The notes below the pieces were generated by a model that did no database searches, had not been told where the DNA came from, and was given only the letters and a program-made list of their open reading frames with translations. A stretch of DNA of 64,000 nucleotides, taken from assembly GCA_963971425.1 (NCBI GenBank), contig OZ020519.1, positions 14,276,028 through 14,340,027 of the forward strand. Reading direction: 5' to 3'. This document shows, one piece after another, positions 1 through 64,000 of this stretch (within the stretch, counting starts at the first letter, position 1; each line of letters starts with the position of its first letter). A program made the position numbers and the translations under genes. Origin of the DNA: Bryoerythrophyllum caledonicum. Lineage: Eukaryota; Streptophyta; Bryopsida; Pottiales; Pottiaceae.

Positions 1-251
1 TTTCTACATCCTACAACAGATTGGACACCACATATTTTAGATTTCATGTTGTGATGAAAGATCAATAGCTCAAAGGCTCCCAATAGGCTTCCAACAAGTT
101 TCTACAATACAATTGGATCACATTGGAATTCAACAATATAAACATACATTTGATGCTTGAATTAACTTGGTTGTTTTGATGATGAAAAATTTAGGACATG
201 ATTGAGTTGTTTCAATAATTCTATTTCTACAACATATTATTCATTACTTGG
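1..251. other. AT-rich flank at the truncated end of LINE copy A
   Basis: No gene is visible. Three loosely similar stretches begin with a tttctacaa-like motif (near 1, 109 and 226). The reading frame of LINE copy A stops matching copy B at about 252, so this stretch is either flanking DNA or an insertion that replaced the 3' half of copy A. Confidence 0.5.
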
Positions 252-3200
252 ATAAATGTGTAGCCATTATTGCCTCTTTGGAGCCATCTCAGTAGAGGTT
301 CTAGAAAAATAATAAAGAGGTATGGGCTCAATGTATCTCCTTGGATGGTACCACGTTGAATGGGAATAGGGCGTGTGTTACCAAAGAATTCTCCAGTGTA
401 TGTAGTGGTAGATTGGGAGTATATATTACCAACCAATGTGACTGCGTCTTCCGGGTACCCAAGATCACTCATAATGGCTAGCAATCGAGGGTGGTCAATG
501 GAACCAAATGCGTTTTTGAAGTCAATGTAGAGTATGTAAATGTCTTTATTAGTGAATTTTGCATCCTCAAGAGCTGCTATGAGGGTTTGAAGTTGTCGGG
601 TGGTACTTCTCTCGGCTCTAAACCCTTCCTGGCTTTCGTGTAGTATTTGGTGTTTTTCCCCATAGGCCGATAATATTGATGTTAGTGTGCTAGTATATAA
701 CTTGTAAATGGTGTTAGCTAAGGCAATAGGTCGGTGGTTAGGTAGCACGGATGGGTTGCCTTTTTTTTATAATAAGATTGTTAGACTTGTTTTCCAAGAT
801 GCGGGAATGGATTTTTGTTTGTAACAGTGAAGGAAGAATAGTGATAGGAGGTCATGGAATCTTGGAGGCATGTTTTTTAGAATTGAGTTAGGTATATGGT
901 CCGGTCCGGGGGCTTTGTTGGTTCCCAAATTTTTTAGGCACATGTCGTATGTGTCTCTATTATAATATGTGTGGAGGGGTATTGTCGGTTCGCCTCTTTT
1001 ATCAATGGTAAATCCGTCCAAATCATGCCACGGATATTGTCTAACTCCGCACGTGCATGTAGGTGTATGTTGTGGTTGGAGGTGGCATGGGGGGGTGGAT
1101 GGTCTATTATTTATGGATTGTTGAAGATGTATTTCGTTTGCGATGTCATCGGGGCTTGTTAGAATGTTATTGTTTTGATCCAAAATATAGTCTAGTGGCA
1201 GGTTTGTGTTATTTTTAAAGACTTTTCTATTAATATTTTTTGGGCTAGTTTCGTATAATTGACGGTATTTAGAAATGGATTTTTTGATACATTCTCTTGC
1301 ATATTTTGTAGTAATTTTCCGAGCATCTTTGTTGGTAGTTTTTGCAATGATTGCAATGTCTTTTAGCCACTCTTCGTGAGGGGTATTGGGTGGTGGTATT
1401 TGTGGGATTTGAGGATGACGTAGGTTTTGTAGTTCGGAGAGTATGGGGTGGGTTTGCCAGTTTTGGATAGTTTTGGCAATGTAAATTGTTTTACGAATAG
1501 TGTGGTATGTGACAAGATGTTGTTTCCACTTTTTGGCTAGTTTTCTCGGAAGATACCCTCCTTGTCTTGAGGTTTGAGGTGTGAGTTGTGGGATCGGGGG
1601 CGCTTTACAGGTTTTTTCTAATATAGTAGACATTTCATTAATAATTTTGTCAAGAGTTGTGCAGGCTTCTTGCCATTGAATGTGTGTGAGGTATTGGTGG
1701 TTAGAAAGAATACCTGTAAGGGAGTCTATTTGTAGTGAGTTCTTTTCAAAGAATATTGTATTAAAGTTATCAAGGTTTTCTTTAGGGATAGGGTTTAGTA
1801 TTTTAATATCGTTCAAGTTGATGGTTGTGGGAGGTCTACTTATAAGGGTGTTGTGAGGTATATTGAGTTGGATTGGAAAGTGGTCCGAGTTTAAATTGGT
1901 TGTGGTATTGGTGTTAGATGTATATCGGGTATGGTTAGGTGTTTTAATGTAAAATCCATCAATTAGGCTAGTGTGTGTGTAGTTAAGTCCACCTTGACGA
2001 GAGTATTGTTTATCGGTTGGGATTAGATGTAATTCTAGGTCAGCCGTATAATTATGCCATTGATAATCTATGTCAAGTGGGGGGGTAACAACCTCTCCGT
2101 TTTGTCGTCCAATAAGGGCGATATCTCGATTAAAGTCTCCGCAGAGTATTATTGTATGGTTGGTGTGTGTATTTATTTGTGAGGTGATGGAGTGTTGGAT
2201 CTCCGGAATAAGCCTAGAGTCTTCTATGTGCGAGGGTATGTATAAATGGAGAATGAGCCATGGTTGGAGGGGACGATTAGTAATTTCAATAATTTCAAGA
2301 TATGGTGATATATTAGCCGGGGTAGGGATTTTAGTAATATTCCCGAGGAAGGCATATGATTGGTGTATGAGCATGAGTAGACCACCTCTTGCCGGTGTGT
2401 ATGGCCTCCGTTGTTGAATACACCGTGTGAGGGAATGAGTGTTATTAAATATGAGTTTGTAATCGGGAAATATTTTTTGGATGTATTTTGTGGATTTAGT
2501 AGCGGTTATTTTAGTTTCTTGTATGGCAATTATGGCGGGTGGAATGTTGGTGTGGGTGGTTAGATTTTGGATGCATGGTAAAGTAGTGTTTAACGTTGAG
2601 GCGTTCCATGTAGTTATGTATGTGTTTCTGTTATCTATATTGTCGTGATTACAAAGTGGGGGGGATATGTAGGCGGGTGTCGGGGTGGGGTGCGTGTAAG
2701 CTTGAATTGGTTCAAAGCATCTAAGAGCTTCTAGGATAAGATTGTGCGGGAAGTAGGGAAATTTGAGTTGTAGTTCATCGGGGGAAGGGGGTGAGGTTTG
2801 GCTATGGATAAAGTTATATAAGTCATTATGTAGAGAGGTTTTGTGTTCAACAAGGTGTTGATTTACTTCTAGGAATTTAGTGTATGAGTGGGTTGTATTT
2901 ATATGTCTTTCAGGTGGATTATGTAGAGAGGATAGGGTGTTTAGTAGTATATTTGTCCAGTTTGTTGGATTTGTGTTGGTAGGATGTTGGTTGATGATAT
3001 TGTTGCATTCGTCTATTGAGGGGTGGAGGGTGGTAATTATAGCAAATAAGATATGTGTGGATGGGTGGTTGTTTTTGAGGTGTATATAGCCGGAAATGTT
3101 GGGGTAGAGGCTGGAATAGGTTTGGTGAAGAGAGTGATTAATATTTAGGAGTGGCGCAAATGAGGATGCTAGATGTTGATATTCGGGGTGGAGTTTTATA

Positions 3201-3271
3201 ATATTCGGAATGAAATAATTTTTTGATAATCTTTTGTGTGTATTTGGATGGTTGTGGAATACATTTGGCAT
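227..3271 (-). pseudogene. LINE ORF2, copy A: APE endonuclease and partial reverse transcriptase
   Basis: The product would nick target DNA and reverse-transcribe the element RNA. The first 200 or so residues match no domain I recognise. The endonuclease follows, with the expected landmarks: WNAS near residue 218, IQET, CGDFNRDI near 375 and the terminal LNSDH near 465. The reverse transcriptase begins near 785 with NKAPGPD and continues through GFRAERST, the motif A segment DFKNAFGSIDH and the motif B segment RGTIQGDTLSPYLF. A single in-frame TAA at 769-767 sits where copy B has a Tyr codon, and the frame stays open after it. The frame then diverges from copy B just after GYTF and ends at 227, before motif C. 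The ATG at 3271 directly follows the last Pro codon of a 2A peptide. Endonuclease residues look intact, but the copy is dead because of the stop and truncation. Confidence 0.9.
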
Positions 3272-3334
3272 TGGGCCGGGGTTAGTTTCTACATCTCCGC
3301 AAAGTATAATTAATAGTTTGCACTGGATAACGTT
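3272..3334 (-). other. 2A (StopGo) peptide coding motif, copy A
   Basis: The frame immediately upstream of the ORF2 ATG reads KLLIILCGDVETNPGP followed by Met-Pro. This is the complete canonical 2A consensus D-V/I-E-x-N-P-G-P followed by Pro, except that a Met (ATG) stands between the final Pro of the motif and the next Pro. In known 2A sequences the ribosome skips the Gly-Pro bond and releases the upstream product. Upstream the frame runs through a poly-Gln tract, encoded by the CAA repeat, to an in-frame TAA near 3432. No ATG lies in this stretch, so the ribosome must have entered from another frame in the ancestral element, or the link is broken in this copy. Confidence 0.85.
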
Positions 3335-3360
3335 TATGGTTACTAGTGGGCGGAATGTGG

Positions 3361-3362
3361 AG

Positions 3363-3415
<53 letters not shown>

Positions 3416-3418
3416 TCT
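3361..3418 (+). repeat. (TTG)n / (CAA)n microsatellite
   Basis: About 18 perfect TTG units on the + strand. In the LINE sense strand this is CAA, and it encodes poly-Gln in the 2A frame or poly-Asn in the linker frame. An indel here that is not a multiple of 3 would disconnect the linker from the 2A frame. Confidence 0.95.
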
Positions 3419-3447
3419 TGATTGTTAATTTTTAAAATTTGTTTGTT

Positions 3448-3730
3448 AGTATATATATATACTATTTTTTTCTTTTTGCATGGGTCTTTATATATATTTA
3501 TAGTGTATGTTTTAGTATATATATATACTATTTTTTTCTTTTTGCATGGGTCTTTATATATATTTATAGTGTATGTTTTAGTATATATATATACTATTTT
3601 TTTCTTTTTGCATGGGTCTTTATATATATTTATAGTGTATGTTTTAGTATATATATACTATTTTTTTCTTTTTGCATGGGTCTTTATATATATTTATAGT
3701 GTATGTTTTAGTATATATATATACTATGTT
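3448..3730 (+). repeat. 66-bp minisatellite, about 4.3 copies
   Basis: Units begin at 3448, 3514, 3580, 3646 and 3710 (partial). The spacing is 66, 66, 66 and 64. Each contains a self-complementary agtatatatatatact core, a T-run, tgcatgggtc and an AT-rich tail. Full units keep the LINE sense frame open (66 is divisible by 3, and the sense is K/Y/I/T-rich). The 64-bp unit has lost one TA and introduces a stop. Confidence 0.95.
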
Positions 3731-3762
3731 GTTATTTATTGTTGTAGCGTTGTTTAACGCTA

Positions 3763-3960
3763 TTAGTTTGACGTATCCATCTTGCTTTCGATGGCTCGTT
3801 GTTCTCTTTCTGATGCTTGTGTCTCTGCTGCCATGATGGTTGCGATGAGTTGTGACCGAAGAGTTGACATTTCTCCTCTGAGAGATTTGACCGTGTTTGC
3901 TTGCACCATGTCTGCGTATTGCCTTGCTTCTTCAACGATTTCACCTTTCATTGTTTTCAT
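3763..3960 (-). CDS. Small coiled-coil ORF between LINE ORF1 and ORF2, copy A
   Basis: A 65-residue highly charged helix-forming product, rich in Glu, Lys, Arg and Gln. It contains KGEIVEEARQY near the start and RGEMSTLRSQL in the middle. The ATG follows the ORF1 stop directly (TAA then ATG, same frame), so it could be reached by reinitiation or stop readthrough and would then act as a C-terminal coiled-coil tail of ORF1. The same small ORF occurs at the same place in copy B (26243-26007) with the shared blocks EIVEE-RQY and RGEMSTLR, which argues that it is translated. Its function is unknown; multimerisation of the ORF1 protein is a reasonable guess from analogy with LINE ORF1 coiled coils. 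Confidence 0.65.
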   Translation of the reverse strand: MKTMKGEIVEEARQYADMVQANTVKSLRGEMSTLRSQLIATIMAAETQASEREQRAIESKMDTSN

Positions 3961-5349
3961 TTATTTCCGCAGTTGTTGGAGGGTGATTCCATTTCCTTTG
4001 TTTGGTCCGTTCTCCATAGCAATTACTACATTTGCTACGGCCGAGTTGACATCCGTGAAGCCAAGTCTTGTTAGTTCCTCCGAACTAGGCTTGTTGCTAC
4101 CATCGAGGCTCTTGGGATGAGGGGTAAACATGATATATTTGCCATGTAGTTTTTTACTTTGTTTGACATATTTTTTACATACGGCCACATTTAGACACTC
4201 AATATTGCAAGTCCCAACATGACAGCCATGCTCGAGTTTGAAGAATGTATCTACCACATTCTCCTCCCCAAGTATGGATTTTAACCCTTCCACAAGCTCT
4301 TTCTCATTTTTTGTTTTGTTAAGGTTTTTTGCTATGAGGATAAGGCAATTCTTTTTTGCAATTTCATCCTCGTCCATTTTCCGGGTTGCAAAAATGGGGA
4401 CAAAGATCTCATTATAGAATGAGACCTTGTAGTCCTTAATTTTGGCAGCTTGTTCCGGGGAAGGAGTTTTGAGCCATGCAAATTCAGAATTGGCTTTCTT
4501 TTCCACTCCAATGATTTCAAAATCGTAAGCCCTTGCAAAGCCATCTTTCACAATCTCTGCATGTAGGTCGTATGATTCTATGTTCACAAGATTTTGACCA
4601 GTTATTTTAACTAATAAAAGATGTGAGAAGGCCAAGGAATCGTATGACTTGCATACTTTTCCTTGGTGTGGAAGTCCTTCGTTCAGGGTGAGAATGAAGG
4701 GTTTTAGCCCTTGCAACAACTCTTTCCCATCAATGTTAGGGTTTTTTAGGTGCAATTTGACCACACCAGTCCAATTATCGGATTGGTGGTGGCAAAAGAC
4801 CGCTATCGGTTCCTCAATACCCGTCCCTAGGGGGATCTCCATGTTTTTCAGTCTAATTTTCACCATTTCTATCACAACGTGCTTTGACCATATTTGGCTC
4901 CCCAATTCAAAGTGGATGGATATTTGATAGTCCAAGGCAAAGCCATTTTCATCCACCTCAACTTCACTTGGAAGTTGAGTGAGGTTGAAGTGGTTGCCAT
5001 CCTTTCCATCCACTCTTTTGGTGGGCCATTCCTCTTGGAGGACAAATGGAAATGAGGGCATAGCCTCCAGACTTTCAGCTGCATAACTTCCTCTCAATCC
5101 ATTCTTCTCTAGTTCTTCTACTGTAGAACTAGCCACTTTTTTACCTCCATTTTTTTTTGCTATTATGTTCATAGTTTGAAAACCTAGCCAGTATTTGGTA
5201 GAAGGCAAACTTGTTGCCTTCACCTTTTTCTGGGTGGTGCTTACAATTGCTAATGTGTTTTGAGTTACATTCACATGGCATGCATTTTCCTCATGCACAT
5301 CAACAAAAAGTCTTTTGGAGAGTGTAGTGGTGGATTTTGGTTGAGACAT
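3961..5349 (-). CDS. LINE ORF1 protein, copy A (RRM-like)
   Basis: A 462-residue product starting at MSQPKS, chosen because copy B starts at the corresponding position; the frame is open for another 81 codons upstream. The protein is well conserved with copy B over its full length, with shared blocks WFGF/WLGF, HFNLTQLPSEVEVDE, KSYDSLAF and WVKTPSP. The part near residues 310-400 has an RRM pattern: LILIAKNLNK as an RNP2-like strand, a helix, and HVGTCNIECLN as an RNP1-like strand. By family it should be the RNA-binding chaperone component of the retrotransposition RNP. No CCHC knuckles are seen. Its frame is intact to the TAA at 3963-3961, which abuts the ATG of the small ORF. Confidence 0.8.
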   Translation of the reverse strand: MSQPKSTTTLSKRLFVDVHEENACHVNVTQNTLAIVSTTQKKVKATSLPSTKYWLGFQTMNIIAKKNGGKKVASSTVEELEKNGLRGSYAAESLEAMPSFPFVLQEEWPTKRVDGKDGNHFNLTQLPSEVEVDENGFALDYQISIHFELGSQIWSKHVVIEMVKIRLKNMEIPLGTGIEEPIAVFCHHQSDNWTGVVKLHLKNPNIDGKELLQGLKPFILTLNEGLPHQGKVCKSYDSLAFSHLLLVKITGQNLVNIESYDLHAEIVKDGFARAYDFEIIGVEKKANSEFAWLKTPSPEQAAKIKDYKVSFYNEIFVPIFATRKMDEDEIAKKNCLILIAKNLNKTKNEKELVEGLKSILGEENVVDTFFKLEHGCHVGTCNIECLNVAVCKKYVKQSKKLHGKYIMFTPHPKSLDGSNKPSSEELTRLGFTDVNSAVANVVIAMENGPNKGNGITLQQLRK

Positions 5350-8270
5350 AGTATAGGGATAAGGGAGAAGAATGCTACTAGAGGGTGTTACTTCAATATT
5401 TGTCCTTACCTTCTTGTACTTAACATCTCCCCTCAAAATACATTGAGGGCTTGTTGATGTTAAGGTGTTCAAGAAGGTTTGGGGGATATCAAAGTGAGCA
5501 ATATGCAAACAATGAACTTGCCACCTATTCAAGCATAGTGGGTAAGAGTGACTAGTGTTTAGACGTCTACTGACTCGTACATGGACACACACACTGGAGG
5601 TGCCAAAATGATGGTCACCTCCCCAAGTAATTTTTTTTTATATTAAGGATTGTTTGGATGCCCATAGGTTTACATAATAAACCAAATGATAGCAAAGAAC
5701 ATATGATGGGAGTGAGGTTGATAGAAGAGTAAAACCTGAATATACAGTTTCGATTTGAGTGTTGTGGGTCTTGTCACTAGACTGGTCAGTCCACCTTGCT
5801 GTAACGCCAAGTTTGAACTTGACGCTCTTGATGATGGCACGTTCTGGTAACTGTTGTCCTCCCTTGGTGTGTTGTGAATTTGGCCCAGTGCCGTAGGTTC
5901 CTCTTCTCGACCAGCGTGTCTCTGGACTAGGGTTCGAGACACCGCCTGTGCAACCCGTTCCACAGCGCACCTCTTGTGCTGGGTGGGGGCCTGATGCGCG
6001 GCTGCTTTCCCTTGGCTTCTGGCTCCTACTCTACTTCTCTTGGTCTTGTGAGTGCTTCGGGTTCTTCGTGGCCGCTGTCTTCTTGATCTCGGAGACTAGT
6101 GGTACCCTACGGATCCTTCGTCTTCTGTTGTTGACGATGGCTCTTGGGCACCTCGGCCGTCTCTTTCAGCGCGCTACAGTTGGGCTTCTATGATGTTGTC
6201 TTGCGTGAGCTTCGGCGTGCGCTACAGCGTGCGTGGCGTGTCTCTAGAGGTCGGTGACTTCGCCTGAGTGGATCCGATGTCGTCTCTTTGCAGATCTCTG
6301 ATCGTTGTCGGCGCTTCTCATGTCTTGTCTTTCGCTGCGCAGGTTCGTCACGTCATCACCAGGTCTCCAGTCTTGTCTTGTGTGCGTCGTGTGTGTCTGT
6401 TGGTTGTTGTCATTCCGAGTGTGCTGTAGATCTGCTATTTTAGAGAGGTTAGTATACAATTGAATCCATTGCGAAGTACTACAATACCTAAACTGTGTTA
6501 GGGAAGAGAGGGGACTGTAGAATCTGTGAAATGAAAGGAAAAGACTGAGTAAGAGGGGGAGATATTCTTCACTGTGGTGGATCGCTGAGTCTGCAGCAAT
6601 GCTCGTTGGAGGTCCTTGCCGTTGTTGTTGCTCAAGTGTGTGCCAGGAGACTGTAGGTCCTAGGGAGTGGCCAGGGTCCCTCGGGATTGAGCACGCTAAC
6701 TTCCTGTCAATAGAGAGTGTGTTAGAGAGAGGGGTGTAGGAAGAGCGAGGAGAAGAGGGATGCTTCGATGGAGGTGGTAGCGTTTTATGTCTTGATAAGT
6801 GTGCTTGGGGTGTAATGGATCCTTCTGTTGGTGTTGGATGCATTTTCCCTCTCTGTTGCTGGCGGCTAGGGTTGTGTGGAGTTGCTGCCCCTACGATTTG
6901 GTCTTGGTGGCTTCGGCGGCTGGATTTGAGATATGAGGTACCTACTTTCTCCTCTTGGTCTTTTTTGGGGATGTTGCCGTTAGGGTTTTGACTATTGTGG
7001 TTTGTCTTGCTGCATGTTTTGATATGACTGTTGGCAGCTTGGTCTTGGTGCTGTAGGGACTTGTTGAGGGTTAAGGTAGTGACCATGTTTCTGCAGATGT
7101 TAGTATTTACTTTTGAAAGAGGAGTGCACAAGAGAAACCACGAAATTGGTATAGGGGGGCGTACCTGAATTATTACGTACCTGTATTTTGAGGCTGGGCT
7201 TGGATCTTGATTTTGTGTTGGGTTTGTTGTTCTTCATGAGGCTTGTTGTGTCGTGTTGACGTTTGTTGTTGGTGATCGCAGGTGAAGGTGCCAGGCTCGG
7301 TGGCGGTTGTGATTGCCGCTCGGACTTCTTGCACTCGTCCGAAGCCTCTGCGCGTTGAGGTTGGTTCTTGTGTTGAGGACGCCTGTTGTTGTCTCCTGAC
7401 TCCTGGGCTGCTGCTGCCTCCAGCTGCTGTTGTTTCCTGGCTCTTGTATGTGGGTTGTCTTGTCTGGTGGTGTTTTGGTTGGTGATGCCACGGGTACAAT
7501 AGCCGCTGGGGTCCCAGAGGAGGTAGAGCGTTGGGAGGTCCATCGTTGTGATCCATGAGCATTTCTCCTCGCTGCGCATGTGTGCCGCCATAATGAGAGT
7601 CGGTCCTAGTCTCCTTAGACTGAGGATGTCGTTACCGGTGTTGAGTACGATGGCCTTTGCTCTTGTCATTCCAGTGTACCATTCTTGTTTACTGCAGGGG
7701 CAGACTTCATCATTCGAGCTTGTGCTCGCGCCATCTTGTATCCGGTGTTTGTGATTACGTCTCTGTGCTCTATTCTTTTCGTACCAGATGAGGGTTCTTC
7801 GGCATTCCCTGTTGGCATGGGGCAGAATACATGTGCTTGTTAGAAAAAAGGTAGGTGGATGTACCTTTGTTAGTGATGGTGTTGTGCCGTTGAGACTCTT
7901 GTCTTTGGTGATCGTTTTGTTGGTCTTTGAGCTTTGACGTTGGTGTGTTGTCGTAGGTGGCTGCAGGCGTTTTGATGTTGTTCGGTTGTCTTTCTCCGGT
8001 TGCTGTTGTGTCATGTGTTCCTCGCATGGTTGTACTGGTCTGCATATTCTGTAACAACTATGTGGTTTCTTGTGTCGAAAATACTGCACGCATATAACAT
8101 CAGCAAATACTAGAATGTTTCTACTAGTTATGTAAAAGCAATACTGGGGCAATTCCAAGTGCATAATACACATATACAACTTATCTGGTATTTGGAAGCG
8201 TAGGTCCTTGTGGGCAGATCTCGTGTCTTAATGTTGTCCTTGTGCATATTGTGGGCAATAGTCGACTTTC
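5350..8270 (-). other. A/C-rich 5' leader of LINE copy A
   Basis: The sense (-) strand is rich in A and C and poor in G and T, like the LINE coding part. The start of the region aligns with copy B: ggaggtgccaaaatgatggt near 5596 and ggaaggtgtcaaatggatgg near 28134. Long sense-strand open frames (7131-6244 and 8179-7100) are rich in Ser, Thr, Gln, Asn and His, have no recognisable domain and may be open only because of composition. Several GTACCT/AGGTAC boundaries on the sense strand look like splice donors or repeated cassette edges. Confidence 0.5.
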
Positions 8271-9761
8271 ATGTGTGTGTGCTTGGATCCTAGCTGAGGA
8301 GGGGAGAAGATGTGGTGTTCCTAGTTGTGGTATGGTAACTAGATCTGGATCTGTATGTGCATGATTGACGTGGGAGGTGTAGTATCTAGAACTAGATCTA
8401 GGCCGACACAGAGCCCCACTTCAGATCTACTCTCCCATACTAGGTCTAGATCTCTTGCATCCCATTCAAACTTGTGACAACAGATCGAGATTTTGCAATC
8501 CCTGCCAACACTCTACACAACTTAGAACAACGCATAGCAGCAAAAACGAGGTGCACATTGGGATATGCAATGAGTCCCAGCACCCTCATTGCCATGTGCT
8601 TCGTGTTTGCGCCTAACACCTAAACCCCTCCTCACCAGGTTTTGCGGAGCAACTCACTCTTCATCATTTCCCACTGCCCTCCAAAAAAATTTAGGCTTCC
8701 AACGTATGATCAATGTAGAAAAAATAATGACAATAATAACAACAACAAGAATGTGTCTGAAGAAATTGCTCCGTTGTGAAAGGACTGTTGGGGTGGGTCC
8801 GTTTAGAGGGGCGTGGCAACCGGGTGGTGACCGGGGGAGGCGGTTGCGTGAAGATTCTGGGATGAGTCCGTTGAGCCACAGTTTGATTGGTGACCGGCTC
8901 TCCTCTCTCATGGAGCGTCGCTTTTGGAATTCATGCAGCATGATTGCAACAAGCTTTGGGTGGGTGGCTGTGACTCCAAGTAAAGGAGAGCCGCTGCAGC
9001 CACTTGGCATCACCCAAATGATAGAAGGGAAAAAAAATATCAAAATTCCAAAAAAGGGCCCTTCTTGAAAGTTCATTTGTGTCCAAAAAATTATAAATTT
9101 TGAAAAGGGGTGTCACTTTGCAGTGGCAAATTTTTATTCGCTGGGATGGTTTCATCTCTTTAGAAAGATCTTTGAATTTGGTGGCTTGAAGGCTCCAAAA
9201 TCAACCCTTTTATTCCTTTTTTTCCGCTTGTTTCTTGTTTTTTTCCTTATGGGGGATGGATTTGTTTCATATGTTTCCAAAAAATCAGTTACCATTTATT
9301 CAGTTTTGCACACGTTTGTAATCTCTCCTGTAGTAGTATTGTAGCAAACTTGTCATAGATGTTTATTTATTCTTGAAAAAAAGGTGCATGTTTTTCATAT
9401 ACATCTTTTTAATTTTCTATCCGGTATTCGAGGAAAATCACCAAAAAAATAATTTTAATCAGCTTGCAAGATCAAAGTAATTATTCAAGTTATATTTGAA
9501 GCAAATTATCTCTGACCTTGCTATGATGCTACGATTCATGGAGAAAGAATTGAGTTATTTGTAAAGGGAACCGGTCTTTTGTCCTCCTTTTTTCATGCAA
9601 AAGGGAATCTAACCTGTATTTGAGTGTAGCCGCAAAGTAATCCTGTGAAAAAAATTCAGGGTTTGAGGGTTTTGAGGTGTTATTTATGGCACAAGTGGTA
9701 CAAATCTCCCAAAAAAAAACAAGAACAATCATGAACGTCATGACACTCTGGCATGTATCCT
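8271..9761. other. Intergenic, no gene seen
   Basis: Mixed-composition DNA. Near 8340-8460 it is rich in AGATCT-type words (tagatct, ctagatct repeated). The region 9050-9740 is AT-rich with long A and T runs. Short open frames in both strands overlap each other and show no domain, splice structure or codon bias that I can support. Confidence 0.5.
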
Positions 9762-9985
9762 ACATCCTAGAGTTGTGCATGATGTGAAGGGTCAATGATT
9801 GCTTAAAATAAAAGCCAGGCACAAACTCGAGTTTGGGAATTCTAAGGCTCAAAAACTAGTCTATCCAGTGTTCTATTCTAGGTCTACAGTGAAACCCTGC
9901 CTGTGGACTCGGCGACCCTGGCTTTTCCATTTTACAGGTTAGAAACTGAGGATTTGGGATACTTTGCGGATAACTCTAATAGGGG
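9762..9985 (+). repeat. Dispersed repeat G, copy 1
   Basis: This stretch matches the reverse complement of about 63795-63998. Shared blocks include aaagccaggc, gagtttgg, ggctcaaaaacta, ccagtg, gaccctggcttttcca and gaaactgaggat. Identity is roughly three quarters by eye. No coding capacity or terminal repeats were found, so the type of element is unknown. Confidence 0.7.
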
Positions 9986-10189
9986 TTGGAATTTATTATA
10001 AAGTTCAATGCGTATGCAATCAATTTTTTTAGGATGTGTCCTAGCTTTGTTGGTTTTAGGGTTCCGGCGTCTATTGGCGGTTTTAGTGTTGTTAGTGGAC
10101 CGATTTCGTGTTTTTGGTTGAGCGAATTGGTGGTGTAGAGGTTAGGTTTTGCTAATGTTTGGCTTTGACGGTGGCGGATTTGAATTCAG

Positions 10190-10681
10190 AGTGATAGCGA
10201 GAGCGAGGAGGAGGAGGTTTCGGATCTTGAGGATGACATCCCAGTGGGAGGTGAGCCGGGAGGCGCGCTGGCGTCCAAGTACTTACAGGGGGACTCCGAC
10301 AGCGATGAGTCGGAGGACCAGGGACCGCGGCAGGTGCGGTCCGCAAAGGATAAGCGGTTCGATGAGCTGGCGCAGACCACAAAGCAGATGAAGAATCACA
10401 TGAAGATCAACGATTGGGTGCAGCTCCAGGAGAGTTTTGAGCGGCTGAACAAGCAGTTGGAGAAAGTGAACCGGGTGACGGAGTCTGCGACCGCACCCCG
10501 CATTTACATCAAGGCCCTGGTGATGCTGGAGGATTTCCTCAACTCGACGCTGACGAACAAGGAGGCGAAGAAGAAGATGAGCCCCAGCAATGCTAAGTCT
10601 TTGAACTACATGAAGCAGAAGCTCAAGAAGAACAACAAGCTGTTCGAAACTGATATTGAGAAGTTCCGTGAGATTTATTGA
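10190..10681 (+). pseudogene. eIF3 subunit c, N-terminal exon fragment
   Basis: The frame from a consensus splice acceptor (ttgaattcag, AG at 10188-10189) encodes the acidic Ser/Glu start [16 protein letters not shown], then [56 protein letters not shown] and [13 protein letters not shown]. This is the conserved N-terminal region of eIF3c, a scaffold subunit of the eIF3 initiation complex that contacts eIF1 and eIF5. It ends at TGA (10679-10681) just after KFREIY. Full-length eIF3c is several times longer and has a PCI domain, which is absent here. The short first coding exon expected upstream (with an SRFW-type start) is not visible. The exon is GC-richer than its surroundings and free of internal stops, so this is either a recent truncated duplicate or a short expressed eIF3c-like gene. 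Confidence 0.75.
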
Positions 10682-11025
10682 TTTCTGGAGTGGAGGAAGT
10701 TGTAAGGACTTTGTCCGTCACTTTGTTCCGTAGCTACTTTGTTATGTTATCGAAGTGAAGTTGGTCATCAGTTTTGTGATCTCTTCCGTTATTATTCCAT
10801 TTTGTGTCTGAGGAACTAGGGTTTTGTGTGATCTGATTCTCATCCACCAATCGTCACACTTCATTGTGCCTTCTACACTATAACGTAATGTAGCCTGTAA
10901 CCCCTAAATGACAAAAGTTCCAAGGTGGGCTTTTGCAAGTCTTGGGCATGTTTCCATAGTTGCAATTTATATTTACAATTTGTGAAATTTTGTACAAAGA
11001 TGCAAGAAGACAAGAGGGGATCTCT
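10682..11025. other. Downstream flank of eIF3c fragment
   Basis: No gene. The first 200 bases are T/G-rich and could serve as a 3' UTR. A stretch near 10896 (taacccctaaatga) resembles the MITE terminus found at 11026. Confidence 0.5.
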
Positions 11026-11949
11026 TTAACCCCTAAAGGACCGTGACATTTTCACTCCAAAAACACTTCAATTGTTGATTCTAGTGCAATGAGCAATGAA
11101 GAAAACAAAACTTTTCACTTATACTTTTAACCGTAGGATCTCACGTTAGACATACTAAGTAGTATACTTACAAAATTTCAAAAACTTTGACCGCACGGAT
11201 TGAAAGATTATAGTGTTTGAAGTCAAGAAAATGGTTAATTTTCTTCCCAGCGTTTAGTGGATCATCAGACTTTGACTTCACTTGGTATCTAATTTTTACA
11301 CTACACAAGGTCTAGTTTTCTTTCCATTGTGTTAAGCATGATGTTAGTTCCCTATACACTAAGATTTTTAGAGGTAGAGAAGAGGTGTAGCATATTCAAA
11401 ACAAGTGTGCAAGAAGTGGAGGTTCAAAAATTGTGAATTCACGTTTTATTTTTTTGTGAACTCAATATGTTTTAGAATGATAATCCAAACGGTCAATAAG
11501 AAATTTTCCACCACATATTGTTTTTGAAAAAGTTAAAAATGAAAAATATAAAGATATCTAGGTTTTATGTAGAAAAGATGAAGTTTTTTTTCCTACTTAC
11601 CTGAAACATGTACATCTTTTTACTTGAGTTAAAATGTATTTTTACTATAAATAATAGATTTTTTTTTTGTCATCTTCCAAGAAGGTAATATTCTCTACGT
11701 GTACAAAAAATCTCAATATCAATAGAAACTTCTAACAAAAGTTTTGGAGCTGCCCGGAGTCTTCAATTCAATTTTGAGTGGTACTAACTTTCAAACCATG
11801 AATCTCCCCCAAAAAAAAAACCTCCAAAAAGCTCTCAACAGGGAATATCTAGTATAAAATTTGAAAGAAAAGTGTATTTTTTTTAATTTTAGGTACCTGC
11901 CCAAAATCTAAAACACCCCTCTAAGGGAATTTGGTCCTTTAGGGATTAA
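11026..11949 (+). mobile_element. piggyBac-like MITE, copy 1
   Basis: A 916-bp element bounded by TTAA on both sides (11026-11029 and 11946-11949). The inverted termini are CCCCTAAAGGACC at the left and GGTCCTTTAGGGA at the right (12 of 13 matched). Termini beginning with C-runs next to a duplicated TTAA are the hallmark of piggyBac elements. No transposase ORF is present. The interior matches, in opposite orientation, the copies at 13069-13654 and 16126-17070 (block ttgaccgcacggattgaaag here, its complement at about 16890-16910). Confidence 0.75.
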
Positions 11950-12179
11950 ACCATAATATAGACAGATGGTAAGGGAAGGAGGGTATCAACAAAACCTGGC
12001 CCCTATTTTTATGTTGGAAGGGGGCCCTATTTAGACCAAGGTGGGCCTTCCAAGGATAATTTGGGACTGCAGGACCCAAATTTGGCAATAAAGTCTCAAA
12101 AAAACTCTTAGACCACCGAAATAGAAAAAGCCAGAAAAAAGAGGCCTACCCCTGATCCACCATCCGTGACATCCATCTA

Positions 12180-13654
12180 TATGCAATAAAGAGATTTGAC
12201 AAGAGTTACATGGGAATTTTTCTCATTGAACCACTAGAAAAAGGTTATGCCATCTTTAAGGAAAACTTGTCGAATGTTGGCATGTTGGGCAATTTCTAAA
12301 ACTTTTAAAGGGCACTCTAATGAATGTGAGATTTTCAATACTGACAAGTAATATTATTTCCTTTTATATTAAATTTGTTTTTGTCTTAGTGAAAAAAATA
12401 GCATATTAACCCTTTAGTGCCAAGGTGGTTGTTTTTGGGTCAATTCTAGTGCTTTCTGGGGTATAGCTCCTTCTGTGTAAGTTAGATGCATTTTTTTGTT
12501 GGAAATGTGTGTGGCACTAGTTCACACCCTTCAAATGGAACAATTTCTAGGTGCATTAGTGCAAACATTGTAGAGCTACAATGATTTTTGTGAAGTAGGG
12601 TCAACATAAAATGTACCCTATGTGTAGATATTGTTGTGCATTATGTACTAGCTGTTGTGTAGGATCTACCGTAGGTGAACCTCTGGTTCGGCACCTTAAT
12701 GCCAAATAATTAATTAGACATTCGACATTCAAAATAACAATAATGATATTTTCGGGAAGAAATCATCGACTACTATATTTGGCTCGTTTTGGCATCCATG
12801 GGGATTGAACTCAAGACCTTGGGAATCCAAACCTAAGTGTTTATGCATGAAATGCCATGGATGAAGTCTTTTCCAAGCCTTAATCCCCTTTGATGTCTCT
12901 CAATGTGCCAAAATCTGTAAATATACATTTTTTACAATTTTGGCATTTTCAAAAAATATTTTTCCACTTAATTCGGCATGGGCTTCTCTAATTAATTTAT
13001 GCCGGACTAGAGGTTCACCTACGGTAGTACACTTGTAGATTCTTTTGTGCCTTGTGACGACCTCCAATGTTAAGGGTTAACCAAAGTCAAACATTTTCAC
13101 ACATTGTCAAGCAAGGTACCAAAAAACTTCTTCTATTCCACATAAAACGTAGAGATCTTCATACTTTTTACTTTTTATTTCTTCTACAACAATTTGTGGT
13201 GTAAACCTTCTTATTGACCATTTGGATCATAAATCTAAAACATATTATGTTCACAAATATGTAAAACAAGAATTGGCAGTTTTTTGAACCTTCACTCTTT
13301 GGACAATTTTTTTGAATATGCTACACCCCTTTTCTACCTCCAAAATTGGTGTTGAAGGAGCTAATATCATGCTCAACATAATGGTATAGAATTTTGACCT
13401 TATGTAGCAAAGTTTGATGATCCACTCAACTAAGGGAAGAAAATGAACCGTTAATTCTACTTCAAACACTATAATCTTTCAATATTTGAGATTAAAATTT
13501 ATTTGATTTAGTGAGTATGGTACTCAATAAGTCTTAATTTAGATTACATGGTTAAAAATGGAAATACAAGGTCTTGTTTCCTTCTTTACTCATTGCACTA
13601 TAATCAATTGTTTTGAAATGTTTTTGGTGTGAAATTGTCAAAGAAATTTAGGGG
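12180..13654 (-). mobile_element. piggyBac-like MITE, copy 2, split by another MITE
   Basis: The left part (about 12180-12417) matches 16210-16460, and the right part (13069-13654) matches 16460-17070, with shared blocks such as tcaaacattttcacacattg and gaatatgctacaccc. The two halves are separated by about 650 bp that include the MITE at 12666-13027. The right end reads tttaggggTCAA, a mutated form of the terminus plus TTAA. The left terminus is no longer recognisable. No coding capacity. Confidence 0.65.
12666..13027 (+). mobile_element. MITE D, copy 1 (CTACCGTAGGTGAACC termini)
   Basis: A 362-bp element with inverted ends: CTACCGTAGGTGAACCTCTG at the left and its near-complement ending ggttcacctacggtag at the right. 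The inversion extends as a weaker match to attaattag. The interior is shared with 14745-15054. On the - strand it contains gagttcaatcc, which resembles a tRNA B box, so a SINE-derived origin of the interior is possible. No transposase ORF. Confidence 0.7.
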
Positions 13655-14431
13655 TCAAAGGGTATCACTTCTTTACAAAAAGAATGAAAATTGTTTATGA
13701 AATATTCTTGCACAAACTAATCCATCTTCCACTGTTTCAAGCACCTAATATGGGTTGACCCTCAACAACAATATCCATGTCAAATTATCTTTCTACCGTT
13801 GAGATGTGAACATCATTTTGTGGAGAAGATTATGGAGATCTACTATTTGCAAAGGCGTCAGTTTATCCGTGAGCATCATAAGCAAGAAGTGGTGGTCACA
13901 TCAACTCATTAAATTCTTTGTATATTCTAAAATATTCTCACAATAGACTATTAGAGATGCAATCAATGCTTTCTTCATTTTTCTAGATAAACAAGCCATT
14001 TTGTTAAATAAAAAAAATCTCTCAAATATTAGTGCTTCAAAAATACAACAATATATTTCCTTACATGATTTTTTTAGATATCTTATGCTCGTGTTGATCA
14101 CCGTCATGAGGTGGTTGATTTTCTAAGGTTGTACAAGTATTAGAGAAAACAAAGATTGATTTTTAGTTAACTAATGAACAAAGATAGGAAGGACCTCCTC
14201 AAAGAAATCCATGTCATTCTCAAAGGCAATTACATGGCAATAGGGCTTTTGCAACACGTCATATCTATTCTCCTTAATAAGAAAAGACTAGAAAAACAAC
14301 CAACCCTTATCAGAGTCACATAACTCATAATATAATTGAATTAGCCTTGCTTGATTAAAGAATACAAACAAGTCTACTTTACTTCCAACACCATATGCAC
14401 TATACAAAATACCCTCTACCTCCCTATCAAA
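13655..14431. other. AT-rich intergenic stretch
   Basis: No gene, terminal repeats or tandem structure that I can support. The only open frames are short and lie in AT-rich sequence. Confidence 0.5.
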
Positions 14432-14663
14432 CCTAAAATGGCTCTTCTGAGCTTCTTATTCTATAGTATTTATCCTCAAGAGGAAGAAGTAGTTCCATAC
14501 TACTAATCTTTTGTCTAATGGGCATTGCTTTAGTAGTGAAACCATCAACCTAAAATGGCTCTTTTGAGCTTCTTATTCTGTAGTATTTATCCTCAAGAGG
14601 GAGAAGTAGTTCCATACTACTAATCTTTTGTCTGATGGGCATTGCTTTAGTAGTGAAACCAGC
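14432..14663 (+). repeat. Tandem duplication, 117-bp unit
   Basis: The unit beginning cctaaaatggctctt occurs at 14432 and again at 14549 with only a few differences, ending gtagtgaaacca in both. Part of it (agtagttccatactact) is itself nearly palindromic. It overlaps the repeat family that recurs near 17130-17280 in inverted orientation. Confidence 0.85.
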
Positions 14664-14744
14664 AGACACTTTATTCACGCTGACCTCTTTTGGAGACCGG
14701 AGTTCTTCTTCTTTATGATGCATAAGTTTAAAGTCTATCTAAAT

Positions 14745-15054
14745 GATGTCAGCATTCAAAACAATAATAATGTAATTTTCGGCAAGAAGTGAGAGACTAC
14801 TGTATTTTACCTACTTTGATGTCCATGGGGATTGAACTCAAGACCTTGGGATTCCAAACCCAAGAATTCATGCATGAGAGGCCATGAATGAAGACCTTTC
14901 CAAGCCTTAATCCCTTTGATGTCTCTCAATGCGACAAAATCTGTAAATATACATTTCCAATAAATTCGGCATTTTCAAAAAATTATTTTCCACTTAATTC
15001 GGCATGGATTTTTTCTAATTATTTTAAGCCGAACTTAGAGGTTCACCTACTGTA
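14745..15054 (+). mobile_element. MITE D, copy 2, left end missing
   Basis: Collinear with the interior and right end of the element at 12666-13027: shared ccatggggattgaactcaag, ccaagccttaatccc, gatgtctctcaatg and cacttaattcggcatgg, with the right terminus gaggttcacctactgta. The left inverted terminus is absent. Confidence 0.7.
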
Positions 15055-15210
15055 TTTCACATTTGTCTTGAAGTTAACATCCCAACAGAAATAAGATTGG
15101 TCAACTGACCATTAGAGGATAATGCAAAATCCTTGTTCACAAATCCATTTCTATCAATATAAAACAAATTATGACCTTCAAGACCAAGTGGCCATGGTTG
15201 CCATTCAATA

Positions 15211-15820
15211 CAAACAAATGCTTGGTAGAGAAATGAGAAGAAGAAAAAGAAGAACTATGGTCTCCAAAGAGGACTAGTGTAAATGTAATATTTGTTCATT
15301 AACTTCACTAAGCATATAGCCACAAGACATAGGTTAGTGTAACAGAACTACTCCCCCTCTTTTTAAGGTAATTGCTTTTAGTAAAACAGAACTACACTAA
15401 ATATCATTTTTAGTGTAGCACCCAGTAAATGACTTGTAAATGCTATAAGTTTTTACTTTAAGTAAATATTTTTACCAACTATTTCTATAATGATCCTTTT
15501 ATTTGAATACTATAGAGAGTTGTGCTCTTGGTAAAAATTGGCATCAAGAGTAAAAACTTATTGCATTTACAAGTAATTTATAGGGCACTACACTAAAAGT
15601 GATATTCAGTGTACTCCCCCCGCTTTTTAGGGTAATCGCTTCTTAGTGTAATACAAACAAATGCTTGGTAGAAAAATGAGAAGAAAAAGAATTGCGGTCA
15701 CCAAAGGGGACTTGCGTGAATATAGTATTTGTTCATTTTATTCACTACGATCATGGCCACGTGACATAGGATAGTGTAATAGAATTACTCCCTCCTTTTT
15801 AGGGTAATCACATTTCTACA
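15211..15820 (+). repeat. 441-bp tandem duplication carrying a foldback element
   Basis: The block acaaacaaatgcttggtaga recurs at 15211 and 15652, followed in both by gaagaa-rich sequence, a tttgttca block and an actccc-tttttagggtaat block. The second unit is partial. The foldback element at 15390-15614 lies inside the first unit, between the two partial copies. Confidence 0.7.
15390..15614 (+). mobile_element. Foldback MITE E, copy 1
   Basis: The left arm starts actacactaaatatca and the right arm ends tgatattcagtgtact. The two arms pair over about 65 bp, including gtaaatgctataagttttta against its complement. Each arm also contains the shorter internal palindrome tagtgtag/ctacacta. No ORF. 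A second copy is at 39542-40015. Confidence 0.75.
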
Positions 15821-15849
15821 CTAAGTGCTTCCCTATACTAAGACGTGTC

Positions 15850-16040
15850 TTACAGGTAAGGGACATGTCATCCCTTCCAAGGGCCTTGTGGGTACCCATA
15901 CAATGAGGTCTTGAGACCCCTTACCATAGTTACGTGGACTATGGTGGTAGGCACCACACCCGCAATGGAACTTGAACCCACAACCATCTCACCGGTGTGC
16001 CATGACCCAAACCACCACACAAGGCCGTCGAGCTTTAGAA
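15850..16040 (-). mobile_element. tRNA-derived SINE-like unit
   Basis: On the - strand a B-box-like GGTTCAAGTTCC (15978-15967) lies downstream of an A-box-like TGGCACACCGG (16001-15991), at the spacing of a pol III promoter in tRNA-derived SINEs. The sequence does not fold into an intact tRNA that I can identify. Ends are approximate and no terminal duplication was found. Confidence 0.5.
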
Positions 16041-16121
16041 AAATGAGACAATTGAAGTTGTTTTTCAAAATTCACTTCAACCTATGAATCTTCTTCTTGC
16101 AAAAAAAGTAACAAGCTTTTG

Positions 16122-17074
16122 TTAACCCCTAAAGGACCAAGTGTCCAAAAAGGTCCATTTTGAAAGTTCGGTCAGGTTCCTATGGTGTCAATTTCCAACA
16201 TTTTTCTTTGAAATTTTTACTATAGAAAGACATTACCAAGACCTTAGTGGGAAAACAATTTTTTCCTAAATTGGACATTTGATGAAAAAGTTATAGGGTT
16301 TTGAATTTTAAATGGGGAGGGCGGGCACCTCGGGCACCTCCAAAAACTTTTGATAGGACACTCTATTGAAAGTGAGATTTTCAGTATTTGCAAGTAATAT
16401 TATTTCCCTTCATATTGTCAAAAAAAAAATCTTGTCTTTAGTGAAAAATAGCATACCAACCCAAGTCAAACATTTTCACACATTGTCACTCATTGTCGGG
16501 CAAGGTACCAAAAAAACTTCTTCTTTTCCACATAAAACCTAGAGATCTTCATATTTTTCACTTTTTATTTTTTCCACATCAATACGTAATGTAAACCTTC
16601 ATATTAACCATTCGGATTATCAATCAAAAACATATTAAGTTAAAAAAAAATAAAGTGTGAATTAACAAATTTCGAGCCTCCACTCCTTGCATACTTGTTT
16701 TGAATATGCTACACCCGGTCTCTACCTCTAAAAATTGGTGTGTAAGGAGCTAACATCATGCTTAACAAGATGGTAATAGATTTAGACCTTGTGTAGTGAA
16801 AAAATTTGACACCAACTGAAGTCAAAGTCTGCTGATCCACTAAACGCAGGGAAGAAAATGAACCACTTGCTTGACTTCAAACACTATAATCTTTCAATCC
16901 GTGCGGTCAAAGTTTATGAAATTTTGTACATGTATTATTTAATAGGCCTTTATTGAGATCCTACTGTCAGAACTAAAAATAAAAGTTTTTATTACCTTCT
17001 TTATTCATTGCACTAGAATCCATTCATTTTGAAGTGTTTTTGGTGTAAAACTGTCTTGGTACCTTAGGGGTTAA
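16122..17074 (-). mobile_element. piggyBac-like MITE, copy 3 (complete)
   Basis: TTAA occurs at 16122-16125 and 17071-17074. The termini are CCCCTAAAGGACCAAG at the left and CTTGGTACCTTAGGGG at the right. The 945-bp interior is non-coding and matches copies 1 and 2. This is the best copy for defining the family ends. Confidence 0.8.
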
Positions 17075-17370
17075 GATAATGGGCTCTTTTATGGTGGTAC
17101 TAGTAAAAATCTCAAAGTAACAGTAGTAGTAGTAGTAGTAAGAACTCCGGTCTTCTAGAAGGTCGGCGTGAATAAAGTGTCTGTTCGTTCCATTCACTAT
17201 ATCGATGCCCAGAAGACAAGGATAAGTGGTTGGGAACTACTTCCCTCTTTCGAGGGTAGACACTATGGAAAGTAGTAAGTGACCGAGGAAAGGGAAAGTT
17301 TTTCTTTAGAAAACGGTGTTAAAGAGAGGGATGCAAAGGGTTGATTAATTGATTAAGAGTAATAAAACGG

Positions 17371-17404
17371 TTTTTTTTTTTTTTTTTTTTTTTGTTTTTT
17401 TTTT
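17371..17404 (-). other. Poly(A) tail of LINE copy B
   Basis: T23-G-T10 on the + strand, hence an A-rich tract ending the - strand element. It marks the 3' end of LINE copy B, or of a retrocopy carrying the ORF just upstream. Confidence 0.7.
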
Positions 17405-17541
17405 GGTAGATGCAATACAAAAACAAAAGTTTGAAGAAAGAAGAAGTTCAACTGAAGCTCAAAGGCTAATTGTACCAAGTGAACTAAGCGTTTTAGAGAA
17501 TATAGGAATTGATGTTTGGTGATAAAGCTATTAAGAAAACT

Positions 17542-18216
17542 TTAGGGGAGGTGCAAGAGTCTAAGCGTTCTCTGCATCATGTCTCCGACTTGGGCCGACA
17601 GCTGTTCTTCCGATAATTCTTTCGGATGTCCAAGAAGCCAACGGTTATGACCCCAATGTGTTGCGCCGTCCTTGGGTGGTATCGGGTTGGCGATTAGGCC
17701 CCATAGTTGGTCTTGATTGGGTCCTTCATATGTTGCTTTAAAGTAACGAATTGGTCCGTCAGCCTCGGTCCTTCCGACCCATAGAAATTGGCTTAATACT
17801 CGTGCTTGACCTCGAATGAGATCTCCAATGAACCTCACTTGAGCTCTGTTAGTGGCAGAAGGCTCGGGTCTCTCTGGTACGCGAGTAGGTAAAGGAAGAT
17901 AAATCGGCGGTCCTGGACAAAGAGGCGCTCTACTAGGACATCCAAAGTTCAGAGGGCCTTTGATTCTAGGTCTTTGGTAAGGTGGTTCCAAAACTAAGTC
18001 AGTGGTAGGTGGACAAATGCGGTGTCTACTCTGAGGAGAGGGTGGTTGTGTGAGAGGAAGATTATGATCTGGAAGATCAGAAAATGAGAGCTCTTGCTCG
18101 GCATGTGTAGTTTGAGATACTATCATCGGTTGGGAGTCCGTGTTAGCAGAAGGTTGAGTATTGACATCTACAGGGTTGTCAGAACTCGAGGAGCGATACC
18201 ATATAGTGTTAGACAT
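17542..18216 (-). CDS. ORF3 at the 3' end of LINE copy B, unknown function
   Basis: An intact 224-codon frame from ATG (18216) to a stop at 17542. Residues 1-95 are Ser/Thr/Pro/Gln-rich and probably disordered. Residues 100-224 look folded, with the blocks VRFIGDLIRGQARV, SQFLWVGRTE, IRYFKATYEGP and HWGHNRWLLGHP rich in Trp, Gly and Arg. I recognise no family. It starts 755 bases after the RNase H stop and ends 140 bases before the poly(A). It lacks the extreme A/C-rich, Asn/Thr/His-biased composition of ORF2 and has no stop, whereas ORF2 in the same copy has many. It could be an ORF3 of the LINE, a host sequence carried at its 3' end, or an independent retrogene sharing the tail. Confidence 0.6.
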   Translation of the reverse strand: MSNTIWYRSSSSDNPVDVNTQPSANTDSQPMIVSQTTHAEQELSFSDLPDHNLPLTQPPSPQSRHRICPPTTDLVLEPPYQRPRIKGPLNFGCPSRAPLCPGPPIYLPLPTRVPERPEPSATNRAQVRFIGDLIRGQARVLSQFLWVGRTEADGPIRYFKATYEGPNQDQLWGLIANPIPPKDGATHWGHNRWLLGHPKELSEEQLSAQVGDMMQRTLRLLHLP

Positions 18217-18970
18217 GATGGTATGCGGCGTACTAGGTGATGGGTGCTACTAATGTGATTGGGAGTAGAGATGGATGTGATTTCAGGGACGTCTTTTTTA
18301 TAAGGAAGTGTTGGTGGTAAGATGGATCTTTTAGATTGTTTCCAAATTATTTTGCTTATCAGTGTGAGACAAGTGTCACTATATGTGTGGACCGTTTGCT
18401 ATTTTGTTTTGGGCATAAGTTGTGTGACGGTGGTTTTGTCTGTATATACATAGTGTAGTAAGCATGAATCTCGTGTTGATTATTTTAGCCATAAAGTGGT
18501 TGTCAAGTGAGCATTGTCCATGTTTTGCTTTTAAATTTATGATTGTTTGTCATTTAGTGAGGTATTATTAATAGAACATTATTTAATAGTGAGATGGTGT
18601 TGAGGAGGGGTTTGATGCAATTGACTATGGGGGTCATATATTATGGGTATTGGTTGGTTATTTTCAATGCGTCTTTTGTGTAATAGTATAGACATGGCAT
18701 GGTGGGTGGCGATGGTGTTAATATTTTTTAATGTGTGTTTAATATTGGTGATTGGGAGTTTGAATCTTTCTGCAAGTATTGTTATTGGCGGGGTATGGGA
18801 TGTGGCTCTAGCTCCAGCTGTAACAATGATGATAGGATCAACTTTCCAGCCATGGCTAATTATACTATCAATTAGTGGTTGGTATTTAATGATTTTGTTT
18901 AGAGTTGTTTGAGTTGAGAATCTGTCATTGCAGTATGCAAATTCAATAAATTGTATTGTTAAATTTGGGT
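18217..18970 (-). other. Spacer between LINE ORF2 and ORF3
   Basis: A/C-rich in sense, like ORF2, so probably the 3' UTR of the LINE proper. It ends near 18970-18990 in a C-run on the sense strand (G-run on +). No further domain seen. Confidence 0.5.
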
Positions 18971-20095
18971 TTATAGTGGTGGGGGGGGGGTGGCGTTTAG
19001 TTGGAGGCCTCGAACGCAGAGTATGTCAGGCCTAAATCGAGCGTTACAATGGCATCTAAGGAGGAGGCATGTACATGGAAGGAGCCATGGGGGGACGGTG
19101 TTTTCCGGTGGGTTATTGTTGTAGGTGCCTGCGTTCATGAGGATGTAGCAATGGGATTTATTAGAGGAAATTAACATTTTTCGAATTTCCCATACAGCTT
19201 TATTATGGCGTTTTGTAATTAGGGCGTGGATGTGGGGGTGGTGACATTTCAACAAGAGATGATGCCATGTGTCAGGATCAGTGGAGTTACATATGGAGCA
19301 CGTTATATTGGGAAATCTGATATGTCCAAAGAATAGTTGTTTTCGAGCGTTTCCCATATATTGTCCAGTTTGGAATTTAATGAGACTTGTAGTTTGGGCG
19401 TCAGTGATGGTTGAATCGTTCCAAAAGTCAGTTGAGAGTTTTGTATCGATGTCATTGTTATTAAGCCATTTTTCTATGTTGGGAAATTGTGTTGCTATGA
19501 CTACTAAATTGTGACTCCTATCATATTTTAGTAAGTATTTTTCTAAAAATCGTATTGGTCCATTGTCTGGAGAATTTGTCATGTTAGGCCATTGGTCTTG
19601 GTGATAATAATATGGGGTGGGATGTGCAGATTCATGTGGTTTGGAGGCATGTTTATAAGGTATGTTAGCGCCCTCTTTAGCCAATTTGTCGGCTTGTTCA
19701 TTGCCTATTATATTGGAGTGGGCTCTTACTTTAAGTAATATGGTGGGGTGTGTTCTTTTGAGGAGGAGATGAATTATGGAAGTTAAGAGGGTTCGGTCCG
19801 GATGGTTATTATGAGATGTTGGATGTTTTATGTGGGTATTTAGAAGATAAAGGATATTAAGGCAATCTGTGAAGATATATGCTGGCTCATTTGGGAATTG
19901 TTTTAGAATAATTTTTAAAGTTTTATGAAGAGCCATCATTTCTGCTCTTAGTATGTTTTGTAGGCCAGGTAATCGTTTGGAAATGTTTAAGTTTTTTGTA
20001 TAGTTGTGGATACCATATCCGGCAGCTCCGTTTTGCTCTATGTCAGGACTAGTTTCAATCTGTTTTGTGAATGAGCCATCCGTATAGTAACAATA
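18971..20095 (-). pseudogene. LINE ORF2 copy B: RNase H domain and zinc-finger-like tail
   Basis: The frame directly follows the methyltransferase-like segment after one TAA (20098-20096). It contains the four acidic residues and His of a type I RNase H: YTDGSF, RAEMMAL, FTDCLN and, near 19700, HSNIIGNEQAD. This domain would remove RNA from the cDNA hybrid. A C-x2-C-x9-H-x4-C pattern (CSICN...WHHLLLKC) follows near residue 213 of this segment, similar to the zinc-binding motifs after the RNase H of some LINE and plant RT proteins. The domain order EN-RT-RNH places the element with I-type LINEs and not with the common plant L1 without RNase H. Confidence 0.85.
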
Positions 20096-21442
20096 TTATG
20101 GGTTGAATTTCAGAGGAGGGTTGGTGTTGTATTGTGGGTGAGGTGGTAGAGGATGAATATGATTACAAGGGTAGGTGGGATAAGGAAGGGTTGACCAAAG
20201 TTTACTCTGATTGATTTTGGGTTGGATTGGAGTTGGTGGGGCCGGATTAGTGTAGATATAGTCAATGCCTAGTGATTGTGTTGTGGTCTGGATTATAGCT
20301 AGTTGTTCTGTATTACATATGATATTTTTGTTATGATGTATACATAAGATTTGTAAACTAGATGGTTCGATGTGTTTTTTGTTAGATGTATGGTTTAGGG
20401 TGGGTTTGGTATATGTGATGGTATCTGCATCAAAGAGTGTAATGATGTGTGTATCAATAAATGGTCCTATATATGGTGTAGAATTTTTGTACCAATTTAT
20501 GTCTGGCGCAATTATAAAAGTTATATTGTTTGGATGCTGTTGTGCAGCTAATCTGGCCCAGTGTATAGCTTGTTGAACATCTTGATTGGTATGCGGATGT
20601 GCAAGTCCTTTACCATGCCATTTGGAGTCAAATGCTTTCCCTAGTGAACCGAAGACTTTATCACGGTCAAAAGGTGAAAAAAATTTGTTTAGAGTTGTAG
20701 GGCAAGTGATTGGTGATGAGAAATATGTGTGTTGTATGTCAAATATCTGTATTAGAGAATGAAGGATTTCAGTAGGTAAAGTATATTGCGCCGAGCGATG
20801 GGGGATTTTGTTAAAGAGTTGAGGTTTATATCTTTGATATAGCCAGATTATTTTAGTTTCAAAGGGTTGTGTACCTGGAGTGAGGTCAAGAATGTTGTCT
20901 TTAGATTGTTGGTATTGTGTCCATAACCATTTCAATCGTGTGGTGGGTATTGTGGTAAGGTGATGTCCATTTTGTTCATAAAGTTGAGTTTTTTCGTTTT
21001 GGACTATTATTGTGGGTGTGGAGATGTGAATATCTTTTTCTGGATTACAGTCTGTAGTAATAATTGAGAGGAGTGGGATGTTTGTTGGTGGGTGGACGTA
21101 TCGGGTGTTAGTGGTTTGTATTTGGGGGTGGTGGACTGCTAATATATTGGCATAGTGGTTGTATTGTTGTTGTTGGAAGTATTGGATAAGGAGTGAGATG
21201 TTGTGGTTAATCACGATTGTGTTATTCCATGGAAATAGATGGCACTGTGGTTGCCATTTTATATATTGGATGTTATTATTGAGTATCCATTGACATAGAA
21301 ATGTTTCGTCTTTTTTTACAATGATATGTTTATCGGTATATTTCCGAGTGCGATGGTTGATTATTTTAAAAATAGGATATGTGGAAGGGTTTTTAATTAT
21401 CTTCGAGGGAGGACGTATAAGTGATGTGTTACTATGGATCAA
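20096..21442 (-). pseudogene. LINE ORF2 copy B: PCIF1-like adenine methyltransferase-like segment
   Basis: A 448-codon open stretch between reverse transcriptase and RNase H, in frame with the latter. Residues about 197-350 follow the layout of the PCIF1 family (cap-adenosine N6-methyltransferases). They start with LYQRY, then LPTEILHSL, an aromatic-Ser-Ser-Pro block (TYFSSPITC), FFSPFDRDKVFGSLGKAFD, a Gly-rich turn, a helix rich in Ala, then TFIIAPDINW. The catalytic NPPF tetrad expected after the Gly turn reads AHPHT here (20602-20588), so methyl transfer is doubtful. The first 190 residues match nothing I know. It is absent from copy A because that copy is truncated. The family assignment rests on remembered motif order alone; another Rossmann methyltransferase remains possible. 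Confidence 0.5.
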
Positions 21443-21909
21443 TGGGGGGTCAGGGGTTGTTGTGATTTGCGTTGTGGTATTGTTGGGTACGATAATATAT
21501 GTGTGTTTTAGTGTACGGGGTGGGTAATGTAGGGTGCATAGCAGAGAACATTGTTCAGTACATGTGGGTTGACAGAATAATTGCGTGGCAATGTGAAGTG
21601 CTGTTTTAATTAGTTTTGTGGGGGTGCTATAAAATTGTTTGAAATCATTGTGGTCCAGTAATTGTGTGCCATTAGGCAGAATAATCTGTTGGAGTTTTGT
21701 GATGTTATACGTATGTAGTAATTTGTTAGATAGTGTGGTATTTAGGTCAGGTAATTGTTCAGATTCCGTGTTCCAGTTTTGTTCGAGTGGTGATGGTTTT
21801 AGTAGGAATTGTTCAAGAGTACTACGAAGATGAATGCCCGCGTAGGATTTTAGTAGGAATATAGTGCGGGTGATGGGAGAACGGATACAATCTGATTTTT
21901 TTAGACGTG

Positions 21910-22239
21910 TTAGGAGTTGAGTTTGGCAAGGATGAATTTTAGCAGACCGTAATATATAACTCCAGGTTTTCCTGTGTCATTCAGTGCTTTAAGTAATTGA
22001 TCACCTATACATTGGAAATATGCATTTTTTCGTGAGAAGGCATTCATTCCATATAAATTTGTTGGAAGTTGGGTAATAATATTTGACATGCATTTGGGAA
22101 GACCACATATAGTTTTGTGAAGTGCGATGATTTTCTTGTCAAGTTTTTTTATAGCCGGCATAGAGTAAGGTACTGAATAGAAGCTGTATGCTATGCCTGC
22201 TCGTATTACAGTGTCAGCTATATGGATTTTTTGTTTCAT
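21910..22239 (-). pseudogene. LINE ORF2 copy B: post-RT connector segment
   Basis: In the same frame as the reverse transcriptase and separated from it by one TAA near 22270. It contains AGIAYSFYSVPYSMPAIKKL and LHKTICGLPKCMSN, a pattern seen in the thumb/connector region of LINE reverse transcriptases. A frameshift between here and 21442 changes frame before the methyltransferase-like segment. Confidence 0.7.
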
Positions 22240-22269
22240 TGTACATGGGCATGTTATAAGGTCATTGCA

Positions 22270-24113
22270 TTATTTGATTAATTTGGTAGTGGTGGTATGT
22301 ATTTGTATTTTCCATTTTAAAGAAGCTACAAGCTGAATTCCAAGGTAGGGGTATGGTTCATTTTGATGTAAAATGGGTATGGTTTGTCCTCGAAAATTGA
22401 TATTTGGTGCTTGTAGACGGGTTTTGAATGTGGTTGGGTTCATTTTTAATTTGTTAGGGCTACCTGTAAGTGCGCACTTTGATACTCCTAGATCCATTCC
22501 GGTCCATTGACAAAATCTGTCAATTTTATCAAGTTGAATTTGTATGGATTGAAGTTGGGCCGTTAGAACCGCTAGGTCATTAGCATATGCCGCAGAGTTA
22601 ATGGTGGTGTTAGATGTTTGGAAAGTGTAGCCAGTATTACCACGTTGCAACCATCTTAGTAATGGTTCGAGGAAAGTAATGAAAAGGTATGGACTCAGTG
22701 TATCTCCTTGTATAGTTCCTCGTTGAATGGGAATTGGACGGGTTTGTCCAAAGTGTTCGCCTATATATGTAGTAGTGGATTCGGAGTATATATTGCCAAT
22801 AAGAGCAATTGAATCTAAAGGGAATCCTAAATCATGCATGATGGCAAGTAATCTGGCATGGTCAATAGATCCAAAAGCATTTTTGAAATCTGTATATAGA
22901 ATGTAAATGTCTTGATTTGTAAATTTGGCATCTTCTAGGGCAGAAATAATAGTTCGTAGCTGTCTGGTTGTTCCTCTTTCTGCTCTAAAACCCTCCTGAC
23001 TGTCGTGAAGAATACGGTGTTTTTCACCGTAAGTAGATAAGATGGATGTTAACGTACTCGTAAAGAGTTTATATGTTGTATTTGTTAGTACAATTGGTCG
23101 GTGGTTGGGGAGATAAGAAGGATCACCTTTTTTATATAGCAGAATTGTTAGACTAGTTTTCCATGAGGGTGGGATTTGTTTTTGTTTGTAGCAATGTTTG
23201 AAAAAAGTTAATAATAGAGTATGAAAGCAGGGGGGGAGGTTTTTGAGAATATCATTAGAGATTTTGTCTGGGCCAGGAGCTTTGTTGTTACCGAGATTTT
23301 TTAAGCATAACTCATAAAGTTCTTGGTCAAAGTATTTGTAGAGGGGAGTTTGTTGTTCTCCATGTTCTTCTAATACAAAGCCATCTAAATCATGCCAGGG
23401 ATATTGTCTCACGCTGCATGTACAAGTGGATGGATGTTGTAGTTGATAATAACAAGTTGGGATAGTAGGATAGTTGTTTATAGTTTGTTGTAAATATATC
23501 TCGTTTGCAATTTCTTCTGGGGTTGTGATGAGATTGTTGTATCTATCAGTTATACAATTTAGTGGACAGGAGATGTTATCTTTGAATACTCTTTTGTTTA
23601 TCTTTTTTGGGCTTGTTTCGTATAGTTTTTGGTATTTAGATATTGCTTTTTTGACACAATCCCTAGAGTAGTTAGTGGTGATTTTTCTGGCTAGTTGATT
23701 TGCGTTTTTTGCAATTGTTGCTAAATTTTGAAGCCAATCTGCATGTGGTATAGAATTTGCAGGAGGTGGTGGTATGTGAGCATGAGGATGGTTTTGGATT
23801 ATATTTATGATAGGGTGGTTTCTCTAGTTATGATTGTTATTAACTATGTAGATTGTTTTTCTTATAATGTGATATGTAGAGAGATGTTTTTTCCATTGTC
23901 TAGATAGTTTTCGAGGGAGGAAGCCACCTTGTTTAGCAGTTCGGTCAGTGAGTTGTGGTAAAGGAGTTGTAGAGCATGTTTTTTCAAGAGTATTAGACAA
24001 GTTAAAGATAAGTGTATCTAAAGTTGTACATGCAGAGTGCCATTGTGTCTGTGATAAATGAGGGTTAATGTCTAGTATGTTAATTAGGTTTTCAATAATG
24101 TGTGAGTTTTCTT
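22270..24113 (-). pseudogene. LINE ORF2 copy B: reverse transcriptase
   Basis: The frame holds the full fingers-palm of a LINE reverse transcriptase from about 23340: NKAPGPDKIS, SWKTSLTILLYKKGD, NHRPIVL, GFRAERGTT, motif A DFKNAFGSIDH, motif B RGTIQGDTLSPYLF, and motif C AYANDLAV (22587-22576). Motif C reads YAND where LINEs have a [F/Y]xDD box, so one catalytic Asp is Asn (AAT for GAT). Upstream, 24113-23412 encodes the linker seen in copy A (FLPRKLSRQWKKHL, TSPKKINKRVF) with a TAG near 23825 where copy A has Trp. A frameshift near 24114 separates this segment from the endonuclease. Confidence 0.9.
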
Positions 24114-25631
24114 CTATGAATTGAGATTGAAATAATGAAATATTAAGTTCAGGATAGGATTAAGAATTCTTTTAGGATATGTTTTTATTAAGGTAGGTGG
24201 TCTAGATATAAGTGTGTTTGGTGGTAAGTGTAGTTGAATGGGGTAGTGGTCTGAATTAAGGTTTAGGGTGGTGTCAGTAGTTGATGTCATGTTTTGTTGG
24301 ATAGACGTGTTTACGTAGAATCCGTCAATGAGGCTAGTGGTAGAGTAATTTAGGCCACCTTGTCTTGAATAAGATGTGTTTGTGGGAATGTAGGTGAGAT
24401 TGATATTTGTGGTGAATAATTGCCATTGTATATCTTCAGTTGTTGGATTGGTGTGTATGTTGTCTATTGTACGACCAATGAGGGCAATATCTCTATTAAA
24501 GTCACCGCATAGTTGGTGTATATGGTTTTGGTGGCTGTTAATGGTGTTTGAAATAGTTTCTTTGATAGAGTTAATGAGTCCGAGGTCTTCGGAGTGTGTA
24601 GGCATGTATATGTTGAGGATTAACCAAGGTTGTAGTGGTTGATTTGAGATTCGTATTATTTGAAGGTATGGTGAAATTGAGGCTGGTGTTGGGATCTTTG
24701 AGATGTTACCAGGAAATACATATTTATTATGTATCATGGTGAGAAGGCCTCCTCTAGCGGGAGTATATGGAATTCTACGCTGGATACACCTTGTAAGTGT
24801 ATGTGTATTATTAAAAATGAGCTTATAGTTTGGAAACAAGTTTTGAATATATTTAGTAGATTTCTTGGTGGTTAGTTTTGTTTCTTGGATATTTATAATA
24901 GCAGGGGTGATTAAGGTATTAAGAAGCATATTTTGGATGTTTGGGAGGGAAGTGTTGAGGTGAGAAGTATTCCAGGTAATGATATAGGTTTGTGGACTAT
25001 CAGTAAGTGTGGTTTGTGGTGTGGGTGTGATAGGAGGGAGAGGAGGGGGGTGTGAATATTCTCGTATAGGTTCAAAAATTCGGTAAGTTTCAACTAATAG
25101 TTGTTCAGGTAAATAAGGAAATTTACCCTTAAGGTGTTCAAGTGTAGGAGTTGGGGTTTCAGTGTGGAGAAAGTCATATAATTCTTTATGGATTGAGTGT
25201 TTATTGGTGAGGATGTGATTGTAGTCGTTTTGAAAGTTTGTATAAGGATGTGGTATGTGAATATGTCTCTCAGGGGGATTGTCGAGTGAGGTTAATTTTT
25301 GCTATAGTGTTGTTGTCCAATTTAATGTGGATGTTATATTATTTAAATTTGAGAGGATATTATTGCATTTTATTGTTGATGGATGTATGGTGATGACGAT
25401 AGCGTATAAAATATAAAGAGCTATGTATTGGTTTAAGCTATTTATATAGTTGTGTAGATAGGGAAGTTGACGGCTTTGTTCATCATATTGATCATGGTAT
25501 GGGTTATGTAAAGGTGCAAAAGATTTTGCTAGGTGTTGATATTCAAGGTGTAATTTAATGATACTAGGAATAAAATATGTTCTTGCTCGTCGTTTATGTA
25601 GTGGTGGATGTGCTTTGAGGAGATTAGGCAT
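24114..25631 (-). pseudogene. LINE ORF2 copy B: N-terminal region and APE endonuclease
   Basis: The ATG at 25631 directly follows the 2A motif. The N-terminal part matches copy A (YFIPSIIKLH-EYQHLA-SFAPL). A TAG at 25304-25302 interrupts it, and the frame then stays open to 24114. The endonuclease has WNTS, IQETKLT, CGDFNRDI and LNSDHYPIQL, so the catalytic Asn, Glu, Asp and His positions are retained. The copy is non-functional because of the stop and a frameshift at its end. Confidence 0.9.
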
Positions 25632-25694
25632 TGGACCGGGGTTTTGTTCAATGTCTCCACATCTATGAAGGAGGGTGGATGTGTCAAATGTATG
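25632..25694 (-). other. 2A (StopGo) peptide coding motif, copy B
   Basis: Immediately before the ORF2 ATG the frame reads LLHRCGDIEQNPGP then Met-Pro. It fits D-V/I-E-x-N-P-G-P and differs from copy A in upstream residues, in Val/Ile and in the x residue, so the core was kept while the sequence around it drifted. The frame is open for about 20 codons further upstream and then meets TAA. It shares reading frame with the small coiled-coil ORF (26243-26007) but not with the linker frame in between. Confidence 0.85.
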
Positions 25695-26004
25695 TTGTAG
25701 TGTATATTTTTTTATTTGTATAGGGATTATTTATGTTATGTATTGAACTATTTGGTTTGTTCTTTTTCTTATGTGTTGTTTGTGTTTTGTCTTTGTTTTT
25801 TAATATACTATAGAGATATATTGTATATTTTTGTTTGTTTTTAAGAGTTTTGTTTTGTTGTTTTTTGTTTTTTGGTGTAGTGTTCAAATATATCATAATG
25901 GAGGAGAAGTATTTGTTTGTTTTTTGAAGTTTTATATATTTTTGGAATTTTTTTACATAAGTAAAACACAAGACTATATAATATACCACCGCGATGGTGG
26001 ACAC
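25684..26004 (-). other. K/N/I/T/Y-rich linker frame between small ORF and 2A, copy B
   Basis: Open for over 100 codons with no good ATG at its start (GTG at 26004; first ATG internal). Composition resembles the minisatellite linker of copy A. It ends TTTYI then TGA, overlapping the 2A frame in a +1 offset. It is probably a decayed part of one continuous ORF joining the coiled coil to the 2A. Confidence 0.4.
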
Positions 26005-26006
26005 AA

Positions 26007-26243
26007 TTAGTTTGTCATGTCCATTTGTTTCTCCATGATGGACAAACTACGATGAGATGTCTCTCCTTCCTTGGATGCCTCGACTTCTCGTTCAAACGCC
26101 TCCGCTTCATGATTCTCAAGAAGTTGGATGAGGTTCATCCGGAGTGTGCTCATCTCTCCTCGCACTGTTCGGGCGGATATCGTTTGGACGGTGTCCACAT
26201 ATTGGCGTGTCTCCTCAACAATTTCTTGCTTCATTGCAACCAT
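26007..26243 (-). CDS. Small coiled-coil ORF, LINE copy B
   Basis: A 78-residue charged helix-forming product from ATG 26243 (MVAMKQEIVEE), aligned with the copy A start. Upstream in this frame there is only a GTG and then a stop. It shares EIVEE-RQY, TVRGEMSTLR and a Met-Asp-Thr/Met-Thr-Ser/Thr-Asn terminus with the copy A ORF at 3960-3763. The ORF1 stop lies 42 bases upstream and out of frame, whereas in copy A it abuts in frame. Confidence 0.6.
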   Translation of the reverse strand: MVAMKQEIVEETRQYVDTVQTISARTVRGEMSTLRMNLIQLLENHEAEAFEREVEASKEGETSHRSLSIMEKQMDMTN

Positions 26244-26284
26244 CTCTTGTCGAACTTCTACAATGGTATGGTCGGTGCCGCGCT

Positions 26285-27703
26285 TCACTTCACTTCACTT
26301 TGAGACATTCGTTGTAATTCTTCTCTTGAAAATCCAACCTTGGGAGCGTTTTCGAGTGCAATCACTGCGTTGGCTACTGCGGAATTTACATCGGTGAAGC
26401 CCCATTTGGTGACGAGTTCAATGGATGGTGCACTAGTTCCATTCAAACTCTAAGGGTGGGGAGTAAACTCAACATATTTGCCTAAAAATTTTCCGCTAGT
26501 GTTAACATGTTTCTTGTAAATCGCCGGATTAAGACAATGAATGTTGCAAATTCCAACATGTTTGCCGTGCTCCATCTTGAAGAACACATCCTTCACATTC
26601 TCCTTGCCAAAATACGCCTCAAGACTTTTTTCCAGTTCTTCGACGTTTTTTATCTTGTTTAAATTTTTTGCTATAAGAAGTAGTACGTTCTTTTTAGCCT
26701 TGTCTTCGTCACTCATTTTTCCTTTGGTTGCAAAGTATGGAGTAAAGATTTCATGATTGAGTGCAACCTTGTGTTCTTTGATTTTTTGAGCTTGTTTGGG
26801 GGAAGGAGTTTTTACCCATGCGAATTCCAAATCTACTCTCTTTTGTACATCGGTAATTTCATAGTCAAATCCCCGTGCAAAACCCTCACGGACTATTTCT
26901 TCGTGGAGGTTATACCATTGTTGGTTAACAAGGTTAGGTCCTGAGATTCTGACAGAAAGAAGATTTGCAAAGGCCAAGGAATCATAACTCTTGCAAACCT
27001 TCCGACGGTTCGGAATTCCTTCCGCAAGAGTTAAGATAAATGGCCGAATGCCTCGAAGGAGACCTACTCCATCTACTTCGGGATTTTTGAGGTGAATTTT
27101 AATAGTACCACTCCATGTATTTGTTTTGTGGTAGCACATGATAGCTAAAGCTTCACCCAGAATTTCCCCAAGTTCAATTCCCATGTCATTTAATCTCTCT
27201 CTCACCATCTCTTGGACGACATCTTTAGTCCATACTTCTATGTCTCTTAGTTGGAAAGATATCGCAATATGGTAATCAAGTGCAAAGTCATCTTCATCTA
27301 CTTCAACTTCACTTGGAAGTTGCGTTAGGTTAAAATGATGACCTTCTTTCCCATCCATTCTTTTAGATGGCCATTCTACTTGAGAGACATACGGAAAAGA
27401 AGGAAGAGCCTCTACCCTCTCTTTTGCCTCTTTCTCAGATAATCCCATCCCCACAAGTTCATTGACGGTGTGACTTGGTTCTTTTGGACTCTCACTTCTC
27501 ATAGCTATAGTGTTTAAAGTGTTAAATCCGAACCAATATGGAGGTCGGGCCAAACGAGTTGCCAGAACCTTCTTTTGGCTTGGGGACGACTTAACATCCG
27601 CATTGGACCTCTTTTGTAAAGAAACCGTGTCGCAAATACTCTCTTCTACAACTTCCATGAATTCAATTACCCGAGAGGTTGAGGCGGCATGTGCATGAGA
27701 CAT
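26285..27703 (-). pseudogene. LINE ORF1, copy B (RRM-like, one premature TAG)
   Basis: Starts at ATG 27703 (MSHAHAAS). The protein aligns with copy A ORF1 throughout, including HFNLTQLPSEVEVDE, KSYDSLAF, WVKTPSPKQA and the RRM-like pair LLIAKNLNK and HVGICNIHCLN. A TAG at 26452-26450 replaces a Lys codon of copy A directly after FTPHP. The frame then continues through GFTDVNSAVAN to the natural TGA at 26287-26285, so only about 54 C-terminal codons are lost. By family it should be the RNA-binding protein of the retrotransposition particle. Confidence 0.85.
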
Positions 27704-30700
27704 TCTGCAATGATAAATAAGAAAGATGTCATAATAATTGATTATAGAGATGTATATTGTTTTTCTTCTTCTATCCTTGATATCTTTCCCTTCCCACAAC
27801 TTACTTTGTGGGCCTCTTGGGTTTAAGATTTTTAAGAAGAAGAATCTAATGAGGTTGTCATTAGTATGTGGTTGTATGTATTTACAATTTAGGCATAAGA
27901 AGTATAGACAAATATAATGATCTTTACTATGACATGTAATAAGATTTGTTCTCACACATTTATGATATGTAATATAATAGGAGTTATCATTTTGTGGAAG
28001 AGTTTTAGGGTTATTCATAGAGGAGCACAATGAAAGATTAATTTTAACTATGTTTGGCCTATCATTCCAAGTACAAATTTTTTCAATCAAACAAAGATAT
28101 TGACCTCTATAGCAACATATTCTTACACATTTGTGGAAGGTGTCAAATGGATGGTCACCTTCCCAAAAAACGAGACTCTTTAATATTGGACACAATAACA
28201 CATGTAGACTTGCAAAATAAGTCTTAATAGTTTGAAAATATAGCAGGAAGATGGAAGGAGGAGAAGAACCTGAAATGCTTGTTGGACTATGTTGGCCGTA
28301 CTGTCTTGTTGTTCTGTTGCCTGTTGAAATTGTGGGTTGGGAGTTGGGATGAATCTTGGACTTGGTCTGGTTTACGTTGGGTTCTCGTTGTCTTGCTTCG
28401 CTGTGTCCTTGCGCTGTCCAGTCACCTGCCTTGGCGCGCTGTCTTGTCTTGTTGTGAGTCCGGTCCCGCAGTCCTGGCGCGCAGCCTCGTCTCCCCAGTG
28501 CCTGGTCTCGCAGTCTTGGCGCTCAGTCTCGTCCACCGTCTCGCGCTGGTCTCGTGATTCTCCGCATAGGGCTGCTCTGTGCTCTCCGTTGAGAGTTGTG
28601 TGGTATTTTTGCTGGTCCCTCACTACGCTACTTGGGTTCTTGCGCACTTGTTTTGTCGGCTAAGGAGCCGCACCAAGCTGAGGCGCTGTGTCGCTACGGA
28701 GGCGCTGCGACGGCGGAGGCTCTACATCATACTGAGGCGGCGATGCACCATTATGGAGACGCTGCGCCTGCTGAAGCACTACACCTGGCTGCAGCGCTAC
28801 ACCTCTACTAGGTTTCTGGGACGGCGGCTGCGAGGTTGTTGTTTCTCTACTGGCTTGCGACGATGGCTGCTGCGAAGGTACTATTTCACCTAGGGTTCGT
28901 GTCTGTTGAGGTTCTAACGAGGGTCGGTGTGTTGTATTTCTAGATAGAAAACTGTGCTGTGGGGATCTGCATCATGTACTATGACTTGCGTGTTCTGTCT
29001 ATGGGGTGAAACTGGGGTTTGGAAGGATCAAGAAAACGAATACATTTGCTGTCCTTGAGAAAGGAGGGAGTCAGGGATATTGCAGCTTCAGGCTTTGTCT
29101 AATATAGTGGAGGGTGATAGCTGGGGTTAAAGGAGATCGGCGAGTATACCTTGATGAGCGGTGTTGGTGCAGGATGTCGAATCTTGGTATTTCGTGTGTG
29201 GATCTTGCTGTGTCTGACGTGGATTTGGAGTTTGCGCGATCGGATCTTGAGGCGACTTGCGTGCGCTTGAAGGTTGCTTGTGTGTGCTGTCTATCGCAGG
29301 ATTCGCTGTAGACTTTGTTGTAGACTCAGCGCTTATCTTTTCAGGAGGCGCTTTCGGCAGGGATTGGAGGTTTGTATCTGGAGGTCATGGGTGCGCTCGA
29401 TGTGATTTGTCTTCTGAGGGGGCAAGCGCGGAAAATTTTGTTGGAGCGGTGGAGGTTGTCTTTTCGCACAATTTTGCGCTCTTCGAAGATGAGCTAGGCT
29501 TGGTAAGTTGACCACTTGCATGCATCAGGGGTTAAAATTAGAGAAATTAAAGGGATGGTGAAGAGGATTACCTTGTGGGGTGTTGATTTGGTGAGGGGTA
29601 ACTCATTGTGCGCGTTGATGGTGTTTGGGGCAGAGCTGGAGGATTCTTGTGTGCTGCACAGTTTGATGCGGCTCCGGTGGATTGGATTCGGTGAAGCTAT
29701 GCATGGACCTGCGCAATTGGCGTTGCTTTTGCCTGTTGGAGGCTCGACAGTGGAGGATTCGGCATCATTTGACAACATGTGACACAATTTGCGCATGATG
29801 TTACTTCGGAATGTGTCATTAGCCAGCTGTATATTTGCTGTAGATGCTGCTGAGGGAGTGGGTGCTGTCGTCTTTGTAGCTGTCATAGATGCCGGCACTG
29901 TGGCTAATTTGTCCTTGTTTTTGTTTCGAAGTAGGCAAGTGGCGTTGCTTTTGCTGAGGCTGCCATCGTGCACCATGGTGTATCCTTGGATTGGCTGTTG
30001 TGTGCAAATAGACCACTTGCACTTGTCTTGGGTTAAGGTGAGATAATTCAGGGTTTTGATGAGCAACTTTACCTTTTGTAACGTGAAGTTGGGGATGGGC
30101 AATGTGTTGCGTGTGTTGACTTGGTTTTGCAAAGAGTCGTCTCGATCTTGTGGATGTTTGTTACTGCTGTCGATTGGTAAGCGGCGATGGCATTTAATTT
30201 GCATGTAAGTCTGTAAATATGAAAGCAAATTTTTTGATGTAGGATTCAGGGAACTTACCTGTGATGCTGAGTCTGTGTTGGCGCAGTGTGGATGTCCCTT
30301 GCAGCACGGCTGATTTGGTATGTTGGCATCGTAGTCCTTGCGCACGCATGAGGGCTGGTCATTCGTCAACTCTAGATTTGGCCAAGGTTTTGAAGCGTTG
30401 AAAGCGGATCTGGTCAGATGGAGGGCATGCTGGCTATGCTTCAAGCGGCAAATTGGGAAGCTAATACTACTTTGAAGGCGGCCATGGAGCATCATGCGGA
30501 CTGTAGATAGTGCCTTTGTTTCTAATTGTCTAAAAGTAGTTCGGTTGTTTGTTCTATGGCTAGGCGCTATCGGTTGCTTGGGTAACTCTTCCGGTGCGTA
30601 ATAGGCGGAATGTTGCTTTAGAATCATGACATCCTGAAACTGGGCAGTGCGGTGCTGCTTGCATGCTAGCTGTTGAGCGTTGTTGTTTGCGCCTTGTTGG

Positions 30701-30950
30701 TGAGTGGCGTTCAGTTCTAAGCACTGAATTCTAAACGTTGGAAAGCTATTTGTGCATTTTTGTGAGCTCAAGGTGGGATGGCTGTTTAAGTGGGAGAAAT
30801 CAACGTGTGTATGTGGTATCAATTGTGGAATTGCTATGTGTCTAGTGTTGTGTTGTGAGTGACTATTGTCTAGTTGCGATGGTGTGTGGTGTGTATTGCA
30901 ATACATTCCTGTCTATTTGGTTTGTGAAGGAGGCTGGGAGGATGTGCAGG
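27704..30950 (-). other. 5' leader of LINE copy B with repeated cassettes
   Basis: The sense strand is A/C-rich. The part next to ORF1 aligns with the copy A leader. A cassette recurs about 500 bases apart: sense AAGGTAA, an A/T/C-rich stretch of about 50 bases, then TGCAAGTGGTC (near 29575-29510 and 30078-30010). Each starts like a splice donor. A CAGGTAAGT-type donor occurs near 30255. Near 28640-28830 the sequence is GC-rich and holds short gctgcggcg-like words. The region may contain promoter units or spliced leader exons. Confidence 0.4.
29494..30906 (-). other. 470-codon open frame in LINE leader, coding status doubtful
   Basis: A long open frame rich in Ser, Thr, Asn, Gln and His, without hydrophobic core segments or known motifs. 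Two of its parts are diverged copies of the same cassette (LPIPNFTLQKVKLL... and LPLTKSTPHKVILF..., each ending CKWS). Openness may simply reflect the A/C-rich sense strand, which contains few stop codons. Confidence 0.25.
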
Positions 30951-33129
30951 GGAATGCTACAAAATTTCCTGAACTACTTCTCTATTTTGCAGGTATCATC
31001 AAAGAATCACTAACTCTGGATGCCAACACTTTGGGTCCCATGCTCAGTTGCCCACTATCCAGAGCAAGTGACAAACTTTAAAATACACAATCAAAGAGAG
31101 AAGTAGTGTCCTCACATTCTGCCCAACACTAAGCATTCATCATCCCTACATAAAACGCAGTTCTTGGTCATAAGTGAGGACTTCAGCAGTGCCCAACACA
31201 CATGCTACTCCTAATCCTTCGAACTGCGGCTAACATTCCAGACTCTCCTCACCTACTTTCACGGAGCTCTCATCATGCTCCCTCTGTCCCACGATCCAAA
31301 GTAACACATAAACCAACTAACCTTTATCAATAGCGAACAACAAAATCTCCCTTTAAGACTTGTTTGATGTCACTTTTCAAAAAGATCATGGCCTTTGGCA
31401 TCAAAATCAAAGTCCTCAAAAAGTTCATGGTGATTTTCATAGAAAATGAAAAATTAGAATTTGTCCAAAAAAATTAAAATTAAAACTGAGAATTTGCACC
31501 AAGTTTTTTTATTTTTAGAAATAAGAGATAGTGGAGGCAAAAGAAAATGGAGGGACTAAAAGGAAGAGAGAAAAAGGAACGACCGCTAAAGCCCTTTATC
31601 ATATTCCAAGGCGGCTCAAGGGCGGCAGCACCCCACCCTTAACCTCTAAAGTTCATTGACATTCTAGCACCCAAACTCATTGAAAATTGCCAATTTCAAT
31701 GCATTCAATTCAAAATGCAAATAAACACATTTTTACATATCTAATAGTAGGATCTTGTAGTAGGATTGTACAAGTGCTTGTGGTAAAAAATTTGTGGAGT
31801 TTGACCAAACAGATTGAAAAATATTGGCAAGTCTTCTCTCTTTTTACTCACTCTCACTTATTGGCATTGGGTGAAGGAGGGCACCAAATCTCACCTACTC
31901 TTCAGTCTGATTATGGGCTCCGATGGTTTGTGGGCTTTTAAATTCTATATCAATTCCAAATCTTTGTCATCAAATTTGAAAAAATATTTGTTGAGTTTCA
32001 TTCCTAATTCCGCATCTTTCTACAAAAATGTTTCTGACATACAATGTCGTTTGAGTCCCAAACTGGCTTAAGTGATCGGAATTGGGTGCCTCTACCTTAG
32101 TTCCGGAAGAAGCATCATTGTGGAAATGTCGACGAGTGCAGCGATATGTTTCATGGAATAGTTTTGTTGAAGGATTTGATGTTAGTGATCCTGGTTGTCC
32201 GACCTCTCCGAATCTTGCTCCGTCAGTCCTTGTTGTGAATCATAAATGAACCTCAAGCTGGCATCTAAGGCGCTCAATGTTCCTCATTAGTTCTGGAATG
32301 TTATGTCCAGAACGATCAGCTCACAAAATTCATTGCGAACTACGAGCACACGTACCATGGTGATGCCTGCGAGGTGGGCTGATCAGGCGCAAATGGACAG
32401 GCCTGGCGGTGAGCTTTGACCTGATGGACATGCAGTGGGAGCTGCAGGATCGGACGCTGGAATTGACGCACTACGCCAGGATCGCCAAGCACTTCCAACT
32501 GGCCCTTACAAGAAATCTGTCTACGGTGTCTTCGAAGAGTCTGACCACGGTGTCACTGGTGGCAGATCGGGGCCGTCTGCCAGCTGCGCTCCAGGTCCTC
32601 GCCGTGCATCGCCCGTGCTTCCACAAGAAAAACAATATAGCATGCAATAATAGAGACTACGCCCTGCTAAGATTAGCTGTACAATGTAATTACAGGAAAT
32701 TTCAATGCGAATCAGCTGCTGCTCATTGAAAGGTTGTAGAAACACAAATGTGATCTCTCTCATAAGTTTGGCATGACAACTAACAGTTCCTCTGGGCCCT
32801 TCCTAGCATATCTAGACCTAAAAGAATAAGGCTGCTGAGATTTCGGAGGTCAGTCATCTGGTCACTTGAGCTAACTATTCCTAGTAACTATGCATGCTTT
32901 GTCACAGCCTAAATAGCAAAGCGTCTCTAGTCCACTGCCCTGCTTTCAACTATGATACTCCACTCGTCGGCTACAATCAACAATGCTAAGCGTTGGGGTT
33001 ACGGGTAAGGGATCTATCCATTCTCAACATTAAGTGGGAAGAATAGCTACTGGTACCTGCTAATCACTTGACATCCCGAAGGCAACAGAAAAGGTACGAG
33101 GGTAGTCAAGCTGTAAGAAGACCTAAAAA
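30951..33129. other. Intergenic with one possible exon relic
   Basis: Mostly AT-rich without genes. From about 32290 to 32640 the DNA turns GC-rich, and a + frame at 32409-32729 reads MDMQWELQDRTLELTHYARIA-like sequence, followed by a Ser/Thr-rich segment. It looks like a decayed exon, but I cannot name a family and no splice sites or partner exons were found. Confidence 0.3.
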
Positions 33130-34005
33130 CTATCTTCCAAGTGTAAATCGAGTAAGGTACTCAGGACTCAGCGTCCCAGCCACCTTTCGATTTACCATAT
33201 GCTTTGCATCCATGTTGAAGCACATCCTGAAAAACTTATGAACCACGTTGACATTCTTCAAGTCGCTCAAACTCTCCAAAGCATATGCTACATTGATGGG
33301 AGATGTAGCATGCGCATTCCCCTTGCTTATGTTCGAAGAAATCTCTCGCAACTTCTGCATCATCTTTAACATGTTCAGATTCGGCTTTCGCTTCGTACCG
33401 AAAATCTCCAGGCTTCTTCCCGCAGGCTCCTTGCAGAACTCAATCGCATCACTCGATCTGAGCCACCTAGCCTGATCCGAAAAATCAGCACTCCCTTTCC
33501 CGCCAGCGATGTAAAAAGCCTCCAACAATTTGTCAGTGAACGCTCTTACGGTTATTTCAAAAGCAACAACAATAATAGATCTATGCATATCAACATGGTG
33601 CTGTAGTGCATTAACAGTTTCTTTGCCTTTGAGTATCTCCCCTTGAAGTGCATTAACAGTTTCTTGAACACTCTGCATATCCCTTTGAAGTGAGGCCACC
33701 GTTTGCTTGAGCTCGGTTAGATCATTCTGAGACGCATCAACCTCCACAATCAACGACTGGGAACCTTGAGACAAAGGAGATACCATCCGCCTTATCCTCC
33801 TCACTCTGCCGGTCTCAATGACATCCTTGACTGCTCGAGTAGTTGCCACTTGGATCGTCCCTGTCTTCATCAGGTTGACAAACCTGGACACCATGTGCCT
33901 CTTGCGAGCATCGCTGTCTGGATTCAGATTGTCTCGAGAAGCCAACGGCCTTTTCACACCCCTCGACTTTAACCGAAAACTTACAGGCTTCCGATCTCGA
34001 TCCAT
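33130..34005 (-). CDS. Uncharacterised coiled-coil protein
   Basis: An intact single-exon frame of 291 codons from ATG 34005 (MDRDRKPVSF) to TAG at 33130. The N-terminus is basic (SRGVKRPLAS, ARKRHMVSRFVNLM), possibly a nuclear localisation signal. Residues about 90-145 form heptad-like helices with two near repeats (QETVNALQGEILKG, KETVNALQHHVDM). The C-terminal half (FTDKLLEAFYIAGG, DQARWLRSSDAIEF, RKPNLNMLKMMQKL) looks globular. No family recognised. It lies head-to-head with the RBL gene about 770 bases away, so a shared promoter region is possible. GC and codon use are like a host gene and unlike the LINE. Confidence 0.55.
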   Translation of the reverse strand: MDRDRKPVSFRLKSRGVKRPLASRDNLNPDSDARKRHMVSRFVNLMKTGTIQVATTRAVKDVIETGRVRRIRRMVSPLSQGSQSLIVEVDASQNDLTELKQTVASLQRDMQSVQETVNALQGEILKGKETVNALQHHVDMHRSIIVVAFEITVRAFTDKLLEAFYIAGGKGSADFSDQARWLRSSDAIEFCKEPAGRSLEIFGTKRKPNLNMLKMMQKLREISSNISKGNAHATSPINVAYALESLSDLKNVNVVHKFFRMCFNMDAKHMVNRKVAGTLSPEYLTRFTLGR

Positions 34006-34771
34006 GTCTGAAAATGGATCTGAAAATGAAAACAATCAAAATCAATAAAAATAACTGGAATCGCACAAACACTTGAGAAACAATGATGAAATCAAGCGAG
34101 TATCGCAAGTTCAATGGAGTTGCGCTCCATTGCAAGCGCAGGGAGATGAACGGGTCTCACTCACAGCTTGAAGCAAACGCCTGAGTGCCTGCACAGCACT
34201 GTCCTGCCACTCTTCTCTCCTCTCCCCTCACTCCTCTTCCTCTCTCTCACAGAGCTCCATTTTTTCTCACTCTCTCGCTCTCCTCATCCCTGCACACACA
34301 CGAACTCCGGTCACGAACTCCGTCCCCTCCAACCGAAATCCTCAACCCTAGCCTCCTCCGACCTCCAAAAGCTGATGAAACCCTTGGTTGACATCCAGAG
34401 CTTACACGCCTAATACCACTACAAAAACCAGGAGATACCATGTTAGTACCCGCCAGATACCGCCCCAACCCCCGTATTAGACCCGGAATATACTCAGGTT
34501 GGGTATCGAGCTCGGAGGTTTTGCAAGCTCGTGTTGCAACGACGCTCACAGCGATGGCAGACGACGACTCGAATTTCGCCGCGGGCCGCGAGCATTACTA
34601 GAGACCTTCCTCCGCCTCGCCGCCACATTGCTCTCCTTAGAAATTTCCGCCATCGAAGGAGGAGGAGGAGGGAGCTGAGGAAGCGGAGGGAGAAGAAGAA
34701 GCGGTGGAAGGAGAAGCGCGCTTCTTGATGACGCGCGCCTGTGCGTTCATGTGATCGGCACACCACGCGCC
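34006..34771. other. Divergent promoter region between orphan ORF and RBL
   Basis: Contains a pyrimidine-rich (CT)n-like stretch on + (34200-34330) and purine-rich GGAGGA/GAAGAAG tracts (34655-34725). The latter lies just upstream of the RBL start and is probably its 5' UTR. No TATA box close to a start was convincing. Confidence 0.4.
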
Positions 34772-37700
34772 ATGAATCTCTGCTTGCTTGGTACGTACCG
34801 TCTCGCAGCAGCCTAGGGTTTCATTCGCTGCCGGTGCGATGAGCGCTTTCTTGAGGTTTTCTGTTAGCGGAGCGCTTTTCTTGCACGATGAGCGGTTTAG
34901 GAGTTTTTTCTGTCGATGGAAGAATTTTTCTTGTTGAGAATGAGGCGCTCGAGGTTATGTCAGGGTTTGGTGCATTTTTAAAAAAAAAGATGTGAGGATT
35001 TTTTGTTTTTTGCGGTGGAGCGGCGGCTTTGGAGGTCGATATTTGGTGATTGGCTGTATTAGTGATTAACGTCGTTGTGTCCTGTAGGTTTTGGTCTCGG
35101 GGAGAGGGTTTAAGTTTGCGTTACGGCATTGTATTGGTTGTGTTTGGTAATTGGATTTTATGACGTAGCGAATGGATTTTCTGCGTCGTGTTCGGAGTGT
35201 GATTTGAGAGGTTTACGAAGTTAGGATTTTCGTGTGTCGAGCGAGGAAGACGAGGTTGTTGGAGTGAGTTCTATGGTTTTGTATCTTTGACACCGGATTT
35301 GGAGAAGGTTTAGAGTTGCGAGAAAGCATTACATAACCTGTAGAGCTGCTGCTATTGTAATAATCACTTATCTGGACGCTGGAAAGTTTATTCGGTGATC
35401 TAAAATATAATTAGCATCGACGTTGTATTATTAGTTTTCCGGGGTTCTGTCGTTTGCCGCATTTTTAATGTTCGGAATCTTACCAATTCGGTGCGCATGC
35501 AGATCCGTTTCAAAGTGACTTCCCGGAGGTGATAGAAGAGTACTTGGAGCACGGGATCACGAAGTGTATTTCATTCAATCGCCGAGGAACTCTACTTGCA
35601 GGTGCAACTCATGCGTTCGTTACTGGGGATAATTGTTCAAATATCAGACTGGCATGGAGTGAAATCTTAGCAGGGGACTGGATAGCAATCTCCTTGCTTT
35701 GAGGGGCTTGGGGTACTGATCTCTTCGAGTCGATGTAGTTTTTTCTCTGTTCTGTAGATATTTAGTCCTAGTGATTAGGTTCTTCATGCTCCACGCACTG
35801 AGGTTATGTTGTTGATTTCCTTATCCAGCTGGATGCAATGATGGATCGTGCGTCATTTGGGATTTTGACACTCGAGGCGTCGCAAAGGAGCTTCGTGAGA
35901 AAGACGTTTCTGCACCTATCACCAGTGTGAGCTGGTCCAAGTGTGGCCATCGTCTTCTCTCTGCTGCTACTGACAATACCTTATCACTGTGGGATGTCGG
36001 AAAAGGAGCCAAAATGGGCACGGTCACATTGCAACAATCTGCTCTGCATGCACGGCTTTTGCCGGGAACGAATCATTCAACTGTATGTTTGGCCTGTCCC
36101 ATGTCCGGAGCACCGATCTTGGTAGATTTTGATACAGGTATGTTCTGACGTTTTCTATATAGTTTGTGCTATTGAGAAGTTCAGGACCGCCTTCATGATA
36201 CTTTTTTCACTTGCATACGGCATGAGATGTAAAAAGGCTAGGTTATCTGCTTCAGTTCGAAAATATCAAGCTTTTGAACGAATAGGAACATGAAGAACAA
36301 GAGATCATTTCTTCGTAAGATTTTTTAATGATTTAAAGCCTGTACGCAAGCGGGATGTCTTGAGTAGTTGTGGTCAATGTTGGAGTGATTCCACACAGTC
36401 TAAATATCTCGTTCAATGGTACTTATTTGTAGTGAAGCTGAGTAAATTTCTGAAACTGCTGCATCTCTTTGGTACCGGTGGTATTGTGATAAATTTCTGT
36501 GAGGATCTAAACTCTTGGCCTTACAAAGCTCTCACCTTGTCTATCAGGGGATATCCAGACGCTTCCTGTGGTTGCCTCTTCTTCGGATGGGGAAAATGGT
36601 GCTCCACAGTCGCGTGGTGGAAAATTTGGTGATGCGAGTGCACCTTATTCCCCTTCAGCAGCCAGTTTTAACAAAAAGGGAGACCTCATTTATGTTGGAA
36701 ACTTCAAGGGAGAGATACTAGTAATAGATACTGAGACAAGACAAACTCGCACAGTTGTGCAGGTGAGTAGTTCGTTTGGTATCACTTCACTTGTTTCTAT
36801 TTGCTTATTTTTGTTACTGAGTTCCAACTTTATATTGTTCCTTATATTCTCGCAGTTGACAGGTTGATCGCCAGAATACCCAAGTCTTTTGACGATAGTG
36901 AAAATTAATAGCACGGGAGGGTGGGATTTGCAGTGACATTTATTGGTGTCCATAATTTGGTATTGATTTTGATGTTATTATGTTGATTCCATTGTTGTTA
37001 TCACATCTGAGTTCCCACGTCACTAAATAGAGATTTAGTATGCAACTGGATGTATTAGTATCTCAGTGTGTATCTAGTAGTCCATCTCTATACGGTTTCT
37101 TGACGACTATTACTGATGTAATTACGAGTTTCTCACCTTTGAACGAAGAGTAACGGCATCTCACATCATGATCGGATACGAAGTTTCTCCGATATTTTCT
37201 CACATTTTACTCATGAGGTTTGATGATTATGGAGCGCAGGTTCCAGGAAATGCTGCAATCAGGCAGATTGTGTTTAGTCGCAACGGCCAGTTTCTTCTAA
37301 CGAATTCTACAGATCGAATTTTGAGAGTATTTGTGAACGAGTTGCCAAGAGAAGGTGCCGCCCAAGCTCTGGCTTCTTTGGTTGATCAAAAAGAAAAAGG
37401 ATCCGGCATGTCTCGAGATGTTCCATGCCTCAAGTTCACTAAGGATTTTCAAGATGTTGTAAATAAGATGCACTGGAAGGCTGCATGTTTCAATGGCGAT
37501 GGAGAGTGTGTGGTTGGTGCCTCAGCTAACAAGGGAGAACATAAGATCCACATTTGGAACAGGTATTGCGACCTCACCTTCTCTTACATTTATGCATTAT
37601 TGCGACAATCATTTTGACTCCTCATTTGTTCCTTCTCCTGCTTGGAATGGACGGGTCCGGTGTGTCCAGTGTCCGGTCTGCTATCAGGTAGGGACGCCTG

Positions 37701-39084
37701 GTCTCAGAATGGTTTATTGCTGAGAACTAAGCCAGAATTGCTATCTAGTACTTTTATTTCTTTAGTTGCGCTTTCCGTGAAGGATTGACAGAATGATGGA
37801 CATGGTAGAGAGGCTATTCATTTCTTTCATGAATATTCGAGTTCACACAAAATCTAACTCTCATATTTTCAGGAATTTTGGGCAGCTAGCACGAATATTA
37901 GAAGGCCAGAAAGAAGGCCTCGCTGATTTGGCTTGGCATCCAACCCGTCCAGTAGTTGCCTCCGTGTCCATGTCGGGCGTAATATATCTATGGGCCAAAG
38001 ATTACACTGAGAATTGGAGCGCATTTGCACCTGATTTTAAAGAACTAGAAGAGAATGAGGAGTATGTGGAACGGGAGGATGAGTTTGACATCTTGCCTGA
38101 AACTGACAAAGTAGATTCTGAACCCTAAAACTCATATTTTTTAAAGTTGTTTTCTTGAGTCTATTTCTTCAGATATTTACACATTCTATTCGATTTAACA
38201 CAGGTCAAACCAACACGCGTGGATGAAGATGCTGATGTGGATATTATGACGACAGAAAAAGTGGCTGCATTCAGTGACAGTGACGAATCTGAGGATGGGC
38301 TTTACTTCCTACCGACAGTCCCTGATCGTGATATTTCCCCTCCACGTCCTCCGCCTTCTCCTGTGGCTTCTCCAAACGCTGGGGCTTCTGTTCCGAAGGC
38401 GGCCGGGATGGTGACTCCTTCAAACTCGGCTGGCTCGCAGGATTCAGATACCGAGCCAGATGGTCAGCATACAGAGCAAAACTCTGAAGGTGAAACTCTG
38501 CACTCTCTTTCTTAATGTGTAAGAAAATTCTCTTCGTGTTTATTTCTCGACTGTTTTACTCACTCTCACCTGTACATATAGATGATGAAGTGGGGCCCAC
38601 TGGCCGTCTCAAGCGCAGGCGAAAGTTATCAGAAAAAGCAGCAGAGCTTCAGGCAGAGAGGGGGCGTAAAGGTTCAGCCAAGAAGCCTGGCTCCGCTTCG
38701 AAGCCAGGGAGAGGTGAAGCGAAGGGCTCATCCCCGGTTCTTAGCAAATCTTTTGCCACAAATGGAAGTGGAGGAGGACCATCCAGCGCTACTCCAAAGT
38801 TGAAGAACCGCGAATCGCAAGAGTCCCAAGGATATGCAGAGGAAGACGAGGTATTATTCGCAAGTTATTTTCCATCCATCCTCACTTTTGATGAGCGAGT
38901 CTTTTGTGCACAAGATCTCACAGGGCAATTTTAGCGAAGGTTAAATTTCTATCTGACGCCATTTGTTTGACGTTAGGAGCAATCGGTTCCGAAGAAGAGT
39001 GCGAAGCGGGTGCAGAGATTGAAACCCGTTGCGTCGTTATCACACAACGATACAAGTTCAGCCTACGGTTCTCCGCCCTTGTAA
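34772..39084 (+). CDS. RBL: RBL / RbBP5-type WD40 subunit of COMPASS
   Basis: Nine exons, all with GT-AG introns and consistent phase: 34772-34790, 35503-35601, 35829-36137, 36548-36762, 37240-37562, 37873-38110, 38204-38489, 38582-38850, 38977-39084; 621 residues. The first exon is only 19 nt (MNLCLL plus one base), followed by DPFQSDFPEVIEEYLEHG. WD-repeat blocks follow: TKCISFNRRGTLLA, GSCVIWDFDTRG, SVSWSKCGHRLLS, IRQIVFSRNGQFLL, MHWKAACFNGDGE, DLAWHPTRPVVASV. Then comes the family signature WSAFAPDFKELEENEEYVER. The C-terminus is acidic then Ser/Lys-rich. RBL scaffolds the plant COMPASS-like H3K4 methyltransferase with WDR5, ASH2R and ATX-type SET proteins in the nucleus. Length fits the plant family. 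The alternative last exons are less conserved, so the C-terminal 130 residues are the least certain. Confidence 0.9.
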
Positions 39085-39541
39085 GATAGGTATACCAATT
39101 GATCCCAGTTCCCCTGTTTCCTTATTTTCCAATCAACTTTGGTGCAAATTTGATTCTTAAAGTCAACACTTGGAATGCTGTTTAATCCGTCGATCAAAGT
39201 TTATCTGCGTCAAAGTTCGGTCGTTTTCCTCGTCTGAGTATTTGCTTAGTTGGATTTTAGAGAAGGGCGGCTTTTTCATCTGCCAGTCTGGTTTTCGGTT
39301 CCATGTGTTGCACGAAGAGTTCGTGTACAATCAACTCATAACATTAAAAACACATTTTGAATTCGAGGTCAGATTTTTGAGCTTTGACTGAGTTTACTTT
39401 GACGCTGCCGGCGTCCTTCAAAGAAAGGTGCTTTCGTAACCCCATTTCAGCACTGTAGTGTTTGTAACCATAATAATGAATATAAGTAGCAAGAGGGTAG
39501 AGCTTTCCTAACATTAACTAGAGTCGTACCTGTCTGCAAAA
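39085..39541 (+). other. Downstream of RBL, probable 3' UTR
   Basis: T-rich sequence directly after the RBL stop, with a clear drop in coding signal. ataatgaatataagt near 39470 could serve as a plant poly(A) signal region. No other gene. Confidence 0.4.
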
Positions 39542-40015
39542 CGAACTACTCTAAAAATGATGTTTAGTGTATCCCCACTACCCTTTGCCATGGTCAGTTT
39601 CGTACATAATTAATTCAAAATGGGGACTTGTCCAAAATTTTGGAAATTTCAAGAGATTTGGCTAGGTGATACTTGTGTAATACCAAGGTGACACCCGTGC
39701 AAGATCTAGGTGATACTTGTGCAATACCTATGTGATATCCATTATGTCGAATCAATGTGACCAAAAAAATAAAATGCTTCGGCACTTTCCTACCGAAACT
39801 GACCGTAGCGTACGGTATATGATTTATGAATGCAATAAGTTTTTACTCTTATACCTCTAATTGGTGAATATTTTTACCAACTATGTCTACAATGATCCAC
39901 CTCTTTGAGTAGTTCTAATAGTCGTGCTCTTGGTAAAAATCTTCATCAAAAGTAAGAAACTATAGCACTTTGAAATTATTTAGTGTAGATATATCAAACA
40001 TCATTTTCAGTGTAA
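39542..40015 (+). mobile_element. Foldback MITE E, copy 2, split by another MITE
   Basis: Left arm cgaactactctaaaaatgat and right arm ...tcattttcagtgta match the element at 15390-15614, as do the interior blocks atgcaataagtttttact, ccaacta, acaatgatcc and gtgctcttggtaaaaat. The left arm is interrupted after tttagtgta by the element at 39592-39804 and resumes at gtagcgtacggt. Confidence 0.7.
39592..39804 (+). mobile_element. Small TIR element F nested in MITE E
   Basis: 213 bp, bounded by GGTCAGTTTCG at the left and CGAAACTGACC at the right (perfect 11-bp inverted termini). The interior has a loose repeat of aggtgatacttgtgcaatacc (three forms near 39660-39735). No ORF; superfamily unknown. 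Confidence 0.65.
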
Positions 40016-40722
40016 GTTAACAATGTGAAAAATCTTGGGTCATGTGCACATGGCTGCATACTCGAATATTTCTGCCCAGGTTGGTGTCTCCACGGTGGAG
40101 ATGCTCTTATTTGGGGATATTTATCTATTTTGCTACTAACCCCTACAGGACGCCCAGGGCGAATTAACCCCTTCATTGGAACTTACCCGAGGTGAATCCC
40201 GTCTTAATTGCATGGGGTCATTTTTTTGGCCCTCTTATTTTGGGGGGTCTAGAGACTTTTTTTGGATTTTCTGACAAATTTGGGACTTGATTTCCTTAGA
40301 GGCCCCTCCCTTGCTATAAATAAGGCCGCATCCAAAAACAAAATAGGGACTAGGTTTGGGCCCACCACCTCGTGGCCCCCTCGGGTAAGTCCCAATGAGG
40401 AGGTCAATTGTACCACGTGTCCCCACGGGGTACAAATTTTGTTCACTTTGACCGCAATTCTCTCATTCAACCCAGACAATCAAAATTCACAAAAATGTTT
40501 ACCACATCATATAATATATGTTTCAAAGAAGATCCTATAGTTACATTCCCAAGAAAGCGTGGATTAACGGAGTAGAGATTCCTTGAACCCTCAATCATCA
40601 TTCGGGAACCATATATACATGCACATATTTCACTCCATAGAATACAGAAAAAAAACTTATCAAAGTTTAACAAAACTTACAACTTTGGATTGGAAATTAT
40701 TCGACTAACATCTTTCTTTGGT
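40016..40722. other. Intergenic, no gene seen
   Basis: Includes a taacccctacaggac / ttaacccctt pair near 40135-40175, reminiscent of the piggyBac-like MITE termini, and a GC-richer stretch at 40300-40450. Open frames here overlap on both strands and have no domain. Confidence 0.4.
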
Positions 40723-40771
40723 AGGTCATTCAACCTCATCATGTTGTAATACAACACCATACATGTAGAAT
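40723..40771 (+). repeat. 49-bp direct repeat, left of the copia element
   Basis: Begins aggtcattcaacctcatc and ends acatgtagaat. The same 49 bases with two substitutions occur at 45715-45763, on the other side of the copia element. Its last base is also the first T of the LTR. Confidence 0.95.
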
Positions 40772-40949
40772 GTTGAGATAACCAATCCTAGGGTTACACC
40801 TAGGTTTCTCCGCCTAGTTAACTCGTAGTTAAGTCTCGGCAACTTCCTCTTCTACTTTTAGCAGGTATCACACCAGACCAGTATATAAACAATCTCCTAC
40901 CTCTGGTAGGATCACTTCTCTTTCATCTCGTTTGCTCTTCATTACAACA
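40771..40949 (+). repeat. 5' LTR of copia element
   Basis: Starts TGTTGAGATAACC and ends CATTACAACA. Contains a TATA box (TATATAA at 40882-40888) that would start transcription in the LTR, and a ctcctacctctgg block downstream. The sequence right after it (cgttatcaacacgag) is in the primer-binding-site position, but I cannot assign it to a tRNA with confidence. Confidence 0.95.
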
Positions 40950-41099
40950 CGTTATCAACACGAGCCTCTAGACCTCCAAATATATTTTATTTCATTTTAC
41001 TTGTATTTATTTATTTTGCTTTTCTCTTGTTTTCATCATTCTTTTGCTTTTCACTCACCATTTTCTTTTTCTTTTTGTGCATGTTATTTGTGCACACCG

Positions 41100-42011
41100 A
41101 TGGCTCTTCCACTAAAATCACCTAGGGAAGCACGTGTGCAACCGCTCCTGTTTGACGCCCTAGAACCTGATGGGAGCAATTATCTTGAGTGGAGTAACGA
41201 TGCGAAGGCTTTCTTATGTGCGGAAGAACTGGACTATGCACTAGATTGCGAGACCATCGAAAAGCTATTGACACCGCGCCGATGGCAAGCCCTCCTCATC
41301 TTACGCCATCACATCGACGTCTCACTGCGGCAATAATACTTACAGACGAACAACCCGGCGGATTTATGGCGGCAGCTCCGAGATCGCTTTCACCACAAAC
41401 AGACGATGTTCTTACCGCAAGCCCGCAACGACTGGATTAACCTGCGCGTCCTTGACTTCGCCGATCTCCTTGCCTTCAACGCCGAACTGCACCGCATCAC
41501 CGCCCAACTTCGACTATGTGGCGATCGCATTTCAGATAAGGAACTCATAGACAAAACCCTATCTACTTTTCCTCCAACTACCGCTATCTTAGCTGAGTAG
41601 TACCGGAACATGCGATTTGAGAAACATTCCGAATTGATGTCGTACTTACTCCTAGCTGAAAAGCAACAACGATTATTGCTAAAGAATGCAGATGCTAGCA
41701 CGGGAGGTACACATCGCCGAGACATCCACCCGAACGTCACAACGGGATCGGAAACGACCACCACGACGAAATTTCTCACGTGAAGCCAACAAACCTCCCG
41801 GTAAGCGTCACTCATCCCATAGACGTGAGCCTACTCTAGTGGTCGACAAACATGTCATAGATGCGGTAGATCAGGTCATTACAAAAAGGAATGTCGGGCG
41901 TCACAATACCTCGCTCAGATTTATCAAGATCTTCAATCATTAAAGAAAGGTTCACGCGAGACGGACACCCTAGACGCTCCGTCATTTCTTGATGTAGAAC
42001 CCGAAAATTTT
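41100..42011 (+). pseudogene. copia gag region
   Basis: Starts MALPLKSPRE at ATG 41100. It contains SNYLEWSNDAKAFL and LWRQLRDRFHHKQTMFLPQARNDWINL, characteristic of the copia UBN2-type gag. In-frame TAA (41334-41336) and TAG (41598-41600) interrupt the same frame, and a frameshift follows near 41690. A CCHC nucleic-acid-binding knuckle, CHRCGRSGHYKKEC, lies at 41853-41894. Confidence 0.85.
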
Positions 42012-43250
42012 ATGGTGGATAATCGTAAGGGCGTGTTTCCTGCAGACATCGCACTGCTCGACAGTACGTCCACCCATACGATTTTACGCAATGCAAAATA
42101 TTTTGATTTCTCAGGCTGCGCAGCCACCTGGCAAACGTGTGACCTAGTCACCCTTGCCGAAAGTCGGAGTTTTAGATTCCGAGAGGGCCAGGCGTCTTTG
42201 ATACTACTTGGAGGACTCCCCCTCCTGTGCCAAAAGGCAATGTATGCACCGACAACACCTCGTAGCCTGATCAGCTGCCGAGAATTGCGTGCAAATGGGA
42301 TCCACGTCTCCACTGCGGTGGAGAATGCTGAAGAGGTTCTGGCGCTAAGGCAAGGCTGTAGTTTCCTTGCCACAACGAAAGGAGGAGCCAACGGCCTATA
42401 TGAGATTGCGATAAGACCTCAAAAGGGACCCGCAATAAGCCACTTCTCCACACCTCGTGGAGTTGCTAAAGAGACCCAAAAGTTCCCACATGGAAGTGAT
42501 ATTCCTGGGGCTAAAGGCCTACAAGGTAGCAATCTTTTAGGCTTTGCTTTTCTAGTCTCCTCCTCGGCCAAGGTCGGAATATGGCATCAGCGCATGGGGC
42601 ATCCGGGCACCACGATGTTCCGCCGCATGCTACCATTGCTTGCAGGTCACAATCTATGTCCGGGTGACGCTGACAAGGTGGGAAGCTGCGCCGCCTGCGC
42701 TCAAGGGAAGCTGGTCAAGCAACCTTCACGGTGGAAACTTCCAACCGAGCTTCCCCAAGTGCTTTAGCGTCTTCAAGGTGATGTATGCGGTCCTATAAAC
42801 CCACCCTCAGGTCCTTTTTGCTATTTCCTTGTTTTGATAGATGCTTCCGGTAGACACTCAGAAGTATTCCTTCTCACAACCCGGAACATGGTGTTTCCCA
42901 AACTTCTAGCCATGCTCATTAAGTTCCGAATCCACTTTCCTGATCACCTAGTGAAAACTCTACGCATGGATAACGCTCAGGAATTTAGATCCCATGCATT
43001 TGAAGATTTTTGCGTAGCTTCAGGAATTACCCTTGCCTATTCCATTCCTTATGAGCACGCTCAGAACGGACTTGCTGAGGCCTACATTAAGAAGATCCAG
43101 CTGATTACTCGGCTTTTGCTTATTCGCGCAAAACAACCAACTTCTATGTGGAGCCATGGAGTCCTTCATGCCGCTACTCTTCTTAGAATAAGACTTACCC
43201 TACTAAATTCTCATACCTCGCTAGAATTACTATCCGGACAGGTACCTTAA
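42012..43250 (+). pseudogene. copia protease and integrase
   Basis: The protease-like segment has ALLDSTSTHTIL, with the usual D-S/T-G triad altered to D-S-T. It is followed by the pre-integrase block GIWHQRMGHPG and a CAACAQGK zinc-binding end. After a TAG (42765-42767) the integrase core continues with GDVCGPI, LRMDNAQEF and NGLAEAYIKK, which contain the D, D and E catalytic positions. The frame ends at 43250. Confidence 0.9.
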
Positions 43251-43779
43251 CGTATCTCACCTAAGAACCTTTGGATGTCAAGTTTGAGTACCTATAGCTG
43301 AACCTTGGAGAATGACTATTAGCACCCATCGGCACGAAGGAATATATGTAGGATTTGATTCCCCCAATATCATCTGATATATTTCTCCCTCTACAGGAAC
43401 CCTATTACGTGCTAGATTTGCAAATTATAAATTGTAGAAGATGTCTTTCCCTCCATGATCATAGAAAATCCATCTCCCAAACTAGAATTCTGGGCCCCAG
43501 AAACATTCACACTAAACCCTGTCCCCAGAACTGTCCTATGTGAGACCGAAGTGAAGAAGCTCGTTCACCTCTAGAACCTAGCCGATAGACTCTCAAATGG
43601 CTTCAATGCCGGACATTGTAATACCCGGAATCCCCTACCCGGAACAGGTTTCCAACCAATCAGTATCCTTCCAATTAAACGGAAATCTGATCACGAGTCT
43701 TCATCCTCGAATGCTATCCGATCCCAACCCCAAAATTTTCTATCTGACGTAAATTCCATTAGTTCAAATGAGGTCGAAG

Positions 43780-45437
43780 CTTTTGTTTCTTGGCTAACCC
43801 TTTCAGATAATGATCCTCAAACCCTAAAACATGCAAAAGCTAGTCCTGAATGGCCTGAATGGTCAAAAGCTTTAGAGGCAGAGTACAATTCTCTTAGAAA
43901 ACGCAAAATATTTGGTCCTTTAGCCACAGATCTCTCTAACTAACCGATTGGATTCAAACTGATTTTTACCCGCAAGAGAGATGAGAAAGGAAACATTCTG
44001 CGTTACAAAGTACGTTTAGTAGCCCAGGGCTTTAACCAACGACCCGATATCGACTTCAAATTTACCTACTCACCAGTCATGGATAACACTTCCTTTAGAT
44101 ACCTACTTAGCTTTGTTGTCCACTTATCCCTAGAAACACAACTTTTAGATGTGGTGACCACATACCTCTACGGACCCTTGGACGCTGACATCTATATCAA
44201 ACCCCCTCCTGACTTCATTCCTTTGACCAAGCCGGGGACACCAGCGACTATTACAGGAAAATTCTCCGGGCTTAAACTACAGCGCGCTTTGTATGGACTC
44301 AAACAAGCCGGACGAATGTGGTATCAACACTTACGGGATTTCCTATTGAACCACGATTTCCAACACGACCCCATTCTCCCCTGTATCTTCACCTTCAAGG
44401 ATAGCCAAGGTTTTGTAATCATAGCAGTTTACGTAGATGACCTCAATCTTGTGGAGACTGTCCACGCATGCACATATGCCGTGACCTTACTCACGGGCCA
44501 ATTCGAGATGAAGCTCCTTGGCCAAGCAACCTTCTGCCTTGGCCTCTAGATTGCCCATCTAGCCGATGGCAGTATTCTCCTTCACCAAACATGCTACACT
44601 CAGCGCCTCCTCAAGACTTTTAATATGGACCAGGCCAATCCCCTTGCGGCGCCAATGATCGGACGAAGCAAGAGAGCTGAAGATCTATACCGTCCTTACG
44701 AGGAGGAGGAAGACGAGGAGTTAACGGACAAAACCAAGTACCTCGCAGTGGTCGGAGCCTTACTTTATCTTTCCACTTACACAAGACCAGATATATCATT
44801 TGCTACAAGTGTGTTGGCGAGACACAGTCAAAAACCGACAGCAGGACACTGGAACGGGGTGAAACATCTATTCAGATACTTACGAGGGACAAAAGACTTT
44901 GGATTTCGTTATACGAAGGGCGGAACACTTGAGATGGTTGGATATGCCGATTCAAGATTCAAGATTGATGAAGTATCCGGTAAATCTCAGACAAGGTATA
45001 TCTTTCTCAAGAACAATGCTCCAATTTCATGGAAATCTGTCAAACAGACAGTAACGGCAACATCCACTAACCATGCGGAGTTGATTGCACTCCACGAAGC
45101 TGTACGAGAGGTGGTATGGCTGCGAACGATGGACAAGATTTTGATGGAGCAGTGCGGCCTAGCCTCAAGTAGCGGACCGACCACCATATTCGAAGACAAC
45201 GCTGCGTGTATCGCACAGGTCACCGCGGGATTCATCAAGGCCGACCGTAGCAAGCATATCAGCCTACAAATCTTTGGATTCACACAAGACCTCATCGAAT
45301 CATGCCAAATAGATGTCAAGAAAATCGAATCAGCACACAACATATCTGACATGCTTACCAAGGCGCTACTTGCCTACAAGCACAAGGAACTGATGAAGAA
45401 AGCGGGAATGCGACCCCTACATGATTTCATTTCTTGA
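43780..45437 (+). pseudogene. copia reverse transcriptase and RNase H
   Basis: RT starts near 43790 (EWPEWSKALEAEY), crosses TAA (43941-43943) and continues through KRDEKGNILRYKVRLVAQGF, LKLQRALYGLKQAGRMW and the catalytic YVDD (44430-44441). TAG (44547-44549) separates it from the RNase H part, which carries GALLYLSTYTRPDISFATS, VGYADSRF, TNHAELIAL, EDNAACI and the C-terminal DMLTKAL. All four RNase H acidic positions are present. Confidence 0.9.
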
Positions 45438-45522
45438 ACAGGTTACACTCTTTTTCTCCCTTGGGATTTTTCCTTCATAAGGTTTTCCCTGACGTCAATT
45501 TTTTAATGAGGTAACCCTGGAT

Positions 45523-45532
45523 CAAGGAGGAG
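45523..45532 (+). other. Polypurine tract of copia element
   Basis: aggaggag-type purine run directly upstream of the 3' LTR, in the position of the plus-strand primer. Confidence 0.75.
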
Positions 45533-45711
45533 TGTAGAGATAACCAATCCTAAGGTTACACCTAGGTTTCTCCGCCTAGTTAACTCATAGTTAAGTCTCG
45601 GCAACTTCCTCTTCTACTTTTAGCATGTATCACACCAGACCATTATATAAACAATCTCCTACCTCTGGTAGAATCACTTCTCTTTCATCTCGTTTGCTCT
45701 TCATCACAACA
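45533..45711 (+). repeat. 3' LTR of copia element
   Basis: Starts TGTAGAGATAACC and ends CATCACAACA. Same length as the 5' LTR with 7 substitutions and no indels. The fourth base (A for T) breaks the left TGTT end. Confidence 0.95.
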
Positions 45712-45714
45712 GGG

Positions 45715-45763
45715 AGGTCATTCAACCTCATCATGTTGAAATACGACACCATACATGTAGAAT
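45715..45763 (+). repeat. 49-bp direct repeat, right of the copia element
   Basis: Matches 40723-40771 at 47 of 49 bases (a for t and g for a near the middle). Confidence 0.95.
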
Positions 45764-46168
45764 ACTGAGGCCACCAGCGGCACCGTATGACGTTTAAGGG
45801 CTAAAATGCCTTGGTACTTTCGAGAGTAATTTCCTGATAATTTATACCAGGTCAAACGAAGCTGACGTCAGCACCGAAACCTAAAAGGCAAGGAAACCAC
45901 AGCAAAATCGCAAACAAACAATATGCACAGAAAATCGATGGCCATCGTTTTGTTGTTTTGTTGTTTTTCTGTGAACGATGACGAGCTTTGAATGCGCGTC
46001 CTCGCTCCTTCCCCGCGCTGTAGTTCCCCCGCCACCACTGTGCACAGGTTTGTAGCGATGTATGGTATGGAGTTAGGCGTGTTGCTGTTGTTGTTGTGAG
46101 TTGTTTTCCGGGGGTTAGGGTTTGCGGGAGGGAGGGAGGGAGGGAGGGAGGGAGGGGGTTTTGTTTCC
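45764..46168 (+). promoter_or_regulatory. TIP1 upstream region with GGGA-repeat 5' UTR
   Basis: The region between the copia element and the TIP1 ATG. A (GGGA)n tract at 46126-46158 ends 10 bases before the start codon and is a candidate RNA G-quadruplex. A (GTT)n tract lies at 46081-46100. No convincing TATA box. Confidence 0.5.
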
Positions 46169-49100
46169 ATGGCGTCGGAAATTGAGATAGTAGGCGAGGG
46201 CGGGGGCACGGCGGAGGGAGTGGAGGCCCCGTCGTCGTCGTCGTCGTCGTCCGCCGGGGATGCTGCGCAGAAGCGCGACGACGTGTACACGGCCGCGGCC
46301 TACGGGGACGTGGACAAGCTGCGGATGCTCGTGGAGGACCGCGGCTGCTCCGTGCTGGAGCCCGATTCCGGAGGCTACTTCGCCTTGCAATGGTGTGCGC
46401 TGAATAACCGCACTGCTGCTGCTCAATATCTCCTTGAGGTTCGCCATTTCGAAATTTTTATCTCGGCGAATTTCGTTTTTTTTTTGGGCGGACCTGGTGC
46501 ATTTTTAGTTTCGCGTTCTGGTTTTTTGGTTTAGACTTTTCAGGTTTTTCAGTGAGATCGTCGACTGTGTAGAGTACTTGACCGGAGTTTTTTTTCGTCG
46601 GAGATCGTGGATTGTGAAAATGTATAGAGTAATCAAACGGAGTTTTCTGCTGTCTGAAGTAGTCCAGTTTTTTTGTGAGATTGGTAGCTCGCAATGATAT
46701 TACGAGTTGGAAGAAAATTCTGGAAAAAAGCAGGGAGCAAGAGAAAAGCTTCGAGTGTCTTTTTCTGAGTGTAGCAGAGTTTTTTCTGGCCTAATTCGGG
46801 TTCAAGGATCGTACGTCGGTATGCTATTTAATAATATGATAACGAGGTTCTTCTGTCTTGAAATGAGCAGTGTAGGGGAATTAGACGTAGTGCATAGCTC
46901 CCGGTGAGATTTTGGCAGACAATAACCCTTGTATTCGTTAGTACGAGGGAAGTTTTGTAGAAAGAAGAATCAGCGTGAAGTTTTTTTAATCCGGAAGGGA
47001 ACACTCGTGAAGAAATGGAAACACTCTGCTATTGCTTCATATTCGCTCACAAGAAACACGTTGGGAATGCATGCAGCGTGGAGCAGATGTGAACGCCACT
47101 GATTTCACGGGACAAACTGCTTTGCACTGGACCGCTGTGCGGGGGTCGATTCAGGTGGCGGAGTTGCTGCTTCAGAGTGGAGCTCGCATCGAGTGTGCAG
47201 ATTCACATGGATACCGAGTGAGTGGAGAATGTTTCATCCTTTGTTTTCTCGTCCTTTTTTGCTGTATATCTATATGCTTCAGTTCACTGTATATCATGGA
47301 TACTGCTTTGTGTTCAATTGCTTGAGGTATGGTAACTCTTTGAGGAGCTTTTTGAGTATTAATCTGGTTTTTTTCTTCAGACATCTCATGTGGCCGCTCA
47401 ATATGGGCATACCGCCCTGCTGTACCATATTGTCACAAAATGGGGTGCGGAAGTGGATCCTCCGGACCATGACGGACGCAGCCCTTTGCATTGGTAGGCA
47501 TTGCTTCATTTATCTTCCTTCCAGACGTGAAGTTGGAAAGCTTTACGTGCGCTTTAGCACAGATAGGGTTGTTCCTTTCACAGCTTCTCAGATGCATGTT
47601 ATGTTCGGTCTTCCAGGGTCATTTTGCCGCAGTCAAAACAACATGTTGAATGTTGTGTTGCTCTACAGGGCTTCGTACAAAGGGTTTGCGGATAGTATTC
47701 GATTACTACTTTTTATGGACGCATGTTTGGATCGGGCAGATAAAGAAGGTATGCGTTTTAAATTGCCTGCATAATTCAAGGTGGAGCTAATTGAATTGTT
47801 GGCAAAATAGATGAAGATAGATATCATGGCTCTACATGGATTTTGTCAGTTTTTGTCTGCTGCCATATCTCTAGCTCAAAGGTGAAAAATTACAGTCTTC
47901 ACTTAAAAATACGAGATGGGAGTGATGGAAGCATGCCTTCCCTAAATCATGTGTATCCGAACCGTTTGTCGCAGGGTGCACACCTTTGCACTGGGCAGCA
48001 ATCCGAGGTAATTTGGAAGCCTGCACAGTGTTGGTACAGGCTGGTACACTAGATGATTTAATGGCGAAGGAGTCAACTGGTTGCACTGCAGCACAGCTGG
48101 CATCTGACAAAGGGCACCGCCATGTGGCTCTGTTTTTGGTAAGGAACTGTGCTAAAGAAAAGCATTGGTCACTTACAAGCTTCGGATAATGTAATATAAT
48201 TTTTTGAATATTTTTACCAGGTGGTGAAAAACAAATATTCTGAAAATTTCATAAATTTAAACAACTGTGAGAAAACTTGATGCGTTGAAATTTGAAATGG
48301 AACATTGATCTCTATTCTCCTTGTGTGACCAGGTTATTCTGTTTCACTTAATTGCATTTCTCCTGATGATTCATGTGTGTGAATGTTTCTGTTTTTTCCC
48401 TCTCCTACATAACATTTTTCCTTCGGATGGGTTTCTGTATGCAGACAAACGCTAAAAGAATTTTTAATAACCGCTGGGACGACAAGGCTCGTATGGGAAA
48501 ATTTGCCAAGCTCGGATTGGCTCCTGTCCTATGGGCTGTAATTATAGGCCTTCTTCTTGTTTTCATCAACTCTGTGATCACATGTACGTATTTATCCATC
48601 ATTGAACTACATTTCATTTCAATTTATTTTCTTCCATTACGAGGAGTGCGTTGGGAACTATTTGCTGAACCATGGCTGAGTAGTACAATATTCTATGAAG
48701 AAGTTATGAATATCTATCAGAAATAAATATTGCGTAAAAGTTAATGCCACGTTGTGCCTTCGTGACATATTGTGGAGCGTACAGCTTATTTGAGTTGGGA
48801 TACTAATTGGTAGGATTTTAGGGGTACTTTTGGGGGGTTGGGAATTTTCTCTGGCCTGTTTTGGTGGAAAAGAATCGTCTCTTAACGGATTATTAGTGAC
48901 ACTCTTTGAACCGTCCTCCGAATGTTACCTTATATATTTGTGGGCTGTAACAGCAAGCACACTGTTAACTATAACAGCTGGAGATGGATTTTGGGCTTGT
49001 TTGGTCATTTTATTGGCAAGTGGCGGCCTTTTCCTTCTATATCGTTGCACCAGGTTTGTACATCTTGTATAGTAATTTGGAGTGCTTGGTGGACACGTCC

Positions 49101-51296
49101 ACAGATTATTATATTTAGAATTAGACCATTAGCAGCATCCAGACTGAATGTTTTTCACTTGAAACTGATATATTCGAAGTAAAGCTTTAGGAAACTGCAC
49201 CTTTTGTACTGCTTGCTGGTTGGTTAGTGCGGCGAAAACGGAGTGGCAGTTGCTCTCGAGATTAGTTCTGTTGTGATTAGATTTCTGCCAACCAGAGTTA
49301 TTCACGTTCTCTCATTTCACTGGTACCTGCAACAGCTGATTTGTTGGTGGTTTTGAATGTTGCAGTAAGGATCCTGGGTATATCAGTCATATGCGTGGAC
49401 AATCCTCACCAAGGGACACAGAGCAGCAGGTAAGTATGATGATGGGGTTGCAATCGTGGCTTCATACATGTCGCTATTCGAACATTTTCAAGTCTGCCAT
49501 CATCACTGGTTATGATAACTGAAATTGCGATATATTTGCGCTCTTCTGTCCGTATCTGTACACAGGAGAATCTGTTGAAAAGGGATTTGAGCAACCCAGC
49601 GTTGTGGGCAGGCTACTGGGCGCAGTTATGTCCCACTTGCAAGGTTCGACAATTCAACTTTTTATCTGATGAATTTTTCAAAAATAATTTCTTAACACAA
49701 GCCAATCTGATGCGCTTCATGTCGCTTTTACATTTCTCTTTGCATTGGACTATGTAGTTTGATATTGCTGATTGTTGTTTCTTTTCTTATAGATTGTACG
49801 ACCACTCCGATCCAAGCACTGCTCTTCTTGCAACCGCTGCGTTGATCAATTCGACCATCATTGTCCTTGGGTTTCAAATTGTGTCGGCAAGGTTCGCTTC
49901 CTACTCTGTTTTAGTTCGATCTCCTTGACAGTATCTCATGTGAACAACGTTGTTTTTGGGGCAACCGTGTTTTATGAACACACAAGTTCTTATTTCTTCC
50001 TGTTGTCATCGTGTTAGAGTAGATTGGTGGTAACAAGGGAGGATCATATTCTGCTTCATAAGAAATCTTAGCTTGCCTTCGTTGATGTGTTCCTGTATGC
50101 GTATGAATCCTCAGACTGCTGACTTGCTTTTTACAGAACAACAAGTGGGATTTCTTTATTTTCTTATGTATGGAGTGTTCAGCCATGATTATTGCACTCG
50201 TCGTAACTTTTCATCGTAAGCCACCTTGACTTTAGTATCACACTTCAGTTTTTCTGATTCTCTCTCAGTAGAAGCATTTTGGATCACCCTGAAACAAGGG
50301 GTGGACACCCTATTCAACTGTATCACACCACATCGACAGAAAAGATTCTTATGGTCGTGTTCCTGCGTGTGGAATTATTTCGGCTGTTGTTATAGGGCTG
50401 TGGCTTGACCCATCAGCACCCTCAGGGTTCGGGAACTTCCTACGACATATTGCATTGTTCCACAGTGGCGCACTTGTATTTTTAATTGGAGATGTATTTC
50501 TTCTATTTGGTGCTGGTACATTGACTGGAATGCAAGCCCTGCAGGTACGAACCTATTCCTTTCTCGTCTCCTTTTATGTCTGATCAACATTGCTAGATTT
50601 TTTGTCTTTACTCAGCATGGGATCATCCTGAGAATAATTGTGCTACAGATTGCTCGGAATATCACCACCAATGAGATGGCGAATTCCTTGAGATACGGTT
50701 ACCTCAAAGGTGCCGACGGCCGATTCCGCAATCCTTACGACTTCGGGTGCCGGAAAAACTGTGTCGATTTTCTCCTTAATGGCTACAATGAAGATATAGA
50801 AGTCCCCTGGGAGCCAATCCAACAACACGGAGGCGTGATACAAATGGGTGAAAGGTATGAATCATGACAAGAAATGCCATCTCAATATTACACCCCTACT
50901 TTCAATTTATCTTCCTACTCCTGCCTTGCTCTAAGGTGGTCGTTCAGTCAAAATCCTTCAAGTATGTGTGGAAGAGCTAGGTGGTCTCAAACCAGTTGTA
51001 GCCGTCTTGGGGAATAAGTTAGCATGTGATACTAGCTGCCTTTCTCTCCTTCAAGTTGCTATGTCTTCGACTTATTATACTACTATTCATGTGAGTGCAG
51101 GTCAGTGGCGGCAGGGGCAGTAGGAGCAAGTCTAGGCGGATTACCGGGGCAATCTCCAAGCAATGTGCCGAATGGGCTGCGAAACCACCATGTACACTCC
51201 TCCACATGCTCCCACCACAACCACGCCTCGCCGCTGGGGCTGGGGCTGGGAAGCAGCCTCGGGTTGCCCAACCATGACCGGGATCACACTGCGTAG
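46169..51296 (+). CDS. TIP1: TIP1-type ankyrin-repeat DHHC protein S-acyltransferase
   Basis: Fourteen exons with GT-AG introns and consistent phase: 46169-46438, 47077-47217, 47381-47493, 47669-47748, 47975-48138, 48445-48583, 48954-49053, 49366-49429, 49566-49643, 49793-49891, 50137-50215, 50396-50544, 50649-50854, 51101-51296; 625 residues, close to the Arabidopsis TIP1 length. The N-terminus is low-complexity (poly-Ser), followed by about six ankyrin repeats ([56 protein letters not shown]). Two membrane segments follow, then the cytosolic Cys-rich DHHC domain in exon 10 ([20 protein letters not shown]), two more membrane segments, the TTxE-type [16 protein letters not shown], and an Asn/His-rich tail ending in Gly-Leu repeats. 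By family it palmitoylates proteins at Golgi or plasma membrane and in Arabidopsis affects root hair and cell growth. Confidence 0.95.
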
Positions 51297-52570
51297 AAGA
51301 GGATCCACCACCTCCCACACGGGTAACCCTCTGGGACCTTGTATTGATTTAGTTGATGTAGATGCCTGTTTCTTGCGTTTCCGTGAATTTATATACAGCT
51401 CAATATTCGCTTCTTCCATTGTTCTCACGTTGATGGTTTCTTGCTTTCAATTGATGGCTTTTTTTTCTTTCAGTTGTGGTTTTTTCCCTCTCAGTTCTTC
51501 CTTCAGAACTGGATATGGCATTTTGGAGCTTTTGAAATTGAGGCTGTTTTTTTCCTCTAGTTCATTGAGTGTTGTACTATGATGCGTTTTTAAGGATTCT
51601 TGAATTTGTTTGCGCTTCTGTTTTCATTTGAACTTTTCAGTAGTAAAGAGTCACCCTAGACTCTCACTTATGTTTTGACCTCGTCTGGCATACTTGGTTT
51701 AAAATCTAAAACTTGTGGAATGCAAAACTTTGACACCAAGGGAAGTCAAATCCCTTAAAACCAGGGAAGTAGAAAATACGTTTTTCGTCGCTTTGCACAC
51801 TGTAATGTTTCAATCTCTGTGGTCAAAGTTTATGAGAATTTGTGAGCATGTGACTTCTAAAGTACCGTGACTATGTTTCTGCAATATTGCCCCTCTAAGA
51901 TGTGATGCTATGAAATTCGTTCAAACATCTATTAACTACTTTTAGGTGTAGGTTTTAAAGTTATCTATTATCAGGAAGACTTAAAAATTGATGGTACAAA
52001 TTAAAAGATATGTGCATTTGAAGTAGGCCATGCTCCATGTGTACATAGGGTTAGTATACTTTGATTCAAAGTAATGGCATATTTTTTTACTACGTGTAAA
52101 ATTTTTATGGAACTATGTTTTACCTTATGTTATGTTCTTGCATGCCAAAAATCACAAGTAATGGTACTAAACATCTCTTAATTACTTTAAATCTTTATTT
52201 TTCCTCAGCTTTAGGATTTAGTTATCCTTTAATCTACTTTTAGCCATTTTTCCTTATCATTCTTATTAAGCTCATGGTTTGGCAGTCTTGTTTCACCCAT
52301 CCAAGGCCGTGGTTTCTTATCGCCCACCTTTATCTTTAATTTTTTAGAGCCACCTCACATTAGGCTCACAGGGAGGAGTTTAAAGAGAGAAGTCTAAAGA
52401 TTGAAAACAAATGATTGAATACTGAAGATTGGAGGTTGAAGACAGCAAGATTTGACAAAACCCATAGTTACATACCTCGAGTATTCTCAAAGTGCGCTCC
52501 TCTTTACCTGACATTGTTTTAATTCAACTACAGGCTCTATATCCTCTATCGCGTCATCGGAGTCATTAGA
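51297..52570. other. TIP1 3' region and intergenic DNA with MITE relic
   Basis: The first 350 bases are T-rich and probably 3' UTR. From about 51650 to 51900 the sequence resembles the interior of the piggyBac-like MITE (aagtcaaa, caatctctgtggtcaaagtt, accaagggaagtcaaa), as an old fragment without termini. The rest is AT-rich without genes. Confidence 0.45.
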
Positions 52571-53726
52571 TCAACTATAAGGGTTCTTCTCACGTCCTGT
52601 ATCTTGTGAAGCGCCTTCGAAGACGTCTGCAATGCACAAGATCTGCGATGGACCAAACTGCCCTATGTCCAGCCCTATTAAATCTGCCAATGTGGAAAGA
52701 TCTCTATCTTCCTCAACGGACGTCCTTGGAGTTGCCGGATCTCCAAGACACTCTGATGCGTCATGCTCCTCCTCTTCAGTCGTTGCCATCGAATGTAACT
52801 TCTCCATATAAAACTTCTGAAATTGAACTCTCATGTCCTTTGCAGCCAAAATCATATCATCAGAGATATAAGATGCATCGATAAGCACATCATGAGGGAC
52901 ACATGCATATCCCATATCCAAGGACTCACGGAGCACCATGGCACGCCAAAATGAGTCTATAGCTGCATCTTCTTGCTCCTAAGATCCGCCAAGCAAAAAA
53001 TACGTAGGCCTTCATGCTTTCTCAAAGCAAGCATGTCCTTTGCAGCTGGTAAGAAACACACTCTCATCCATGCCGCGGCTTGCTTCTCCATTGTCTCCCA
53101 ATCTCTAACAGGTCCTTCTAGGACAAAACAGTAGGGTAGATATGTTGTTGATGATATGTCCATGTTAGGAAAAATGGTAGGACCTATCAACAATATGTCC
53201 TTCATTGCCACTATTACCTGCTAGAATTGATCAAAAACCCACTACCTCGGTGCTCCAAGATAAGGATAGAGAATTTGTGCCTGGACGCCAGAAAAATAAC
53301 AAGAAAATAGTTTTAGAGGCATGGCAATGGAGGAGGTTCAGTAACTTCGTATGGTTGCGGCTGCTTTTGAATCCAATCGAAAATGATCTTCAATTCTTTT
53401 TCTGTGTGTAAAGAAGGCAAAGACATGTCATGAGGGGTGTGATCTTGAAAGAGTTGGTGAAGCAATAATGACCAACTCAACGCTTCCTTCTCCTTATCTA
53501 ACAAAACAATCCGTTCATGCTTCTTGAATTTCTCATTAACCTGAGCTATTCTAGAAGCATGCACTTTAACCTTGGACTGTCTACATGTATCCAAACGCTC
53601 TAGGTAAGTGTAAACGTCTTTGGGGTGATAAAGAAATGTTTGCACTCCACGATCAATGTTGTCGTAGTCTCGTGCCTTGAACACATCTACACATTTATTT
53701 GCTGCTTCATATACTACCAAAGACAA
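52571..53726 (-). pseudogene. Unrecognised gene in three frames
   Basis: Three successive open pieces on the - strand, in different frames: 53726-53313 (YDNIDRGVQTFLYHPKDVYTYL, coiled-coil-like KFKKHERIVLLDKEKEAL), 53211-52957 (ILLIGPTIFPNMDISS, CFVLEGPVRDWETMEKQAAAW) and 52939-52571 (DVLIDASYISDDMILAAKDM, acidic tail). The middle and last pieces meet at a CTTAG/GAGCAA junction that could be a splice acceptor, and the first ends before a T-rich, intron-like stretch. It is either a short multi-exon gene or a decayed one. No family recognised. Confidence 0.4.
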
Positions 53727-54653
53727 GCCATCCCACTTGGAAAGAACGTAGACAATATTAAACGGTTATCATATGAAAGTTGAATAAATAGCTTTAAATC
53801 TGGATTAAAAATGTTAAAACTATGTAGTGTACTTAAAAATTCAAAGAATAAAAACAATTACAAATCTTGATGGAAGAATCCAACAAGAAAACACCTCATG
53901 TGCAAAAAATCTTACAGCTAAGCTGACTGGTCTTTAGCAAATGCAACATCGCTTCTTTGGATTCCTCCAGTCTGATACGGGACTTGGCATCGAGGGCCTC
54001 TCTGAATCGTAGTATTTTAGCGTAGATTAGTTTGTTAATAATCTACGGGTTTAAAAACGTTTGACGGCGCACCACAATCATCCGTGGATGTTTTCCATCC
54101 GCTTAGGGTTGTGTGTGCGTATAGCGCCGCACACATCCTTGACATGACGTCTTTGTCAAGTCAAACTTTGTGAGTGAGTTTGAAAGTGTTTAGTGATCAC
54201 CTTTGCTTGTATTAGAGAAGTTTTGGGGTCATTGAGAGGCCCCCTAAGCCCAAAATCGGGCAACTGTTTTGAGCGGGAAACGTACAGTACACATTAGAAA
54301 ATCGTAGTGGCATATAAGGTGCCACCTCGTTGCCACACTCGAGCTCATGCAAGTTAGCAGCCAATCACTGAACTGAAGTCCATGCTTTCGCATGTGTGCT
54401 TAGATGTACTCTCAATATTTTAGTAGATCCACGGCCTTTGAAAAAAATTGAAAAAAACAGCGTTGTCCTAGCCAGACTGAATAAACAAACTGTAAATTTA
54501 TGGCGGGAATCTGATGACATGGATTAATGGTGCACAATCTAAGTATGTAATCATCCTCTTTCCCGGCCCCAGGCGTCTTAGATATTTAGTTTCAAAAGTT
54601 TTGAGGAGAGAAGCAAGTTACTTTGCTATAGCAAGTTACTTTGTTGTAGCTAA
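53727..54653. other. Spacer between two divergent unrecognised genes
   Basis: No ORF. The middle part (54050-54330) is richer in GC, with a ggttgtgtgtgcgtatagcgccgcacacatcc segment containing a gtgtgcg/cgcacac inverted pair. A duplicated agcaagttactttg lies just before the + strand ORF. Plausibly a two-way promoter, unproven. Confidence 0.35.
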
Positions 54654-55879
54654 ATGTCGAAGCCATTGGAAGAGATCCATAGTGTCATGCTCCACAACAC
54701 TGTGGATGCACGTGGTAAGTATATTCCACTGCGCTTAGAAATTGCATCATGGGTGACATTGAGAGTAGCCAAAACAAGACCATGGTATCAGGATGCTAGG
54801 ATTCATGGTGTTGACACGTTTACTGGAGCATGGAAGGTCCAAATTTTAGAGTTTAGTTTCAAAGTGGAGGTGCGACGAGGGAAAAATGTGTTGCAACTTG
54901 ACGCTATCAAGGTGCGACATGCTTATCAGCGACGACAACTACAGCTTGATCCGGCGACTTGTGTCAATGAGCTACGCGCATGCAATCTGCTGTATATGTC
55001 CTACTGGGACGACTAGGTTGATCCAACAGCAGTGATAGATGTCATTCTTGTCGTGTATCATGAGGTTGGAGAGGCTGCAGTGCGTAATGGCCGTAGTCAT
55101 AAGCAAGTGTTAGATAATGGTACTTTTTTTTTAAAACCATCTATGTTCCTCAATCTGGCACTTCCTTGTATGCTAGTCTAGAAAAATTGCCACTGCCGGC
55201 CCTTGATGATCCGCATTGGCCCCTCCCAGACATGCACACCTTAGAGGCTTTCAGAGCTAAGCTTGCGGTGGACATTGCGGAAGCAATGAAAGGGGGCACT
55301 GGTAGTAAAGCGGCACATGTGAAGTGGTTCATGCCCGTGCACGTCATGGTGGACTTCTTTTCGGTAGCAGACAACGTACGTTGCACTTCGACGATGTACA
55401 TCATCAAGGCACCATCAACAACAGTTCTGAATAGTTTAATGGATGTTGGATGGGACGAGAAGTTCCAAGCAGGGCAAGACGTGCTTAAGTTCACCGTTAG
55501 CAAGTCTAGCATGGTTTTCCGCTATCATTTAGCGCGACAGGTGTTGTATCTGAATTTTCAGTATGTGCGCTACAGGAAGGAGGGTAGTGTTTGGGTGCCC
55601 ATTGATCAGGCTGTGCTTCAGCACATGATACCCATCACAGTTGAGTTCAGAGGGAAAGAGTTGCCCAGTTTCGAGGTTGGTTCGCTTTGGCCAATTTCGC
55701 ACATTTGAAAGGAGATCTCAATTCTGCTTCTGCGAGAGGTCATCCCCGAGTACTACGACCTTGTTGTGAAGCGCCCTGGTTTGGCTGATTTCAAAATGAA
55801 TGCTCGATTTGAGCAAAGCACAGAAATCAAAGCGTTCTTGTTGGGGAAGTCCAGTACCCTGAAGATAGTCCCATGCTGA
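54654..55879 (+). pseudogene. Unrecognised ORF with stops and a T-run frameshift
   Basis: From ATG 54654 the frame runs to TAG (55014-55016), continues open to a run of nine T near 55128, shifts frame there, runs to TGA (55706-55708), and continues in frame to TGA at 55877-55879. The pieces together span about 400 codons. Notable blocks are VTLRVAKTRPWYQDARIHGVD, FTGAWKVQILEF, HVKWFMPVHVMVDFF, VGWDEKFQAGQDVLKF and LARQVLYLNFQYVRYR. No known domain or DDE motif was recognised. The gene is decaying but still has host-like GC and codon use, which suggests recent loss or a low-activity mobile gene. Confidence 0.45.
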
Positions 55880-57453
55880 TGCAAGTTATAGTAGCTCAAA
55901 TTTGGTTTAGGCAGAAGCTTGCTGTAGACATTCAGAGGAGGTTTAAGAATTGCAAAACTATACTTGATGTTGAAAGAGCATTTGCAGTTGTTATTCAATC
56001 TCTACATTTGTCTCTTCTACTTGATTTTGGAACTACATCTGTAAGCATTTGTCAATTCGTTTGAATGAAACAGATTACGTTGCTTTAGCATTTGAGCCAT
56101 CGTTTGTAAACAAGAGCGGAATCTTGTCTCCTAATTTGATACATTGAGTTTATACAGATTGACCACATTGGATTCATACTACAACATTTATCACTTTTAA
56201 TGTAGTGGACATTAAATGCAAGCCCGTACACCAATTGTGAAGTAGACAATTAATATAGTGATAAAATTATACACCAAATACTAATCACTACAGTATTAGT
56301 GAGTGCTTTTGGTTTAGTAGTTGGCATTCAGTATTTGGCATTTAGTCTAATGATATATATATATTGTATCCTAGGATAAGGTTCGGCTTTAAATAATTCT
56401 AAAAATAGCTTCCAAAATATGTTTAGATATATGGTTTAGAAATATCATCAAAATTTTAACACGGTGAAAAAAAGAATTTTGAAGAATAATAAATTTTTAG
56501 TGCAACATCCAAAAATTTAGAAAATGTGAAAATGTTAGTGCAACATCCAAAAAATTTATGAGGAGGCTAACAGTCGTTAAAGAAACTCCACCTATGAGCG
56601 TGTACGTGTGAGCGTGGTACAGCAGGGCAAAAAAAATTAGAAAATGTGAAAAAGCTAAAGCAAAATCCAAAAAAAATTTGAACGAGCAGCCATTCACAAA
56701 CCCCACCTGTGAACGTAGTAAAGCAGGCTGTGTAGGGGGCTTAAGTCCGGCACACTACCCCAAGGGCCGCCACGTGATCGAAAGCATAGAGCCTACACAA
56801 GCCGGGTACACTAGAGCCGGTTATTCGTTAGTACTCAGAGGAGCGCTTCATTATATTGAGGTCACCTGCAGCATAAACAAACGATATGGGACAATGCCCA
56901 AAGTTAATATGTTTCTTTGCACTAACGCTTAATCTGCTTCTTTCCTTGATTGTTGCAATACATTCCACGTGCATTTGAGAACATGGTCTCGCTGCCCTAT
57001 TCCCAAGTACTTAATCTGATTCAAAAAATTAGGTACAGACTAATACTATGTACGTACTCTTTAGATACATAATTCAGCTGCTACAACAATAATTCCTTAT
57101 ACTAATATGCCGAGGTACAAATTGTTCCACGTACTAAAAAAAAAACTTTGACTCATCTACATAAACAAGGTTAACTAACGTATTAGTCAACATTTACAAA
57201 AATGCAACATGAATAGTCTTAAATCAAATTTCTATACTTCATTGTTTGTGAATTGAGCCTTTGAGTGTCATAAGGTCTGCAGTATGTTCACAACACAAGC
57301 AACGATTTGCTAAATCGCCAAATCACAATCAGGTGCAGGCTCTTTGTCATTCACTAGAGTGTTGTCATCCTTGCCGGCGGCTCGTAATACGCTGGAGAAG
57401 ATATTACAATCGGTACGGTGGTGTGGCTCCATTTGTCCCCCAAATTGTGCCAC
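55880..57453. other. AT-rich intergenic stretch holding repeat H copy 1
   Basis: No gene. 56150-56350 has tagtgtac-type words seen also near 61400 and 62150. The repeat H unit is listed separately. Confidence 0.4.
56480..56905 (+). repeat. Repeat H, copy 1
   Basis: Shares with 60385-60690 the blocks tagtgcaacatccaaaaa, gaggaggctaac, cttaagtccggcacactacc, gggccgccacgt, agcctacacaagccgggta and tgggacaatgccc. An internal partial duplication makes it longer than copy 2. The GC-rich core has a gtgtag/cacac inverted motif. Confidence 0.8.
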
Positions 57454-58788
57454 TTAGGGGCCTGTGAGATGAATCGGTGATGAAGCATGGTGAAGATCCT
57501 TGCACCTCTTGCACTTGTAATCTTGACCTGCCATCAGCTCCGCCACGCATGGAGCATGCAAGAAGCAACCACTAGATGACAAAACCGCGGCTTTCCACAC
57601 AAATCCTGAACCACAATAAGCACAAGTGTCATTGCCTTCTACTCCTAAAGGGGGAATAGATGATTGTGTTGGATAATCAAACGGCCTTGGTGTTTGAAGT
57701 GTGAGGGATTGTCGCTTCGCTTTTGCAAGTTGTGCTTGAGCGCTCGTCAATGCTGCAAGAGCCGCGTCGTGTGATGTGCACTGCGTTGTCGCATCTGACT
57801 CTAGCTGCAACACCTCCGCCCAGAACTTCGCGTCTGACCCTCGTAGAGAAGCAAGTTGAGCCGACAATTCTTCAATTTCCGCGGCTTTGTTAGCATACTT
57901 AGCAGTTGGAGCGCCTTCACGAAGAAGATGTTTTACTTGTTTTGATGCTACAATGTATGCAGCATTAAGCGCATCCTCGGCTTCGTCATCTTCCACGTGC
58001 TTCTTCTCGAAAGCGGCGTTGAGTTTCAGGCGTGTCTCCTGTAGAAGGGCCGATGTCGCCTCCACTTCATTGGCGCGGATGCACTCCTCCTCCTGCGCAG
58101 CAACAAGACCAATGGAGGACGGTGCGCTGAAACTGTTTGTTTCGTTGCATGTGCAAGAGCCTTCGACTTGACAGCGCGTTGCCACCGGCCCAAGCTTCTG
58201 GGGATTACGGCATTGATTCTTCAATCGATGCTCCATGCGCGACAGTACTTCCGCCCACCAGTTCACAAGCTTCTGATGAACGAACGTGGCGTAGCAAGCC
58301 TTCAAGAATCGCAAAGAGTAGTAAGCATTGTCGGATTTATTACCGTAGACCTTGAAGTATTGTTACCCGAATGTCTTCAACTGTGTTGGATCGGTGCACC
58401 TCGCCAACTCGTATCGATGGAGATGACTACCCGGCTTCCACACGTTGGTGACTTCCTTGTCGGTGATGAAGGGATACACCTTGGAGACTTGCTTCACAAG
58501 CGCACCGTCGGCGCAGAGACCCACCCGCGTAGTGAAGAACTGGCGCCCGTAATGTGCGTCACACCTAAGCAGCATAGGTGCTGCAGCAACCAATCGCTCG
58601 CGCTAGTCGTTTCCAATATCCGCGAGGTCAAACGGATCACCAAACTCCTCCGTGGAAATCCCCCGCACAGTCAGTGCCTCGCTCTCACTGGCATCTGAAG
58701 AGGAGTCATCCGCGTGATCCTCTGGTGTAGGAAGCTGAAGCATCGGCGGTGGGTTGCAGCTCACCCTCCGCTTCTGCTTCCCCTCCAT
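57454..58788 (-). pseudogene. Unrecognised Cys-rich-tail protein with two in-frame stops
   Basis: One frame of 445 codons from ATG 58788 (MEGKQKRRVS) to 57454, broken only by TAG (58605-58603) and TAA (58365-58363). The N-terminal 60 residues are acidic and Ser-rich. The middle (CDAHYGRQFFTTRVGL, FITDKEVTNVWKPGS, YYSLRFLKACYATF, LVNWWAEVLSRMEHRL) looks globular and contains many aromatics. Residues 240-360 are Ala/Glu/Lys coiled coil. The tail has a zinc-finger-like CAYCGSG...CFLHAPC...CKRCKDLHH. I do not recognise a family. The direct repeats H flank it at 56480-56905 and 60385-60690, so it may be cargo of, or a gene in, an unknown mobile element. Confidence 0.5.
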
Positions 58789-59379
58789 TTTCTGTCATGA
58801 CGTCATTGAAACTCAACTACAGTATCCTACTAGGTCAGGACAAAACGGTCAGGACAAAACGGTGAGCATGCAAGAACAATAGGGGATGAAAACAAAAAAA
58901 GCTAGAGTGGGCTTCGAAAACAACAAGCAGCTGAAACAGACTTGATAGAAATGGCCAATGGAAAGTTCCAAAACATGGCCAATGGAAAGTTCCAAAACAT
59001 GGCGGACATGGCCAAAGTTTGCTTCATCATCTATCAAATGTCAAGCTAGGACTTGACAGTTTGATGTAGTTACACAGTAAAATGCAGTGAACTTGTCTGA
59101 ATTGAAGTGCTAGCAAGTGCACAATTACACTCAGTACAATTGGCACGTCACTAGAAATCATTGAGTAGGACCCTTGAATGAGAAATGAAATCCTCTACAG
59201 CTAGGTAATAATATATATAATAATATATATATATATAAAAGGTAATATATCCAAAAAGGATCTCCGATTCCCACCATGCTGCTATATCCCAAGAAAGCTT
59301 CTTCCGGATCCTGGTTTTTTTCATTCCAATCTCTAATTGAATTGATAATAATGTATATAGATTGCGTAATAAATCCAAG
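58789..59379. other. Intergenic with (TA)n tract
   Basis: No gene. Contains two short tandem copies (ccaatggaaagttccaaaacatgg at 58953 and 58979) and a (TA)n-rich tract at 59206-59240. Confidence 0.5.
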
Positions 59380-59610
59380 AGTCCCAGAGTCCGAGAGATT
59401 GAATTCTTTAAGTTTCCAACTCCAAAGGTCCCAAAGTCCCATTGTTTGGCAGTCCTAGGGTCGTGGAGTCCCGGAGTCCCGAAGTCTCAGAGTCCCTAAA
59501 TCCCAAAGTCCTTGAATCGTTGAGTCGAGGAGTCCTTAAGTCTCGGAGTCCCAAAGTCCAAGAATCCTGAAATCTCTAAATCCATGAGACTTGGAGTCAA
59601 TAAATTTGGA
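59380..59610 (+). repeat. Degenerate GAGTCCC tandem repeat
   Basis: About 20 imperfect units of 9-11 bases around a core gagtccc(a/g)(a/g), for example gagtcccggagtcccgaagtc. The units are too diverged for a microsatellite and too short for a typical satellite. Confidence 0.9.
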
Positions 59611-59629
59611 TTTTAAAATTTTATTGTTT

Positions 59630-60310
59630 GAAAGGTGTGGATTTAAAAGGTATGAATTAAGAAATTAAGGAATAAAAAAGTAAGATTAGAAAAAGACTCA
59701 AAGATTCACGGACTTAAAGACTCAAGATCTAAAGGACTTTGAGACACCGGGACTCCGGGACTCCAGTTTGACAAAAAAAGAATTGAAAAAGTAAGGGTTG
59801 AAAAAGTAAGGATTGGAAATGTAAGCATTGAAATGTAAGAATTGAAAAGTAAGGATTGAAAAAGTAAGACATGAGAGAGGCAATTTTGTACTTTTACTTT
59901 ATTTTTACTTTTTGGTACTTGCATTTTACTTTTTGTTTCTTTTACTTTCGGATTAGTATACTTTACTTTTATCTTTTATTTTTATATTTTCTTTTACTAC
60001 ATTGTTTACTTCTTTTACATTTAGGTGATTGACTTTTATTTTTAAAGTCACTTATAGATGACTGGCTTATACATTGACTTTCACTAATTGGTAACAAACT
60101 TCTATTGTAATATTTTATCTTTACCTATACTTTTGGGGTTGATATTTCCTTTACTTTTTAAACTTTTTAGCATATTTTACTTTTGGAGGTCCTTTACTTT
60201 TTAAACATTTTAGCATATTTTACTTTTCGATACATGACTCCATTATTACTTTTACTTTTAGGTGACTTGCTTTTGCTTTTAGTTCAATTTTAATTACCAC
60301 TTTTAGGTCA
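59630..60310 (+). repeat. Degenerate AAAGTAAG and TTACTTTT repeat tracts
   Basis: 59640-59880 is built from variants of gattgaaaaagtaag, and 59885-60310 from variants of ttttactttt. The second is roughly the complement of the first, so the whole tract is a loose inverted pair. gggactccgggactcc at 59746 echoes the neighbouring GAGTCCC array. Confidence 0.8.
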
Positions 60311-60384
60311 GTGATATTTAGTGCAAAAATTTGAGCACATCATTTCATATTAGCGTAGAAGAAGGTAACATTGTAAAAAGAATA

Positions 60385-60690
60385 GTGCAACATCCAAAAA
60401 ATATGATGAGGAGGCTAACATCGGGCAAACATACTCCAAAATAATTTCCAGAGGTACATCAAAAATTCTCCACCTATAGACGCGTACGTGTCAGTCAACA
60501 TGGGCGTGGTTCAGCAGGCCGTGTAGTGGGCTTAAGTCCGGCACACTACCCCAGGGGCCGCCACGTCAACTTAAGCATGTAGCCTACACAAGCCGGGTAT
60601 ACCAAGGCCCGATTATTCAAAAGCTATTGAAAGTGCACTCCATTATATTGAAGTTTCCCGCAGCGTGAGCAAATAGTATGGGACAATGCC
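60385..60690 (+). repeat. Repeat H, copy 2
   Basis: Direct copy of the unit at 56480-56905, about 3.9 kb away and in the same orientation. Confidence 0.8.
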
Positions 60691-61614
60691 CCAACTTGTA
60701 AATGGGCACCATGCACCTCGTTGATCTTGACCGTTGATTGTGACCGTTGACCGTCGATTGTATCCCACGTGCTGTTGATGACGCACCTAGATGATATGAC
60801 CTTGTTCATACTATGGTGCAAATGATACCTAGTACCTCACCGTGTAATACCTACCTTGGCTGCTACAGCAACCATGGTAACATCCAGCTTACTAATTCAT
60901 GTGTAGTTTCAAGACCGGTTGTACGGATATTCTTAAGCATTCTATCAATATACATTAATGAAAATTGTTGAAAATGAAGGTTAGCAAATGTAAAACTCAA
61001 CAAAAATGAAACTTTTTGAAAATAATGCTTTTGAAAGATGAAACTTTTGTGAAATAATAATTTTGGAAAATGAACCTTCAACATCAAAAAAAGCTAGTAA
61101 ATGCAAAAGTATCCTTTTTGAAGTAGTGCTTTTGTAAAAAAAGAGCCAAATCATGTATTATAGATATTACATAAGTTTGACCCTGGCATCACATGGGTAT
61201 CACTACACCACTTTAGTATGCCGCCATTTCTACTCATCTTTGTGAAATTTAACACTAAATATCAACGTGTAAAATTTTATTACCGCCAAAAGCCACCATA
61301 TGATTGGCAATTGATGTTGAAGTTCATATTTACTTTTTGCTACATTAGTAGGATAATCAGCATTTAGTGTTTGGGCACTCACTCCCTCTCACTACACTAA
61401 AAGTCGCATTTAGTGTAGTGACACAAATAGTGTACTTACCATAGTACACTAGTTGCAAACAAGTTGACAAATAGTGTACTAATTGCAAACAAGTTGACGA
61501 ATAAAGTTAGCTGTCCATGACATTCATGATACCCCAATCAAGTTTCTTATGCCAATTCAAATTACATAAACTAAAAAGATACCCCCAATCAAAATTTACT
61601 TTATCAGAGTACAC
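60691..61614. other. Intergenic, no gene seen
   Basis: Includes a tandem ccgttgattgtgaccgttgaccgtcgattg segment near 60728-60760, a stretch at 60955-61140 made of gaaacttttgaaaa-like words (complementary to the array at 61615), and cactacacta/tagtgtagtg words near 61385-61460. Confidence 0.5.
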
Positions 61615-62095
61615 TTTATGGAAATTTACTTTTTTTGAAGTTCACTTTTTCAAGTGCTTACTTTTTTGAGAGATTACTTTTTAAAGTTTTACTTCTTAAA
61701 AGGTTTATTTTTTCAAAAGTTCGTTGTTTCAAACGTTTTCTTTTTCAAAACTTTACTTTTTCAAAAGAATGTTCTTCCAAACATTTACTTTTTCAAAACT
61801 TTACTTATTCAGAACTTTGAGTTTTTAAAAGTTCACTTTGTCAAAAAAATACTTTTTCAAAACTTTACAATTTCAAAAACAATAAAAATTGAAAAGTTTA
61901 ATTTTTCAAACATTTTCTTTTCCAAAAGTTCACTTTTTCAAACATTTACTTTTTCATACATTTACTTTTTAAAATGTTTACTTTTTAAAATGTTTACTTT
62001 TCAAATGTTTACTTTTTCAAATCTTCTCTTTTTCAAATATTTACTTTTGAAAAAGCTTATTTTTACAAAAGTTTATCTTTTCAAAAGGTAAATTG
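61615..62095 (+). repeat. Degenerate TTTACTTTTTCAAAA tandem array
   Basis: About 27 imperfect units of 16-18 bases of the form tttactttttcaaaag. Open frames through this array are low-complexity Phe/Leu/Lys and are not genes. Confidence 0.9.
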
Positions 62096-62499
62096 TCTTT
62101 TTTCCCCAAATTGATGTTTATCCCCGAATCTTTACAAAAGTTCACAAATAGTGTAGTAGTTCACATTTAGTGTACTATTCTATCACTACACTAATTGCAA
62201 AGTTGGCAATTAGTGTACGGGTTCATATTTAGTGTCCACTACACTATTTAAATGCCCGGGCTACACATTTTTCACTTTTGGTGGTACTGAGTTTCAAACC
62301 ACAAATCCCAAAAAAAAACCCTTCAATTAGCTCTTCCTAGGGACAATCTAATATAAAAGTTTCGAAATGAAAGAATTTTCTCGCCCTACAATTTTTTTTG
62401 CTTAATATAGATATCATACTCAATTTGTGTGTAGAAAAGATACAAGATCCGCACATCTTGTTGCACCCTTTCTTTTTGCCTAATACAACGTACAGTAGT

Positions 62500-63770
62500 A
62501 TGTGGTATGAAGAGTATAATTATTACATAGTTAGAAAGGTTTAGTTTGTACATGGTATAAATAGTATATGTTGTACATAATTCAAAGGGTTTAATTGGTA
62601 CTTAGTATCAATAGAATAGTAACTTAGGACATAGTAGAATAATTGATATTAGTAGTGTTAAGTATAAGTAGAATGGTTTGTATGTGGTATAAACAGTGTA
62701 TCTCTATGTATAATAGATTACAGTTTATTTGGTAAAGTCAAGCCTATGGCCGTGGGCTTACCTATGACTGCTTATCCATAACTTATCCACAAGCCATTGA
62801 TTATTAGTTAAAGGCTATTGTCATTTAGTATCTTTTAATTTTAGTAAAGTTATACATTTACTTAACTAGGGATTGTTTTTGGTTTGTTGAGGACAAAGGG
62901 CATCCACTAGTATAGTACAAATGATATTATTAGTATATTTAATGAGTAGCCTTATAATGGTACATAGTATGATAGGTTTAATTAGTACTTAGTACAAAGA
63001 GAATGATTAGTTCTTCAATAATTTAAGAACATATTTCAAGTATGATGTATATATGGTGTAATGAATATACAGTATAAATGATATGATTGGTATATAGTGT
63101 ATGATTATACACTATGATTATTATTATATTTGATACATATTATAAATAGTGTAAATAGTGGAAAGGATACATAGGATAAATAATATGATTGATATATGGG
63201 AATAAGAGGATTAATTAGTATTTATTGTAGATAGATTATTTAGGACACTTTATATATTTTGTACATAGTACACGTCATGTAAATTGTGCATAATATAAAA
63301 GGTTTAACTGGTACATAGTATGAAAGGTTTAAATAGTACTTCGTACAAACAATATTATAGTTAGTATATAGTGTAAATAGTATGATTATTATCATTTTAT
63401 GTATAGTATAAACAAAATGAATAATACAATGAGTATTTAGTATAATTAGAGAAAGAACATAATTAGTATGATTGGTACATAATGTAATATTTAGTGTAAT
63501 TGATACATACTATAAAATAATATAATTGACACTTGTGCAAAATAGATACAACTTAGTTCTATGATGAAAATATACATGCATCTTGGAAAGCAAAAGATAA
63601 AAAGGCATGCAAAATTTACATTTTGGTTGGCCTCTTTGGTATTTGGGAAAACGTAATTTGTGACAAAGTTCATATGCCAAGTGACGTTTTCACAAATATT
63701 GTGTTATCATTGGTATGTAGTATAAAGGGTTTATTTAGTATATAGTGTAAATAGTAAAATTAATATGTGC
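62500..63770 (+). repeat. Degenerate GTACATAGTATAAATAG tandem array
   Basis: Variants of a roughly 20-25-base word (ttggtacatagtataaatag, agtatatagtgtaaatagta) recur across 1.2 kb with irregular spacing. The region contains no gene. Confidence 0.75.
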
Positions 63771-63794
63771 ACATTGTAGACTAGTATGTCCATA

Positions 63795-63998
63795 AACCTT
63801 TGTCAGTACGGATGATTCGCAAACTTTACCCAAAATCCTCAGTTTCTCTGACCAGTAAATTGGAAAAGCCAGGGTCACCGACTCCACTAGCAAAGTTTTA
63901 CTATAAACCTTGAATAGATCACTGGACATATTAGTTTTTGAGCCCAAAAATTTCCAAACTCCAGTTTCAGCCTGGCTTTATTGAACATGATACACACT
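63795..63998 (-). repeat. Dispersed repeat G, copy 2 (inverted)
   Basis: Reverse complement of the repeat at 9762-9985: here cctcagtttct, tggaaaagccagggtc, tagtttttgagccc, ccaaactc and gcctggcttt. It may extend past the window edge. Confidence 0.7.
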
Positions 63999-64000
63999 GT

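Follow-up and report, generated by a model that had tools for sequence, protein, structure and literature searches.

How does a two-ORF LINE of a moss obtain its enzyme as a separate protein when the codons directly in front of ORF2 spell a 2A (StopGo) peptide? The question is raised by two copies of an element, A and B, on the minus strand of a 64,000-nucleotide stretch of the Bryoerythrophyllum caledonicum assembly (contig OZ020519.1, positions 14,276,028 to 14,340,027). This whole stretch is the window, and all features of both copies given below are on its minus strand.

The 2A core in the window and in the assembly

In copy A, positions 3334–3272 encode NVIQCKLLIILCGDVETNPGP in the window translation, followed by the ATG (M) of MPNVFHN.... 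The core DVETNPGP (3272–3295) is in frame with ORF2, and the upstream part NVIQCKLLIILCG (3296–3334), the portion compared with known motif classes, is L/I-rich and ends in CG. CGDVETNPGP had been placed directly before the ORF2 ATG by an initial reading of the letters alone (the sequence-only reading), and this placement is borne out. Copy B carries, on translation, the core DIEQNPGP at 25632–25655.

ORF1 of copy A (MSQPKST... to MDTSN; 3763–5349) is interrupted by an in-frame TAA at 3963–3961. Its ORF2 contains an APE-type endonuclease domain (1871–2611; PF14529 and PF03372, both below their gathering scores). An in-frame stop separates this domain from a reverse transcriptase domain (272–745; PF00078, E 9.7e-21), beyond which the element leaves the window. 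Copy B spans about 27.7–19.0 kb of the window, with an ORF1 (MSHAHAAS... to MDMTN; 26007–27703) broken by stops and a frame change, the C-terminal part of the endonuclease (24237–24623; PF14529, below the gathering score), a reverse transcriptase (22333–23124; PF00078, E 6.4e-26), a PCIF1-like domain (20507–20881; PF12237, E 1.7e-11), and an RNase H (19667–20089; PF00075, E 6e-15). The PF14529 scores are 26.5 bits (E 6.3e-6) in copy A and 26.4 bits (E 6.8e-6) in copy B, against a cut-off of 27.4. The best PDB matches of the copy B reverse transcriptase are R2 (6.5e-29) and then LINE-1 ORF2 (6.2e-16), and the ORF2 domain order EN-RT-PCIF1-like-RNH is taken from this copy.

The 437-Mb assembly holds 26 exact DVExNPGP sites, versus 2 for the reversed pattern, and 1,688 exact DIExNPGP sites, versus 0, giving 1,714 exact cores in total; a chance match is ruled out by these controls. 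The residues after each of the 26 DVExNPGP sites are (M/I)(P/A)N, which matches the beginning of the LINE ORF2 (24 MPN, 1 MAN, 1 IPN), and some of these copies, such as L016 and L033, end shortly past the core. The x of DIExNPGP is T, K, Q, A, or I among the 100 of the 1,688 sites that were listed. The core of copy A is genuine, but its DVE is a minority variant next to the commoner DIE, and the copy is decayed. A stop 43 codons ahead of the core closes its 2A frame, and no in-frame ATG lies in that interval, so that copy A cannot reach its own 2A in frame. Between its ORF1 and 2A lie a (CAA)n array that reads as poly-Gln in the 2A frame (3363–3426) and a 66-bp tandem array of 4.3 units (3446–3727) that contains 2A-frame stop codons; each unit of the latter has the AT palindrome AGTATATATATATACT. 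Copy A alone would mislead because of this closed frame, the stops in the array, and the premature stop in ORF1; in copy B, too, the 2A frame is not open from the coding sequence upstream.

Conservation was assessed in two sets of copies, which are related by descent, so that no count given here represents independent events. For the motif-blind set, the query was the ORF2 N-terminus beginning at the M after NPGP; 150 of 3,131 first-look candidates were scored, and the upstream sequence of 40 of these was fetched and read. For the second set, the query included the 2A, 150 of 3,746 first-look candidates were scored, and 20 were fetched; a third search scored 150 of 834 first-look candidates, of which 40 were fetched. 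Intact D(V/I)ExNPGP was found in 32 of the 40 motif-blind copies and in 16 of the 20 others, all best-matching copies. The resulting 48 of 60, or 80%, is an upper figure and the genome-wide fraction is lower, because the sampled copies come from the best-scoring 150 of 3,131–3,746 candidates. The consensus (D/G/C/N)(V/I)ExNPGP describes copies A and B and the same 48 copies.

Across the 60 copies, each of the eight core positions shows its majority residue at a frequency of 0.93–0.98, x is T in 58, and the core codons vary synonymously (GAC/GAT; CCA/C/G/T; GGA/C/G). The majority residue reaches only 0.22–0.63 at 17–24 codons upstream of the M, and K at −16 (0.95), L at −11 (0.93), and G at −9 (0.93) are held. 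The 12 core losses comprise nine single changes, two double changes, and one frame-shifted copy (L058). The M after NPGP is kept in 58 of 60, although the query of the 40-copy set began at that M. Conservation of the motif among family members, which had been named at the outset as support, is borne out; the observation is right, and stronger than was first stated.

An open frame between ORF1 and the 2A

In six copies that are better preserved, the 2A frame can be followed backwards for 108–470 codons without a stop, into the end of ORF1, which it meets in the −1 frame. The linkers of L036, L139, and L140, measured from a putative slip site at the ORF1 end to the 2A, are 1,410, 1,281, and 1,140 nt long, are in phase, and contain no stops, versus 16–32 stops in their other two frames; L028, L029, and L032 have neither a stop nor an ATG over the 224, 291, and 108 codons of the same interval. 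Among the 150 scored matches to the query that included the 2A, 25 have a 2A frame open for at least 2,300 codons, one of them with a stop inside the match. The M after NPGP had been taken as the start of ORF2; the M is present, but in the better-preserved copies the ORF2 frame continues upstream without stops, and a start at this M only is disfavoured by the stop-free linkers.

The same phase is seen, less uniformly, in larger samples. Of 39 ORF1 ends that were fetched, 28 have a −1 frame without a stop up to the limit of the stretch (36–41 codons) and 11 have one that closes within it; the +1 frame is open in 9. Forty-four ORF1–2A pairs, chosen by eye from the search lists, are by their coordinates in −1 phase in 25 cases and in the other two phases in 10 and 9, which against an expectation of one third would give P 0.001 if the copies were independent; being related, they are not. 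Copy B is also out of −1 phase, in addition to these 19 pairs.

In each of 17 copies, the stretch between the slip site and whichever of an ATG, a stop, or the 2A comes first was shuffled 300 times; 18 had been given, and L027, whose frame closes after 9 codons, was left out for its length. No shuffle was stop-free for nine copies (L036, L140, L142, L028, L029, L032, L034, L026, and L023), and the stop-free fraction was 0.003 for L035 and L018, where the figures of L035, L018, L034, and L026 measure length only, these stretches having been cut at their first stop. Six copies gave fractions of 0.06–0.32 (L139, copy B, L010, L013, L024, and L011), the value of 0.097 for L139 not being significant. 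The linker of L035 contains a stop, and the frame of L018, L034, and L026 closes before an ATG or the 2A is reached.

The linker is variable in length and rich in Asn, Lys, Thr, and His, often with CAA-encoded poly-Gln/Asn. Differences by codon position, counted only in well-aligned, in-phase columns, number 50/203, 54/207, and 60/207 (0.25, 0.26, and 0.29) between the linkers of L139 and L140 (617 of 1,132 aligned columns) and 65/273, 74/269, and 72/268 (0.24, 0.28, and 0.27) between those of L035 and L036 (810 of 999), versus 30/302, 11/302, and 108/302 (0.10, 0.04, and 0.36) in the L139–L140 ORF1 control. No sign of amino-acid selection on the linker was seen in either pair, both of which lack codon-position bias, and no clear third-position excess was found in ten group II linker pairs. 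Where tested, the linker thus appears to be kept open while its protein sequence is not kept, and because the substitutions are without codon-position bias, its translation is argued by openness alone. The passage of ribosomes would be the simplest explanation of a stop-free and otherwise neutral linker. Removal of an intron between ORF1 and the 2A is disfavoured, since a linker that is spliced out would not need to stay open. With a 2A placed past so variable a linker, the N-terminus of ORF2 would always be the same.

Very long CAA/AAC arrays precede the 2A in L018, L028, L029, L035, and L036 and read as poly-Asn, poly-Gln, or poly-Thr depending on the frame. The linkers of L035, L036, and L141 contain degenerate repeats of the 2A/ORF2 start, such as GDMETNPRPTPN in L141, as if linkers grew by recombination between copies.

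An alternative route into this frame has to be weighed here, in which the 2A is active and ribosomes come into the linker-2A-ORF2 frame at a linker AUG or a non-AUG codon, through internal entry or reinitiation, with no frameshift involved. In-frame ATGs do lie in the linkers of L036, L139, L140, and L142, at 90, 56, 160, and 105 codons past the slip site, and would suit such entry; the frame is open well ahead of them, however (0 of 300 shuffles for L036, L140, and L142; not significant for L139), and L028, L029, and L032 are without any ATG before the 2A. The ORF1 end bears on this alternative further.

The ORF1 end and the proposed route to ORF2

The putative −1 slip site of copy A, GTCAAAC (3766–3772), adjoins the ORF1 stop TAA (3765–3763), and that of copy B, GACAAAC (26010–26016), likewise adjoins its TAA (26009–26007). 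AAAC is found in 57 of 58 recognised ORF1 ends, the patterns for recognition having been written after the sequences were viewed and containing AAC themselves; the exception, L106, has TAAC and a −1-frame stop. Of 59 ends given, 58 were counted, L103 being without a site as its match ends before the ORF1 end. The commonest heptamers are GTTAAAC (16), GTCAAAC (16), GACAAAC (11), and GCCAAAC (7). No canonical X XXY YYZ heptamer was found in the 58 sites: only the A-site half (A AAC) fits, and the P-site half does not re-pair.

ORF1 proteins end, by subfamily, in MDTSN, MDMTN, PDSLN, PPNM, or SNVD before the stop, and their identity to copy B in the main aligned segments is 53–58% in clade I and 30–35% in clade II. 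In the ORF1s examined, AAC makes up 0.33–0.73 of the Asn codons (about half) and A makes up 0.17–0.36 of third bases (about 0.3). Because clade II ORF1s are so divergent, and because neither AAC nor A is fixed elsewhere, the near-fixation of A AAC across subfamilies suggests nucleotide selection; as the subfamilies share ancestry, no exact probability can be attached to it. A −1-frame stop lies 3–7 codons before AAAC in 28 of 57 ORF1 ends, which would limit slippage to a short run of codons. Past the site, clade II copies have one or two more codons before the stop of the 0 frame, so that the shift would not need an immediate stop.

Downstream of the slip site, at about 10–21 nt, GAC..ACAACG (clade I) or GACCAAAGAC (clade II) is conserved in the 57 aligned copies. 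A fold shared downstream was not found among the 23 copies folded, in a search that covered structures other than pseudoknots; a strong hairpin occurs only in L018 (z −4.9) and L021 (z −3.9). The conserved GAC..ACAACG or GACCAAAGAC is a possible stimulatory element without a common fold. Excerpts of PMC9426525 describe a protein-bound downstream element that stimulates frameshifting in PRRSV, and a similar element is a possibility here. BYDV, in which according to the same excerpts a stop directly past the slippery site matters, offers a further parallel. An AT-rich hairpin akin to the palindrome of the copy A array was also seen about 30–40 nt after the slip site in many folded copies.

In 52 of 57 ORF1 ends, the interval between 6 codons ahead of the site and 12 codons past it contains no ORF2-frame AUG, which leaves a SART1-like stop–start without a nearby AUG in these ends. 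The five with an ORF2-frame ATG within 12 codons after the site are L104 (C3:13030258-13030438, minus), where the ATG overlaps the ORF1 stop; L101, where it lies 5 nt after the ORF1 stop begins; and L096, L110, and L011, where it lies 20–29 nt on. Reinitiation is conceivable in copies such as L104, as an exception and not the rule. These five ends, like the lack of both a canonical heptamer and a general stimulatory structure, speak for entry at an AUG or by some other route than slippage; the 52 ends without such an AUG and the near-invariant AAAC speak against it, and together with the open frames ahead of the linker ATGs they make it unlikely, though it is the alternative that survives best.

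Arrival at the 2A by a −1 frameshift off ORF1 is the probable route. Most ribosomes would terminate at the ORF1 stop, and some would slip by −1 at the conserved NNA AAC before it, with AAC re-pairing on AAA. The slipped ribosomes would then read the stop-free, otherwise unconstrained linker up to the L-rich 2A, where the Gly–Pro bond would be skipped; the ORF1-linker-2A product would be released, and a separate ORF2 protein (EN-RT-PCIF1-like-RNH) would begin with Pro. From the motif, the frames, and the linkers, we infer slipping, skipping, and this order of events, and we put the probability that the LINE family combines a −1 frameshift off ORF1, a throw-away linker, and 2A skipping that frees ORF2 at roughly 0.6. 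The sequence-only reading held that the ORF products are separated by ribosome skipping and not by reinitiation. The conserved core and the L-rich run upstream of the endonuclease domain favour that claim; its start at the M fares less well, and a frameshift would be needed too, so that it appears to describe half of the mechanism that the sequences suggest.

Likely activity of the 2A, known systems, and wider setting

The hexapeptides before the core in the 60 copies are LIILCG (14), LLLLGG (10), LLLLSG (7), LILLSG (5), and ILLLSG (4), plus variants. LIILCG, LLLLSG, LILLSG, and ILLLSG fit an L-rich hexapeptide ending in (A/S/C)G before D, and LLLLGG, which ends in GG, is a near match only to that class. 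A hydrophobic Leu/Ile run as in active 2As had been claimed for copy A, and the likeness holds for LLLLSG, LLLLGG, and LIILCG: in excerpts of PMC12846837, the L-rich motif 6 (an LLLLSG-like class) shows activity in reticulocyte lysate, with D at p12 accompanying G at p11. In the better-preserved elements, the 2A is very likely translated and able to skip.

Two further explanations would dispense with skipping. In one, the 2A-like sequence is an untranslated relic and ORF2 is begun by reinitiation at the M that follows NPGP, as the M in 58 of 60 copies and the closed, ATG-free 2A frame upstream in copy A might suggest; the residues of the core are conserved across subfamilies while its codons drift synonymously, several linkers lack stops in the 2A frame, which a relic would not need, and a C from the Pro codon stands at −3 of this AUG, a weak context, all of which makes this explanation very improbable. 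Equally doubtful is a peptide that is translated but does not skip, kept as a hydrophobic signal or a fused ORF2 N-terminus: the L-rich run could serve targeting, and sea-urchin N-terminal 2As double as signal sequences (excerpts of PMC4981915), but the StopGo residues (D, V/I, E, N, P, G, and P) are held in 48 of 60 copies, x varies between subfamilies as in active 2As, and 2As are active in plant cells (excerpts of PMC4981915 and PMC12846837).

The combination of slippage and skipping can be set beside several known systems. As had been stated at the outset for trypanosomes and marine animals, such retrotransposons exist: 2A-bearing non-LTR elements occur in trypanosomes, sea urchin, and other species (excerpts of PMC4981915 and PMC5972666), among them L1Tc of Trypanosoma cruzi (Heras 2006, via citing papers) and APE-type elements from multicellular organisms, sea urchin being one (Odon 2013, via citing papers). 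The moss family shares with them a D(V/I)ExNPGP in frame in a LINE; as likened by description, it differs in its green-plant host, in its about 1,700 intact cores in one genome, and in the way to its 2A, which would lead over a −1 overlap with ORF1 and then a long linker without stops. SART1 and mammalian LINE-1 use termination–reinitiation (excerpts of PMC5972666); they too are two-ORF LINEs with ORF2 from the same RNA, but here an ORF2-frame AUG near the ORF1 stop is mostly absent and linkers are open in the −1 frame. A title cited in PMC8229945 names a dsRNA virus whose genome has both a 2A-like peptide and −1 frameshifting. It is this combination that the LINE resembles. In the virus, the 2A reportedly sits within ORF1 and not in the interval from the frameshift to the polymerase, and the heptamer is said to be canonical; the moss element is a LINE and not a virus, its 2A lies between the putative frameshift and ORF2, and its heptamer is non-canonical.

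Retroviral Gag-Pol combines a −1 frameshift with release by a protease. The proposed scheme is similar in providing ORF1 in excess and the enzymes as a −1 extension; it is unlike Gag-Pol in that release would be by StopGo without a protease, and in the lack of a canonical heptamer. On balance, a Gag-Pol logic without protease, with a non-canonical −1 shift at the ORF1 stop, a sacrificial, arbitrary and rapidly changing linker that need only lack stops, and StopGo, which would begin every enzyme molecule at one fixed proline regardless of the upstream sequence, seems somewhat better than an even bet.

That no 2A was known to be established in a plant EN-RT-RNH LINE had also been stated, and the literature matches listed contain no report of one in a plant LINE or other plant element; a 2026 survey (PMC12846837) gives no evidence of natural StopGo use by plant viruses. 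StopGo is a common tool in plant work. The LINE family, with about 1,700 intact cores, would be an example of it in nature from a plant and would offer a large set of variants ready for assay. If the favoured combination of frameshift and 2A is true, a two-ORF LINE would set the ratio of its ORF1 and ORF2 proteins and still yield a clean enzyme. Questions for the recoding field arise from both the non-canonical slip site and the linker, which is open yet unselected.

Several observations lie beside this argument. The PCIF1-like domain of copy B, located between the reverse transcriptase and the RNase H, matches PDB 6irv with E 0.0026 and reads HPH where PCIF1 has NPP; given the role that we take NPP to have in PCIF1, a different chemistry may perhaps be expected. 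A literature search on PCIF1 in LINEs gave nothing relevant among the matches listed, and no relatives of the element were found in viral contigs. The best-listed matches of the three element searches include none on contigs C5 and C13, which may be small, and are present on the other contigs among C1–C15. Three rbcL loci occur in the assembly, and two were read: L037 carries rbcL and accD, and L038 carries a distinct rbcL type. We take the former to be land-plant-like and moss-like and the latter charophyte-like; two plastid rbcL types in one assembly would possibly reflect a cobiont or contamination. The window also holds eIF3c-like and RBBP5-like exons, and a decayed Copia-type LTR element lies on its plus strand at 41829–45437, with a gag-pre-integrase domain (PF13976), a zinc knuckle just below the cut-off, and more ORFs that resemble integrase and reverse transcriptase by eye.
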